Below, piece by piece: positions 1 through 64,000 of a stretch of 64,000 bases of DNA. Every line of letters begins with the position of its first letter. Position 1 is the first letter of the stretch. The stretch comes from Enterobacter sp. RIT418 (GTDB lineage: Bacteria; Pseudomonadota; Gammaproteobacteria; Enterobacterales; Enterobacteriaceae): the NCBI RefSeq assembly GCF_003057745.1, contig NZ_QBJD02000006.1:186001-250000 (forward strand). Direction: 5' to 3'. The position numbers and the translations under genes were made by a program. The notes beneath the pieces were generated by a model. The model saw nothing but the letters and a program-made list of their open reading frames with translations. It did not search any database and was not told the DNA's origin.

Positions 1-227
1 GGGGCCATTCCGACCCACTGAAGATCCTCGCCCTGCACGAGCACCGGGCTAAAGGCAACGTAGCCGACCACCTGACCTTCGTCATCGGTGGCCACCAGCC
101 CCAGCGTGATCAGACCATCTTCACGGAGATCGTGGACCAGTTGAGCTTCGGCATCGCTCGCGAAGGCGCGGCGCAACAGTGCATCGATACCCGGGGCATC
201 AATCCCAATTTCGACTCGAATCAGCAT
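1..227 (-). CDS. yhbS: YhbS, GNAT-family N-acetyltransferase (partial, C-terminus outside window)
   Basis: Only the first 75 codons are present; the gene runs off the left edge. The reading frame begins MLIRVEIGIDAPGID and continues through LVHDLREDGLITLGLV to VGYVAFSPVLVQG, which fits the N-terminal half of the GNAT protein YhbS. The acetyl-CoA site would lie outside the window. Its ATG overlaps the ubiT stop codon by 7 nt, so the two genes are probably translationally coupled in one minus-strand unit. In E. coli YhbS has been linked to sRNA-mediated control; its substrate is unknown to me. Confidence 0.88.
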   Translation of the reverse strand, partial: MLIRVEIGIDAPGIDALLRRAFASDAEAQLVHDLREDGLITLGLVATDDEGQVVGYVAFSPVLVQGEDLQWVGMA

Positions 228-745
228 GGCTCACCTACTGAAGTGTGTTTACCGTCCGGCGGGGTTTTCAGCCCGGCCTCAACAAAATCTGCCATTTGCA
301 TCAACATCATGCGCAGCGCTTTCGGCATCTGCTCCAGCTCAATGGCATCCATTAAATTCTTAACGTACAGGCCAAGCTCCGTATCGCCTTCAATGACCAG
401 ACGGCGCTGGAAGAAGAGCGTATCCGGGTCCTGCTTGCGCGCGGCAATCATCAGCAGATCGCTGGCGTTGGCGCTAAAGCTCACGTCCGCCTCGGCGGAT
501 TCGCGAACGATCAGCTGATCGTTTTCCACGGAGGTAAACCAGCGCAGCCCGATATCACGCATGTGAATACTCAGCCAGCGCCCTTCCAGAAACGCCAGCT
601 CACCGTCCTGCAGCGCCTGGCGGAACTGCCAGCTCAGTACCTGCTCCAGCACCTGGCGTTTTAGCGCAAACGGCGCCAGCCTGACCGGCACGCTCAGCAT
701 TGATGGGCCAAATTGTACGAGACGCGAACGCAGTTTATCCAGCAC
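221..745 (-). CDS. ubiT: UbiT (YhbT), SCP2-domain accessory factor of anaerobic ubiquinone synthesis
   Basis: A 174-residue protein with the SCP2 lipid-binding fold, expected to bind ubiquinone intermediates. In E. coli UbiT works with UbiU and UbiV in the O2-independent route to ubiquinone. The N-terminus MLDKLRSRLVQFGPS and the core DVSFSANASDLLMIAARKQDPDTLFFQRR place it in YhbT; the second stretch matches the SCP2 region near residues 85-115. It is divergent from ubiU across a 220-bp gap, as in E. coli, and overlaps yhbS downstream. Length is usual for the family. Identity is by recognised sequence; the function is carried over from E. coli. Confidence 0.93.
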   Translation of the reverse strand: MLDKLRSRLVQFGPSMLSVPVRLAPFALKRQVLEQVLSWQFRQALQDGELAFLEGRWLSIHMRDIGLRWFTSVENDQLIVRESAEADVSFSANASDLLMIAARKQDPDTLFFQRRLVIEGDTELGLYVKNLMDAIELEQMPKALRMMLMQMADFVEAGLKTPPDGKHTSVGEPC

Positions 746-845
746 GAGCTTTACTCCCTGATATCTATAGTCCCGTTATTTTGCCATATCCCCGGCGGAA
801 CATAGCGGCATAAATCAACAAACCGACGTCCGGCTTACTCCATTA

Positions 846-858
846 TTGGTGTCATCAA
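846..858. promoter_or_regulatory. Possible degenerate FNR-type site in the ubiT-ubiU intergenic region
   Basis: The half-sites TTGGT and ATCAA are separated by 3 bp, whereas the FNR consensus TTGAT-N4-ATCAA has a 4-bp spacer. The site lies about 110 bp upstream of ubiU and 100 bp upstream of ubiT. FNR control of ubiUVT is known for E. coli, but the spacing defect makes this assignment weak. Confidence 0.25.
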
Positions 859-965
859 TACGCCATTAGCTGCCTTAAATCAAAAATTGTCGCCTGGGGG
901 TTAATTAAAATCCCAGCTCGTTAACAATTTTGCGATCGCTTCGATCGTCAACAGCAGGAAACATT

Positions 966-1961
966 ATGGAGCTGCTCTGCCCTGCCGGAAACCTTCCGGC
1001 GCTTAAGGCGGCCATCGAAAATGGGGCCGACGCGGTCTACATCGGGCTAAAGGATGACACCAACGCCCGCCATTTTGCTGGCCTAAACTTTACGGAGAAA
1101 AAGCTTCAGGAAGCCGTTACCTTCGTTCACCAGCATCGCCGCAAGCTGCATATCGCCATTAACACCTTCGCCCATCCTGACGGCTACGCCCGCTGGCAGC
1201 ATGCGGTCGATATGGCGGCGCAGCTGGGTGCCGATGCGCTGATCCTGGCCGACCTCGCCATGCTTGAGTATGCGGCAGAACGCTACCCGCATATTGAGCG
1301 CCACGTCTCCGTTCAGGCCTCCGCCACGAACGAAGAGGCCGTGCGTTTTTATCACCGTCATTTTGACGTGGCCCGCGTGGTGCTCCCACGCGTACTCTCC
1401 ATTCACCAGGTGAAGCAGCTCGCGCGCGTCACGCCCGTTCCGCTGGAAATCTTCGCCTTTGGCAGCCTGTGCATCATGGCCGAAGGCCGTTGCTATCTCT
1501 CGTCCTATTTAACCGGCGAATCGCCTAACACCGTTGGGGCGTGCTCGCCTGCCCGCTTTGTTCGCTGGCAGCAAACGCCGCAGGGGCTGGAGTCGCGCCT
1601 GAACGACGTGCTGATCGACCGCTATCAGGACGGCGAAAACGCGGGCTACCCTACCCTGTGCAAAGGCCGCTACCTGGTGGACGGCGAGCGCTATCACGCG
1701 CTGGAAGAGCCGACCAGCCTTAACACCCTGGAGCTTTTGCCGGAGCTGCTGGCCGCCAACATCGCGTCGGTGAAAATTGAAGGACGCCAGCGCAGCCCGG
1801 CCTACGTAAGCCAGGTGGCGAAAGTGTGGCGTCAGGCGATCGACCGCTGCATGGCCGACCCGCAGAACTACGCCGCGCAGCCCGCGTGGATGGAGACGCT
1901 GGGCGCCATGTCTGAAGGCACCCAAACCACGCTCGGCGCGTATCACCGTAAATGGCAGTGA
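966..1961 (+). CDS. ubiU: UbiU (YhbU), [4Fe-4S] U32-family protein for O2-independent ubiquinone hydroxylation
   Basis: A 331-residue U32 peptidase-family protein that in E. coli forms a heterodimer with UbiV and hydroxylates ubiquinone precursors without oxygen. The start at MELLCPAGNL gives the E. coli length and is preceded by AGCAGGAAA; an upstream in-frame extension of 12 codons is not conserved. The four cysteines that hold the cluster in E. coli are all present at 169, 176, 193 and 232 (SLCIMAEGRC, GACSP, PTLCKGR). ubiV follows after 7 bp, so the two form an operon. The role is transferred from E. coli. Confidence 0.95.
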   Translation: MELLCPAGNLPALKAAIENGADAVYIGLKDDTNARHFAGLNFTEKKLQEAVTFVHQHRRKLHIAINTFAHPDGYARWQHAVDMAAQLGADALILADLAMLEYAAERYPHIERHVSVQASATNEEAVRFYHRHFDVARVVLPRVLSIHQVKQLARVTPVPLEIFAFGSLCIMAEGRCYLSSYLTGESPNTVGACSPARFVRWQQTPQGLESRLNDVLIDRYQDGENAGYPTLCKGRYLVDGERYHALEEPTSLNTLELLPELLAANIASVKIEGRQRSPAYVSQVAKVWRQAIDRCMADPQNYAAQPAWMETLGAMSEGTQTTLGAYHRKWQ

Positions 1962-1968
1962 GATAACC

Positions 1969-2847
1969 ATGAAATATTCATTAGGGCCGGTGCTGTACTA
2001 CTGGCCAAAAGAGACGCTGGAAGACTTTTACCAGCAGGCGGCCACCAGCAGCGCCGACGTGATTTATCTCGGCGAGGCCGTGTGCAGCAAGCGCCGCGCC
2101 ACCAAAGTGGGCGACTGGCTGGATATGGCGAAAAGCCTGGCGGGAAGCGGCAAGCAGGTGGTGCTCTCGACGCTCGCGCTGGTACAGGCCTCTTCCGAGC
2201 TGGGCGAGCTGAAGCGCTACGTTGAGAACGGCGAGTTCCTCCTGGAAGCGAGCGATCTCGGCGTAGTGAACCTGTGCGCCGAACGCAATCTGCCGTTCGT
2301 CGCGGGGCATGCGCTAAACTGCTACAACGCGGTTACGCTGCGCCTGCTGCTGAAGCAGGGCATGACGCGCTGGTGCATGCCGGTCGAACTCTCCCGCGAC
2401 TGGCTCGTTAACCTGCTGGACCAGTGCGAAACGCTGGGCATCCGCGATCGGTTTGAGGTAGAAGTGCTGAGCTACGGTCATCTTCCGCTGGCCTACTCTG
2501 CCCGCTGCTTTACCGCGCGTTCCGAAGATCGCCCGAAAGACGAGTGCGAGACCTGCTGCATTAAGTATCCGAACGGGCGCAGCATGCTGTCGCAGGAGAA
2601 CCAGCAGGTGTTTGTGCTAAACGGCATTCAGACCATGAGCGGCTATGTTTACAACCTGGGCAACGAGCTGGCGTCGATGGACGGCCTGGTGGACGTGGTG
2701 CGCTTATCCCCGCTGGATAATAGCGTGTTTGCGATGCTTGACGCCTTCCGCGCTAACGAAAATGGGGCGGCACCGCTGCCGTTAACCGCCAACAGCGACT
2801 GTAACGGCTACTGGAAACGCCTCGCCGGGTTAGAATTACAGGCGTAA
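1969..2847 (+). CDS. ubiV: UbiV (YhbV), [4Fe-4S] partner of UbiU
   Basis: A 292-residue U32-family protein, the second half of the UbiUV complex needed for ubiquinone synthesis without oxygen. Cluster-ligand cysteines are visible at 39 (GEAVCSKRR), 180 (SARCF) and in the pair-rich motif ECETCCIKYPNG at 193-197. It begins 7 bp after ubiU with the start MKYSLGPVLYYW and is certainly co-transcribed with it. A long inverted repeat follows directly after the stop codon. Confidence 0.95.
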   Translation: MKYSLGPVLYYWPKETLEDFYQQAATSSADVIYLGEAVCSKRRATKVGDWLDMAKSLAGSGKQVVLSTLALVQASSELGELKRYVENGEFLLEASDLGVVNLCAERNLPFVAGHALNCYNAVTLRLLLKQGMTRWCMPVELSRDWLVNLLDQCETLGIRDRFEVEVLSYGHLPLAYSARCFTARSEDRPKDECETCCIKYPNGRSMLSQENQQVFVLNGIQTMSGYVYNLGNELASMDGLVDVVRLSPLDNSVFAMLDAFRANENGAAPLPLTANSDCNGYWKRLAGLELQA

Positions 2848-2851
2848 AAAA

Positions 2852-2922
2852 AGCTCACTTTGTTAACAGCGTGTTTGCATTTTTAATGCACTATTAAAGA
2901 TACGCTGTCGACAAAGTGAGCT
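2852..2922. repeat. Long near-perfect inverted repeat between ubiV and yhbW
   Basis: Two 21-bp arms (2852-2872 and 2902-2922) match at 19 of 21 positions. Each carries the core AGCTCACTTTGT, and they differ only in a central TA versus CG. The 29-bp loop holds a second palindrome, TGCAT-TTTTA-ATGCA (about 2877-2890). The right arm ends 3 bp before the yhbW ATG, so in RNA its GUGAG, the only ribosome-binding sequence, would be paired. It could end ubiV transcripts, mask yhbW translation or be an operator. There is no U-tract after the stem. Confidence 0.75.
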
Positions 2923-2925
2923 GCT

Positions 2926-3933
2926 ATGACTGATAAAACCATTCCATTCTCGGTGCTGGACCTGGCGCCGATCCCTCAGGGCTCCTCGGCTCGAGACGCC
3001 TTTTCAAACTCTCTCGATCTCGCTCAACTGGTCGAAAAGCGCGGCTATCACCGCTACTGGCTGGCGGAGCACCACAACATGGTGGGCATCGCCAGCGCCG
3101 CAACCTCGGTGCTGATCGGCTATCTGGCCGCAAACACCACGACGCTTCACCTCGGCTCCGGCGGCGTAATGCTGCCGAACCACGCTCCGCTGGTAATTGC
3201 CGAACAGTTCGGCACCCTGAATACGCTCTACCCTGGCCGTATCGATCTTGGACTTGGCCGCGCGCCGGGCAGCGATCAGCCGACTATGCGTGCGCTGCGT
3301 CGACATATGAGCGGCGATATCGATAACTTCCCGCGCGACGTGGCGGAGCTGGTGGACTGGTTCGACGCGCGCGATCCTAACCCGCACGTGCGCCCGGTGC
3401 CGGGCTACGGTGAGAAGATCCCGGTGTGGCTGCTGGGTTCCAGCCTGTATAGCGCGCAGCTTGCCGCCCAGCTTGGGCTGCCGTTTGCGTTTGCCTCGCA
3501 CTTCGCGCCGGATATGCTGCACCAGGCGCTGCATCTGTACCGTACCCACTTCAATCCGTCCGCGCGGCTGGAGAAGCCGTACGCGATGGTGTGTATCAAT
3601 ATCATTGCCGCCGACAGCAACCGCGATGCGGAATTCCTGTTCACCTCAATGCAGCAGGCGTTCATGAAGCTGCGCCGCGGCGAGACGGGCCAGCTGCCGC
3701 CGCCGGTGGAAAATATGCATCAGCTGTGGTCTGCGTCAGAGCAGTATGGCGTGCAGCAGGCGCTGAGCATGTCCCTGGTCGGTGATAAGACAAAAGTGCG
3801 TCACGGGCTGGAAGCGGTGCTGCGCGAGACGCAGGCGGACGAAATTATGGTTAACGGCCAGATTTTCGATCATCAGGCGCGCCTGCACTCGTTCGATCTG
3901 GCGATGCAGGTGAAAGAGGAGTTGGTGGGGTAG
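2926..3933 (+). CDS. yhbW: YhbW, luciferase-like flavin monooxygenase family protein
   Basis: A 335-residue bacterial-luciferase-fold protein of the single-subunit alkanal-monooxygenase-like group; its substrate is unknown. Typical motifs are [17 protein letters not shown] near residues 43-60, [21 protein letters not shown] near 82-102 and [14 protein letters not shown] near 107-121. The short gap to ubiV is filled by a strong inverted repeat reaching the start codon. There is no clear SD outside this structure, so translation may be controlled by folding. Confidence 0.92.
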
Positions 3934-3944
3934 TTTTTGCTTTT

Positions 3945-3974
3945 CTCCCTCTCCCTGTGGAAGAGGGAGAGGGG
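3945..3974. repeat. CTCCCTCTCCC palindrome between yhbW and mtr
   Basis: Inverted repeat CCCTCTCCC (3947-3955) and GGGAGAGGG (3965-3973) between convergent genes. The same core recurs at 60335-60356 between ahr and dhaKL. It is likely a family of intergenic palindromes that may act as a transcription terminator or mRNA 3'-end stabiliser. Confidence 0.6.
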
Positions 3975-3989
3975 TTTAAACCGCACGTT

Positions 3990-5234
3990 TTACTGATACA
4001 CAGGCAGCAGATTGAAACTCGACAGCACGTGTACCACCGCGTTGCCGATGCCGAACACCAGTATCAGCACAATCATCGGCTTACCGCCCCAGACGCGGAA
4101 CGTCGGGCTACCGAAGCGTTTACGCGACTTTCGCGCCAGCAGCGCCGGCACAACGGCAGCCCAGACTGTGGCGGCCAGTCCTGCATAGCCGATGGCATAC
4201 AGGAAGCCGTTCGGCCACAGCAGGCCCCCTAAAATCGGCGGCAGGAAGGTCAATAGCGCGGTTTTGAAGCGGCCCAGCGCGGAATCATCAAAGCCAAACA
4301 GATCGGCAAGATAGTCAAACAGGCCGAGCGTCACGCCGAGGAAAGAGCTCGCCACCGCAAAGTTGGAGAACACCACCAGCAGTAAATCCAGGCTGCGGCT
4401 GTTCAGCACGCCGCTCAGCGCCTGCACCAGCACATCAATGTTGCCACCCTTCTGCGCTATGCCGATAAATGCCGGACGCGGGATGTTGCCCATCGTCCCC
4501 AGCAGCCAAATCACATACAGCCCCAGCGCCAGCAGCGTGCCGTAGACCAGGCATTTCACAATGGTGCGCGGGTCTTTACCATAGTATTTCATCAGGCTCG
4601 GCACGTTGCCGTGGTAGCCGAACGACGCCAGACAGAACGGCAGGGTCATCAGCAGGTACGGCGTGTAAGAGGCGTTGGTCTCCGCCACGTTGAACAGCGT
4701 GGTCGGCGTGACGTGCCCCAGCAGGCTGCCGAAGGTCAGGAAGAAGGTAATCACCTTGGCGCCCAGCACGATCGCCGTCATGCGGCTGACCGCTTTGGTG
4801 CTCATCCAGACAATAAACGCCACGCCCAGCGCGAAGCATAGCCCGGCCAGACGCGCAGGGACGTTCAGCGACATCTCCGAGAAGGTGTGGTGCAGAATCG
4901 AGCCGCTCGCCGAGATATAGGCGTAGGTCAGAATGTAGAGCACAAACGCGATGGATATGCCGTTAATCAGATTCCAGCGTTTGCCCAGCAGGTCTTTTGT
5001 GATGGTGTCGAAGCTTGAGCCAATGCGGTAGTTCAGGTTGGCTTCGAGGATCATCAGCCCGGAATGCAGCATGCAGAACCAGGTAAAGACCAGCGCCGCC
5101 AGCGACCAGAAGAACCACGCCCCGGACATGACCACGGGCAGGGAGAACATCCCAGCACCAATGATGGTTCCGCCGATAATCACCACGCCGCCAAGCAGCG
5201 AAGGTGACGTTTGGGTGGTGGTAAGTGTCGCCAT
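3990..5234 (-). CDS. mtr: Mtr, high-affinity tryptophan:H+ symporter
   Basis: A 414-residue inner-membrane transporter of the aromatic amino acid permease family (HAAAP), with about 11 hydrophobic segments. The start at [16 protein letters not shown] gives the E. coli length; an in-frame 24-codon upstream extension is non-conserved. The conserved first helix [20 protein letters not shown] is present at residues 15-34. It imports tryptophan. A TrpR-operator-like sequence lies 50-71 bp upstream, so expression is probably repressed by TrpR, as in E. coli. The gene stands alone, convergent with yhbW and downstream of the deaD terminator. Confidence 0.96.
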
Positions 5235-5283
5235 ACAGCCTTTTCTCCAGTCAATAATGCGGTGACGCATGTTAATGTGCAGC

Positions 5284-5305
5284 ACTGTACCAGTACAAGA
5301 GTACA
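5284..5305 (-). promoter_or_regulatory. TrpR-type operator upstream of mtr
   Basis: On the minus strand the sequence reads TGTACTCTTGTACTGGTACA followed by GT. It fits the TrpR operator family (GTACT...AGTAC dyad), for which I recall a near-identical site at E. coli mtr. It lies about 50 bp from the mtr start, where the promoter should be. Confidence 0.7.
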
Positions 5306-5310
5306 AAAGA

Positions 5311-5343
5311 AATAAAAAAAGCCCCGATAGCGTTTATCGGGGC
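5311..5343 (-). terminator. Rho-independent terminator of deaD
   Basis: The 9-bp arms GCCCCGATA/TATCGGGGC (5321-5343) are followed, on the minus strand, by seven U residues. It lies 34 bp beyond the deaD stop codon and separates deaD from the mtr promoter. Confidence 0.9.
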
Positions 5344-5376
5344 TGTATATTTTACTTTACGTCAGAAGCGTAAGGC

Positions 5377-7272
5377 TTACGCGTCACCGAAACGACGACG
5401 GCTGGTGCCTTCTTCGCGACGCGGGCCGCGGTTTTCACGGCGTTCGCCGGAGAAACGACGACCTTCTCCACCGCGACCTTCGCTGCGACCGCCTTCACGA
5501 CGCTCGCCACCGAAGCTGCGGCCACCGCCACGACGTTCGCCACCGCGGTCAGGACGCGGCTGCGCATCGCCCATCAGCTGCATGTTCATCGGCTTGTTCA
5601 GGATGCGGGTGCGGGTAAAGTGCTGCAGAACCTCGCCCGGCATGCCTTTTGGCAGCTCAATGGTAGAGTGGGATGCGAACAGCTTGATGTTACCGATGTA
5701 ACGGCTGCTGATGTCGCCTTCGTTAGCGATCGCGCCAACGATATGACGCACTTCAACGCCATCATCACGGCCCACTTCAATGCGGTACAGTTCCATATCG
5801 CCAGCGTCACGACGCTCGCGACGTGGACGGTCTTCACCACCACGCTCTGGACGGTCACCGCGCGGGCCACGGTCGTTACGGTCGCCACGACGTTCGAAAC
5901 GATCGTCACGGTCACGGAACTCACGCTTAGGACGCATCGGCGCATCTGGTGGCACGATCAGGCTACGTTCGCCCTGCGCCATTTTCAGCAGTGCTGCGGC
6001 CAGAGTTTCCATGTCCAGCTCTTCGCCTTCAGCGGTTGGCTGAATCTGCGACAGCAGCGCACGGTACTGGTCCAGATCGCTGCTTTCCAGCTGCTGCTGT
6101 ACTTTCGCGGCGAATTTCTCCAGGCGGCGTTTGCCCAGCAGCTCTGCGTTTGGCAGGTCGGCTTCCGGAATGGTCAGCTTCATGGTGCGTTCGATGTTAC
6201 GCAGCAGACGACGCTCGCGGTTCTCAACGAACAGCAGCGCACGACCCGCACGGCCCGCACGACCGGTACGACCGATACGGTGAACGTAAGATTCGGAATC
6301 CATTGGGATGTCGTAGTTCACAACCAGGCTGATACGCTCAACGTCCAGACCACGTGCTGCCACGTCGGTTGCAATCAGGATATCCAGACGACCGTCTTTC
6401 AGACGCTCCAGAGTCTGCTCGCGCAGGGCCTGGTTCATGTCGCCGTTCAGCGCTGCGCTGTTGTAGCCGCTACGCTCCAGGGCTTCAGCCACTTCCAGAG
6501 TCGCGTTTTTGGTACGAACGAAGATAATCGCCGCATCAAAATCTTCCGCTTCCAGGAAACGAACCAGCGCTTCGTTTTTGCGCATGCCGTACACAGACCA
6601 GTAGCTCTGGCTGATGTCAGGACGCGTGGTAACGCTGGACTGAATGCGCACTTCCTGCGGCTCTTTCATGAAGCGGCGGGTAATGCGGCGAATCGCTTCT
6701 GGCATGGTGGCAGAGAACAGAGCGGTCTGATGACCTTCTGGGATCTGCGCCATGATGGTTTCTACGTCTTCGATGAAGCCCATACGCAGCATTTCATCTG
6801 CTTCATCCAGTACCAGACCGCTCAGCTTAGAGAGGTCCAGAGTACCGCGCTTCAGGTGATCCAGCAGACGACCCGGCGTACCGACAACGATCTGTGGGCC
6901 CTGGCGCAGGGCGCGTAACTGCACGTCATAACGCTGGCCGCCGTACAGGGCTACCACGTTTACGCCGCGCATATGTTTAGAAAATTCCGTCATTGCTTCG
7001 CCAACCTGAACAGCCAGTTCACGGGTTGGAGCCAGGACGAGGATCTGCGGAGCACGCAGGTCCGGATCAATGTTGTTCAGCAGCGGCAGCGAGAACGCCG
7101 CAGTTTTACCGCTACCAGTCTGGGCCATGCCCAGCACGTCACGACCAGAAAGCAGGTGTGGGATACACTCAGCCTGGATCGGAGATGGTTTTTCGTAACC
7201 CAGATCGTTAAGGGCTTCAAGGATAGGAGCCTTCAGGCCCAGATCTGCAAAAGTGGTTTCGAATTCAGCCAT
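5377..7272 (-). CDS. deaD: DeaD (CsdA), cold-shock DEAD-box RNA helicase
   Basis: A 631-residue ATP-dependent RNA helicase that helps 50S ribosome assembly and mRNA turnover at low temperature. Motifs in order: Q motif near residues 20-30, AQTGSGKT (motif I), PTRELA (Ia), TPGR, DEAD in VLDEADEML (II), SAT (III), then [11 protein letters not shown] (VI). A DbpA-like RNA-binding domain (about 480-560) and a basic RGG/GERR-rich tail follow. The start is MAEFETTF; its ATG lies inside the last codons of yrbN, suggesting coupling. The upstream codons MYY are not the family start. Confidence 0.97.
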
Positions 7273-7345
7273 GTAGTACAAGTGCCTCGATATTAATGGC
7301 GGCCAGTCTACTTAGCTCATCGTGAAAATGATTAGCAATTTTCAT
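7265..7345 (-). CDS. yrbN: YrbN, 26-residue small protein overlapping the deaD start
   Basis: A 26-codon frame starting [14 protein letters not shown], containing AAINIEAL and ending LVLHG. It corresponds to the E. coli small protein YrbN, which lies in the same place between nlpI and deaD. Its TGA overlaps the deaD ATG by 8 nt (ATGGCTGA), so translation of deaD is probably coupled to yrbN. It may serve as a leader cistron for cold-shock control; no biochemical role is known to me. Confidence 0.88.
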
Positions 7346-7452
7346 TGAAAAGTGTGAACCGGCTCAAAGTAGGTGTATTGACGAACAACAACGCCCTCAC
7401 CAGTTAAGGTGATGGCAATCAAAAGATTACGGGCTGATGTCTATGTCGTCAG

Positions 7453-8337
7453 CTATTGCTGGTCCGATTCTGCCAGGTCGTCTTGCTCCTGGCCCAAGAG
7501 CGATAATTCCAACAATGCATAACGGTGCTCAACGAAGTTGTGTACGTTGTTAGCAACCGCTAATTTGAACAGTGCCGTGGCGCTGTCCATATCCCCCAGA
7601 CTTAGGTAGTACTTACCTAAATAGAAGTTGGTTTCACTGAGATGCTCAGCGAGCGAGGTGTTATCCGTTGCGTCCGCCTTGAGGCGTTCCATCAGCGTTG
7701 CTTCGCTAATGTTCCCCAGGTAGAACTCGACAATGTTCCATCCCCACTGTTCCTTGTCCGATTTGTCGAAGCGCTGCTTCAGTGCCTCTTTTGCCTGCTT
7801 CTCATTAAGCTTCTGCTCAACGATATAAAGCCACAGGCTGCGGAAAGGATCGTTAGGATCGTCTTGATAAAACGCCAGCAGATCATCTTGCGCTAACTTA
7901 TCACGACCGCCGTAGTACAATGCGATACCGCGATTCAAGTGCGCGTAGTTGTAAGTTGGATCAAGCTCAAGTACAGAATCAAACGCTTCATAGGCAGCAT
8001 CAAAATTGCCTGCCTGCGTTAAATAAATGCCTAAGTAATTGAATACTTCAGGCATATCAGGTCGAATTGCCAGCGCTTGTGAGAAATCATTCCGCGCTAA
8101 TGCCCTCAGACCGAGACTATCATACAACACTCCGCGCTCATATAAAAGCTGTGCGCGTTCGTCATCGGTTAAAGCCCGACTGGCAAGAATTTGTTCCATG
8201 CGTGCCAGAATCACTTCCTGCTGTAGTGTCGGTTGCAAAGGCACTGCGAGGACTTCGCTCTTACGCCAGGCAGAGTTGCTGCATCCTGCCAGCGTTAAAG
8301 CTGTCGCAACGAAACACCAGCGCAAAAAAGGCTTCAT
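7453..8337 (-). CDS. nlpI: NlpI, outer-membrane TPR lipoprotein
   Basis: A 294-residue lipoprotein that in E. coli is an adaptor for the protease Prc and organises peptidoglycan hydrolases. The start at [19 protein letters not shown] gives a signal peptide with lipobox LAGC and lipidated Cys19. TPR helices follow, for example [20 protein letters not shown] and [14 protein letters not shown]. The upstream frame extension lacks conservation. It lies 109 bp after pnp and 107 bp before yrbN in one minus-strand series. Confidence 0.96.
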
Positions 8338-8410
8338 TTCCCACTCCCGAAGACAACAATTGGATGAACGTCCTGTCCCCCGGCGGCTTAACAAGGCGTC
8401 CTGCCTGATA

Positions 8411-8438
8411 ATAGGCCCTCCGCCGAAGCAGAGGGCAA
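8411..8438 (-). terminator. Probable terminator-like hairpin between pnp and nlpI
   Basis: The arms GCCCTC (8415-8420) and GAGGGC (8431-8436) lie 10 bp past the pnp stop codon. The U-tract is poor, so it may be a weak terminator or processing signal. Confidence 0.5.
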
Positions 8439-8446
8439 ATGGCAAC

Positions 8447-10585
8447 TTACTCGCCCTGCTGTTCTGCGGCCGGTGCTTCTGGCGCAGCAGCTGACTGAGT
8501 CTGCTCGGTTGCTTCTTTGATGCTCAGACGGATACGGCCCTGGCGGTCAACTTCCAGAACTTTAACCGGAACTTCCTGACCCATCTGCAGGTAATCGGTC
8601 ACTTTCTCAACACGCTTGTCAGCGATCTGAGAAATGTGGACCAGACCTTCTTTACCGCCACCGATGGCAACGAACGCGCCAAAGTCAACGATACGGGTCA
8701 CTTTACCATTGTAGATACGGCCCACTTCGATTTCTGCGGTGATCTCTTCGATACGACGGATAGCGTATTTCGCTTTTTCGCCGTCGGTCGCTGCGATCTT
8801 CACAGTGCCGTCATCTTCGATTTCGATGGTAGTGCCAGTTTCTTCGGTCAGCGCACGGATCACAGAACCGCCCTTACCGATAACGTCTTTGATCTTGTCT
8901 GGGCTGATCTTAATGGTGTGGATACGCGGTGCGAACTGGGAAATGTCACCACGCGGCGCGTTAATCGCCTGTTCCATCACGCCCAGGATGTGCAGACGTG
9001 CACCTTTAGCCTGGTTCAGCGCAACCTGCATGATCTCTTTGGTGATACCTTCAATTTTGATATCCATCTGCAGCGCAGAGATACCGTCGCGGGAACCCGC
9101 CACTTTGAAGTCCATATCGCCCAGGTGATCTTCATCGCCCAGGATGTCAGACAGAACAACGAAGTTGTCGCCTTCTTTCACCAGACCCATCGCGATACCC
9201 GCAACGGCGGCTTTGATTGGCACGCCAGCGTCCATCAGAGCCAGAGAAGCACCGCACACGGAAGCCATTGATGAAGAACCGTTGGATTCGGTGATTTCAG
9301 ACACCACACGTACGGTGTACGGGAACTTATCAGCTTCCGGCATAACGGCCAGTACGCCGCGTTTCGCCAGACGACCGTGACCAATTTCACGACGCTTCGG
9401 CGAGCCAACCATACCGGTTTCCCCTACGGAATACGGAGGGAAGTTGTAGTGGAACAGGAAGCTGTCGGTGCGCTCGCCCATCAGTTCGTCGATGTTCTGT
9501 GCGTCACGTGCGGTACCCAGAGTCGCGGTAACCAGCGCCTGCGTTTCACCACGGGTGAACAGCGCAGAACCGTGAGTACGCGGCAGTACGCCAGTACGTA
9601 CGTCCAGACCACGGATCATGTCTTTTTCACGGCCATCGATACGCGGCTCGCCGGACAGTACGCGGCTACGCACAACGTTTTTCTCGATTGCGTGCAGGAT
9701 TTCGCCAATCTCGTTAGCGTCCAGCGCTTCATCTTCAGCAACCAGGGTTGCAGTCACTTCAGATTTGATCGCGTCAACCTGAGCGTAACGCTCCTGTTTG
9801 TCGGTGATGCGGTACGCATCGCTCAGACGAGATTCTGCCAGTGCAGCAACGCGTGCGTTCAGCGCATCGTTTGCCGCTTCAGGCTGCCAGTCCCAGCGTG
9901 GTTTACCGGCTTCTTTCACCAGGTCGTTAATGTTCTGAATAACGATCTGCTGCTGCTCGTGGCCGAAGACAACGGCACCCAGCATCTGGTCTTCGCTCAG
10001 CAGTTCAGCTTCGGATTCAACCATCAGAACAGCTGCTTCGGTACCGGCAACCACCAGGTCCAGCTTACTTTCTTTCAGCTCTTCCTGAGTTGGGTTCAGC
10101 ACGTACTGGTCGTTGATGTAACCTACGCGCGCCGCACCGATTGGGCCATTGAATGGGATACCAGACAGTGACAGAGCAGCAGAAGCACCGATCATTGCCA
10201 CGATGTCCGGGTTAACCTGTGGGTTAACGGAAACAACGGTTGCGATAACCTGCACTTCGTTTACGAAGCCTTCCGGGAACAGCGGACGAACCGGGCGGTC
10301 AATCAGACGCGCGATCAGGGTTTCGCCTTCGCTTGGACGGCCTTCACGACGGAAGAAGCCACCCGGGATTTTACCGGCAGCGTAGGTACGCTCCTGGTAG
10401 TTAACGGTCAGAGGGAAGAAGTCCTGACCTGGTTTTGCTTTTTTCTGGCCAACAACGGTAACGAATACCGCAGTGTCATCCATGCTTACCATAACGGCAG
10501 CGGTCGCCTGACGCGCCATCATGCCGGTTTCCAGCGTGACGGTGTGCTGACCATACTGGAATTTACGAACGATCGGATTCAGCAA
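8447..10585 (-). CDS. pnp: Polynucleotide phosphorylase (PNPase)
   Basis: A 712-residue 3'-to-5' phosphorolytic exoribonuclease and degradosome subunit. It has two RNase PH domains (about 1-230 and 310-550), a KH domain with [16 protein letters not shown] (about 560-575) and an S1 domain starting near [17 protein letters not shown]. The start codon is TTG (MLNPIVRKF), as in E. coli, with AAGGA 8 nt upstream. The C-terminal tail is rich in Ala and Glu. It lies downstream of rpsO, and its structured leader fits RNase III-dependent autoregulation. Confidence 0.98.
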
Positions 10586-10611
10586 AATTCTGTCCTTTCT
10601 TAAATGAATGA

Positions 10612-10735
10612 CAGCACACCACCGGTGTGCTGACGATTTAACCCGATCTTCTTCGCATCCTCGCGACTAATGACAACCAACACCCCCATGGGTGAAGCCT
10701 CTCATTAGCCGCGCGAACCTCTGCAATGAAGATCA
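10612..10735 (-). promoter_or_regulatory. Structured pnp mRNA leader (RNase III/PNPase autoregulation)
   Basis: Two hairpins are visible. The proximal one has arms CAGCACACC/GGTGTGCTG (10612-10632). The distal one is a long stem closed by GATCTTC (10645-10651) pairing with GAAGATC (10729-10735), with an inner stem of GCGACTAATGA against TCATTAGCCGC. In E. coli this leader is cut by RNase III and then controlled by PNPase. The layout here matches it, but the cleavage itself is inferred. Confidence 0.7.
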
Positions 10736-10784
10736 TTTATAGCAACAATACAATAGTTTCCATTGAATTGCTGCCGTCTGGTTG

Positions 10785-10812
10785 AAAAAAGGGGCCATCA
10801 GGCCCCCTTTTC
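10785..10812 (-). terminator. rpsO terminator (t1)
   Basis: The stem GGGGGCC/GGCCCC is followed by six U residues on the minus strand, 16 bp past the rpsO stop codon. It matches the position of the partial terminator t1 between rpsO and pnp in E. coli. It could also work on the plus strand. Confidence 0.88.
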
Positions 10813-10827
10813 TGAAACTCGCAAAAC

Positions 10828-12189
<1,362 letters not shown>

Positions 12190-12190
<1 letters not shown>

Positions 12191-12594
12191 TAGTCCTCCT
12201 TGCTGTCGTCCGCTGGGTTAACACGACGCTCATCGTCATGTTTCACCACGCTGGTCACCAGGTTGGACATACGCATACCTTCAACCAGCGAGTTGTCGTA
12301 GAAGAAGGTCAGTTCCGGCACGATACGCAGGCGCATCGCCTTACCGAGCAGAGAGCGGATAAATCCGGAGGCTTCCTGCAGGGCTTTGATACCGTTTTTA
12401 ACGGCTTCTTCGTCTTTATCGTTCAGGAACGTCACGAATACCTTGGCGTAGGCCAGGTCACGGGACATTTCTACGCCGGATACCGTCGTCATCATGCCGA
12501 CGCGTGGGTCTTTGATTTCACGCTGCAGGATGAGCGCAATTTCTTTTTGCATCTCTTGCGCCACGCGCTGCGGGCGACCAAATTCTTTCGCCAT
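12190..12594 (-). CDS. rbfA: RbfA, 30S ribosome-binding factor
   Basis: A 134-residue KH-like protein that helps 16S rRNA 5'-end processing and cold growth. The start at [19 protein letters not shown] follows GGAGAATTT, and six upstream codons are excluded. The core [10 protein letters not shown] and the helix [20 protein letters not shown] are typical. Its stop overlaps the truB start. A terminator-like hairpin and a REP element separate it from infB. Confidence 0.97.
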
Positions 12595-12609
12595 AATAAA
12601 TTCTCCAGA

Positions 12610-12638
12610 CAAAAAAGGGGCTAAAGGCCCCTTTTGAA
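12610..12638 (-). terminator. Terminator-like hairpin between infB and rbfA
   Basis: The arms AAAAGGGGC/GCCCCTTTT are followed by U residues on the minus strand and end a few bases upstream of the rbfA ribosome-binding site. It looks like an internal attenuator in the operon, so rbfA-truB may be expressed below infB. Confidence 0.6.
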
Positions 12639-12642
12639 ATGA

Positions 12643-12675
12643 TTGCCGGGTGGCGCTTCGCTAACCCGGCCCACA
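12643..12675. repeat. REP-like palindrome after infB
   Basis: GCCGGGTGGCGCTTCGCTAA followed by CCCGGC, the classic enterobacterial REP pattern with an imperfect palindrome. It lies in the infB-rbfA gap. Similar elements occur at 19349, 47111 and 55197. Confidence 0.75.
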
Positions 12676-12682
12676 ACGTGGA

Positions 12683-15370
12683 TTAATCGATGCTGCGTTG
12701 AATCTCAATGATTTCGAACACTTCGATCATATCGCCAACGCGAACGTCGTTGTAGTTCTTCACGCCGATACCACATTCCATGCCGTTACGGACTTCGTTA
12801 ACGTCATCTTTGAAGCGGCGCAGGGATTCCAGCTCGCCTTCGTAGATAACCACGTTGTCACGCAGTACGCGGATTGGGTTGTGACGCTTGATGTTGCCTT
12901 CGGTAACCATACAGCCGGCAATCGCACCAAATTTCGGTGATTTGAACACGTCACGAACTTCAGCCAGACCAATGATCTGCTGTTTCAGTTCCGGAGACAG
13001 CATGCCGCTCATCGCTGCTTTCACTTCGTCGATCAGGTTATAGATGACGGAGTAGTAACGCAGATCCAGGCTTTCCGCTTCGATCACGCGGCGAGCAGAG
13101 GCATCAGCACGCACGTTGAAGCCAACCAGAATCGCGTTGGACGCAGCAGCCAGGGTGGCGTCGGTTTCGGTGATACCACCTACGCCGGAACCGATGATCT
13201 TCACTTTCACTTCGTCCGTAGACAGCTTCAGCAAGGAGTCGGAGATCGCTTCCACAGAACCCTGAACGTCAGCTTTCAGAACGATGTTCACTTCGTGAAC
13301 TTCGCCTTCAGCCATGTTCGCAAACATGTTCTCAAGCTTAGATTTCTGCTGGCGAGCCAGTTTAACTTCACGGAATTTGCCCTGACGGTACAGTGCAACT
13401 TCACGCGCTTTCTTCTCGTCACGCACGACGGTCACTTCATCACCAGCAGCCGGAACGCCGGACAGACCGAGGATTTCCACCGGAATGGATGGACCCGCTT
13501 CCAGCACTTCCTGACCCAGTTCGTTACGCATCGCACGCACGCGGCCATATTCGAAGCCACACAGAACGATATCGCCTTTGTTCAGCGTACCTTCACGGAC
13601 CAGCACGGTTGCAACCGGACCACGACCTTTATCCAGGAAGGATTCGATAACCGCACCGCTCGCCATACCTTTACGCACCGCTTTCAGCTCCAGAACTTCA
13701 GCCTGCAGCAGGATGGCGTTCAGAAGGTCGTCGATACCGGTACCGGCTTTAGCAGAAACAGGGATGAACTGCGCTTCGCCGCCCCACTCTTCCGGCATAA
13801 CGCCGTACTGAGACAGTTCGTTTTTAACGCGGTCCAGATCGGCTTCTGGCTTATCAATTTTGTTGACTGCAACAACCAGAGGCACCTGCGCCGCTTTCGC
13901 GTGCTGGATAGCTTCGATGGTCTGCGGCATCACGCCGTCGTCTGCTGCAACAACCAGAACAACGATATCCGTTGCCTGAGCACCACGAGCACGCATAGAG
14001 GTAAACGCGGCGTGGCCTGGGGTATCCAGGAAGGTGATCATGCCGTTGTCAGTTTCTACGTGGTATGCACCAATGTGCTGGGTAATACCACCCGCTTCGC
14101 CGGATGCCACTTTCGTGGAACGAATGTAGTCGAGCAGAGACGTTTTACCGTGGTCAACGTGACCCATGATGGTCACAACCGGTGCACGCGGTTCAGCCGC
14201 TGCGCCAGTGTCACGGTCGCTCATTACCGCTTCTTCCAGCTCGTTTTCACGACGCAGGATAACCTTGTGGCCCATCTCTTCGGCAACCAGCTGCGCGGTT
14301 TCCTGATCGATGACCTGGTTGATGGTGGCCATTGCGCCCAGTTTCATCATCGCTTTGATGACCTGAGAACCTTTAACCGCCATCTTGTTCGCCAGATCGC
14401 CAACGGTGATGGTTTCGCCAATCACAACGTCACGGTTAACGGCCTGCGCTGGCTTCTGGAAGCCCTGCTGCAGAGCGGAACCTTTACGCTTACCGCCTTT
14501 ACCACCGCGAACGGCCGCACGTGCTTCTTCACGGTCAGCTTTAGATTCAGCGTGCTTGTTGCCTTTTTTCGCTGGACGCGCAGCTTTCGTGCTGCGAGTA
14601 CGGCCACGGCCGCCTTCAACTTCACGGTCGTTGTCGTCTTCAGCCTGACGGGCATGCTGAGAAGTGGTCACGTGGTAATCGCTGGTGTCTTCAGTCGGCT
14701 CAGCGGTATTCACGCCATTCTTCTCATTTTCTTCTGCCATACGACGCGCTTCTTCAGCGACGCGACGCGCTTCTTCTTCAAGCTTGCGGCGTGCTTCTTC
14801 TTCCGCTTTACGCTTCAGCTCGGCAGCTTCATTTTCACGGCGGGCTTTTTCAGCCTGGGCGGTTTTTGTCATTTCGTCGGTCTGTTGATTGCTCACTTTG
14901 TCTTTTTCCGCAGCGTCACGCTTCGCCTTATCACCGGCATCGCGTTTCGCTTTTTCTGCGGCCTCACGTTCAGCTTTTAATTCTGCTTCACGCTTGGCAG
15001 TTGCTTCTGCCTCACGCTGAGCTTGTTCTTCCGCTTCACGCTGTGCCTGCTCTTCCGCGGCAAGGCGTTCTGCCTCTTGCGGATCACGTTTTACAAAGGT
15101 GCGTGTCTTGCGGACTTCAATTTGTACCGACTTACTTTTTCCACCGGTACCCGGGATATTTAACGTGCTGCGCGTTTTGCGCTGCAGCGTTAATTTGTCA
15201 GGCGTAGAACCGTGTTCACGGTTCAGGTGCGCTAACAAGGTTTGTTTTTCTTGCGCGGTCACCGAGTCTTCAGCGGACTTCGGGATCCCTGCATCAGCAA
15301 ATTGCTGTACCAGGCGGTCCACGGAGGTCTGAATCTCAGCAGCCAGCGATTTTACAGTTACATCAGTCAT
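12683..15370 (-). CDS. infB: Translation initiation factor IF-2
   Basis: An 895-residue GTPase that delivers initiator tRNA to the 30S subunit. The N-terminal part (about 100-220) is a highly charged Ala/Glu/Lys/Arg repeat helix. The G domain starts near residue 395 with GHVDHGKTS (G1), DTPGHAAF (G3) and NKIDKPEA (G4); the tRNA-binding C2 domain is at the end. An internal GTG (codon 159, at 14896; VSNQQTDEM) matches the start of the short form IF2-beta in E. coli. The protein is 5 residues longer than the E. coli one, mostly in the repeat region. Confidence 0.98.
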
Positions 15371-15394
15371 GCTGTTCCTTCCTGCTACAGTTTA

Positions 15395-16897
15395 TTACGC
15401 TTCGTCGCCGAACCAGCAAATATTACGTGCGGCCATGATGAGCTCGCCGGCTTTCTCGTCGGTTAAACCTTCGATATCAGCCAGGTCATCAACGCCTTGC
15501 TCAGCGAGATCTTCCAGCGTACAAACACCACGGGCAGCCAGCTTGAACGCAATCGCACGATCAAGACCTTCCAGATTCAGCAGGTCATCAGCCGGCTTGT
15601 TATCGCCAAGGCTTTCTTCCTGAGCCAGCGCCAGGGTGGTCAGTGCGTTTTTAGCGCGTTCACGCAGGGCTTCAACGGTTGGTTCATCCAGACCGTCAAT
15701 TTCCAGCAGCTCTTTCATTGGCACGTAGGCCAGTTCTTCCAGCGTAGAGAAACCTTCTTCAACCAGAACGGTGGCGAAATCTTCGTCAATGTCCAGGTAT
15801 TTGGTGAAGGTATCAATCGCGGCATGGGCTTCCGCCTGATGCTTAGCCTGCAGGTCGTCAACGGTCATGACGTTGAGTTCCCAGCCGCTCAGCTGTGACG
15901 CCAGACGTACGTTCTGACCGTTACGGCCGATCGCCTGCGCCAGGTTGCCCGCTTCAACAGCGATGTCCATGGTGTGCTTGTCTTCGTCAACAACGATAGA
16001 CGCTACATCCGCTGGAGCCATTGCATTAATGACAAACTGCGCCGGGTTATCGTCCCACAGAACGATATCAATACGCTCGCCGCCCAGCTCGGTAGAAACC
16101 GCCTGAACGCGCGCACCGCGCATACCGACGCAAGCACCGACCGGGTCGATACGCTTGTCGTTCGTTTTCACCGCGATTTTCGCACGAGATCCTGGATCGC
16201 GCGCAGCCGCTTTGATTTCAATAACTTCTTCGCCGATTTCCGGTACTTCGATACGGAAGAGCTCAATCAGCATTTCGGGTTTAGCACGGGTGACGAACAG
16301 CTGCGCACCACGCGCTTCAGGGCGAACGGCATACAGAACGCCGCGAATACGGTCGCCCGGGCGGAAGTTTTCACGCGGCAGCATGTCTTCACGCTGAATC
16401 ACCGCTTCAGCGCTTCCCGGCATCCCTTCGGATTTCAGTTCCAGAGAGATATTGTCGCGGTTCACTTTTTTCACCACGCCGGTGACGATTTCGCCTTCCT
16501 GATCGCGGAACTGATCGACAACCAGCGCGCGCTCGGCTTCACGGACTTTCTGAACGATAACCTGTTTCGCGGTCTGCGTGGTGATACGGTCAAAGGTGAC
16601 AGATTCAATCTGATCTTCAACGTACTCGCCAACGTTCAGGCTTTCGTCTTCGAAACGCGCTGCTTCCAACGTGATCTCTTTGGTCGGCTGGGTCACTTCT
16701 TCTACGATAACCCAGCGACGGAATGTATCGAAGTCACCGCTTTTACGATCGATTTCTACGCGAACATCGATCTCTTGTTCATATTTTTTCTTGGTTGCTG
16801 TAGCCAGTGCACTTTCCAGCGCTTCGAAAATCTTCTCACGCGGCAGTGATTTCTCATTGGAGACGGCTTCAACAACAGCCAAAATTTCTTTGTTCAT
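15395..16897 (-). CDS. nusA: NusA, transcription elongation/termination factor
   Basis: A 500-residue RNA polymerase-binding protein. Domains in order: N-terminal RNAP-binding (1-125), S1 (about 135-200), KH1 and KH2 (about 230-345; [14 protein letters not shown] and [15 protein letters not shown]), then two acidic repeats AR1 and AR2, ending [13 protein letters not shown]2 is the C-terminal autoinhibitory module of gamma-proteobacteria. infB follows after 24 bp. It is the third gene of the metY operon. Confidence 0.98.
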
Positions 16898-16925
16898 CGC
16901 GGGCTTTTCACCTCAATCCAGACTG

Positions 16926-17378
16926 TTAAAAGTGGGGAACCAGGTTCGCCTTCTGGATATTACTCAGCGCGAACACTTCATCTTTGCCTTCGACTGTTAA
17001 CGTGATCATTTCACCATCAACGGCTTTGATTATTCCCTGCCATTTACGGCGGTTCTGTACGGCCATACGCAGAACGAGAGCCACTTCTTCACCGGTAAAG
17101 CGCACATAGTGCTCGGCCGTGAACATCGGACGATCGAGGCCAGGTGAGGAAACTTCCAGGTTGTACGCAACGGTAATTGGGTCTTCAACATCAAGAACCG
17201 CACTCACCTGGTGGCTAACATCAGCACAATCATCAACATTGATGCCATCTTCACTATCAATATAGATGCGCAGCGTCGATGTACGGCCGCGAACAAATTC
17301 GATGCCGACCAGTTCGTAGCCCAGTGCTTCGACTGGTGCAGTAATCATCTCTGTTAATTTTTGCTCTAATGTGGACAA
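16926..17378 (-). CDS. rimP: RimP, ribosome maturation factor
   Basis: A 150-residue 30S assembly factor. The TTG at 17378 ([20 protein letters not shown] follows) gives the E. coli length. It is preceded by a GGGGGTGGG ribosome-binding site, whereas the longer start at TTG 17390 would place this G-rich site inside the gene. The motif [13 protein letters not shown] near residue 75 is typical. It is the first protein gene of the operon, after metY and two terminators. Confidence 0.95.
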
Positions 17379-17395
17379 GCCCACCCCCAAGACAT

Positions 17396-17415
17396 AAAAA
17401 AAGGGCGTAAAGCCC
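17396..17415 (-). terminator. Second terminator between metY and rimP
   Basis: The hairpin GGGC/GCCC with a short loop is followed by eight U residues on the minus strand, just before the rimP ribosome-binding site. Confidence 0.6.
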
Positions 17416-17437
17416 AGTTATTCTGTAGTCAGATAAC

Positions 17438-17463
17438 AAAAAACCCCGATAAATCGGGGCTTT
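17438..17463 (-). terminator. metY terminator
   Basis: The stem CCCCGAT/ATCGGGG, with flanking G/C, is followed by six U residues on the minus strand, 123 bp past the tRNA. It is strong, so operon genes must depend on read-through or antitermination, or on another promoter in the gap. Confidence 0.85.
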
Positions 17464-17585
17464 AGATAACTGAACCCTATAGCCACAACTGTGGCCTGGA
17501 GCACTCTCCGTAAGCATTTTTTCAAATCCAGCTACGAAGGCTCAACGTCTTCACAGTATATTTGAAAAAGAACTTAATGGGAAAG

Positions 17586-17662
<77 letters not shown>

Positions 17663-17863
17663 CCTGAAACGTGGCAAATTCTACGCGTTTTGGTCAGAAT
17701 TTGCAAATAATGCTGGGATTTGGTACCGAAGACGGGACGTTAAATCGGCGTTCAGTATATTGATAGTGCCCCCTCTCTGTCAACCCAACTTCCGGGAGAG
17801 TAAACAGAGGGAAATTTTTACAAAAAACGCACGAGTCTCTTTCGGTCATCGATAAAAGATGAT

Positions 17864-17900
17864 TAAATGAATACTCACTTATTTTGCATAAACATGCATC
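17864..17900 (+). promoter_or_regulatory. Tandem ARG boxes (ArgR operator) upstream of argG
   Basis: Two 18-bp boxes, around TAAATGAATACTCACTTA and TTTGCATAAACATGCATC, are separated by 1-3 bp. They resemble the ArgR consensus WNTGAATWWWWATTCANW and lie 50-85 bp upstream of argG, as in E. coli. Repression by ArgR with arginine is inferred. Confidence 0.7.
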
Positions 17901-17945
17901 GAGAGCGAAAGCGGTCTCTTATCAGTCAATCAAGCAGGGTTTTAA

Positions 17946-19295
<1,350 letters not shown>

Positions 19296-19312
19296 TCGCT
19301 AATGTGAAGTGT

Positions 19313-19341
19313 AAAAGGCGTCCGATGGACGCCTTTTTTAT
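19313..19341 (+). terminator. argG terminator
   Basis: The perfect stem AAAAGGCGTCC/GGACGCCTTTT with a 3-nt loop is followed by TTTTATT, 17 bp past the argG stop. Confidence 0.93.
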
Positions 19342-19348
19342 TGGGTAT

Positions 19349-19385
19349 TTCGTAGGCCCGGTAAGCGCAGCGCTACCCCCCCTAC
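19349..19385. repeat. REP-like palindrome after argG
   Basis: GTAGGCCCGGTAAGCGCAGC followed by GCTACC, a REP-type imperfect palindrome directly after the argG terminator. Confidence 0.65.
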
Positions 19386-19417
19386 TAAAGATCGAAAACA
19401 CACCATATACAGACGAA

Positions 19418-19445
19418 AAAAAAGACGTCTTTCGACGTCTTTTTT
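19418..19445 (-). terminator. Bidirectional terminator (leuU tRNA end)
   Basis: The stem AAGACGTC/GACGTCTT with loop TTTC is flanked by A-rich and T-rich runs on both sides. It ends leuU on the minus strand and may back up argG termination. Confidence 0.85.
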
Positions 19446-19454
19446 CTGGAATAT

Positions 19455-19541
19455 TGGTACCGAGGATGGGACTCGAACCCACAAGCCCGTTAGGGCACTA
19501 CCACCTCAAGGTAGCGTGTCTACCAATTCCACCACCTCGGT
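19455..19541 (-). tRNA. leuU: tRNA-Leu (GAG)
   Basis: An 87-nt class II tRNA with a long variable arm and encoded CCA. The minus strand reads ACCGAGGTGGTGGAATTGG at the 5' end and CCTCGGTACCA at the 3' end. The anticodon GAG is at 19505-19507. The acceptor stem is a perfect 7-bp helix starting with A1-U72. It lies between argG and secG, as leuU does in E. coli. Confidence 0.97.
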
Positions 19542-19549
19542 ACAGATAC

Positions 19550-19882
19550 TTAGTGTGGGATATCGCTGGTCGGCTTAGCCGGTGCAGCTGGCTGAGTTTG
19601 CTCAGTTTTCGCTGGCGCGCTCAGATTTTCCCACTCGCTTCCTTTGCTGGTCTTGTTGCTGTTGATATTGCCAAGCACCAGACTGATGATGAAGAACAGC
19701 GTAGCCAGAATCGCCGTTGTGCGGGTCATGAAGTTCGCAGAACCACTTGAACCAAACAGCGTACCGGAAGCGCCTGCTCCGAAAGAGGCTCCCATATCAG
19801 CGCCTTTACCTTGCTGCAGCATGATCAGCGCTACGAGAGCGATGGCTACAATAAGGAAAATAACTAAAAGAGCTTCGTACAT
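19550..19882 (-). CDS. secG: SecG, protein-export membrane protein
   Basis: A 110-residue subunit of the SecYEG translocon. There are two membrane helices, VIFLIVAIALVALIML (about 5-22) and AILATLFFIISLVLG (about 55-72), joined by a Gly/Ser-rich loop (GASFGAGASGTLFGSSGS). The C-terminal tail is hydrophilic and Ala/Pro-rich. The start is MYEALLVIF; 16 upstream codons are excluded. It is followed closely by leuU, as in E. coli. Confidence 0.97.
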   Translation of the reverse strand: MYEALLVIFLIVAIALVALIMLQQGKGADMGASFGAGASGTLFGSSGSANFMTRTTAILATLFFIISLVLGNINSNKTSKGSEWENLSAPAKTEQTQPAAPAKPTSDIPH

Positions 19883-20062
19883 AATCAACCTGTTCCTTGC
19901 GGATTTGCCGCATACCAATGCTTCGACCAATTAGCAGGATTTCGTGTTTCCCACTGAAGCGGGTGTGAATACTAACCAAAGCGAATCACCTTCGCAAGGG
20001 CATTTTTGACGCATTGTATCAACTGCGGAAAAAAACAGCAAAAAGCCATTAAATGCTTAAAA

Positions 20063-20092
20063 ATAAGGCGGCAAGCGCCGCCTTTTTAAACA
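20063..20092 (-). terminator. glmM terminator
   Basis: The stem AAGGCGGC/GCCGCCTT (20065-20084) lies about 20 bp past the glmM stop and is followed by UAUUUUU on the minus strand. It probably ends the ftsH-folP-glmM group. Confidence 0.85.
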
Positions 20093-20106
20093 CTTAAAAT
20101 GAAAAC

Positions 20107-21444
20107 TTATGCAGCTTTTACCGCATCGGCAATGCGATGCGCTAATTCTGTCACCTGCGCTTCATCCTCACCCTCAACCATGACGCGGATGAGGGGCTCG
20201 GTGCCTGACTTGCGCAGCAGAACGCGCCCGCGTGAACCCAGCGTAGCTTCGACATCCGCCATCACTGCCTTCACATTTGCATCTTCCAGCGGATCGCCTT
20301 TGCCAGCGGTAAAGCGCACGTTAACCAGAATTTGCGGGAACATCTTCATGCCGCTGCACAGATCGTGCAGGCTCATGTGGTTGCGCGCCATCGCCGCGAC
20401 AACCTGAAGGCCCGCCACAATGCCGTCACCGGTGGTGGTTTTATCAAGCAGGATCACGTGGCCCGAGTTTTCCGCGCCGATGCGCCAGCCCTTCTCCTGA
20501 AGTTTTTCCAGCACGTAGCGGTCACCCACTTTCGCACGGACAAACGGGATGCCGAGCTGTTTCAGCGCCAGCTCAAGGCCCATGTTGCTCATCAACGTGC
20601 CGACAGCACCGCCGCGCAGCTGGCCCTGACGCAGCCCTTCACGCGCAATGATATAGAGGATCTGATCGCCATCGACCTTATTTCCCTCATGGTCAACCAT
20701 GATCACGCGGTCCCCGTCGCCGTCCAGGGCGATCCCCAGATCGGCTTTTTCCGCCAGCACGCGCGCCTGAAGTGCGCGAACGTCGGTTGCGCCCACTTCT
20801 TCGTTGATATTCAGGCCATCCGGCTCGCAGCCAATGGTAATCACTTTTGCGCCCAGCTCGCGGAACACGTTAGGGGCGATGTGGTAGGTCGCGCCGTTTG
20901 CGCAGTCCACCACAATTTTCAGGTGGGCAAGGCTAAGCTCGTTCGGGAAAGTCCCTTTGCAAAATTCAATATAACGGCCTGCCGCATCGACGATACGATT
21001 GGCTTTCCCCAGTTCGGCGGAATCGACGCAGGTAATCTCTTTTTCCATCTCGGCTTCAATGGCCTCTTCAACTTCGTCCGGCAGCTTGGTGCCGTCGATG
21101 GAGAAGAATTTAATACCGTTATCATAGAACGGGTTGTGAGAAGCTGAGATGACAATGCCCGCTTCGGCGCGGAAAGTGCGTGTCAAATACGCCACGGCAG
21201 GCGTTGGCATTGGGCCGGTAAACGAAGCGGAAAGGCCTGCCGCGGCCAGGCCCGCTTCCAGCGCGGACTCCAGCATATAGCCTGAAATGCGGGTGTCTTT
21301 ACCAATGATAATCTTACGCGATCCGTGACGTGCCAAAACCTTGCCCGCAGCCCAGCCGAGCTTCAGAACGAAATCAGGGGTGATCGGAGCATCGCCTACG
21401 CGCCCACGGATACCATCGGTACCAAAATATTTACGATTACTCAT
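20107..21444 (-). CDS. glmM: Phosphoglucosamine mutase
   Basis: A 445-residue enzyme that turns glucosamine-6-phosphate into glucosamine-1-phosphate for UDP-GlcNAc synthesis. The phosphoserine Ser102 is in [13 protein letters not shown]. The metal-binding loop [13 protein letters not shown] is near residue 240, and the phosphate-binding loop [17 protein letters not shown] is near the end. Its start overlaps the end of folP by 8 nt, so the two are co-translated. Confidence 0.98.
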
Positions 21445-22285
21445 AGCGTTTGTTTTCCTTCGCAGCCAGCGTGGCTTCCACCACGCGCATGGCTTCTACT
21501 GTTTCTTTGACGTCATGGACACGGATAATGTGTGCTCCCTGCATCGCCGCAATCACCGCACAGGCCAGGCTCCCGCTCAGGCGTTCGCCTGGCCCGACGT
21601 TCAGCAACTGCCCAATCATCGACTTTCTCGACATCCCCACCAGCAGCGGCAGACCGAAATGATGAAATTCTGACAGGCGCGCAAGCAGCTCATAGTTGTG
21701 AGAGAGATTTTTACCGAAACCGAATCCCGGGTCGAGCAGCAATTTCTCTTTTGGGATACCAGCACGCTCGCAGCGTGCAATATGGTCAATAAAGAAGCGA
21801 TTTACGTCGGTGAAGACATCAGCATACTTTGGCGCTTCCTGCATAGTTTTGGGCTGCCCCTGCATGTGCATCAGGCAAACCGGCAGCCCGGTCTCCGCAG
21901 CTGCCTCAAGGGCGCCGGGCTCGGTGAGAGAGCGAATGTCGTTTATGATGTGAGCACCCACTCTCGCCACCTCACGAATCACTTCCGGTTTGGACGTATC
22001 GACAGAAATCCACACCTCAAACCGCTGTGCGATAGCTTCAACCACAGGCACCACGCGGGCCAACTCTTCTTCCACAGAAACTTCCGCCGCGCCTGGACGC
22101 GTTGATTCGCCGCCAACATCGATAATGGTGGCGCCCGCGTTGATCATTAAATTAGCGTGCTTAACCGCCTCGATGAGCGTGTTATGCGTGCCGCCGTCAG
22201 AAAATGAATCAGGCGTAACGTTCAGGATACCCATCACATGGGGATGTGAGAGATCGAGATGCGAATCCTGGGCGAATAGTTTCAT
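21437..22285 (-). CDS. folP: Dihydropteroate synthase
   Basis: A 282-residue TIM-barrel enzyme that joins p-aminobenzoate and dihydropterin pyrophosphate in folate synthesis; it is the sulfonamide target. Signature motifs are [15 protein letters not shown] (18-32), [16 protein letters not shown] (51-66) and [12 protein letters not shown]. It sits between ftsH and glmM, overlapping glmM. All the key loops appear normal, so there is no sign of a resistance allele by eye. Confidence 0.98.
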
Positions 22286-22323
22286 GGCAAAATCCCTGGT
22301 AATGATATGGTTTTACAGAAATG

Positions 22324-22353
22324 AAAAACCCCGGAGCAAGCTCCAGGGTTTGA
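22324..22353 (-). terminator. Terminator between ftsH and folP
   Basis: The stem AAACCC-GGAGC/GCTCC-GGGTTT, with one bulge on each side, is followed by UUU on the minus strand. It lies 30 bp after ftsH, so folP-glmM expression is likely reduced or has its own promoter. Confidence 0.75.
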
Positions 22354-22383
22354 GGTACAGACAAACGTTTCAACAGCAGTGGC

Positions 22384-24318
22384 TTACTTATCGCCCAACT
22401 GTTCTGACATGGTGTTGCCCGGGTTTGGCGTACGCGGTTCATCAACCGGACGCGGCGCACGCGGGGTGCCATTATTGTCAGAATTGTTGGAAGCGCCTGG
22501 ATCTTCCCAGCCTGCTGGCGGACGCACTTCGCGGCGAGCCATCAGGTCGTCAATCTGCGGTGCATCGATGGTCTCATACTTCATGAGCGCATCTTTCATC
22601 GAATGCAGAATGTCCATATTGTCGTTCAGGATCTGACGTGCACGAGCGTAGTTACGTTCGATAAGCGCTTTCACTTCCTGGTCGATGATACGTGCAGTCT
22701 CATCGGACATATGTTTCGCCTTCGCCACAGAGCGGCCCAGGAATACTTCGCCCTCTTCCTCTGCGTACAGCAGCGGACCGAGTTTGTCGGAGAAGCCCCA
22801 CTGGGTCACCATGTTACGCGCCAGGTTAGTCGCCACTTTAATATCGTTGGACGCACCGGTCGAAACGTGTTCTACACCGTAGATAATCTCTTCTGCCAGA
22901 CGACCGCCGTAGAGGGTTGAAATCTGGCTTTCCAGCTTCTGACGGCTGGCGCTGATTGCATCGCCTTCAGGCAGGAAGAACGTTACGCCCAGCGCACGAC
23001 CGCGCGGGATAATCGTCACTTTATGCACCGGATCGTGTTCCGGCACCAGACGACCAATAATCGCGTGACCGGCTTCGTGATATGCCGTGGACTCTTTCTG
23101 CGCTTCCGTCATCACCATGGAGCGACGTTCCGCACCCATCATGATTTTGTCTTTTGCTTTCTCGAACTCAACCATGGACACGACGCGCTTGTTGCCGCGA
23201 GCAGCAAACAGCGCCGCTTCGTTAACCAGGTTAGCCAGGTCAGCACCAGAGAAGCCCGGCGTACCGCGCGCAATGATCGCTGCATCGATGTCCGGAGACA
23301 GCGGTACGCGACGCATATGGACTTTCAGAATCTGTTCACGACCGCGAACATCCGGCAGACCAACCACAACCTGACGGTCGAAACGGCCTGGACGCAGCAG
23401 CGCAGGGTCAAGTACGTCAGGACGGTTAGTCGCCGCGATAACGATAATACCTTCGTTACCTTCGAAGCCATCCATTTCAACCAGCATCTGGTTCAGCGTT
23501 TGTTCACGCTCATCGTGACCACCGCCCAGGCCTGCGCCACGCTGGCGGCCTACGGCGTCAATTTCATCGATGAAGATAATGCACGGCGCTGCCTTTTTGG
23601 CCTGTTCGAACATGTCACGCACACGAGATGCACCGACACCCACGAACATTTCAACGAAGTCAGAACCTGAAATAGTAAAGAATGGCACCTTCGCTTCACC
23701 CGCGATGGCTTTCGCCAGCAGGGTTTTACCGGTCCCCGGAGGGCCAACCATCAGCACGCCTTTCGGGATTTTACCGCCCAGCTTCTGGAAACGGCTCGGC
23801 TCACGCAAGTATTCAACCAGTTCGGCAACCTCTTCTTTCGCTTCGTCACAGCCTGCGACGTCAGCAAACGTGGTTTTGATCTGGTCTTCCGTCAGCATGC
23901 GCGCCTTGCTCTTACCGAACGACATGGCACCTTTGCCACCGCCGCCCTGCATCTGGCGCATAAAGAAGATCCAGACGCCGATCAGCAGCAGCATCGGGAA
24001 CCAGGAAATGAAGATTGAAGCCAGCAGGCTTGGTTCTTCTGGCGGCTCACCGACCACTTTGACGTTTTTGGTCAGAAGGTTATCAAGCAGCTTAGGATCG
24101 TTCACCGGAATATAGGTCGTGTAACGGTTACTATCTTTCTTGGTAACGTTGATCTCACGTCCGTTGATACGCGCTTCGCGAACCTGGTCCTGGTTGACCT
24201 CTTGCAGGAAGGTAGAATAATCCACCTTGCGGCCATTCGACTCGCTGGGCCCAAAGCTCTGGAATACTGACATCAGCACAACGGCAATGACCAGCCAGAG
24301 TATTAGGTTTTTCGCCAT
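22384..24318 (-). CDS. ftsH: FtsH, membrane-bound AAA+ zinc metalloprotease
   Basis: A 644-residue inner-membrane protease that degrades sigma-32, LpxC and unassembled membrane proteins. It has two membrane helices (about 5-22 and 98-118), an AAA domain with GPPGTGKT near 192-199 and [11 protein letters not shown], the second region of homology and zinc motif HEAGH near 414. The ATG at MAKNLILW is the usual start. An in-frame TTG 9 nt upstream (MSD before MAKN) has the better-placed GAGG ribosome-binding site, so a 647-residue form is possible. rlmE lies upstream. Confidence 0.97.
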
Positions 24319-24417
24319 GTCACTCAAGGGATTAACCTCATATTACAACTGTGTTAAAAACAGCGTCAGGATACTCTATATCCAGTTTCATTCAAACTTT
24401 CGTTTGAAATCTGCCGG

Positions 24418-25047
24418 TTATGGTTTACGCCCGGTCGCTACAATATACACTTCACGAGAACGAGCCCGGGAAGAGTCCGGCTTACGAACTTTGACCTTCG
24501 TAAACAGGGAGCGAATTTCCTTTAGATACTCCTCGAAACCTTCGCCCTGGAACACCTTCACTACAAAACTACCACCTGGCGCCAGTACATCTCGACACAT
24601 TTCTAACGCCAATTCCACCAGATACATGGCGCGGGGGATATCCACCGCCGGTGTTCCGCACATATTTGGCGCCATATCGGACATGACAACCTGAACTTTA
24701 TTGTCACCCACGCGATCGAGTAACGCTTTCAGCACTAATTCATCACGAAAATCGCCCTGAAGGAAATCAACGCCAACGATAGGATCCATTGGTAAAAGAT
24801 CGCATGCGATGATGCGCCCCGCTCCGCCAATTTGTGTCACTGCGTATTGGGACCATCCTCCGGGTGCTGCACCGAGATCGACTACCGTCATCCCCGGTTT
24901 AAAAAGTTTGTCACTTTGCTGTATTTCATCAAGTTTAAACCAGGCGCGGGAACGTAACCCCTTTTTCTGCGCCTGCTGAACATATTTATCGCTAAAGTGT
25001 TCCTGAAGCCAGCGGCTGGAGCTGGCAGAACGCTTTTTACCTGTCAT
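24418..25047 (-). CDS. rlmE: RlmE (FtsJ/RrmJ), 23S rRNA Um2552 methyltransferase
   Basis: A 209-residue heat-shock methyltransferase that adds 2'-O-methyl to U2552 of 23S rRNA. Catalytic and binding residues are Lys38 (AWFKLDEIQ), Asp83 (ACDLLPMD), Asp124 (MSDMAPN) and Lys164 (FVVKVFQG). The SAM motif [16 protein letters not shown] is at 55-70. It is upstream of ftsH with a 99-bp gap, and divergent from yhbY. Confidence 0.98.
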
Positions 25048-25174
25048 TTAACATTTCCGTCCTGGTTCATCGTTGCTTGCCTGTGACGTAAATTTCTACG
25101 CAGCTATTTGGCGATATAAGGGAGATGGCGGTAGAATGAACCGTTTTCAATCCCAACGTAAGCAAAAATATACG

Positions 25175-25468
25175 ATGAATCTGAGTACTAAACAAAAACA
25201 GCACCTTAAAGGTCTGGCACATCCGCTCAAGCCTGTAGTCATGCTTGGCAACAATGGTTTGACCGAAGGGGTGCTCGCCGAGATTGAACAAGCGCTGGAG
25301 CACCACGAGCTGATCAAGGTGAAAATCGCCTCTGAAGACAGAGACACTAAAAACCTGATCGTGGAAGCCATCGTGCGTGAAACCGGTGCCTGTAACGTAC
25401 AGGTCATCGGTAAAACGCTGGTGCTCTATCGCCCATCTAAAGAGCGTAAAATCTCGCTACCTCGCTAA
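25175..25468 (+). CDS. yhbY: YhbY, CRM-domain RNA-binding protein
   Basis: A 97-residue single CRM domain protein, associated with pre-50S ribosomes in E. coli. The start at MNLSTKQKQHLKGLAHPLKP matches the family length; 34 upstream codons are excluded. The GxxG loop is in MLGNNGLTEGV (residues 28-38). The C-terminus VLYRPSKERKISLPR is typical. It is divergent from rlmE. Confidence 0.95.
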   Translation: MNLSTKQKQHLKGLAHPLKPVVMLGNNGLTEGVLAEIEQALEHHELIKVKIASEDRDTKNLIVEAIVRETGACNVQVIGKTLVLYRPSKERKISLPR

Positions 25469-25553
25469 GGATATCCTGAATTAAACACGTTTTCTGTGTA
25501 AAACGAGGGGTTTTTCTTTAGCAGGGGAGCAAAATGCCATGCTCCTTGAGTTG

Positions 25554-25586
25554 ATAAAAGGCCGCTACGCGGCCTTTTTCTTTTCT
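25554..25586. terminator. Bidirectional terminator between yhbY and greA
   Basis: The stem AAAGGCCGC/GCGGCCTTT with 3-nt loop TAC has a T-run on both strands. It serves the convergent genes yhbY and greA. Confidence 0.88.
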
Positions 25587-25620
25587 TTACAATGTATCAA
25601 CATCTTAGCAGAGAGGCGAA

Positions 25621-26097
25621 TTACAGGTACTCAACCTTGATAATTTCGTACTCTACTTCGCCGCCTGGCGTGCGAATCACCACAACGTCGTCCTGTTCTT
25701 TACCGATCAGGCCACGCGCAATCGGGGAATTCACCGAGATCAGGTTTTGCTTAAAGTCGGCCTCATCGTCGCCCACAATGCGGTAAGTCTGCTCTTCGTC
25801 ATTGTCTAAATTCAGCACGGTGACGGTAGAACCGAAGATCACGCGACCATTGTTTGGCATCTTAGTGATATCGATAACCTGCGCATTGGACAGTTTCGCT
25901 TCGATATCTTTAATTCGTCCTTCGCAGAAACCCTGCTGCTCGCGCGCGGCGTGGTATTCAGCGTTCTCTTTCAGGTCGCCATGCTCGCGCGCATCCGCGA
26001 TAGCGGCGATGATTTCAGGGCGACGTACGGATTTCAGAAAATCCAGCTCTTCGCGCAGTTTTTCGGCACCACGTAAGGTCATCGGAATAGCTTGCAT
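25621..26097 (-). CDS. greA: GreA, transcript cleavage factor
   Basis: A 158-residue secondary-channel factor that stimulates RNA polymerase to cleave backtracked transcripts. The coiled-coil tip acidic pair Asp41/Glu44 lies in [22 protein letters not shown]-terminal FKBP-like domain follows from about residue 80. The gene has a 250-bp region to dacB holding a leader hairpin like that making GraL sRNA in E. coli. Confidence 0.98.
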
Positions 26098-26188
26098 TTG
26101 TTATACCTCTTGAACATTCCTGTTGGGAGCAGCATCACCTGCTCCGGCCCCTGTTCCCACGTACATCGAACCATGAGCGGGCCAGAAG

Positions 26189-26225
26189 CAAAAAGAAAAC
26201 CGACCCGGGAGCAAAGCCCCAGGTC
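26189..26225 (-). ncRNA. greA leader hairpin/terminator (GraL-like)
   Basis: On the minus strand GACCTGGGG and CCCGGGTC pair around TTTGCT (26202-26225), followed by GGTTTTCTTTTT. This intrinsic terminator, about 90 nt before greA, fits the early termination that makes GraL RNA in E. coli. The transcription start was not identified. Confidence 0.55.
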
Positions 26226-26345
26226 AGCAGCAATTTTTCAATTTGATACGCATTTTACCGCGAAGTTCACTATGGGTCATCGTTTACTTTGCAGTGCCAT
26301 GCACCGTAGTATGACGGTTTGTTTTCGGGTTGTTAGCGCGAGACT

Positions 26346-27779
26346 ATGCGATTTTCCAGATTTATCATCGGATTGACTACCAGTATCACGTTCAGCGTTC
26401 AGGCCGCGAATGTTGATGAGTATATAAATCAGCTGCCCGCTGGCGCGAACCTCGCACTCATGGTGCAGAAGGTTGGCGCACAGACTCCGGAGATTGACTA
26501 TCACAGTCAACAGATGGCCCTGCCTGCCAGTACTCAGAAGGTCATCACTGCGCTCGCCGCCCTGTTACAGCTCGGGCCCGACTTCCGTTTTACCACCACC
26601 CTTGAGACCAAAGGCAGCGTCGACGGCGGTGAACTGAAAGGCGACCTTATCGCCCGGTTTGGCGGCGATCCAACCTTTAAGCGCCAGGATATCCGCAACA
26701 TGGTGGCGGTGCTAAAAAAATCTGGCGTACAGAGGATCGATGGCAACGTGCTGATCGACACCTCCATTTTCGCCAGCCATGATAAAGCCCCCGGTTGGCC
26801 CTGGAACGACATGACGCAGTGCTTTAGCGCACCGCCAGCTGCGGCTATTGTTGACCGCAACTGTTTCTCCGTTTCGCTGTACAGCGCACCGAAACCGAAT
26901 GACCTGGCGTTTATTCGCGTGGCCTCCTATTACCCCGTCACGATGTTTAGCCAGGTACGTACGCTGGCAAAAGGCTCGCCGGACGCTCAGTACTGCGAGC
27001 TGGACGTCGTACCGGGCGATCTTAACCGCTACACGCTCACGGGCTGCCTGACGCAGCGCGCCGATCCGCTGCCGCTGGCCTTCGCCATTCAGGACGGTGC
27101 GGGCTATGCCGGAGCCATTCTGAAAGATGAGCTGAAGCAGGTGGGAATTACCTACTCCGGCTCGCTGCTGCGCCAGACGCAGGTTAATGAACCGGGCACG
27201 GTGATCGCGACTAAGCAGTCAGCGCCCCTGCACGATCTCCTTAGGATTATGCTGAAAAAATCGGACAATATGATTGCCGATACGGTGTTTCGCATGGTTG
27301 GACACGCGCGCTTCGGCGTGCAGGGAACGTGGCGCGCAGGATCGGATGCCGTTCGCCAGATCCTGCGTCAGCAGGCAGGGATCGATCTTGGCAATACGAT
27401 TGCCGTCGATGGTTCCGGGCTGTCTCGCCATAATTTAATCTCTCCCGCCACCATGATGCAGGTGCTTCAGTACATTGCTCAGCACGACACTGAACTAAAC
27501 TTTATTTCGATGCTGCCGCTTGCCGGACATGACGGTTCCCTTCAGTACCGCGCCGGGCTTCACGCCGCGGGTGTTGATGGCAAAGTCTCCGCGAAGACCG
27601 GCTCGCTGCAGGGCGTATATAACCTTGCAGGCTTTATCACCACGGCCAGCGGTCAACGCATGGCATTCGTACAGTATCTTTCCGGCTATGCGGTCGAACC
27701 GGCCGACCAGCGTAATCGTCGTATTCCGCTGGTACGTTTCGAAAGCAGGCTTTACAAGGACATCTACCAGAATAACTAG
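26346..27779 (+). CDS. dacB: DacB (PBP4), periplasmic D-Ala-D-Ala carboxypeptidase/endopeptidase
   Basis: A 477-residue class C penicillin-binding protein that trims peptidoglycan side chains and cuts cross-links. The signal peptide ends near VQA (residue 20). The catalytic motifs are SxxK at Ser62-Lys65 (PASTQKVITAL), SDN in LKKSDNMIADTVF (about 306) and KTG in VSAKTGSLQGV (about 417). It is followed within 2 bp by a response regulator gene, an arrangement not found in E. coli. Confidence 0.97.
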   Translation: MRFSRFIIGLTTSITFSVQAANVDEYINQLPAGANLALMVQKVGAQTPEIDYHSQQMALPASTQKVITALAALLQLGPDFRFTTTLETKGSVDGGELKGDLIARFGGDPTFKRQDIRNMVAVLKKSGVQRIDGNVLIDTSIFASHDKAPGWPWNDMTQCFSAPPAAAIVDRNCFSVSLYSAPKPNDLAFIRVASYYPVTMFSQVRTLAKGSPDAQYCELDVVPGDLNRYTLTGCLTQRADPLPLAFAIQDGAGYAGAILKDELKQVGITYSGSLLRQTQVNEPGTVIATKQSAPLHDLLRIMLKKSDNMIADTVFRMVGHARFGVQGTWRAGSDAVRQILRQQAGIDLGNTIAVDGSGLSRHNLISPATMMQVLQYIAQHDTELNFISMLPLAGHDGSLQYRAGLHAAGVDGKVSAKTGSLQGVYNLAGFITTASGQRMAFVQYLSGYAVEPADQRNRRIPLVRFESRLYKDIYQNN

Positions 27780-27781
27780 CG

Positions 27782-28444
27782 ATGAAACTGCTTATCGTCG
27801 AAGACGACCTGTTATTGCAGGAAGGGCTAGCGCTGGCGCTAGCCAATGAAGGATATGCACTCGACTGTGCCGCCACGGCGGCAGAGGCGGATTCGCTCAT
27901 CCAAAGCGGCGAGTACAGCCTGGTGATCCTTGATTTAGGCCTGCCGGATAAAGACGGCGCCACGCAGCTCAGCCAGTGGCGTCGGCGCGGCGTCGAAAAT
28001 CCGGTGCTGATCCTCACGGCGCGCGATGCCATAGAAGATCGAATTAACGGCCTCGACTCCGGCGCGGACGACTACCTGGTGAAGCCGTTCGCCCTTGCGG
28101 AGCTTCAGGCACGCGTCCGCGCGCTGATCCGCCGATATCAGGGCCATAGCGATAACCTGGTCACTGACGGCGATATTACGTTGAATCTGCAAACCCAGCA
28201 GGTGCTACGCCAGTCCCAGCCTGTTGAAGTCACGCCAAAAGAGTTCGCCCTGCTCACGCGCCTCATCATGCGCAGCGGGCAAACGGTGCACCGTGAAACC
28301 CTACAGCAGGACATCTACTCCTGGCAGGACGATCCGGGCTCAAACACGCTTGAAGTGCATATCCATAACCTGCGCCGCAAGCTCGGTAAAGACAGAATTA
28401 AAACCGTGCGCGGCGTGGGCTATCGACTGGAGAGCCAAAAATGA
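27782..28444 (+). CDS. PmrA/BasR-like OmpR-family response regulator
   Basis: A 220-residue response regulator with a receiver domain (acid pocket Glu7-Asp8-Asp9, phospho-Asp51 in VILDLGLPD, Lys101 in VKPF) and an OmpR-type winged helix from about 125 to 220 ending TVRGVGYRL. Of the regulators I know, E. coli BasR (PmrA) is closest (HIHNLRRKLGK, EVTPKEFALLTRL). It starts 2 bp after dacB and overlaps the kinase gene by 4 nt. E. coli lacks this pair between dacB and obgE. It might be a paralogue of PmrA, and its regulon is unknown. QseB is the alternative name. Confidence 0.85.
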   Translation: MKLLIVEDDLLLQEGLALALANEGYALDCAATAAEADSLIQSGEYSLVILDLGLPDKDGATQLSQWRRRGVENPVLILTARDAIEDRINGLDSGADDYLVKPFALAELQARVRALIRRYQGHSDNLVTDGDITLNLQTQQVLRQSQPVEVTPKEFALLTRLIMRSGQTVHRETLQQDIYSWQDDPGSNTLEVHIHNLRRKLGKDRIKTVRGVGYRLESQK

Positions 28445-29484
28445 ACAGCATGCGTCGGCGATTGATGGTTTTGCTGGCGGTCATTCTGCTTTTTTTCCAG
28501 CTGATAAGCGTGATCTGGCTATGGCATGAAAGCCGAGAGCAAATTGGTTTTCTGGTGAACGAAACGCTGTCGGCTAAAGCGCGCAATAACCACGTAGAGA
28601 AAGAGATCCGCGAAGCCATCGCCTCGCTGCTGGTCCCTTCTCTGGTGATGGTTGGCTTTACGCTTCTCTTTTCGTTCTGGGCGGTGAGCTGGATTATCCG
28701 TCCGCTTAACAAGCTGCGCGCCAGCCTGGCGAACCGCTCGGCTGATAACCTGACGCCCCTTCCCATGTACTCCGATATGGAAGAGATTGGTGCGGTTACC
28801 GCGTCCCTCAACCAGCTTCTCGCACGGCTGGACCATACTATCCAACAGGAACGCCTTTTCACGGCGGATGCCGCCCACGAGCTGCGCACGCCCCTGGCAG
28901 GCATTAAGCTCCATCTGGAGCTCATGGCTCAGTCAGGAGTGAGTCAGGCCGCCCCGTTGATTAACCGCATCGATCAGCTCATGCACACCGTTGAGCAGCT
29001 GCTGATGCTTGCCCGCGCCGGGCAGGCGATGGCCAGCGGGTATTACGATACCGTCAACTGGAGCGACGACATCATTGCGCCGCTAGGCCTCGGGCATGAA
29101 GGCAAAGAACACACGGTGATTTGGCCGGGGAAAGTTCCGCTGACGGTTCAGGGAGACCCCGTACTGCTGCGGCTGATGCTGAGGAATCTTCTCGAGAATG
29201 CCGCCCGCTACAGTCCTGCCGGTACGACCATTGAGGTGAAGCTCGCTGAGCAGGAACAGGGTACGCTGGTGAGCGTCATCGATCAGGGACCGGGTATTGA
29301 TGAAGCGCATCGACAGTCTATTACCGAACCGTTCCGCCGGCTCGATCAGCGCTACGGCGGCAGCGGCCTGGGACTGAGTATTGTTCAACGCATCGTACAG
29401 ATCCATCGCGGCCGCTTAACGCTGGAGAACGGTGCTGACGGAGGCTTAATCGCCAGCTGCTGGTTACCTTCGACGCTGGAATAA
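28441..29484 (+). CDS. PmrB/BasS-like membrane sensor histidine kinase
   Basis: A 347-residue histidine kinase with two membrane helices (about 8-28 and 62-86), a HAMP linker, DHp with phospho-His146 (FTADAAHELRTPLAG) and a catalytic domain (N box LLENAARYSP, G1 VIDQGPGIDE, G2 GGSGLGLSIV). The periplasmic segment is only some 35 residues, rich in Glu, with an ExxE motif EIRE at 55-58, the motif used by PmrB to bind ferric iron. Sensing Fe3+, Al3+ or pH is therefore an inference. It overlaps the regulator gene (ATGA) and ends at a strong terminator. Confidence 0.85.
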   Translation: MNSMRRRLMVLLAVILLFFQLISVIWLWHESREQIGFLVNETLSAKARNNHVEKEIREAIASLLVPSLVMVGFTLLFSFWAVSWIIRPLNKLRASLANRSADNLTPLPMYSDMEEIGAVTASLNQLLARLDHTIQQERLFTADAAHELRTPLAGIKLHLELMAQSGVSQAAPLINRIDQLMHTVEQLLMLARAGQAMASGYYDTVNWSDDIIAPLGLGHEGKEHTVIWPGKVPLTVQGDPVLLRLMLRNLLENAARYSPAGTTIEVKLAEQEQGTLVSVIDQGPGIDEAHRQSITEPFRRLDQRYGGSGLGLSIVQRIVQIHRGRLTLENGADGGLIASCWLPSTLE

Positions 29485-29485
29485 A

Positions 29486-29513
29486 AAAAGCCCCTCAAGG
29501 AGGGGCTTTTTTA
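29486..29513. terminator. Bidirectional terminator between the kinase gene and obgE
   Basis: The stem AAAGCCCCTC/GAGGGGCTTT with loop AAG has A- and T-runs on both sides. It serves the convergent two-component operon and obgE. Confidence 0.92.
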
Positions 29514-29523
29514 CACGAAGTGA

Positions 29524-31678
<2,155 letters not shown>

Positions 31679-31718
31679 GCCCGATTTCCCTACAGAAAAT
31701 TTTCCGGGTTTCCAATGT

Positions 31719-31750
31719 AAAAAGCCCCGCAACGTGTTGCGGGGCTTTAA
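31719..31750 (-). terminator. rplU-rpmA terminator
   Basis: The perfect 13-bp stem AAAGCCCCGCAAC/GTTGCGGGGCTTT is followed by U residues. It is 24 bp past the rpmA stop. It reaches into the yhbE leader, so yhbE-obgE rely on read-through or an own promoter. Confidence 0.92.
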
Positions 31751-31773
31751 TCCGTTACCGGACCGAGAAAACC

Positions 31774-32031
<258 letters not shown>

Positions 32032-32050
32032 TTAAATCTCTCCTCAGGTC

Positions 32051-32416
<366 letters not shown>

Positions 32417-32618
32417 TCACAATAGGGCGCGAATATTACGCAAAACGCGAGCCTTTGACAAGTGCTACCATCAATACATGAAGAAAAAAAACACAACACG
32501 TACGGTAACGTTTATCTGCGCCATTTTTTCAGTACAATCATCACTACTATTGATAAACCGAAACCCTCAGTTACCCATGTGATGTGGGATAAACAGGATA
32601 AAAAGCCCGGCTTTTGCG

Positions 32619-33590
32619 ATGAATCTAGAAAAAATCAACGAGTTAACCGCGCAAGATATGGCGGGTGTAAATGCAGCAATCCTGGAGCAACTCAACTCTG
32701 ACGTTCAATTGATCAATCAGTTGGGCTATTACATCGTTAGCGGCGGCGGTAAACGCATTCGCCCGATGATTGCCATTCTGGCTGCGCGGGCGGTTGGCTA
32801 TCAGGGCAATGCGCATGTGACCATCGCCGCATTGATCGAATTTATCCACACGGCGACGCTTCTCCACGATGACGTTGTGGACGAATCCGATATGCGTCGC
32901 GGCAAAGCCACCGCGAACGCGGCGTTTGGCAACGCGGCCAGCGTCCTGGTGGGTGATTTTATTTATACCCGCGCCTTCCAGATGATGACCAGCCTCGGCT
33001 CGCTCAAAGTGCTGGAAGTGATGTCTGAGGCCGTCAACGTGATTGCTGAAGGTGAAGTCCTGCAGCTGATGAACGTTAACGATCCGGACATTACCGAAGA
33101 AAACTACATGCGCGTCATCTACAGCAAAACAGCGCGCCTGTTTGAGGCCGCCGCGCAGTGCTCAGGCATACTGGCAGGCTGCACCGAGGCGCAGGAAAAA
33201 GGCCTACAGGATTATGGCCGCTATCTGGGCACCGCGTTCCAGCTGATTGATGACTTACTGGATTACAGCGCGGATGGTGAAACGCTGGGCAAAAACGTCG
33301 GGGATGACCTTAACGAAGGTAAACCGACGCTGCCGCTGCTGCATGCCATGCGCCACGGCTCTGCCGATCAGGCCAAAATGATCCGTGAAGCGATTGAACA
33401 AGGAAACGGTCGACATCTTCTGGAACCAGTACTGGAAACAATGGCAATCTGTGGCTCGCTTGAATGGACGCGCCAGCGCGCTGAAGAAGAAGCCGATAAA
33501 GCTATTGCTGCTTTGCAGGTCATTCCAGACAGCCCATGGCGTGATGCGTTAATTGGCCTGGCCCACATCGCCGTTCAGCGCGATCGTTAA
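32619..33590 (+). CDS. ispB: Octaprenyl diphosphate synthase
   Basis: A 323-residue trans-prenyltransferase that makes the C40 side chain of ubiquinone and menaquinone. The two aspartate-rich motifs are LLHDDVVDESDMRRGK (near 84) and LIDDLLDYSADGE (near 211). Both are intact. The gene is essential in E. coli and sits divergent from rplU, as here. The window also holds ubiT/U/V of the same pathway, but they are separate units. Confidence 0.97.
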   Translation: MNLEKINELTAQDMAGVNAAILEQLNSDVQLINQLGYYIVSGGGKRIRPMIAILAARAVGYQGNAHVTIAALIEFIHTATLLHDDVVDESDMRRGKATANAAFGNAASVLVGDFIYTRAFQMMTSLGSLKVLEVMSEAVNVIAEGEVLQLMNVNDPDITEENYMRVIYSKTARLFEAAAQCSGILAGCTEAQEKGLQDYGRYLGTAFQLIDDLLDYSADGETLGKNVGDDLNEGKPTLPLLHAMRHGSADQAKMIREAIEQGNGRHLLEPVLETMAICGSLEWTRQRAEEEADKAIAALQVIPDSPWRDALIGLAHIAVQRDR

Positions 33591-33604
33591 TCCCTTTCCT
33601 CACT

Positions 33605-33622
33605 CCCCGCAGCCTTGCGGGG
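33605..33622 (+). terminator. Terminator-like hairpin after ispB
   Basis: CCCCGC/GCGGGG around AGCCTT, 15 bp past the ispB stop, without a good U-tract. A 10-bp direct repeat GCTCCAATAA follows twice at about 33625-33644. Confidence 0.5.
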
Positions 33623-33819
33623 AGGCTCCAATAAGCTCCAATAAAATACATATACGCGTTAATTAACCGGCTTACAGGCCGCATGAATAAAGGCATGTCT
33701 TATTCTGAATATTGCTTTTAGTTACTCGAACTTTTTAGAGCGAACGGACTAAATCGGTATAGTAGTCCTGTCATTTCATCAGAGATGGCGTGGACGAATA
33801 CGAACACAAGGACAGCTTT

Positions 33820-34107
33820 ATGGATATGAAACTTATCGACTGGCATTCAGCTGATATCATCGCAGCATTGCGCAAAAAAGGGACATCGCTGGCCGCTGAA
33901 TCACGCCGGAGCGGGCTGAGCTCTTCAACGCTGGCGAATGCGTTAACCAGGCCCTGGCCAAAAGGTGAGTTGATCATCGCGACGGCGCTAGAGACGCATC
34001 CATGGATCATTTGGCCATCGCGTTACCACGATCCCGTTACCCACGAATTTATCGACAGAACGCGCATGATGCGTCAGAAGAAAACAAAGAAAGCGCCCCA
34101 GAGCTGA
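33820..34107 (+). CDS. sfsB: SfsB (Nlp), Ner-like HTH DNA-binding protein
   Basis: A 95-residue helix-turn-helix protein related to phage Mu Ner; E. coli SfsB/Nlp is tied to control of maltose genes. The ATG at MDMKLIDWHSADIIAALRKK follows AAGGA and fits the 92-residue E. coli homologue; an upstream GTG gives a longer form of 105. The HTH is in SLAAESRRSGLSSSTLANAL, then RPWPKGELIIATALETHPW. It stands alone between ispB and murA. Confidence 0.93.
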   Translation: MDMKLIDWHSADIIAALRKKGTSLAAESRRSGLSSSTLANALTRPWPKGELIIATALETHPWIIWPSRYHDPVTHEFIDRTRMMRQKKTKKAPQS

Positions 34108-34168
34108 CGCGCTTATTTGACAGGAACAGCAATCCCCCGGCCATTTCAGGCAGGGGGCTGCGGAACGC

Positions 34169-35440
<1,272 letters not shown>

Positions 35441-35477
35441 TTATAATTCAACCGTGCCGTGGGCGTTAGCCCCCGGC

Positions 35478-35732
35478 TCAAAAACCGTTTAGTTTGCGAT
35501 CGCGTGCCCACTCTTGCGGGGTGAACGCTTTAATCGACAGGGCGTGGATGCGGTTGTCCGCAATGTATTCCATCAGCGGCGCGTAAACAGCCTGCTGTTT
35601 CTTCACACGACTCATTCCGTCGAAGATCTCACCCACAGCAATAACCTGGAAGTGACTGCCATCGCCAGAGACGTGGGCTTCCTGAAGGGAGAGTGCATTC
35701 ATCAGCACTGTCTGGATTTCATTATTTTCCAT
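35478..35732 (-). CDS. ibaG: IbaG, BolA-family acid-stress protein
   Basis: An 84-residue BolA-like protein, induced by acid in E. coli, thought to work with monothiol glutaredoxin in Fe-S handling. The start at [20 protein letters not shown] gives the E. coli length. The BolA signature [20 protein letters not shown] is followed by SRVKKQQ and [14 protein letters not shown]. The mla operon lies upstream on the same strand, behind a terminator. Confidence 0.96.
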
Positions 35733-35803
35733 GGGTTCTACATCATCTGATTGTGAAAACAAGCTCAACATCTTAGAGCAAAGTGGCGTCGTCTTAAACA
35801 AGC

Positions 35804-35838
35804 AAAAAGCCCCGACGCGAAAACAGTCGGGGCTTTAA
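35804..35838 (-). terminator. mla operon terminator
   Basis: The stem AAAGCCCCGAC/GTCGGGGCTTT (35806-35836), with a 9-nt loop, precedes UUUUUGCUU on the minus strand. It is 20 bp past the mlaB stop. Confidence 0.9.
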
Positions 35839-35858
35839 GAAGTAACGTACTGAAAAAG

Positions 35859-36151
35859 TTAGCGCGGCAAAATGTCCTGCGGCAAATTGTAGAGCTGTGC
35901 AAGGGTCACGACGTTGTCGCTTGCGCCTAAAAGCGTTACGCGCATACCCTGCGTTTTACCTACGTCGACCAGGTGTGCCAGCAGCGCAATACCTGCCGTA
36001 TCCACCCGCGTGATGCCGTTCAGATCAATCACGCTGACGCCCTGCATCGCTTCGTGGCGTTTATCCCACAGAGGGTTCAGCAGGTCCTGATCGAGCTCGC
36101 CAGAGAGCTTCAGGGCATCCCCCTCGCGTGACCAGCTAAGCTGCTGAGTCA

Positions 36152-36152
<1 letters not shown>
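35859..36152 (-). CDS. mlaB: MlaB, STAS-domain subunit of the Mla phospholipid ABC transporter
   Basis: A 97-residue cytoplasmic STAS protein that binds MlaF and supports complex activity. Thr52, essential in E. coli, lies in ITRVDTAGIALLAHLVD. Length is normal. It is the last gene of mlaFEDCB and overlaps mlaC by 1 nt. Confidence 0.96.
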
Positions 36153-36790
<638 letters not shown>

Positions 36791-36805
36791 TCACTTCTCC
36801 TGAAA

Positions 36806-37354
36806 TTAATTCGTCGCGCCCGGGGCCGGTGCGGCGTTGCTATGATCTTCACTCTGCGCCGGGGCATCGTCAGATTTTTTATCATCACCTTTACTGTTGT
36901 AAAGGAACTGACCAATCATATCCTCCAGCACCATGGCGGATTTCGTATCCTGAATCACGCTACCGTCTTTAAGGATAGTCGTTCCCAGCTCTGGATCTTC
37001 AAAACCGACGTTAAGGGCCAGATATTGTTCCCCTAGCAAGCCCGACGTGCGGATAGAGAGCGAACTGGTATCAGGGATATGGTTATAGCGCTCCTCAATG
37101 TCCATCGCCACGCGCGGCAGATAGGTTTTCTCATCCAGGGTAATATCGGCTACGCGCCCGATGACCACGCCGCCAATACGCAAGGGCGAGCGCGCCTTCA
37201 GGCCGCCGATATTGTCGAAGGTCGCATAAACGCGATAGGTAGGCTCAGTGCGGACAGAGGTGATATCCGCCGCTCTCAGGCAGATAAACAGCGCTGCCAG
37301 CAGTGCCAGAAGCAGAAACACGCCGACCCAAATTTCATTTTTTCTCGTTTGCAT
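36806..37354 (-). CDS. mlaD: MlaD, MCE-domain subunit of the Mla transporter
   Basis: A 182-residue inner-membrane-anchored protein that forms a hexameric ring on MlaE. There is one N-terminal helix (GVFLLLALLAALFICL, about 11-27) and an MCE domain (about 38-116; YATFDNIGGLKARSPLRIGG, then LSIRTSGLLGEQYLALNVG). The C-terminus is hydrophilic. The start is MQTRKNEIWVG; it overlaps the end of mlaE by 4 nt if the upstream five codons are ignored, typical of this operon. Confidence 0.95.
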   Translation of the reverse strand: MQTRKNEIWVGVFLLLALLAALFICLRAADITSVRTEPTYRVYATFDNIGGLKARSPLRIGGVVIGRVADITLDEKTYLPRVAMDIEERYNHIPDTSSLSIRTSGLLGEQYLALNVGFEDPELGTTILKDGSVIQDTKSAMVLEDMIGQFLYNSKGDDKKSDDAPAQSEDHSNAAPAPGATN

Positions 37355-37358
37355 GAAC

Positions 37359-38961
<1,603 letters not shown>

Positions 38962-39186
38962 TTATGGTTCCTTTCTTACCAGGTACACGTTAAGCATGGC
39001 GCTTAATTCAGCCCTAAACCCGATATTTTTACAGAATAATCACTATCGAGGTTAGCGAAAGCTGGCATTTGTTTTACTTTTCCGGCGCATAAAGTCAAAA
39101 TTAGGAATTCGTTACGTTCAGACTGTATGCAGCGCCACACATTCAGCGTGGTGGACCGGCGAGTATACCTGAAGAAAGGACTTTTG

Positions 39187-40164
39187 ATGCTTTTAGCGAC
39201 AGCACTGTTAATAATCGGTTTACTTTTAGTGGTCTACAGTGCTGACCGTTTAGTATTTGCTGCATCCATATTGTGCCGCCTGATCGGTATGCCGCCCATG
39301 ATTATTGGCATGACGGTCGTCAGCGTGGGAACCTCTCTTCCCGAAATCATTGTGTCAGTGTCGGCTTCGCTTCATGGCCAGGTCGATCTCGCTATTGGTA
39401 CCGGGCTCGGCTCTAACATCGTCAATATTCTGCTCATTTTAGGCCTGGCGGCGCTGCTGCATCCATTTCGCGTACATTCTGATGTTCTGCGCCGAGAATT
39501 GCCGCTAATGTTGATCGTAAGCCTGCTGGCGGGCTGCGTATTGTATGATGGCGTGCTTAGCGTTGGGGATGGCATTTTCCTGCTGGCGCTGGCCGTGGTT
39601 TGGCTGTTTTACAGCGTTAAGATAGCGAGCCTGGCTGAAAAACAGGGCAGCGATAGCCTCACGCGCGAACATGTGGCGGAGCTCCCGCGAGAAGGAACAT
39701 TGCCCGTTGCCCTGCTCTGGCTCGGCGTCGCGCTAATTATTATGCCGATGGCAACGCGAATGGTGGTGGATAACGCCACGGTGCTGGCGAACTACTTCGC
39801 GATGAGCGAGCTGACGATTGGCCTGACGGTTATCGCCATCGGCACTAGCCTGCCGGAGCTTGCTACCGCCATCGCGGGCGCGCGCAAGGGCGAAGACGAT
39901 ATCGCCATTGGCACCATTATCGGCTCCAACATTTTCAACATTGCCATCGTGACGGGCCTCCCTGCCCTGATATCGCCAGGCGCGTTTAATCCGCTGGCTT
40001 TCTCACGCGACTACGGGGTGATGCTGCTGGTCAGCGTGATTTTCGCCCTGCTCTGCTGGCGGCGTAAAAGACAGATCGGCAAAGGCGCGGGCGCGCTGCT
40101 GACGGGTGGTTTTATCGTATGGATGGCGATGCTCTACTGGCTTTCGCCTCTTCTCTCTGGGTAA
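39187..40164 (+). CDS. yrbG: YrbG, calcium/sodium:proton antiporter-like membrane protein
   Basis: A 325-residue member of the Ca2+/cation antiporter family with ten predicted helices and two alpha-repeats (VVSVGTSLPEIIVSVSASLHG near 45, then IAIGTSLPELATAIAGARKGE near 218). The start at MLLATALLIIG follows GAAAGGACTTTTG and gives the E. coli length. It heads the kdsD-kdsC-lptCAB-rpoN group. The physiological ion is not certain. Confidence 0.95.
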   Translation: MLLATALLIIGLLLVVYSADRLVFAASILCRLIGMPPMIIGMTVVSVGTSLPEIIVSVSASLHGQVDLAIGTGLGSNIVNILLILGLAALLHPFRVHSDVLRRELPLMLIVSLLAGCVLYDGVLSVGDGIFLLALAVVWLFYSVKIASLAEKQGSDSLTREHVAELPREGTLPVALLWLGVALIIMPMATRMVVDNATVLANYFAMSELTIGLTVIAIGTSLPELATAIAGARKGEDDIAIGTIIGSNIFNIAIVTGLPALISPGAFNPLAFSRDYGVMLLVSVIFALLCWRRKRQIGKGAGALLTGGFIVWMAMLYWLSPLLSG

Positions 40165-40177
40165 ACGGAAACGCATT

Positions 40178-41164
40178 ATGTCGCAAATAGAATTGCAGCC
40201 GGGTTTTGACTTTCAGAAAGCGGGAAAAAACGTTCTGGAGATTGAACGTGAAGGTCTGGCGCAGTTAGATCAGTATATTAATCAGGATTTCAGCCTGGCC
40301 TGTGAGAAGATATTCCACTGTGCGGGTAAAGTCGTGGTGATGGGGATGGGGAAATCCGGCCACATTGGACGCAAAATGGCGGCCACCTTCGCCAGCACGG
40401 GGACTTCGTCGTTTTTCGTTCACCCTGGTGAAGCCGCGCACGGCGATCTGGGAATGGTGACGCCTCAGGATGTGGTTATTGCCCTGTCAAACTCCGGCGA
40501 GTCCAACGAAATACTGGCGCTGATCCCAGTCCTGAAGCGGCTGCATGTTCCGCTGATTTGCATGACCAGCCGCCCGGAAAGCAGCATGGCGCGCGCGGCG
40601 GATATCCATCTTTGCGTCAAAGTGCCGAAGGAAGCCTGTCCGCTGGGCCTGGCTCCTACCTCCAGTACCACCGCCGCGCTGGTCATGGGCGACGCGCTCG
40701 CCGTCGCGCTGCTGGAGGCCCGTGGCTTCACTCCCGAAGATTTCGCGCTTTCCCATCCCGGCGGCGCGCTTGGGCGCAAGCTGCTGCTGCGGGTTAACGA
40801 TATTATGCACACGGGCGATGAGATCCCTCACGTCAGCAAAGAGGCCTCCCTGCGCGATGCGCTGCTGGAGATCACCCGTAAAAATCTGGGCATGACGGTA
40901 ATCTGCGACGACCTGATGAAAATCCAGGGCATTTTCACCGATGGCGATCTGCGCCGCGTGTTCGATATGGGCGTTGACGTGCGTACGCTAGGCATCGCCG
41001 ACGTGATGACTTCCGGCGGCATTCGCGTCCGCCCGGGTACGCTGGCCGTGGACGTACTGAACCTGATGCAGTCCCGACATATCACCTCAGTGATGGTTGC
41101 CGATGGCGACCAACTGCTGGGTGTGGTACATATGCATGATCTGCTGCGCGCTGGCGTAGTGTAA
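40178..41164 (+). CDS. kdsD: KdsD, D-arabinose 5-phosphate isomerase
   Basis: A 328-residue enzyme that converts ribulose-5-P to arabinose-5-P for Kdo of LPS. An N-terminal SIS domain has VVMGMGKSGHIGRKMAATF and FVHPGEAAHGDLGMV; two CBS domains follow (about 205-325). The start is MSQIELQPGFDFQKAGKN, 13 bp after yrbG. kdsC follows 14 bp later. Confidence 0.97.
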   Translation: MSQIELQPGFDFQKAGKNVLEIEREGLAQLDQYINQDFSLACEKIFHCAGKVVVMGMGKSGHIGRKMAATFASTGTSSFFVHPGEAAHGDLGMVTPQDVVIALSNSGESNEILALIPVLKRLHVPLICMTSRPESSMARAADIHLCVKVPKEACPLGLAPTSSTTAALVMGDALAVALLEARGFTPEDFALSHPGGALGRKLLLRVNDIMHTGDEIPHVSKEASLRDALLEITRKNLGMTVICDDLMKIQGIFTDGDLRRVFDMGVDVRTLGIADVMTSGGIRVRPGTLAVDVLNLMQSRHITSVMVADGDQLLGVVHMHDLLRAGVV

Positions 41165-41178
41165 TGAAGGATAAGACA

Positions 41179-41745
41179 ATGAGTAATGCGGGTGCATCCC
41201 TTGCAACCTGTTATGGTCCGGTCAGCGCGAGCATGATGGCAAAGGCGGAAAACATCCGTCTCTTGATCCTTGATGTGGATGGCGTGCTCTCCGATGGCCT
41301 GATTTATATGGGCAACAACGGCGAAGAGCTTAAAGCCTTCAACGTGCGCGACGGCTACGGCATTCGCTGTGCGCTCACGTCCGGTATCGAAGTTGCCATC
41401 ATCACCGGACGAAAAGCTAAACTGGTAGAAGACCGCTGCGAAACGCTGGGCATTACCCATCTGTATCAGGGGCAATCTGACAAGATGGTCGCCTTCAGGG
41501 ATTTGCTGGCAAAACTGGCTATTGCCCCGGAAAACGTGGCCTACGTGGGGGACGACCTCATCGACTGGCCGGTCATGGCAGAAGTGGGGCTGAGTATCGC
41601 CGTTGCCGACGCGCATCCGCTGCTGATCCCGCGGGCTGACTATGTTACCCACATTAACGGCGGGCGCGGCGCCGTACGGGAAGTCTGCGATCTGCTGCTG
41701 CTGGCGCAGGGCAAGCTTGATGAGGCCAAAGGGCAATCGATATGA
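41179..41745 (+). CDS. kdsC: KdsC, Kdo-8-phosphate phosphatase
   Basis: A 188-residue HAD-family phosphatase that releases Kdo. The catalytic DxD is in LLILDVDGVLSDGLIYMG (residues 28-45); the metal-binding Asp pair is in YVGDDLIDWPVM. The start is MSNAGASLATCYGPV, matching the E. coli length; five upstream codons are excluded. It overlaps lptC by 4 nt. Confidence 0.97.
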   Translation: MSNAGASLATCYGPVSASMMAKAENIRLLILDVDGVLSDGLIYMGNNGEELKAFNVRDGYGIRCALTSGIEVAIITGRKAKLVEDRCETLGITHLYQGQSDKMVAFRDLLAKLAIAPENVAYVGDDLIDWPVMAEVGLSIAVADAHPLLIPRADYVTHINGGRGAVREVCDLLLLAQGKLDEAKGQSI

Positions 41746-42317
41746 GTAAAACCAGACGTTGGGTTATCATTCTGCTAACGCTTGTCGCACTGATACTGAT
41801 TGGCGTCAATCTCGCTGACCGTGACGATAGCCAGACGGAAGTCGTCAACACCAGCGAGCCTACGTATAAAAGCGATCATAGCGACACCGTGGTCTACAGC
41901 CCGGAAGGTGCGCTGAACTATCGCCTGATTGCACAGCACGTTGAATATTTCTCGGATGACAGCGTTTCATGGTTTACGCAACCGATCATGACCACCTTTG
42001 ATACCGATAAAGTCCCGACGTGGTCGATTAAGGCTGACAAAGCAAAATTAACGAATGACCGTATGCTTTATCTGTATGGCCACGTTGAAGTCAACGCCCT
42101 GACCGCTGACGCACAACTGCGCAAAATCACGACGGATAACGCCCAGATTAACCTGGTGACTCAGGACGTGACGTCACAGGATCTGGTGACATTGTACGGC
42201 ACTACATTTAATTCCAGCGGTATGAAAATGCGCGGGAACTTACGCAGCAAAAACGCCGAGCTGATTGAAAAGGTTAGAACCTCTTATGAAATTCAAAACA
42301 AACAAACTCAGCCTTAA
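41742..42317 (+). CDS. lptC: LptC, inner-membrane LPS export protein
   Basis: A 191-residue bitopic protein with one N-terminal helix (WVIILLTLVALILIGVNLA) and a periplasmic beta-jellyroll. It takes LPS from LptBFG to LptA. It overlaps kdsC at the start and lptA by 32 nt at the end, as in E. coli. lptF and lptG, which complete LptBFGC, are also in this window, 10 kb away. Confidence 0.97.
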   Translation: MSKTRRWVIILLTLVALILIGVNLADRDDSQTEVVNTSEPTYKSDHSDTVVYSPEGALNYRLIAQHVEYFSDDSVSWFTQPIMTTFDTDKVPTWSIKADKAKLTNDRMLYLYGHVEVNALTADAQLRKITTDNAQINLVTQDVTSQDLVTLYGTTFNSSGMKMRGNLRSKNAELIEKVRTSYEIQNKQTQP

Positions 42318-42834
42318 AGTTGTTATTGCCAGCGCGCTGCTGGCGGCCAGCCTTCCCGCGCTTGCCGTGACGGGTGACACCGAACAGCCGATCCATATCG
42401 AATCCGACACGCAGTCGCTTGATATGCAGGGTAATGTCGTTACGTTCACCGGCAACGTTGTGATGACTCAGGGCACGATCAAAATCAACGCCGATAAAGT
42501 GGTGGTCACTCGCCCAGGCGGTGAACAGGGCAAAGAGATTATTGATGGCTACGGCAATCCGGCGACCTTCTACCAGATGCAGGATAACGGAAAGCCGGTC
42601 AAAGGCCGTGCCTCGCACATGCACTATGAGCTGGCGAAAGATCTCGTCATCCTGACCGGTAACGCCTATCTGGAACAGCTGGACAGCAATATTACCGGCG
42701 ACAAGATCACCTACCTGGTGAAAGAGCAGAAAATGCAGGCCTCCAGCGAGAAAGGCAAACGCGTGACTACCGTGCTTGTTCCGTCTCAGCTGCAGGATAA
42801 AAGCCAGGCCCCGGCACAGAAGAAGAGTAACTAA
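42286..42834 (+). CDS. lptA: LptA, periplasmic LPS-bridge protein
   Basis: A 182-residue protein that polymerises into the LPS bridge across the periplasm. The signal peptide MKFKTNKLSLKVVIASALLA ends near ALA (residue 27 or so). The OstA-like fold begins QPIHIESDTQSLDMQGN. The chosen start gives a signal peptide and near-E. coli length. It overlaps lptC and precedes lptB by 6 bp. Confidence 0.97.
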   Translation: MKFKTNKLSLKVVIASALLAASLPALAVTGDTEQPIHIESDTQSLDMQGNVVTFTGNVVMTQGTIKINADKVVVTRPGGEQGKEIIDGYGNPATFYQMQDNGKPVKGRASHMHYELAKDLVILTGNAYLEQLDSNITGDKITYLVKEQKMQASSEKGKRVTTVLVPSQLQDKSQAPAQKKSN

Positions 42835-42840
42835 TTCGTT

Positions 42841-43566
42841 ATGGCAACATTAACTGCTAAAAATCTCGCGAAGGCCTATAAGGGCCGCCGCGTCGTGGAA
42901 GATGTCAGTCTGACCGTGAATTCAGGCGAAATCGTCGGTCTGCTTGGCCCAAACGGTGCGGGTAAAACCACCACCTTTTACATGGTTGTGGGCATCGTGC
43001 CTCGCGATGCGGGCAATATCATCATCGATGATGAAGATATCAGCCTGCTGCCGCTGCACGCGCGCGCGCGTCGTGGCATAGGCTACCTGCCCCAGGAAGC
43101 GTCCATTTTCCGTCGCCTGAGCGTTTTCGATAACCTGATGGCCGTGCTCCAGATCCGTGACGATCTCACCAGCGAGCAGCGCACCGACCGCGCGAACGAG
43201 CTGATGGAAGAGTTCCACATCGAACACCTGCGCGACAGCCTCGGCCAGGCGCTCTCCGGCGGTGAACGCCGCCGCGTTGAGATTGCCCGCGCGCTGGCAG
43301 CCAACCCAAAATTCATTCTGCTGGATGAACCGTTTGCGGGCGTTGACCCGATTTCCGTCATCGATATCAAACGTATTATCGAGCATCTGCGCGACAGCGG
43401 GCTTGGCGTGCTGATCACCGACCACAACGTTCGCGAAACGCTGGCCGTTTGTGAACGTGCGTATATCGTGAGCCAGGGCCATTTGATTGCCCACGGTACG
43501 CCGCAGCAGATCCTTGAAGATGAGCATGTTAAGCGCGTCTACCTTGGGGAAGACTTCAGACTCTGA
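42841..43566 (+). CDS. lptB: LptB, LPS-export ATPase
   Basis: A 241-residue ABC ATPase that drives LPS extraction by LptFG. Walker [14 protein letters not shown] (37-49), Q-loop [12 protein letters not shown], signature [15 protein letters not shown] and Walker [14 protein letters not shown] are all intact. It lies between lptA and rpoN, as in E. coli. Confidence 0.98.
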
Positions 43567-43613
43567 TAGGGTAGAGGTAACGTAACGCCGGCGCGGAGAA
43601 AAATGCTCTGAAT

Positions 43614-45047
43614 ATGAAGCAAGGTTTGCAATTAAGGCTGAGCCAACAACTGGCGATGACGCCTCAGCTCCAGCAGGCAATCCGCCTGTTGCAGCTGTCC
43701 ACGTTAGAACTCCAGCAGGAGCTCCAGCAGGCGCTGGACAGTAACCCGCTGCTGGAGCAAACCGATCTTCATGAAGAAGTAGACACTCAGCAAACGCAGG
43801 ATACCGAAACGCTCGACACCGCTGACGCCCTTGAGCAAAAAGAGATGCCGGATGAGCTTCCTCTCGATGCCAGCTGGGATGAAATCTACACTGCGGGTAC
43901 CCCTTCAGGCACGCGCGCTGACTATCAGGATGACGAGCTGCCCGTTTATCAGGGGGAAACCACCCAGTCGCTACAGGATTACCTGATGTGGCAGGTGGAG
44001 CTGACGCCTTTCTCCGATACCGATCGCGCCATTGCGACCTCGATTGTCGACGCCGTTGATGACACCGGGTATTTAACCGTCACGCTGGACGACATTCTCG
44101 AAAGCATCGGTAACGACGAGATCGAACTCGAAGAGGTGGAAGCCGTTTTAAAACGCATTCAGCGCTTTGACCCGGTGGGCGTGGCGGCGAAAGATCTGCG
44201 CGACTGCCTGCTGATCCAGCTCTCCCAGTTCGACAAGGGCGTGCCCTGGATTGACGAAGCCCGCCTGATCATCAGCGAACATCTCGATCTGCTGGCTAAC
44301 CACGATTTCCGCTCGCTCATGCGCGTAACGCGCCTCAAAGAAGAGGTGCTGAAGGAAGCGGTAAACCTGATCCAGTCGCTCGATCCGCGTCCCGGGCAGT
44401 CGATCCAGACCAGCGAACCGGAATACGTGATTCCGGACGTGCTGGTGAGAAAGCATAACGACAGATGGATCGTTGAACTCAATTCCGACAGCCTTCCTCG
44501 CCTGCAAATCAATCAGCAGTACGCCTCCCTGTGCACCAGCGCGCGTAACGATTCCGATAATCAATACATTCGCAGTAATTTACAGGAAGCACGATGGCTG
44601 ATTAAAAGCCTTGAAAGCCGAAACGATACGCTGCTGCGCGTCAGCCGCTGCATTGTTGAACAGCAGCAGGCCTTCTTTGAACAAGGCGAAGAGTTTATGA
44701 AACCGATGGTGCTGGCCGATATCGCCCAGGCCGTCGAGATGCATGAATCAACCATTTCTCGCGTGACCACGCAAAAGTATCTGCACAGTCCGCGCGGCAT
44801 ATTTGAGCTTAAGTATTTCTTCTCCAGCCACGTGAACACCGAGGGCGGCGGCGAAGCCTCGTCAACGGCAATTCGCGCGCTGGTGAAGAAGTTGATCGCC
44901 GCGGAAAACCCCGCGAAACCACTGAGCGACAGTAAGTTGACCACCCTGCTGTCCGACCAGGGTATTATGGTGGCACGACGTACCGTTGCGAAGTATCGAG
45001 AGTCTTTATCCATTCCGCCGTCAAACCAGCGTAAACAACTGGTGTGA
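43614..45047 (+). CDS. rpoN: RNA polymerase sigma-54 factor
   Basis: A 477-residue alternative sigma factor for nitrogen and stress genes. The N-terminal Gln-rich activator-interacting region is [20 protein letters not shown] (residues 9-28), then an acidic linker, a core-binding region and the C-terminal RpoN box [17 protein letters not shown] (about 454-470). It heads the rpoN-hpf-ptsN-rapZ-npr group. Confidence 0.98.
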
Positions 45048-45069
45048 CACAACCGATAAGGAAGACACT

Positions 45070-45357
45070 ATGCAGCTCAATATCACAGGACACAATGTCG
45101 AAATTACTGACGCCTTACGTGAGTTTTTGAACACGAAGTTCGCCAAGCTCGAGCAGTATTTCGAAAGGATCAATCAGGTCTATATTGTGTTGAAAGTGGA
45201 GAAAGTGACTCACATCTCGGATGCCACCCTGCACGTTAACGGGGGTGAACTTCATGCCAGTGCGGAAGGGCAAGACATGTACGCTGCTATCGACGGCTTG
45301 ATTGACAAGCTTGCGCGACAGCTTAATAAACATAAAGATAAACTGAAACAACACTAA
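45070..45357 (+). CDS. hpf: HPF, hibernation promoting factor (short form)
   Basis: A 95-residue ribosome hibernation factor that helps form 100S dimers together with RMF. It starts MQLNITGHNVEITDALREF; 28 upstream codons overlapping rpoN are excluded. The basic C-terminal stretch LNKHKDKLKQH is typical. It is 22 bp after rpoN. Confidence 0.97.
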   Translation: MQLNITGHNVEITDALREFLNTKFAKLEQYFERINQVYIVLKVEKVTHISDATLHVNGGELHASAEGQDMYAAIDGLIDKLARQLNKHKDKLKQH

Positions 45358-45385
45358 TTGTCCGGGCAGTTAACGGGTGCAGGAC

Positions 45386-45410
45386 GGCCTGTTGTGGAGC
45401 ACAACGGGCC
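45386..45410 (+). other. Stable hairpin in the hpf-ptsN spacer
   Basis: The arms GGCCTGTTGTG and CACAACGGGCC form an 11-bp stem with one G-U pair and a 3-nt loop GAG. There is no U-tract after it. It is likely an mRNA-stability or processing element between hpf and ptsN rather than a terminator. Confidence 0.6.
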
Positions 45411-45439
45411 ATTTGTACAGTTAGCGCTTAGGTGAAATT

Positions 45440-45931
45440 ATGATGAACAACGATTCCGCTCTTCAACTGAGCAATGTCCTTAACCAGGAATGTACCCGCA
45501 GTGGCGTTCACTGCCAGAGCAAAAAACGTGCGCTGGAGATCATCAGTGAACTGGCCGCGAAACAGCTGGGCCTGCCGCCGCAGGTCGTGTTCGAAGCCAT
45601 TCTGACCCGCGAAAAAATGGGCAGTACCGGCATCGGCAACGGCATTGCGATCCCCCACGGCAAACTGGAAGAAGACACCCTGCGTGCCGTCGGTGTTTTC
45701 GTGCAGCTCGAAACGCCAATCGCCTTCGACGCTATCGATAACCAGCCCGTCGATCTCCTCTTCGCGCTGCTGGTGCCCGCGGACCAGACGAAAACGCATC
45801 TGCATACCCTTTCGCTGGTCGCGAAACGTCTGGCGGATAAAACCATTTGTCGTCGGCTGCGCTCCGCGCAAAGTGATGAAGAGCTATATCAAATTATCAC
45901 GGAATCAGAAGGCCGCCAGGAAGATGAGTAA
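45440..45931 (+). CDS. ptsN: PtsN, EIIA-Ntr of the nitrogen phosphotransferase system
   Basis: A 163-residue phosphocarrier that takes phosphate from NPr and controls KdpD, TrkA and other targets in E. coli. The active His73 is in GNGIAIPHGKLEEDTL. The ATG at 45440 has AGGTGA 4-5 bases upstream; the next ATG is adjacent. It is followed by rapZ after 45 bp. Confidence 0.97.
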   Translation: MMNNDSALQLSNVLNQECTRSGVHCQSKKRALEIISELAAKQLGLPPQVVFEAILTREKMGSTGIGNGIAIPHGKLEEDTLRAVGVFVQLETPIAFDAIDNQPVDLLFALLVPADQTKTHLHTLSLVAKRLADKTICRRLRSAQSDEELYQIITESEGRQEDE

Positions 45932-45976
45932 CCGGGAGATGACCTTCACATCTGTTGCCCTGAGGAGAAACGGAAC

Positions 45977-46831
45977 ATGGTGCTGATGATCGTCAGCGGT
46001 CGTTCGGGTTCGGGAAAGTCCGTGGCCCTGCGCGCGCTGGAAGATATGGGCTTTTACTGCGTAGATAACCTGCCGGTGGTGCTGCTGCCCGATCTGGCCC
46101 GCACGCTCGCAGACAGACAAATCTCGGCGGCAGTCAGCATTGACGTCCGTAATATGCCGGAATCACCTGAAGTTTTTGAACAGGCAATGAATAGCCTGCC
46201 GGAAGCCTTCTCGCCTCAGCTGCTGTTCCTTGATGCTGACCGCAATACGCTGATCCGTCGCTACAGCGACACGCGTCGTTTGCATCCTCTTTCCAGTAAA
46301 AATCTCTCGCTGGAAAGCGCCATCGACGAGGAGAGCGATCTGCTGGAGCCGCTACGCTCCCGCGCCGACCTGATTGTCGACACCTCCGAAATGTCCGTGC
46401 ATGAGCTGGCGGAAATGCTGCGCACCCGGTTGCTGGGCAAACGCGAGCGCGAGCTGACGATGGTGTTTGAATCCTTCGGCTTCAAGCACGGCATTCCTAT
46501 CGATGCAGATTATGTTTTCGACGTGCGCTTCCTGCCGAACCCGCACTGGGACCCTAAGCTGCGCCCAATGACCGGCCTCGATAAGCCCGTGGCGGCGTTC
46601 CTCGACAGACACACAGAAGTTCACAATTTTATTTACCAGACGCGAAGCTACCTTGAGCTATGGTTACCTATGCTGGAGACCAACAACCGTAGCTACCTGA
46701 CGGTGGCGATTGGCTGTACCGGCGGTAAACATCGTTCGGTCTATATCGCCGAACAGCTGGCCGACTACTTCCGCTCGCGCGGGAAGAACGTTCAGTCCCG
46801 TCATCGCACGCTGGAAAAACGTAAAACATGA
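45977..46831 (+). CDS. rapZ: RapZ, RNase adaptor protein
   Basis: A 284-residue P-loop protein that recruits RNase E to GlmZ sRNA and senses glucosamine-6-phosphate. Walker A is [15 protein letters not shown] (residues 6-20). The C-terminal RNA-binding basic tail [18 protein letters not shown] is intact. It overlaps npr by 4 nt. Confidence 0.97.
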
Positions 46832-47100
46832 CCGTAAAACAGACCGTTGAGATCACCAACAAGCTGGGCATGCACGCCCGCCCGGCGATGAAGCTGTTTG
46901 AGCTGATGCAGGGTTTTGATGCAGAGGTTCTGCTGCGTAACGACGAGGGCACCGAAGCCGAAGCCAACAGCGTGATCGCGCTGCTGATGCTGGATTCAGC
47001 CAAAGGCCGTCAGATTGAAGTGGAAGCCACTGGCCCTCAGGAAGAGGAAGCCCTGGCCGCAGTTATCGCGCTATTCAACGCCGGGTTTGACGAAGACTGA
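46828..47100 (+). CDS. npr: NPr, phosphocarrier of the nitrogen phosphotransferase system
   Basis: A 90-residue HPr-like protein. The phospho-acceptor His16 is in [18 protein letters not shown]. It passes phosphate from EI-Ntr to PtsN. It overlaps rapZ and ends the rpoN operon; a REP-like palindrome follows. Confidence 0.97.
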
Positions 47101-47110
47101 TCCCTGTCTC

Positions 47111-47142
47111 CGAGGCGGGTTGCGCTGCGCTTCCCGCCCTAC
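47111..47142. repeat. REP-like palindrome between npr and mtgA
   Basis: CGAGGCGGGTTGCGCTGCGC followed by TTCCCGCC, a REP-type imperfect palindrome between convergent genes. Confidence 0.65.
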
Positions 47143-47864
47143 ATGAGTGAATTTCTCTCCATAAATCCTTCTCCACCGAGCTGTCGCATCTGGCGCATAA
47201 TCCACGCCTGGCGGCTTCGCACATAGCCCGAAGGCGCGTCCGCTTTGAAACGGATCGGATTCGGCAGGACGGCGGCCAGCAGCGCCGCTTCAGAAAGGCT
47301 CAGCCTGCTGGCGGGTTTATTGAAATAACGCTGGGATGCGGCTTCAACGCCAAAGACGCCGTCGCCGAACTCGGCGATATTCAAATACACCGTCAGAATA
47401 CGTTTCTTGCTCCAGACGGTTTCGATGCCCACCGTCAGGCCAGCCTCCAGCCCCTTTCTCACCCAGCTGCGGCCATCCCAAAGAAACAGGTTTTTTGCCG
47501 TCTGCTGAGATAGCGTCGACGCCCCGCGCACGCGGCTCTCATTTCGCTCGTTGTGCGCCAGCGCTTTCTCTATCGCCGCGACGTCAAACCCCCAGTGTTC
47601 CGGGAATTTTTGATCTTCGGCCGCGATTACCGCCAGCCCCATCCACGGCGAGATATCATCCATGCCCGCCCAGTCTGAATGCGCAACGTAGCCGAAATCA
47701 CCCGACAGCCATGCGCTAACCTGACGCTCAACCATCACCGCGGAAAAGGGAACGGGCATGACGCTGAACAGAGCAATCCCGCCGCCCCAAAAGACCGCCA
47801 GAATCACGATAGCGCGCAGCAGGAGACGTTTTACCCATGCGCCCGGAGCAAATTTCCGGCTCAT
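47139..47864 (-). CDS. mtgA: MtgA, monofunctional peptidoglycan glycosyltransferase
   Basis: A 241-residue GT51 enzyme that polymerises lipid II. It has one N-terminal membrane helix (about 15-37). The catalytic Glu is in [17 protein letters not shown]; the conserved [16 protein letters not shown] and [17 protein letters not shown] motifs follow. It overlaps elbB by 4 nt. Confidence 0.97.
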
Positions 47865-48514
47865 TCAGTAAGAACCAACACTCTGTCCACCAGCTTATCG
47901 ATCCCCACGGCCGCCTCGGCAATGTTCTGCGCCAGCATGTACGCGGGCGTCGTGACGATTTTATTGTCTTCATCCACCACGATGTCATCGACCGGACACG
48001 GCACGTGTTCCCCGCCCATCTCTTCAATCACCTCGGCGGTATCGATATCGGTTCCGATGGTCAGGCGCAGCGGGAAATCAAAGATTTTAGGCAGCATGGC
48101 AGGCGCAATACAGATAAAGCCCAGCGGTTTACCCGCCGCGTGCATCGCCAGCGACAGCGCCTTTAGCTCCGGTTCAACGCGACACTCCGCGCCCTGCGAC
48201 GCAAAATTGCTCAGATTTTTCGCCGCACCAAACCCGCCCGGCACGATTAACGCATCCAGCGCTGAGGCATCAGCCTCCTTCAGAGGGCGGATATCGCCGC
48301 GGACAATACGCGCCGCTTCAGTCAGCACGTTACGCGTTTCCGCCATCGGTTCGCCGGTCAGATGATTAATGACATCGGCCTGATTTTTATCCGGCGCGAA
48401 GCAGACGACTTCCGCCCCGTGGCGGGACAGGGCCAGCAGCGTTAATACGGCTTCGTGTATCTCCGATCCGTCGTAAACACCGCACCCGCTCAGCACGACA
48501 CCAATCTTTTTCAT
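47861..48514 (-). CDS. elbB: ElbB (GlxI), DJ-1/PfpI-family glyoxalase
   Basis: A 217-residue class I glutamine amidotransferase-like protein. E. coli ElbB has glyoxalase III-type activity and was first noted in isoprenoid synthesis. The start is [20 protein letters not shown]; the ATG directly before it would place AAGGA too close. The nucleophile elbow [11 protein letters not shown] carries the Cys. It is upstream of mtgA, overlapping it. Confidence 0.94.
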
Positions 48515-48633
48515 CATGACGATCCTTCTTTCCAACTCGCTGAAGCACATTAATAATTCTGATTAAAACGCTATGCTTCACACATTTCACTGATTCATGT
48601 AACAAACCATTTAAGATTTGCTATCTTATTTGC

Positions 48634-48753
48634 GTGCGGCCTCACATTAAGGCGGCGCCCATGCGAAAACAACACGAAAAATTCGGCGCAGCCACAATTT
48701 CCCTGGTGTTGGCGCAGTATTCGCGCACCCCGGTTAAGCCGGGGTCATTTTTT
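48634..48753 (+). ncRNA. arcZ: ArcZ (RyhA/SraH) Hfq-binding sRNA
   Basis: An sRNA gene between elbB and arcB on the plus strand, as in E. coli. It begins GTGCGGCC. It carries the conserved core ATTTCCCTGGTGTTGGCGCA then GTATTCGCGCACCCCGG, and ends with the terminator ACCCCGGTTAAGCCGGGGT plus TCATTTTTTT. The stem overlaps the arcB stop codon. A -10 like TATCTT lies at about 48622-48627. In E. coli ArcZ activates rpoS and represses arcB-related and motility genes, and is itself repressed by ArcA. Confidence 0.9.
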
Positions 48754-51081
48754 TCTGGCATCCACCCACGCTTTTAATACCGCCACGTCGTTTTGCCACT
48801 CCTGCTTCATTTCTTCAACCCATTCACCTACGTTATCTTCCCAGGCGGGTAAATCGGGAGATTGAATCTGCTGACCGAGCTGCTGCAGATGGCGCAGGCC
48901 TACTGATCCCGCTGCACCTTTAATCTTATGCCCTTCCTCCACGATGCCCTTTTTGTCACGCGCCGTCAGGTTGGATTCCAGCACGTTCAGGTAGCCCGGC
49001 ATCATTTTTTCAAACACGGCCAGGCCGTCGGTAATCAGTTTTGGCCCCACCAGATCGATGTACTGCTCCAGCATGGCGGTATCCAATATCGTTTGAGCTT
49101 TTTCGCTATCAATAGACGTCATGGTGCTCTCCTCTTCATCACGGGTATCCCAGAACTTCTTGATCATGGCAGTCAGCGCAGGCACTGCCAGCGGCTTGCT
49201 GAGCACATCATCCATACCGGCATCAAGGTACTCTTTTTTATCCTTCAGCACGTTCGCCGTCAGCGCGACCAGCGGCGGCAGATCGTCGGCGGCGTATTTG
49301 CGGGTCAATTCGCGGGAAATGTCCAGCCCGGTCATATCCGGCAGCTGAATATCCAGCAGCACAAGGTCATATTCTCCCGGCGTAAACATCTCCAGAGCGG
49401 CTTTTCCGGTCATCGCCACATCAACGCTATTGCCCAGCTTCTCAAGCACCGAGCGCGCCACGATGACGTTAAGCTCAATATCTTCCACCAGCAGCACGTG
49501 CAGCGCCGGCAGCGGCATATCGTCATTATCGAAGGTATCCTCAACCTCTTCCGCCACCGCAGGCGCATGCACCGTCAGCGTAAAGGTTGAGCCTTTGCCC
49601 GGCAGGCTCGCTACGGTGATATCCCCGCCCATGCTCTTCGCCAGGCGTTTCGACACCGCCAGGCCAATTCCGGTGCCGGTAGCGGGCTTGCCGCCGTTGC
49701 TGTCTTTGACCTGATAATACATGGCGAAAATTTTGTCTTGTTCTTCCTGCGGAATACCGATGCCGGAGTCTTCCACCTCAAAGTGCAGCATATCGCCCTC
49801 ATCGTAGCGAATACGCACCGCTACCCGGCCGCCGTTCTGGGTGAATTTCACGGCGTTGCTGATCAGGTTCCACAGGATCTGGCGCAGGCGCGTGCCATCC
49901 GTCACCACCTTATGCGGCAGCGGAAGCGTTGGCTCCATCAGGAAGCTCAGCCCCTTTTGCTGCGCCTGGAGGCCGGACAGGTTTTCCAGGTCGGCCAGAA
50001 AACCGGTGAAATCGACCGGCTGGTTATCAAGCTGAACCTTGCGGCGCTCCATTTTATCCATGTCGATAATATCGTTGAAAATATTGCCGAGCGTTACCGC
50101 CGAGACGTGGATGGTTTTAAGGTATTTTTCCTGCTCGCCGGTCAGGTCGGTATCCAGCAGAATGCGGCTCAAGCCGACAATGCCGTTCAGGGGCGTACGC
50201 AGCTCGTGGCTAATGGTGGAAATGAAGGTCGTCTTGTCGCGGCTGGCGCGCTCAAGCGCATCCTGATAGCGTTTGCGTTCGGTAATATCGCGGCCAAAGC
50301 CCATCAGGCCGTGGCGCTTGCCCACGCGGTCATAGTACGGCACCTTGCGGATCTCGAAGCAGGCTTTGCGCCCGTCCGGATAATCCAGCCACTGCTCGTA
50401 GGTCAGCGAGACGTTATGGCGGAAGACCTTCTCGTCCGTTTCCATTACCTTGGCGGCGGCCTCTTCTGAATAGACGTCCTGCGGCTTGAGGTGGATAAGC
50501 TGCTTCTCGCTCTTGCCGGTCAGCAGTTCCATCGCCCGGTTACAGCCGGAAAACTCTTTATCTTCATTGCGGTAGAAAACGAGATCCGGAGACGCATCCA
50601 GGAAGGAGCGCAGGAAAGAGGATTGCTGCTCAAGCTGGATCTGCGTCACCTCACGCTCTTTCATCTCCACCTTCAGCTGTTCCAGCGTCGCCTGACGCTC
50701 GGCCTCCGCCTTCTCGCGGTCCGTAATCTCCTGATTCAGCTGCGCAATGTTGTCCTTCAGCTGAACGTTGAGCTTAAGGTCGCGGTCGCGCATCTCCTCC
50801 AGCTTTTCAACCAGCTTCGACAGGCGCTGGCGGGACTCTTCCAGCTGTTCAACCACCACCGAGAGGAAGTAGACGGCCCATGGGGTGATCAGCAGGCCGA
50901 AGAAGATAGAGCGGATAACGTCGATGCTTTCGACCTGGCCGTGCAGCACCATGGTGACGGCCATCTGCACGACAATCGCCAGAACCACCAGGGCCAGCGC
51001 CAGCAGCATGGAGAAACGCACCAGCCCAAGCTTCATCATCAGGTCGACGTAGTACTGGGCGAGCATTCGAATTTGCTTCAT
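48745..51081 (-). CDS. arcB: ArcB, hybrid sensor kinase of the aerobic respiration control system
   Basis: A 778-residue tripartite membrane kinase that senses quinone redox state and phosphorylates ArcA. There are two membrane helices (about 20-45 and 55-77), a coiled linker, and a PAS domain with redox Cys180 (FSGCNRAME) and Cys241 (RKACFEIRK). The phospho-His292 is in TISHELRTPLNG, receiver Asp576 in LVLLDIQLPDMTG and HPt His717 in EEGHKIKGAAGS. The start MKQIRMLAQYYVD is the family start. lptG, not yhcC, is its upstream neighbour here. Confidence 0.97.
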   Translation of the reverse strand: MKQIRMLAQYYVDLMMKLGLVRFSMLLALALVVLAIVVQMAVTMVLHGQVESIDVIRSIFFGLLITPWAVYFLSVVVEQLEESRQRLSKLVEKLEEMRDRDLKLNVQLKDNIAQLNQEITDREKAEAERQATLEQLKVEMKEREVTQIQLEQQSSFLRSFLDASPDLVFYRNEDKEFSGCNRAMELLTGKSEKQLIHLKPQDVYSEEAAAKVMETDEKVFRHNVSLTYEQWLDYPDGRKACFEIRKVPYYDRVGKRHGLMGFGRDITERKRYQDALERASRDKTTFISTISHELRTPLNGIVGLSRILLDTDLTGEQEKYLKTIHVSAVTLGNIFNDIIDMDKMERRKVQLDNQPVDFTGFLADLENLSGLQAQQKGLSFLMEPTLPLPHKVVTDGTRLRQILWNLISNAVKFTQNGGRVAVRIRYDEGDMLHFEVEDSGIGIPQEEQDKIFAMYYQVKDSNGGKPATGTGIGLAVSKRLAKSMGGDITVASLPGKGSTFTLTVHAPAVAEEVEDTFDNDDMPLPALHVLLVEDIELNVIVARSVLEKLGNSVDVAMTGKAALEMFTPGEYDLVLLDIQLPDMTGLDISRELTRKYAADDLPPLVALTANVLKDKKEYLDAGMDDVLSKPLAVPALTAMIKKFWDTRDEEESTMTSIDSEKAQTILDTAMLEQYIDLVGPKLITDGLAVFEKMMPGYLNVLESNLTARDKKGIVEEGHKIKGAAGSVGLRHLQQLGQQIQSPDLPAWEDNVGEWVEEMKQEWQNDVAVLKAWVDARKK

Positions 51082-51179
51082 AGAGGATCCCTTCACGACT
51101 ATATCGCTCAATAATACTCAAATTCGCGGCGGGGCGTTGAAGGTTATGAGAAAAAGTGCGGGATGAAACAGGAGATTAG

Positions 51180-51205
51180 CTCGCTCCCGACGAACCGGGA
51201 GCGAG
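51180..51205. terminator. Hairpin between lptG and arcB
   Basis: A perfect 10-bp stem CTCGCTCCCG/CGGGAGCGAG with a 6-nt loop, 12 bp past the lptG stop. There is no U-tract on the minus strand, so its strength as a terminator is doubtful. It may end lptFG transcripts before arcB. Confidence 0.5.
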
Positions 51206-51216
51206 AAGACGAGCCG

Positions 51217-52299
51217 TCAGGAGCGCTTAAGCAGCAGCCAGAGGCTGATCAGGAAGAAGCTGGCGCTTGGCAGCAGCGCGCCAATAATCGGCGGAATGCC
51301 GTAAACCAGCGTCAGCGGCCCAAAGATCTGATCCAACACGTAGAAAACAAAGCCAAAGCTGATACCGGTCACGACGCGCACGCCCATCGGCACGCTGCGC
51401 AGCGGACCAAAGATAAACGACAGCGCCATCAACATCATGACGGCCACGGACATCGGCTGGAAGATTTTACTCCACATGTTGAGCTGATAGCGCCCCGCAT
51501 CCTGGCCGCTCGACTTCAGATACTTCACGTAGTTGTGCAGGCCGCTGATGGACAGCGCATCAGGATCCAGCGCCACAACGCCCAGCTTGTCAGGCGTCAG
51601 GTTGGTTTTCCACGTTCCGGACACCGTCTGCGAGCCGGTAATTTGTTTCGGATCGGTCAGGTTGGACTCATCCACCTGCGACAGGCGCCACTGTTTGTTT
51701 TCAGCATCAAACTTCGCGGAAGAGGCGTGACGGACTGACTGCAGGCGGCGATCGCTGTTGAAGGCGTAAATACTCACTCCGCCCAGCTCGTCGTTACCTT
51801 TAACGCGTTCGATATACACGAAGTTGCTGCCGTCTTTCGCCCACAGGCCCTGCTGCGTCGACAGCAGCGAACCGCCGTACATCGCCTGGGCACGATAGTT
51901 ACGCGCCATCTGCTCACCCTGCGGTGCCACCCACTCGCCGATTGCCATCGTCAGAATAACCAGCGGAATAGCCGTTTTCATCACCGAGAGCGCAACCTGC
52001 ATGCGGGTAAAGCCCGACGCCTGCATCACAACCAGCTCGCTGCGCTGCGCGAGCATCCCCAGGCCGAGCAGCGCCCCCAGCAGGGCCGCCATCGGGAAGA
52101 AGATTTGCACATCTTTTGGCACGCTGAGCAGGGTATACATGCCCGCCCCTAGCGCGTCATAGCTCCCCTGTCCGGCCTTTTTCAACTGGTCGACGAATTT
52201 AATAATGCCGGAGAGCGACACCAGCATGAATAAGGTCATCATGATGGTGGTGAAAATGGTTTTACCGATATAGCGATCGAGAACGCCAAAAAGCTGCAT
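51217..52299 (-). CDS. lptG: LptG, permease of the LPS exporter
   Basis: A 360-residue inner-membrane protein with six helices and a periplasmic jellyroll-type domain. With LptF and LptB it lifts LPS out of the inner membrane. The start MQLFGVLDRYIGKTIFTTI and the helix NMWSKIFQPMSVAVMMLMAL are typical. It overlaps lptF by 1 nt. It is the first gene of the block that lies between arcB and yhcC. Confidence 0.97.
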   Translation of the reverse strand: MQLFGVLDRYIGKTIFTTIMMTLFMLVSLSGIIKFVDQLKKAGQGSYDALGAGMYTLLSVPKDVQIFFPMAALLGALLGLGMLAQRSELVVMQASGFTRMQVALSVMKTAIPLVILTMAIGEWVAPQGEQMARNYRAQAMYGGSLLSTQQGLWAKDGSNFVYIERVKGNDELGGVSIYAFNSDRRLQSVRHASSAKFDAENKQWRLSQVDESNLTDPKQITGSQTVSGTWKTNLTPDKLGVVALDPDALSISGLHNYVKYLKSSGQDAGRYQLNMWSKIFQPMSVAVMMLMALSFIFGPLRSVPMGVRVVTGISFGFVFYVLDQIFGPLTLVYGIPPIIGALLPSASFFLISLWLLLKRS

Positions 52300-53399
52300 C
52301 AGATGGCTCCTTTACGCGTAAATCGGGCACGAATTCGGCGCACTGGCACCGTGTCCCATACGTTCAATCCCACTGCCAGCAGGATATACAGGCTGTTAAC
52401 CGCCCATGTCCAGACCATCGGGTCCAGCTTACCTTTCGCACCGTTGGAACGAATCGAGGTCTGCAACAGGAAATAGACCAGGTAAAGCAGCATTGCGGGC
52501 AGCATAGACAGCACGCGTCCCTGACGCGGGTTGACCACGCTGAGGGGAACCACAATCAGTGCCATCATAAATACGGTGAATACCAGAGTGAGACGCCAGT
52601 GGAATTCCGCGCGCGCTCTGTCGGTATCGGTATTCCACAGCGTGCGCATGTCCATCTGTTCCGTATCGGTTGGGTCAAGCGCGACGGCCTGATGCCCGAT
52701 AATGGCCTGATAGTTCTGGAAATCCGTAATGCGGAAGTCGCGCAGCATCGCGGTGCCTTCGAAACGCGTGCCTTTGTTCAGCGTCACCACCTGAGAACCG
52801 TCTTTACGCTGTGAAAGCTGTCCGGAGTCAGCCACCACAACGGAAGGGCGGGCATTGCCTTTCGGGCGAAGCTGGGCAAGGAAAACGTCGTTGAAGCGGT
52901 TGCCGTTAACGCTTTCAATAAAGAGCACGGAATTGCCGTCGGTAGCCTGCTGGAACTGGCCCTGCGCGAGCGCAGCCAGGCCCGGGTTAGCTTTGGCTTC
53001 AGCCAGCACCTCATCCTGATGGCGCGACGACGCGGGCCCTGCCCACATCACATTCACGGCGGCAACAATCCCCGTGAACAGCGCCAGAATCATGGCGGCT
53101 TTGACCAGAACGGCTTTGCTTAAGCCGCAGGCATGCATCACCGTGATTTCACTTTCGGTATAGAGCTTACCCAGCGTCATCAGCAAACCGAGGAAAAGGC
53201 TTAACGGCAGGATAAGCTGCGCCATTTCCGGCACGCCTAGCCCGAGCAGGGAAAGCACCAGATTTGTTGGAATTTCGCCGTCAACCGCCGCACCGAGGAT
53301 CTTGACCAGCTTCTGACAGAAGAAGATCAGAAGAAGGATAAAGAGGATCGCCAGTTGGCTCTTGAGCGTCTCCCGCACCAGATATCTTATGATTATCAC
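52299..53399 (-). CDS. lptF: LptF, permease of the LPS exporter
   Basis: A 366-residue partner of LptG with the same six-helix plan. It starts MIIIRYLVRETLKSQLAILF. The periplasmic domain spans about residues 125-260. It is divergent from pepA over 266 bp and overlaps lptG, as in E. coli. Confidence 0.97.
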   Translation of the reverse strand: MIIIRYLVRETLKSQLAILFILLLIFFCQKLVKILGAAVDGEIPTNLVLSLLGLGVPEMAQLILPLSLFLGLLMTLGKLYTESEITVMHACGLSKAVLVKAAMILALFTGIVAAVNVMWAGPASSRHQDEVLAEAKANPGLAALAQGQFQQATDGNSVLFIESVNGNRFNDVFLAQLRPKGNARPSVVVADSGQLSQRKDGSQVVTLNKGTRFEGTAMLRDFRITDFQNYQAIIGHQAVALDPTDTEQMDMRTLWNTDTDRARAEFHWRLTLVFTVFMMALIVVPLSVVNPRQGRVLSMLPAMLLYLVYFLLQTSIRSNGAKGKLDPMVWTWAVNSLYILLAVGLNVWDTVPVRRIRARFTRKGAI

Positions 53400-53662
53400 T
53401 ATTAATACGCCCGTAAAAACCCGTCTTTTTGCTGGAAAATCGCTTGTTTCATGGCTTAAACGTCATTTATTCTCTTGAGTCGTCGAAATCATCGCTAAGA
53501 TTAAAAAACCCGGCGGATTCACGCTTCAGGACATTGTCTGACGTGTCGAAACCGTAATAACGTAAGATTAACACGAAGTCATCACAACAGCGGATATGAG
53601 TTACGAAAGGTTTCAATTCTATCTGTAGCGGCCGCCGTTGTCTTTAAGATTCAGGAGCGTAG

Positions 53663-55177
<1,515 letters not shown>

Positions 55178-55196
55178 GTCAGAACGGCAGTAAACC

Positions 55197-55232
55197 GTAG
55201 GCCGGGTAAGGCGAAGCCGCCACCCGGCTTAA
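55197..55232. repeat. REP-like palindrome between pepA and holC
   Basis: GTAGGCCGGGTAAGGCGAAG followed by CCGCCACCCGGC, a REP-type palindrome 20 bp past the pepA stop. Confidence 0.8.
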
Positions 55233-55263
55233 GCATTTAAAGTGAGCACAAGAAGCCCCATAT

Positions 55264-55707
55264 ATGAAGAATGCAACGTTCTACCTTCTGGACAACGACA
55301 CCCATCAGGACGGTCTTAGCGCCGTTGAACAGCTGGTGTGCGAAATTGCCGCAGAACGTTGGCGCGCAGGCAAGCGCGTATTGATTGCCTGTGAAGATGA
55401 ACAGCAGGCGATTCGCCTTGATGAGGCGCTTTGGGCGCGCCCGCCGGAGAGTTTTGTACCGCATAACTTGTCCGGAGAAGGCCCGCGCGGCGGTGCACCG
55501 GTAGAAATTGCCTGGCCGCAAAAACGCAACAGCAGCGCGCGCGATATCCTGATTAGCCTGCGGATAGATTTTGCAGATTTTGCCACCGCTTTCACAGAAG
55601 TGGTAGACTTTGTCCCTTACGAAGAATCCTTGAAACAGCTGGCGCGCGAACGCTACAAAGCGTACCGCCTGGCCGGTTTTAACCTGAATACGGCAACCTG
55701 GAAATAA
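55264..55707 (+). CDS. holC: HolC, DNA polymerase III chi subunit
   Basis: A 147-residue chi subunit that links the clamp loader to single-strand binding protein. It starts [20 protein letters not shown] and ends FNLNTATWK, with length as in E. coli. The stop overlaps the valS ATG by 1 nt, so they are coupled. Confidence 0.97.
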
Positions 55708-58562
55708 TGGAAAAGACATATAACCCACGCGATATCGAACAGCCGCTTTACGAGCACTGGGAACAGCAGGGCTATTTCAAGCCTAACGGCGACGAAAGCA
55801 AAGAGTCCTTCTGCATCATGATCCCGCCGCCGAACGTCACCGGCAGTTTGCATATGGGTCATGCTTTCCAGCAGACCATCATGGATACCATGATCCGCTA
55901 CCAGCGCATGCAGGGAAAAAACACCCTGTGGCAGGCGGGGACTGACCACGCGGGTATCGCGACCCAGATGGTGGTTGAGCGTAAAATTGCCGCTGAAGAA
56001 GGTAAAACCCGTCACGACTACGGTCGCGAGGCGTTCATCGACAAAATCTGGCAGTGGAAAGCGGAATCTGGCGGCACCATTACCCGTCAGATGCGCCGTC
56101 TCGGTAACTCCGTAGACTGGGAGCGCGAGCGCTTCACGATGGATGAAGGCCTTTCCAATGCCGTGAAAGAAGTCTTCGTCCGCCTGTACAAAGAAGACCT
56201 GATTTACCGCGGCAAGCGCCTGGTAAACTGGGACCCGAAACTGCGCACCGCAATTTCTGACCTGGAAGTGGAAAACCGCGAGTCGAAAGGCTCCATGTGG
56301 CACATCCGCTACCCGCTGGCCGACGGTGCAAAAACCGCAGACGGTAAAGACTATCTGGTGGTTGCCACCACCCGTCCGGAAACCCTGCTGGGCGATACCG
56401 GCGTGGCCGTTAACCCGGAAGATCCACGCTACAAAGATCTGATCGGCAAATTTGTGGTCCTGCCGCTGGTAAACCGCCGTATTCCAATCGTGGGCGACGA
56501 ACACGCCGACATGGAAAAAGGCACCGGCTGCGTGAAAATTACCCCTGCGCACGACTTTAACGACTATGAAGTGGGCCGTCGTCACGCCCTGCCGATGATC
56601 AACATTCTGACCTTCGACGGCGATATCCGCGAAAGCGCGCAGGTCTTTGACACGAAAGGCGAAGAATCTGACGTTTACTCCAGCGACATTCCGGCAGAGT
56701 TCCAGAAGCTGGAGCGCTTTGCCGCGCGTAAAGCGATCGTGGCTGCCGTTGACGCGCTCGGCCTGCTGGAAGAGATCAAACCTCACGATCTGACCGTGCC
56801 GTACGGCGACCGCGGCGGCGTGGTTATCGAGCCCATGCTGACCGACCAGTGGTACGTGCGCGCCGACGTGCTGGCGAAGCCGGCCGTTGAAGCGGTTGAG
56901 AATGGCGATATCCAGTTCGTGCCGAAGCAGTATGAAAACATGTACTTCTCCTGGATGCGTGACATTCAGGACTGGTGTATCTCCCGCCAGCTGTGGTGGG
57001 GCCACCGCATCCCGGCCTGGTATGACAACGAAGGCAACGTCTACGTTGGCCGTACCGAAGACGAAGTGCGTCAGGAAAATAACCTGAGTGCAGACGTCGC
57101 GCTGCGTCAGGACGAAGACGTGCTGGATACCTGGTTCTCCTCCGCGCTGTGGACCTTCTCTACCCTCGGCTGGCCGGAAAACACCGACGCGCTGCGTCAG
57201 TTCCACCCAACCAGCGTGATGGTTTCCGGCTTCGACATCATCTTCTTCTGGATCGCCCGCATGATCATGATGACCATGCACTTCATCAAAGATGAAAACG
57301 GCAAGCCGCAGGTTCCGTTCCACACCGTCTACATGACCGGCCTGATCCGCGACGACGAAGGCCAGAAGATGTCCAAGTCCAAGGGTAACGTTATTGACCC
57401 GCTGGATATGGTTGACGGTATCTCTCTGGAAGAACTTCTGGAAAAACGTACCGGCAACATGATGCAGCCGCAGCTGGCAGAGAAAATCCGCAAGCGCACC
57501 GAGAAGCAGTTCCCGAACGGGATTGAGTCTCACGGTACCGACGCCCTGCGCTTTACCCTGGCGGCGCTGGCCTCTACCGGCCGCGACATCAACTGGGACA
57601 TGAAGCGCCTGGAAGGCTACCGCAACTTCTGTAACAAGCTGTGGAACGCCAGTCGCTTCGTGCTGATGAACACCGAAGACCAGGACTGCGGCTTTAACGG
57701 CGGCGAGATGACCCTGTCGCTGGCGGACCGCTGGATCCTGGCCGAGTTCAACCAGACGGTGAAAGCGTTCCGCGAAGCGCTGGACAGCTACCGCTTCGAC
57801 ATCGCGGCGGGTATCCTGTACGAATTCACCTGGAACCAGTTCTGCGACTGGTATCTGGAGCTGGCGAAGCCGGTGATGAACGGCGGGTCTGAAGCAGAGC
57901 TGCGCGGCACGCGCAACACGCTGATTACCGTGCTGGAAGGCCTGCTGCGCCTGGCGCATCCGGTTATTCCATTCATTACCGAAACCATCTGGCAGCGCGT
58001 GAAGGTGATTGCAGGCATCAACGCGGACACCATCATGCTGCAGCCGTTCCCGGAATTTGACGCTGCGCGCGTTGATGAAGCCGCAGCGGCGGATACCGAA
58101 TGGCTGAAGCAGGCGATCGTTGCCGTACGTAATATTCGTGCGGAAATGAATATCGCGCCGAGCAAGCCGCTGGAACTGCTTCTGCGCGGCTGCAGCGAGG
58201 CTGCCGTTCGTCGCGTCAGTGAGAACAACACCTTCCTGAAAACGATGGCGCGCCTGGAAAGCATCACCGTGCTGCCTGCTGATGACAAAGGTCCGGTCTC
58301 CGTGACCAAAATCATCGACGGCGCAGAGCTGCTGATCCCGATGGCGGGCCTGATCGACAAAGACGCCGAGCTGGCGCGTCTGGCGAAGGAAGTGGCGAAA
58401 GTCGACGTGGAAATCGGCAAAATCGAAAGCAAGCTGGCGAACGAAGGCTTTGTCGCCCGCGCGCCGGAAGCGGTCATCGCCAAAGAGCGTGAGCGTCTGG
58501 TTGCTTTCGCAGATGCGAAATCCAAACTGATCGAGCAGCAGGCGGTTATCGCCGCCCTGTAA
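55707..58562 (+). CDS. valS: Valyl-tRNA synthetase
   Basis: A 951-residue class Ia synthetase. The HIGH motif appears as [14 protein letters not shown] (about 45-58) and the KMSKS loop in [16 protein letters not shown] (about 553). The editing domain (CP1) lies between, with [19 protein letters not shown]-like sequence at about 216-234. The C-terminal coiled coil ends EQQAVIAAL. It overlaps holC, as in E. coli. Confidence 0.98.
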
Positions 58563-58567
58563 TGCTT

Positions 58568-58599
58568 TTACCCCTTACGCTTCAGGGCGTAAGGGGTAA
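58568..58599 (+). terminator. Long hairpin after valS
   Basis: A perfect 13-bp stem TTACCCCTTACGC/GCGTAAGGGGTAA with 6-nt loop TTCAGG begins 6 bp past the valS stop. It lacks a U-tract. It may stop transcription with Rho or shield the 3' end. Confidence 0.65.
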
Positions 58600-58684
58600 C
58601 CTTCCTGAAAACTCCTCGCTTGCACTCCCCTTTCTGCGGTGCTATTAACACCAGCAATGTGTCATTTTTGTCATGAGTATGGCT

Positions 58685-59188
58685 ATGAGCGTGATTACCC
58701 CCGCCGCGACGACGATGCGTCGTCTCATTGAGCAAGACAACCCGGCGATTGCCGCCGTCATTCGCCACGTTTCTGCGGAGTACGGACTGACCGCCGACAA
58801 AGGCTACACCGTTGCCGATCCGAATCTTGACGAGCTGTACCAGCTCTACAGCCAGCCGGGCCATGCCTACTGGATCATCGAGCAGGACGGTGAAGTCGTG
58901 GGCGGCGGCGGCATCGCGCCGCTCAGCTGCAGCGAGCCGGACATCTGCGAGCTGCAAAAAATGTACTTCCTGCCCAGCGTGCGCGGACAGGGGCTGGCTA
59001 AGAAGCTTGCGCTGCAGGCGCTCGAGCACGCCCGCACGCAGGGCTTCAAACGCTGCTACCTCGAAACCACCGCCTTCCTCAAAGAGGCAATTGGCCTGTA
59101 TGAACATCTGGGCTTTGAGCATATTGACGCGCCTCTGGGCTGTACCGGCCACGTTGATTGCGAAGTCAGAATGCTGAAAAGTCTGTAA
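58685..59188 (+). CDS. yjgM: YjgM, GNAT-family N-acetyltransferase
   Basis: A 167-residue GNAT acetyltransferase whose substrate is not established. The acetyl-CoA motif [20 protein letters not shown] is at about 95-115; conserved CGIAPL-like [19 protein letters not shown] precedes it. The ATG at [14 protein letters not shown] fits the E. coli length; an ATG 12 nt upstream gives 171 residues. It is in the same orientation as valS here, and the gap to ahr is 83 bp. Confidence 0.9.
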
Positions 59189-59271
59189 GTTTCGTTACCG
59201 CCCCCTTCTGCTAAGCGACCGTAAACTGAATGCTCTACACTTTTCATTTCACACCATAAAGGGGAAGGACG

Positions 59272-60291
59272 ATGTCGAAGATAAAAAGCTACGCCGCACC
59301 GCAGGCGGGTGCAGAACTTGAGCTGTACGAGTACGACGCGGGCGAACTAAAAGCAGAAGACGTCGAGGTCCAGGTCGACTACTGCGGGATCTGCCACTCG
59401 GATCTCTCGATGATCGACAACGAATGGGGCTTTTCGCAGTATCCGCTGATTGCAGGCCACGAAATCATTGGTCGCGTCGTCGCGCTCGGCACAGCCGCAC
59501 AGGACAAAGGACTGAAGATTGGCCAGCGCGTGGGCATTGGCTGGACGGCACGCAGCTGCGGCCACTGCGACGCCTGTATCAGCGGTAACCAGATCAACTG
59601 TCTGGAAGGCGCAACGCCGACCATCATGAACAAGGGCGGTTTTGCCGATAAGCTTCGCGCCGGCTGGCAATGGGTCATCCCGCTGCCGGACAGCATTGAT
59701 ATCGAAACCGCGGGTCCGCTGCTGTGCGGCGGTATTACCGTGTTCAAACCGCTGCTGATGCACCATATCACCGCCACCAGCCGCGTAGGCGTGATCGGCA
59801 TCGGTGGCCTGGGCCATATCGCCATTAAGCTGCTGCATGCTATGGGCTGCGAAGTCACGGCCTTCAGCTCGAACCCCGCCAAAGAGAAAGAAGTGCTGGC
59901 GATGGGCGCAGACAAAGTCGTGAACAGCCGCGATCCTCAGGCGCTCAACGCGCTGGCGGGCCAGTTTGATCTGATCATCAATACCGTAAACGTCGATCTC
60001 GACTGGCAGCCGTACTTCGAAGCGCTGGCCTACGGCGGTAACTTCCATACCGTGGGTGCCGTGATGAAGCCGCTGCCGGTTCCGGCGTTTACGCTGATCG
60101 GCGGCGATCGCAGCGTTTCCGGCTCCGCGACGGGCACGCCGTACGAGTTGCGCAAGCTGATGAAGTTTGCCGGACGCACCAAAGTGGCGCCGACCACCGA
60201 ACTGTATCCAATGTCGAAGATCAACGAAGCTATCCAGCACGTGCGCGACGGTAAAGCCCGTTACCGCGTAGTGTTGAAAGCGGATTTTTGA
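59272..60291 (+). CDS. ahr: Ahr (YjgB), zinc-dependent NADPH aldehyde reductase
   Basis: A 339-residue medium-chain dehydrogenase/reductase that reduces broad-range aldehydes in E. coli. Catalytic zinc ligands are Cys and His in [10 protein letters not shown] (about 38-47) and AGHEIIG (about 62). The structural zinc set is in [15 protein letters not shown] (about 96-110). The cofactor fold is [16 protein letters not shown] (about 172-187). A good ribosome-binding site AAGGGGAAGGACG precedes the ATG. Confidence 0.95.
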
Positions 60292-60334
60292 TGTGAGTTT
60301 GCCGGGGAATGTGCGGCCTGCTGCCCGCATCCCA

Positions 60335-60356
60335 GCCCTCTCCCCTGGGAGAGGGC
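60335..60356. repeat. CTCTCCC palindrome between ahr and dhaKL
   Basis: A perfect inverted repeat GCCCTCTCCC/GGGAGAGGGC with a 2-nt centre. It is the same family as the element at 3945-3974, again between convergent genes. Confidence 0.65.
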
Positions 60357-60364
60357 GCAAACAC

Positions 60365-60391
60365 TAAAACGGTAACGGTTGTTACCGTTTT
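60365..60391. terminator. Bidirectional terminator between ahr and dhaKL
   Basis: A perfect 11-bp stem AAAACGGTAAC/GTTACCGTTTT with loop GGTT, and A/T-rich ends on both strands, lies between the convergent ahr and dhaKL genes. Confidence 0.88.
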
Positions 60392-61941
60392 GCTTCTATC
60401 ATGGCATTAAACACTTCTGCCACCGCAACTGCCCCCGGATCGGTCACCCCGTCCAGATTCTCTTTATTCACATACGACGAACGCCCCGCGCCCGCTTTTT
60501 CCATTTTCGCCGTCGCGTCAGCGCCTGCCTGTGCCGCCTTTGCCGCCGCCTTAAGATCGCCTTTCTGCAGCGCCTCAAGCGCCGGCTGCAGCGCATCGAT
60601 CAGGGTACGATCTCCGAGATCGGCCCCACCGTAGTGCTTCATCTGCGCCAGCCCGCCCAGCAGCGCGTCCGCCAGCGGCTTGCCGTCTTGCAGCTTCTGC
60701 CCGGCCGCCGTAAAGAAGATCGACATCAATACTCCGCTCGATCCCCCCATCACGGTCGCCAGACGTTCGCCCACCAGCAGGAGCAGCTTTGGCAGGTCGT
60801 TAAGCGGCAGCTGCTTTTTCTCCAGCCGCTGCGCAATGTCCCGCGCGCCTTGCGCAAAGGTTGACCCCGTATCCCCGTCGCCCACTTTGGCATCCAGCGC
60901 GTTCAGCCTGTTCTCAAGATCGAGCAGCGTCTGCGTCACCGCCCGCACGCCTGCAGCAACCTGCGCATTCTCCGACGGCGTAAACTCCACGCTGTCGTGA
61001 ATTGCGGTATGGGGCAGCGTTTTCACCGGCGAAAATGCAACGGGCTTTTGCCAGCCCAGCGTCTCAACGCTTTCAGTAAGCGCCTTCTCAAAGGCGTCAT
61101 TAAGCTTCAGCAGGGAAAGCGAAAACCCTTTCATATCCAGCGAGCTCACCAGCGGCGCGGGGCCAATCAGGTAGGCGATCTGCTCTTTGAGGGCCGAATG
61201 CGCCAGCTCTTTGGTCAGCAGCGCCATCTCCAGCGCCGAAACGCCGCCCAGATTGTTAATCAGCACCGCGAAGCGACCCTTACCCGCCTGTTCCATAAGC
61301 GGCTTCACCAACGTCTCGATAATCCGCCTGCTGTTTTGCGTATCCACAACGGAAGCCCCCGGCTCCCCGTGGATGCCCAGACCAAGCTCAACGTGGCCTT
61401 TTTTGATGCGCCCCTCTTCATCATCGCTTCCTGGAAGATTGCAGGTTTGCATAGCCACGCCCAGGCTCCAGAGGTTATCGCACGCCTGCCGCGCGATATC
61501 CCGAACCTCATTCAGCGACTTGCCGCGCTCTGCCGCATCGCCCGCAATTTTATGCACCAGCGCCGTACCGGCAATGCCGCGCGGCTGCTTGTTGTCCGGC
61601 AGGGCAATATCATCCGCGACGATGACCATTTCGACCTTCAACCCGTAGCGCTTGGCTTTTTCAGCCGCCAGGCCGAAGTTAAGGCGGTCACCGGTGTAGT
61701 TTTTGACAATCAGCAGACAGCCACGGTCGCCCGTTACCGCCACGATGGCATTCAGCACCGCATCCACGCTCGGCGAGGCGAACAGATCGCCACACACCGC
61801 CGCCGTGAGCATCCCTTTCCCTACAAAACCGGCATGTGCCGGTTCGTGACCAGAGCCACCGCCGGAGATGACCGCCACGCGGCTTTTGTCCCAGTCGCCG
61901 CGCGCCACCACGCGAATTGCAGGGTCGATATCAAGCTTCAC
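60382..61941 (-). CDS. dhaK: ATP-dependent dihydroxyacetone kinase (DhaK-DhaL fusion), start codon damaged
   Basis: A single-chain ATP-type dihydroxyacetone kinase like that of Citrobacter freundii. The DhaK part (about 1-300) has ISGGGSGHEPAHAGFVGKG and the substrate-binding His in GLGIHGEPGASV. The DhaL part (about 325-519) has the nucleotide loop NALDAKVGDGDTGSTFAQG and GGSSGVLMSIFF. From GTG 61941 it makes 519 residues, lacking about 29 conserved N-terminal residues that remain in frame upstream behind ATA instead of ATG. The protein may be made poorly or be inactive. No glycerol dehydrogenase or dhaR lies near it. Confidence 0.88.
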   Translation of the reverse strand: MKLDIDPAIRVVARGDWDKSRVAVISGGGSGHEPAHAGFVGKGMLTAAVCGDLFASPSVDAVLNAIVAVTGDRGCLLIVKNYTGDRLNFGLAAEKAKRYGLKVEMVIVADDIALPDNKQPRGIAGTALVHKIAGDAAERGKSLNEVRDIARQACDNLWSLGVAMQTCNLPGSDDEEGRIKKGHVELGLGIHGEPGASVVDTQNSRRIIETLVKPLMEQAGKGRFAVLINNLGGVSALEMALLTKELAHSALKEQIAYLIGPAPLVSSLDMKGFSLSLLKLNDAFEKALTESVETLGWQKPVAFSPVKTLPHTAIHDSVEFTPSENAQVAAGVRAVTQTLLDLENRLNALDAKVGDGDTGSTFAQGARDIAQRLEKKQLPLNDLPKLLLLVGERLATVMGGSSGVLMSIFFTAAGQKLQDGKPLADALLGGLAQMKHYGGADLGDRTLIDALQPALEALQKGDLKAAAKAAQAGADATAKMEKAGAGRSSYVNKENLDGVTDPGAVAVAEVFNAMIEAKR

Positions 61942-62028
61942 GAGATTACCGTGCGGCGCGGAGATCAGTATGCCTTCAATGGCGTCGTTGACCAGCTGTT
62001 TGCGGTCGTTAAAGAAGAATCTGGATAT
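61942..62028 (-). other. Conserved N-terminus of dhaKL, preceded by ATA instead of ATG
   Basis: In frame with dhaKL this encodes SRFFFNDRKQLVNDAIEG and then ILISAPHGNL, which match the N-terminus of DhaK proteins. The codon at 62028-62026 is ATA where ATG is expected. GGAAAG lies 5 nt upstream, as a proper ribosome-binding site. A TAA stop lies 7 codons before it with no ATG, GTG or TTG between. A single base change would restore ATG. Confidence 0.82.
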
Positions 62029-62165
62029 AGCTTTCCAAAATTTTGTTTACCGTATGCAAAAGCATAGCCTGCGCTGGATAACGCGCCGCAAAGTCAGGAA
62101 TTTACGCAGACATTTTGCCGTCGGGTTGCCTATACTGCACCCATGTCAAAGTGAGGACGCGCATC

Positions 62166-63668
62166 ATGAGTACACCCTTGTTAATTGCCCGGACGCGGGA
62201 AAAAGAGCTGTTTTTACTGCCCGCGATGGCAAACCGCCACGGCCTGATCACCGGCGCGACGGGGACGGGGAAAACCGTCACCCTACAGAAGCTGGCAGAG
62301 TCGCTTTCAGAGATTGGCGTACCGGTATTTATGGCCGATGTAAAAGGCGATTTAACCGGCGTAGCTCAGGAAGGCGCGGCGTCGGAAAAACTGCTCGAGC
62401 GCCTCAAAAACATTGGTATTACGGACTGGACTCCCCACAACAACCCGGTTGTGCTATGGGACATTTTTGGCGAGAAAGGCCACCCTGTTCGCGCGACCGT
62501 CTCCGACCTTGGCCCGCTTCTTCTCGCCCGTCTTCTGAACCTGAATGAGGTGCAGTCCGGCGTGCTGAACATCATCTTTCGCATCGCCGACGATCAGGGG
62601 CTGCTGCTGCTTGATTTCAAAGATCTGCGCGCCATTACGCAATATATCGGGGATAACGCTAAATCCTTCCAGAACCAGTACGGCAACATCAGCAGCGCCT
62701 CGGTGGGTGCTATTCAGCGCGGGCTGCTGACGCTGGAGCAACAGGGTGCCGCGCACTTCTTCGGCGAGCCGATGCTGGATATCAAAGACTGGATGCGCAC
62801 CGACGGTAGCGGCAAAGGCATCATTAATATTCTCAGCGCGGAAAAGCTCTATCAGATGCCCAAGCTCTATGCGGCAAGCCTGCTGTGGATGCTGTCTGAA
62901 CTGTACGAACAGCTGCCGGAAGCGGGCGATCTGGAAAAGCCAAAGCTGGTCTTCTTCTTTGACGAAGCGCATCTGTTGTTTAACGATGCGCCTCAGGTGC
63001 TGCTGGATAAGATTGAACAGGTCATCCGCCTGATTCGCTCCAAAGGCGTGGGCGTTTGGTTCGTTTCGCAAAACCCATCGGATATTCCTGACAACGTGCT
63101 CGGCCAGCTCGGTAACCGCGTTCAGCATGCCCTGCGCGCCTTTACGCCAAAAGATCAGAAAGCGGTGAAAGCCGCCGCGCAAACCATGCGGGCCAATCCC
63201 GCGTTTGATACCGAGGCCGCGATTCAAGCTCTGGGGACAGGTGAGGCGCTCATCTCCTTCCTGGACGCAAAAGGCAGCCCGTCGGTGGTCGAACGCGCAA
63301 TGGTCATTGCCCCCTGTTCAAGAATGGGGCCCGTGACCGACGATGAACGCAACGGCCTGATCAACCACTCGCCGGTTTACGGCAAATACGAAGATGAAGT
63401 GGATCGGGAGTCGGCGTTTGAGATACTGCAAAAAGGGGTGCAGGCGGCTACCGAATCTCAGGACGCGCCGGCTGCCAAAGGTGAATCAGTGGCCGTGGAC
63501 GACGGCATTCTCGGTGGGTTGAAAGATATTCTCTTCGGCACCACCGGGCCGCGCGGCGGCAAGCGCGACGGCGTGGTACAAACGATGGCGAAAAGCGCGG
63601 CGCGGCAGGTCACCAACCAGATTGTGCGCGGCATGCTGGGAAGCCTGTTAGGCGGCCGTCGTCGGTAA
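62166..63668 (+). CDS. yjgR: YjgR, DUF853 HerA-like P-loop ATPase
   Basis: A 500-residue protein of the DUF853/HerA-FtsK ATPase group, with unknown role. Walker A is [16 protein letters not shown] (near 27-42), Walker B is [13 protein letters not shown] (near 262-275) and an arginine-rich RGGKRDG motif is near the end. The start is [15 protein letters not shown], preceded by GTGAGGAC. It ends GSLLGGRRR and overlaps the tail of yhcC by 21 bp on the opposite strand. Confidence 0.95.
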
Positions 63669-64000
63669 ATGCGGACCCCACGGGCGGCCCAGCGCCGAGC
63701 CCTGAACGCCGTGTTCGTGCAGATAGCGGTCGATTTCCAGCATCCCCGTCCAGCGGTTTTCACACCAGAGCGGTGCCAGAAGCGTGGGGCGGCGGGCGCT
63801 GGCGGAGATGCGGTGATAGACGATCTCCGGCGGCGTGTGGCGAATCATCTCGCCTGCCGTCACGGTGTACTCATCGAGTTCGATGCCGCTTAGCCGCCCC
63901 GCTTCCCAGGCCTTCGCCATAATGCTGCCTTTCACAATGTGCAGCGGGTGGAGCTTGATGCCGTCCACACCGGTTTCGACCACTCTTTCCAGCGTGTCGA
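63648..64000 (-). CDS. yhcC: YhcC, radical SAM protein (partial; N-terminus outside window)
   Basis: Only the C-terminal 117 or so codons are present. The sequence [20 protein letters not shown] and [18 protein letters not shown] then QGSALGRPW fit E. coli YhcC. In E. coli the protein ends a few residues after GRPW. Here it continues GPHLPTTAA, with the last seven codons and stop lying antisense to the 3' end of yjgR. It is a TIM-barrel radical SAM protein of unknown substrate. arcB is its usual neighbour but lies 12.5 kb away. Confidence 0.92.

What the first reader, a model, noticed from the sequence alone, without database searches (positions are those of the whole stretch)
51120..63670. 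A 12.5-kb core-gene block lies between arcB and yhcC
The sequence directly shows arcB, then lptG, lptF, pepA, holC, valS, yjgM, ahr, dhaKL, yjgR, then yhcC. In E. coli K-12 arcB and yhcC are adjacent, while lptF, lptG, pepA, holC, valS, yjgM, yjgR and ahr are about a quarter of the chromosome away. Both edges are therefore visible in one window. These are essential genes (valS, lptF, lptG), so this is a relocation or genus-level rearrangement rather than decay. I cannot tell whether it is shared by the whole genus, is strain-specific or is an assembly chimera.
Basis: partly seen in the sequence, partly recalled or inferred. Interest (0 to 1): 0.7.

Follow-up and report, generated by a model that had tools for sequence, protein, structure and literature searches.

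The report
Relocated essential-gene block marking one genus
In the Enterobacter-Lelliottia group, a 12.5-kb stretch of essential housekeeping genes has moved to the opposite chromosome arm at about the same distance from the replication origin, leaving a clean gap behind, most simply explained by two successive chromosome inversions around the origin in the group's common ancestor.

Summary
In detail: arcB and yhcC are separated by lptG-lptF-pepA-holC-valS-yjgM-ahr-dhaKL-yjgR. It is neither a chimera nor a duplication. The same genome holds the emptied ancestral site (leuX-DUF-miaE-rraB-argF). In the window's GTDB genus the left junction is contiguous in 61 of 61 genomes, yjgM-ahr in 60 of 61, the right junction in 58 of 61, and the vacated site is matched in 60 of 61. 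Of 198 sampled family genomes, only the window's and one genus-mate have arcB-lptG in one piece; of 5,426 E. coli genomes, none.

Old and new sites lie on opposite arms in 33 of 34 chromosomes, with a median difference in origin distance of 38 kb and gene direction relative to the fork kept. An excised circle reinserted would give the same product and is not excluded. The kind is known (symmetric inter-replichore translocation); six text searches found no description of this instance.

The parts
48745..51111 (-). arcB, left (origin-distal) flank of the insertion point
   Evidence: NCBIfam NF008302, 1454 bits, cut-off 838; arcB followed by yhcC in 20 of 20 arcB loci fetched from other genera, three of them with 1.4-3.9 kb between
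51112..51216 (.). new junction arcB|lptG (intergenic; holds a terminator-like hairpin behind lptG)
   Evidence: contiguous in 61 of 61 genus genomes; fold of 51160-51225, minus strand, -23.9 kcal/mol, z -2.5
51217..59188 (.). sub-block B: lptG- lptF- pepA+ holC+ valS+ yjgM+
   Evidence: NCBIfam names for lptG, lptF, pepA, holC, valS; GNAT family by Pfam for yjgM; same order and strands as in E. coli, which has yjgN in addition, and in other ancestral-type loci
59189..59271 (.). new junction yjgM|ahr; keeps about 75 bp of the ancestral upstream region of ahr
   Evidence: alignment with 12 ancestral leuX-ahr spacers; contiguous in 60 of 61 genus genomes
59272..63668 (.). sub-block A: ahr+ dhaKL- yjgR+
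   Evidence: NF047908 Ahr 546.6 bits, cut-off 470; TIGR02361 glycerone kinase 551.2 bits, just under its cut-off 574.95, first residues missing; Pfam HerA_C 832.6 bits; same order in Citrobacter L013 and others
63648..63668 (.). new junction yjgR|yhcC: convergent 3' ends overlapping by 21 bp; the YhcC tail is read antisense through the end of yjgR
   Evidence: overlap of 21 or 24 bp in 21 of 23 derived loci that hold both genes, lost in 2; YhcC tails; contiguous in 58 of 61 genus genomes
63648..64000 (-). yhcC, right (origin-proximal) flank of the insertion point, runs out of the window
   Evidence: full gene and gltB-like frame in L101

Best explanation
The block is native core DNA moved once, in the common ancestor of the GTDB genus that holds the window (Enterobacter, with Lelliottia-named strains). 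The most likely route is two successive inversions spanning oriC, each with its two breakpoints at nearly the same distance from oriC on the two arms. Inversion 1 broke arcB|yhcC on one arm and lptG|yjgR on the other, joining arcB to lptG and yjgR to yhcC. Inversion 2 broke yjgM|DUF and ahr|leuX, turned the origin region back, and joined yjgM to ahr and DUF to leuX. The net effect carries both halves of the block to the mirror position on the other arm, each inverted separately, which is why their order is swapped in the block's own frame. The breaks lie between genes or at the last codons of yhcC, so the genes, the nearby upstream regions of ahr and leuX, the origin distance (dosage) and the fork-relative strand were kept. 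Shown: ancestral and derived orders, vacated site, genus-wide sharing, one clade, near-mirror distances, strand conservation. Inferred: that two inversions, and not one excised circle, were the physical steps, and that replication forks or recombination made them.
For: Ancestral order leuX-ahr-(dhaKL)-(yjgR)-lptG-lptF-pepA-holC-valS-yjgM-(DUF)-(miaE)-rraB in E. coli (which lacks dhaKL, DUF and miaE in the locus read) and in other genera; own genome has leuX-DUF-miaE-rraB-argF without the block. Signed-permutation search: the observed order needs 2 reversals and has exactly one minimal path, the two origin-spanning inversions. Old and new sites lie on opposite sides of mnmG (next to oriC, recalled) in 33 of 34 own-genus chromosomes; in these 33 the origin distances differ by 5.7-170 kb, median 38 kb. 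A random site would fall that close to the mirror point with chance about 0.016 at the median and 0.07 at the largest difference (computed after the fact). The block's fork-relative strand follows one rule in 34 of 34 derived and 20 of 20 other chromosomes. In 20 tabulated chromosomes of other genera arcB and lptG are on opposite arms in 14 (median difference 42 kb), and on the same arm 70-171 kb apart in 5, so the lptG locus has changed arms elsewhere too; one, G153, has lptG far off. The same breakpoint scar in 21 of 23 derived loci and one clade, support 0.969, point to one event. Published surveys: origin-symmetric inversions are the predominant large structural variation (PMC9584773, passages); inter-replichore moves tend to keep origin distance and strand and rarely break operons (PMC4889656, section 20).
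Against: No genome with only the first inversion was found. No shared word longer than 9 bases links the four junctions today, no more than shuffles give, so no recombination substrate is visible. The same four junctions arise from excision of a circle and reinsertion. PMC4889656 reports few inter-replichore moves between E. coli and Salmonella. In G241 both sites are on one arm, 1,006 and 422 kb from mnmG, presumably a later inversion. The orientation of the origin region is not constant: 29 of 34 own-genus chromosomes have it one way and 5 the other, so further origin inversions must be added to the two proposed. In 5 of 20 other-genus chromosomes, and on one contig each in two drafts of the genus nearest in the tree with weak support (G093, G214), arcB and lptG share an arm; if the stem ancestor was like that, the two-inversion path need not be the shortest.
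Confidence: 0.6

Rival explanations
1. Excision and reinsertion of a circle: the block left as a circle closed at yjgM-ahr, leuX and DUF were joined, and the circle was opened between yjgR and lptG and inserted between arcB and yhcC.
For: Gives exactly the observed circular permutation AB to BA and the same four junctions in one excision and one insertion. An integrase gene sits next to leuX in the own genome and in several relatives, so DNA comes and goes there.
Against: The circle would carry essential genes (essentiality of valS, lptF and lptG recalled) without a known replicon; the near-mirror position and kept strand would be coincidence or selection; no integrase or recombinase among the block genes; no edge repeats; the integrase lies on the 3' side of leuX, whereas the block lay on its 5' side.
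Confidence: 0.27
2. Fork-coupled translocation: both replication forks, being at the same distance from oriC, exchanged ends in one replication round, moving the block between arms without two separately fixed inversions.
For: Near-mirror distances and kept strand; concurrent forks are proposed recombination hotspots (PMC4889656, section 20; PMC9584773, passages).
Against: Needs four breaks in one round; sequence data cannot tell it from two inversions close in time.
Confidence: 0.1
3. Assembly chimera or strain-specific rearrangement.
For: None found.
Against: 61 of 61 genus genomes at the left junction, 60 of 61 at yjgM-ahr, 58 of 61 at the right junction, vacated site matched in 60 of 61, single-contig chromosomes among them.
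Confidence: 0.01
4. Horizontal acquisition of a foreign copy followed by loss of the native one.
For: The native site is empty.
Against: The sequence upstream of ahr at the new site aligns with the ahr side of the native leuX-ahr spacer, and the leuX side stayed behind. The tree puts the derived loci in one clade but was made from block proteins only and cannot by itself exclude this.
Confidence: 0.02

Closest known systems
Symmetric inter-replichore translocation (Khedkar and Seshasayee 2016, PMC4889656)
   Same: Block on the other replichore at nearly the same origin distance, fork-relative strand kept, genes and operons intact
   Different: Here one event is resolved to gene-level breakpoints, carries an internal AB to BA permutation, and is shared by a whole genus; the main text of that paper holds no word beginning with Enterobacter
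Replication-associated structural rearrangement, X-shaped origin-symmetric inversion (D'Iorio and Dewar 2022, PMC9584773)
   Same: Each inferred step is one such inversion
   Different: Those are attributed to repetitive elements (passages); here two inversions are combined and no repeats are visible at the junctions
Genomic island at leuX
   Same: The vacated site borders leuX with an integrase gene next to it
   Different: The moved DNA is core genes on the 5' side of leuX, without integrase or edge repeats

Membership tests
Symmetric inter-replichore translocation | block on opposite replichores in old and new position | tested here: met
   opposite sides of mnmG in 33 of 34 derived chromosomes; exception G241
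Symmetric inter-replichore translocation | origin distance nearly unchanged | tested here: met
   difference 5.7-170 kb, median 38 kb, in 33 chromosomes of mean length 4,807 kb
Symmetric inter-replichore translocation | fork-relative strand and operons kept | tested here: met
   strand rule holds in 34 of 34 derived and 20 of 20 other chromosomes; breaks between genes or at the last codons of yhcC
Product of two origin-spanning inversions | order reachable by two origin-spanning reversals from the E. coli-like order | tested here: met
   one minimal path of two reversals
Product of two origin-spanning inversions | extant single-inversion intermediate | tested here: inconclusive
   none seen among 198 family genomes sampled for arcB-lptG (match list truncated) or in 61 genus genomes; an extinct intermediate leaves no trace
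Product of two origin-spanning inversions | inverted repeats at breakpoints | tested here: inconclusive
   none at the present junctions; palindromic repeats of REP type (name recalled) lie in some relatives' arcB-yhcC and yjgR-lptG spacers
Mobile element or genomic island | own integrase/transposase or flanking direct repeats | tested here: not met
   none among the block genes; no edge repeats
Assembly artefact | junction absent from independent assemblies | tested here: not met
   present in 61 of 61 genus genomes

The most novel reading that the evidence does not exclude
Essential genes valS, lptF and lptG (with holC) left the chromosome as a circle without its own replicon and were recaptured near the mirror position on the other arm, perhaps while both forks were there. 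That would be a natural circular-intermediate transposition of essential core genes, fixed at the origin of a whole genus.
Probability: 0.15. Interest if true: 0.6.

Novelty: new member of a known kind. Interest (0 to 1): 0.35.

Why it matters
It is a clean rare genomic change that marks the Enterobacter-Lelliottia group: one PCR-sized junction (arcB-lptG) separates it from strains named Enterobacter that keep the ancestral order (kpr-6 L018, BIGb0383 L019, ENT03 L020, Bisph1 L050). It also gives a gene-level example of how essential genes can change chromosome arm while keeping origin distance, strand and nearby upstream sequence, and the permutation makes the inversion-versus-circle question testable if an intermediate is found.

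Tried and rejected
Tested and set aside: assembly chimera, second copy at the ancestral site, strain-specific event, genomic island (see rivals and membership rows). Looked for a repeat that could have mediated the inversions: longest shared words between the four junctions are 6-9 bases, as in shuffles; the repeat finder gave 8 direct two-copy families and 2 inverted pairs, 18-37 nt and imperfect, none joining the block's edges. Looked for the arcB-lptG junction in other genera in 198 family genomes: the match list there was truncated, so the judgement rests on match counts and best matches per genome; other-genus genomes with a single match had E-values no better than 1e-81, against 0 for the two with the full junction. 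A PADLOC scan of yjgR gave only weak HerA-type matches and was not pursued.

Six text searches listed no paper whose title or abstract start describes arcB-lptG adjacency or this move; they cover open-licence PMC papers only. Seen of papers: PMC4889656 opening, section list, passages and sections 20 and 21; passages of PMC12863080, PMC9584773 and PMC9716735; the rest as search listings.

The tree does not fix the sister genus: the next node has support 0.26. It used 79 of 81 loci given (L036 and L183 dropped for incomplete genes), after L011, L034, L048 and L151 had been left out by hand. That the genus includes Lelliottia is inferred from Lelliottia sp. WAP21 (L054) grouping with L179 from genus-mate G229.

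Origin distances: an earlier table of 14 own-genus chromosomes was replaced, on rechecking, by 34 of the 35 own-genus genomes searched for mnmG (G001 left out: its sites are on two contigs), which brought in the exception G241. Of the 27 other-genus genomes, 20 are tabulated; the other 7 (G030, G033, G053, G134, G138, G149, G186) had no arcB match in the truncated list. G047 and G217 have low completeness, G181 a split mnmG; they were kept.

Full report
What is there. The window reads mtgA-elbB-arcB, then lptG, lptF (minus), pepA, holC, valS, yjgM, ahr (plus), a fused dhaKL (minus), yjgR (plus), then yhcC (minus) and, on the same contig beyond the window, a gltB-like frame (gltB, mtgA and elbB named from recall). 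Family models confirm arcB, lptG, lptF, pepA, holC, valS and ahr above their cut-offs. dhaKL matches glycerone kinase just below the cut-off, its first residues being absent from the called frame. yjgR is HerA-like and yjgM a GNAT acetyltransferase.

Ancestral state. In E. coli (L089) the order is leuX, ahr, yjgR, lptG, lptF, pepA, holC, valS, yjgN, yjgM, rraB, argF. In relatives from other genera it is the same, with dhaKL between ahr and yjgR in many and DUF and miaE between yjgM and rraB in many; dhaKL, yjgR, yjgN, DUF or miaE are undetected in some, and some loci have insertions. In 20 of 20 arcB loci fetched from other genera yhcC follows arcB, three with 1.4-3.9 kb between.

Vacated site. 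The window's own genome has, on another contig, integrase-leuX-DUF-miaE-rraB-argF with nothing of the block. So the block moved and was not copied. Alignments place the leuX-side break inside the old leuX-ahr spacer: about 100 bp upstream of leuX stayed, about 75 bp upstream of ahr went with the block.

Permutation. Call the two halves A (ahr-dhaKL-yjgR) and B (lptG to yjgM). The old order is A then B; the new one is B then A, strands unchanged in the block's own frame. A simple cut-and-paste would not do this. On the chromosome map, with oriC between the two sites, the change reads Y,B,A to -B,-A,Y, where Y is the origin region. A search over reversals finds a minimum of two and only one path: an inversion with ends at arcB|yhcC and lptG|yjgR, then one with ends at yjgM|DUF and ahr|leuX. 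Excising a circle and reinserting it gives the same result and is the main rival.

Distribution. In the window's GTDB genus the arcB-lptG junction is in one piece in 61 of 61 genomes. The yjgM-ahr junction is contiguous in 60 of 61; the exception, G250, is an incomplete draft. The yjgR-yhcC junction is contiguous in 58 of 61: G007, G250 and G260 match only on the yhcC side; of these the loci of G007 and G260 were read, and G007 lacks dhaKL and yjgR, G260 lacks yjgR. The vacated site is matched in 60 of 61, in three of them (G217, G244, G252) as neighbouring pieces with short gaps. In the wider family 142 of 198 sampled genomes had a match, and only the window's genome and one genus-mate had the junction in one piece (list truncated). 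Of 5,426 E. coli genomes 5,375 had a match and none a place covering 80% of the junction query.

Named strains. The derived order is in Enterobacter genomosp. O (L009), Lelliottia nimipressuralis (L010) and Lelliottia sp. WAP21 (L054); a short Enterobacter MAG contig (L011) shows its part from pepA to yhcC. Strains called Enterobacter kpr-6, BIGb0383, ENT03 and Bisph1 keep ahr-dhaKL before lptG (in BIGb0383 yjgM was not detected).

One event. In a tree of five block proteins the 23 derived loci used form one clade (support 0.969); its place among other genera is not resolved. The scar is shared: yjgR and yhcC overlap tail to tail by 21 or 24 bp in 21 of 23 derived loci holding both genes; the two exceptions have gaps of 4 and 17 bp. 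YhcC thus carries a tail read antisense through the end of yjgR (tails were printed for 19 of the 24 derived loci scanned there).

Origin symmetry. With mnmG as the marker of oriC (their adjacency is recalled), old and new sites are on opposite sides in 33 of 34 own-genus chromosomes. In these the new site is 481-681 kb and the old one 511-707 kb from mnmG, and the difference is 5.7-170 kb, median 38 kb. A random site would lie as close to the mirror point with chance about 0.016 (0.07 for the largest difference). The exception, G241, has both sites on one arm. The block keeps its direction relative to the fork in 34 of 34. In 20 chromosomes of other genera arcB and lptG lie on opposite arms in 14 (median difference 42 kb), on one arm 70-171 kb apart in 5, and in G153 on one arm 961 kb apart. 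So the two sites were already near mirror positions in most relatives tabulated, and the lptG locus has changed arms elsewhere, which favours origin-spanning inversions as the vehicle. Against an easy reading: the origin region itself is turned in 5 of 34 own-genus chromosomes relative to the other 29, and the other genera are mixed (8 of 20 one way, 12 the other), so more origin inversions than the two proposed have happened.

No visible trigger. No integrase or transposase is in the block, and no repeats or shared words join its edges. Some relatives have REP-like palindromes (name recalled) in the arcB-yhcC and yjgR-lptG spacers, which could have served as inverted repeats in the ancestor; this is a conjecture.

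What is known. Symmetric inter-replichore translocations that keep dosage, strand and operons are described (PMC4889656, sections 20 and 21). Origin-symmetric inversions are reported as the predominant structural variation (PMC9584773, passages), and inversions and translocations as enriched near the origin and driven mainly by mobile elements (PMC12863080, passages), for which I see no sign here. Six text searches listed no paper on this instance. It is a new, well-resolved member of a known kind.

Noticed in passing
window 62026-62028 (-): dhaKL has ATA where the 22 derived loci printed have the ATG start, so the kinase may be poorly expressed in this strain.
   Followed up: partly
G006, G007, G163, G223, G241 against the other own-genus chromosomes: The orientation of the oriC region (mnmG strand) relative to the arms differs: 29 of 34 one way, 5 of 34 the other, which points to recurrent inversions inside the arcB-oriC-argF interval.
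   Followed up: partly
window 58563-58672 and derived loci L054, L178, L179, L190: The valS-yjgM gap is a variable slot: 110 bp in the window, 1.1-1.6 kb in some derived loci, yjgN in E. coli.
   Followed up: no
L176 (G007) and L190 (G260): Secondary losses in the moved block: G007 lacks dhaKL and yjgR, G260 lacks yjgR.
   Followed up: partly
L100 1693-2424 (-): A 243-aa protein between leuX and miaE matches no Pfam family at E 1e-5; in relatives it is 43-59% identical or undetected.
   Followed up: no
L018, L019, L020, L050: Strains named Enterobacter (kpr-6, BIGb0383, ENT03, Bisph1) lack the rearrangement and fall outside the derived clade, suggesting misassigned names.
   Followed up: partly
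G127, G036, G046, G090, G106; drafts G093, G214: arcB and lptG lie on the same arm or contig 70-171 kb apart, with lptG to rraB in ancestral order where read (L145, L146), so this locus has changed arms elsewhere.
   Followed up: partly
G241: Old and new sites both on one arm, 422 and 1,006 kb from mnmG, the only such case among 34 own-genus chromosomes; a later asymmetric inversion or an assembly error.
   Followed up: no
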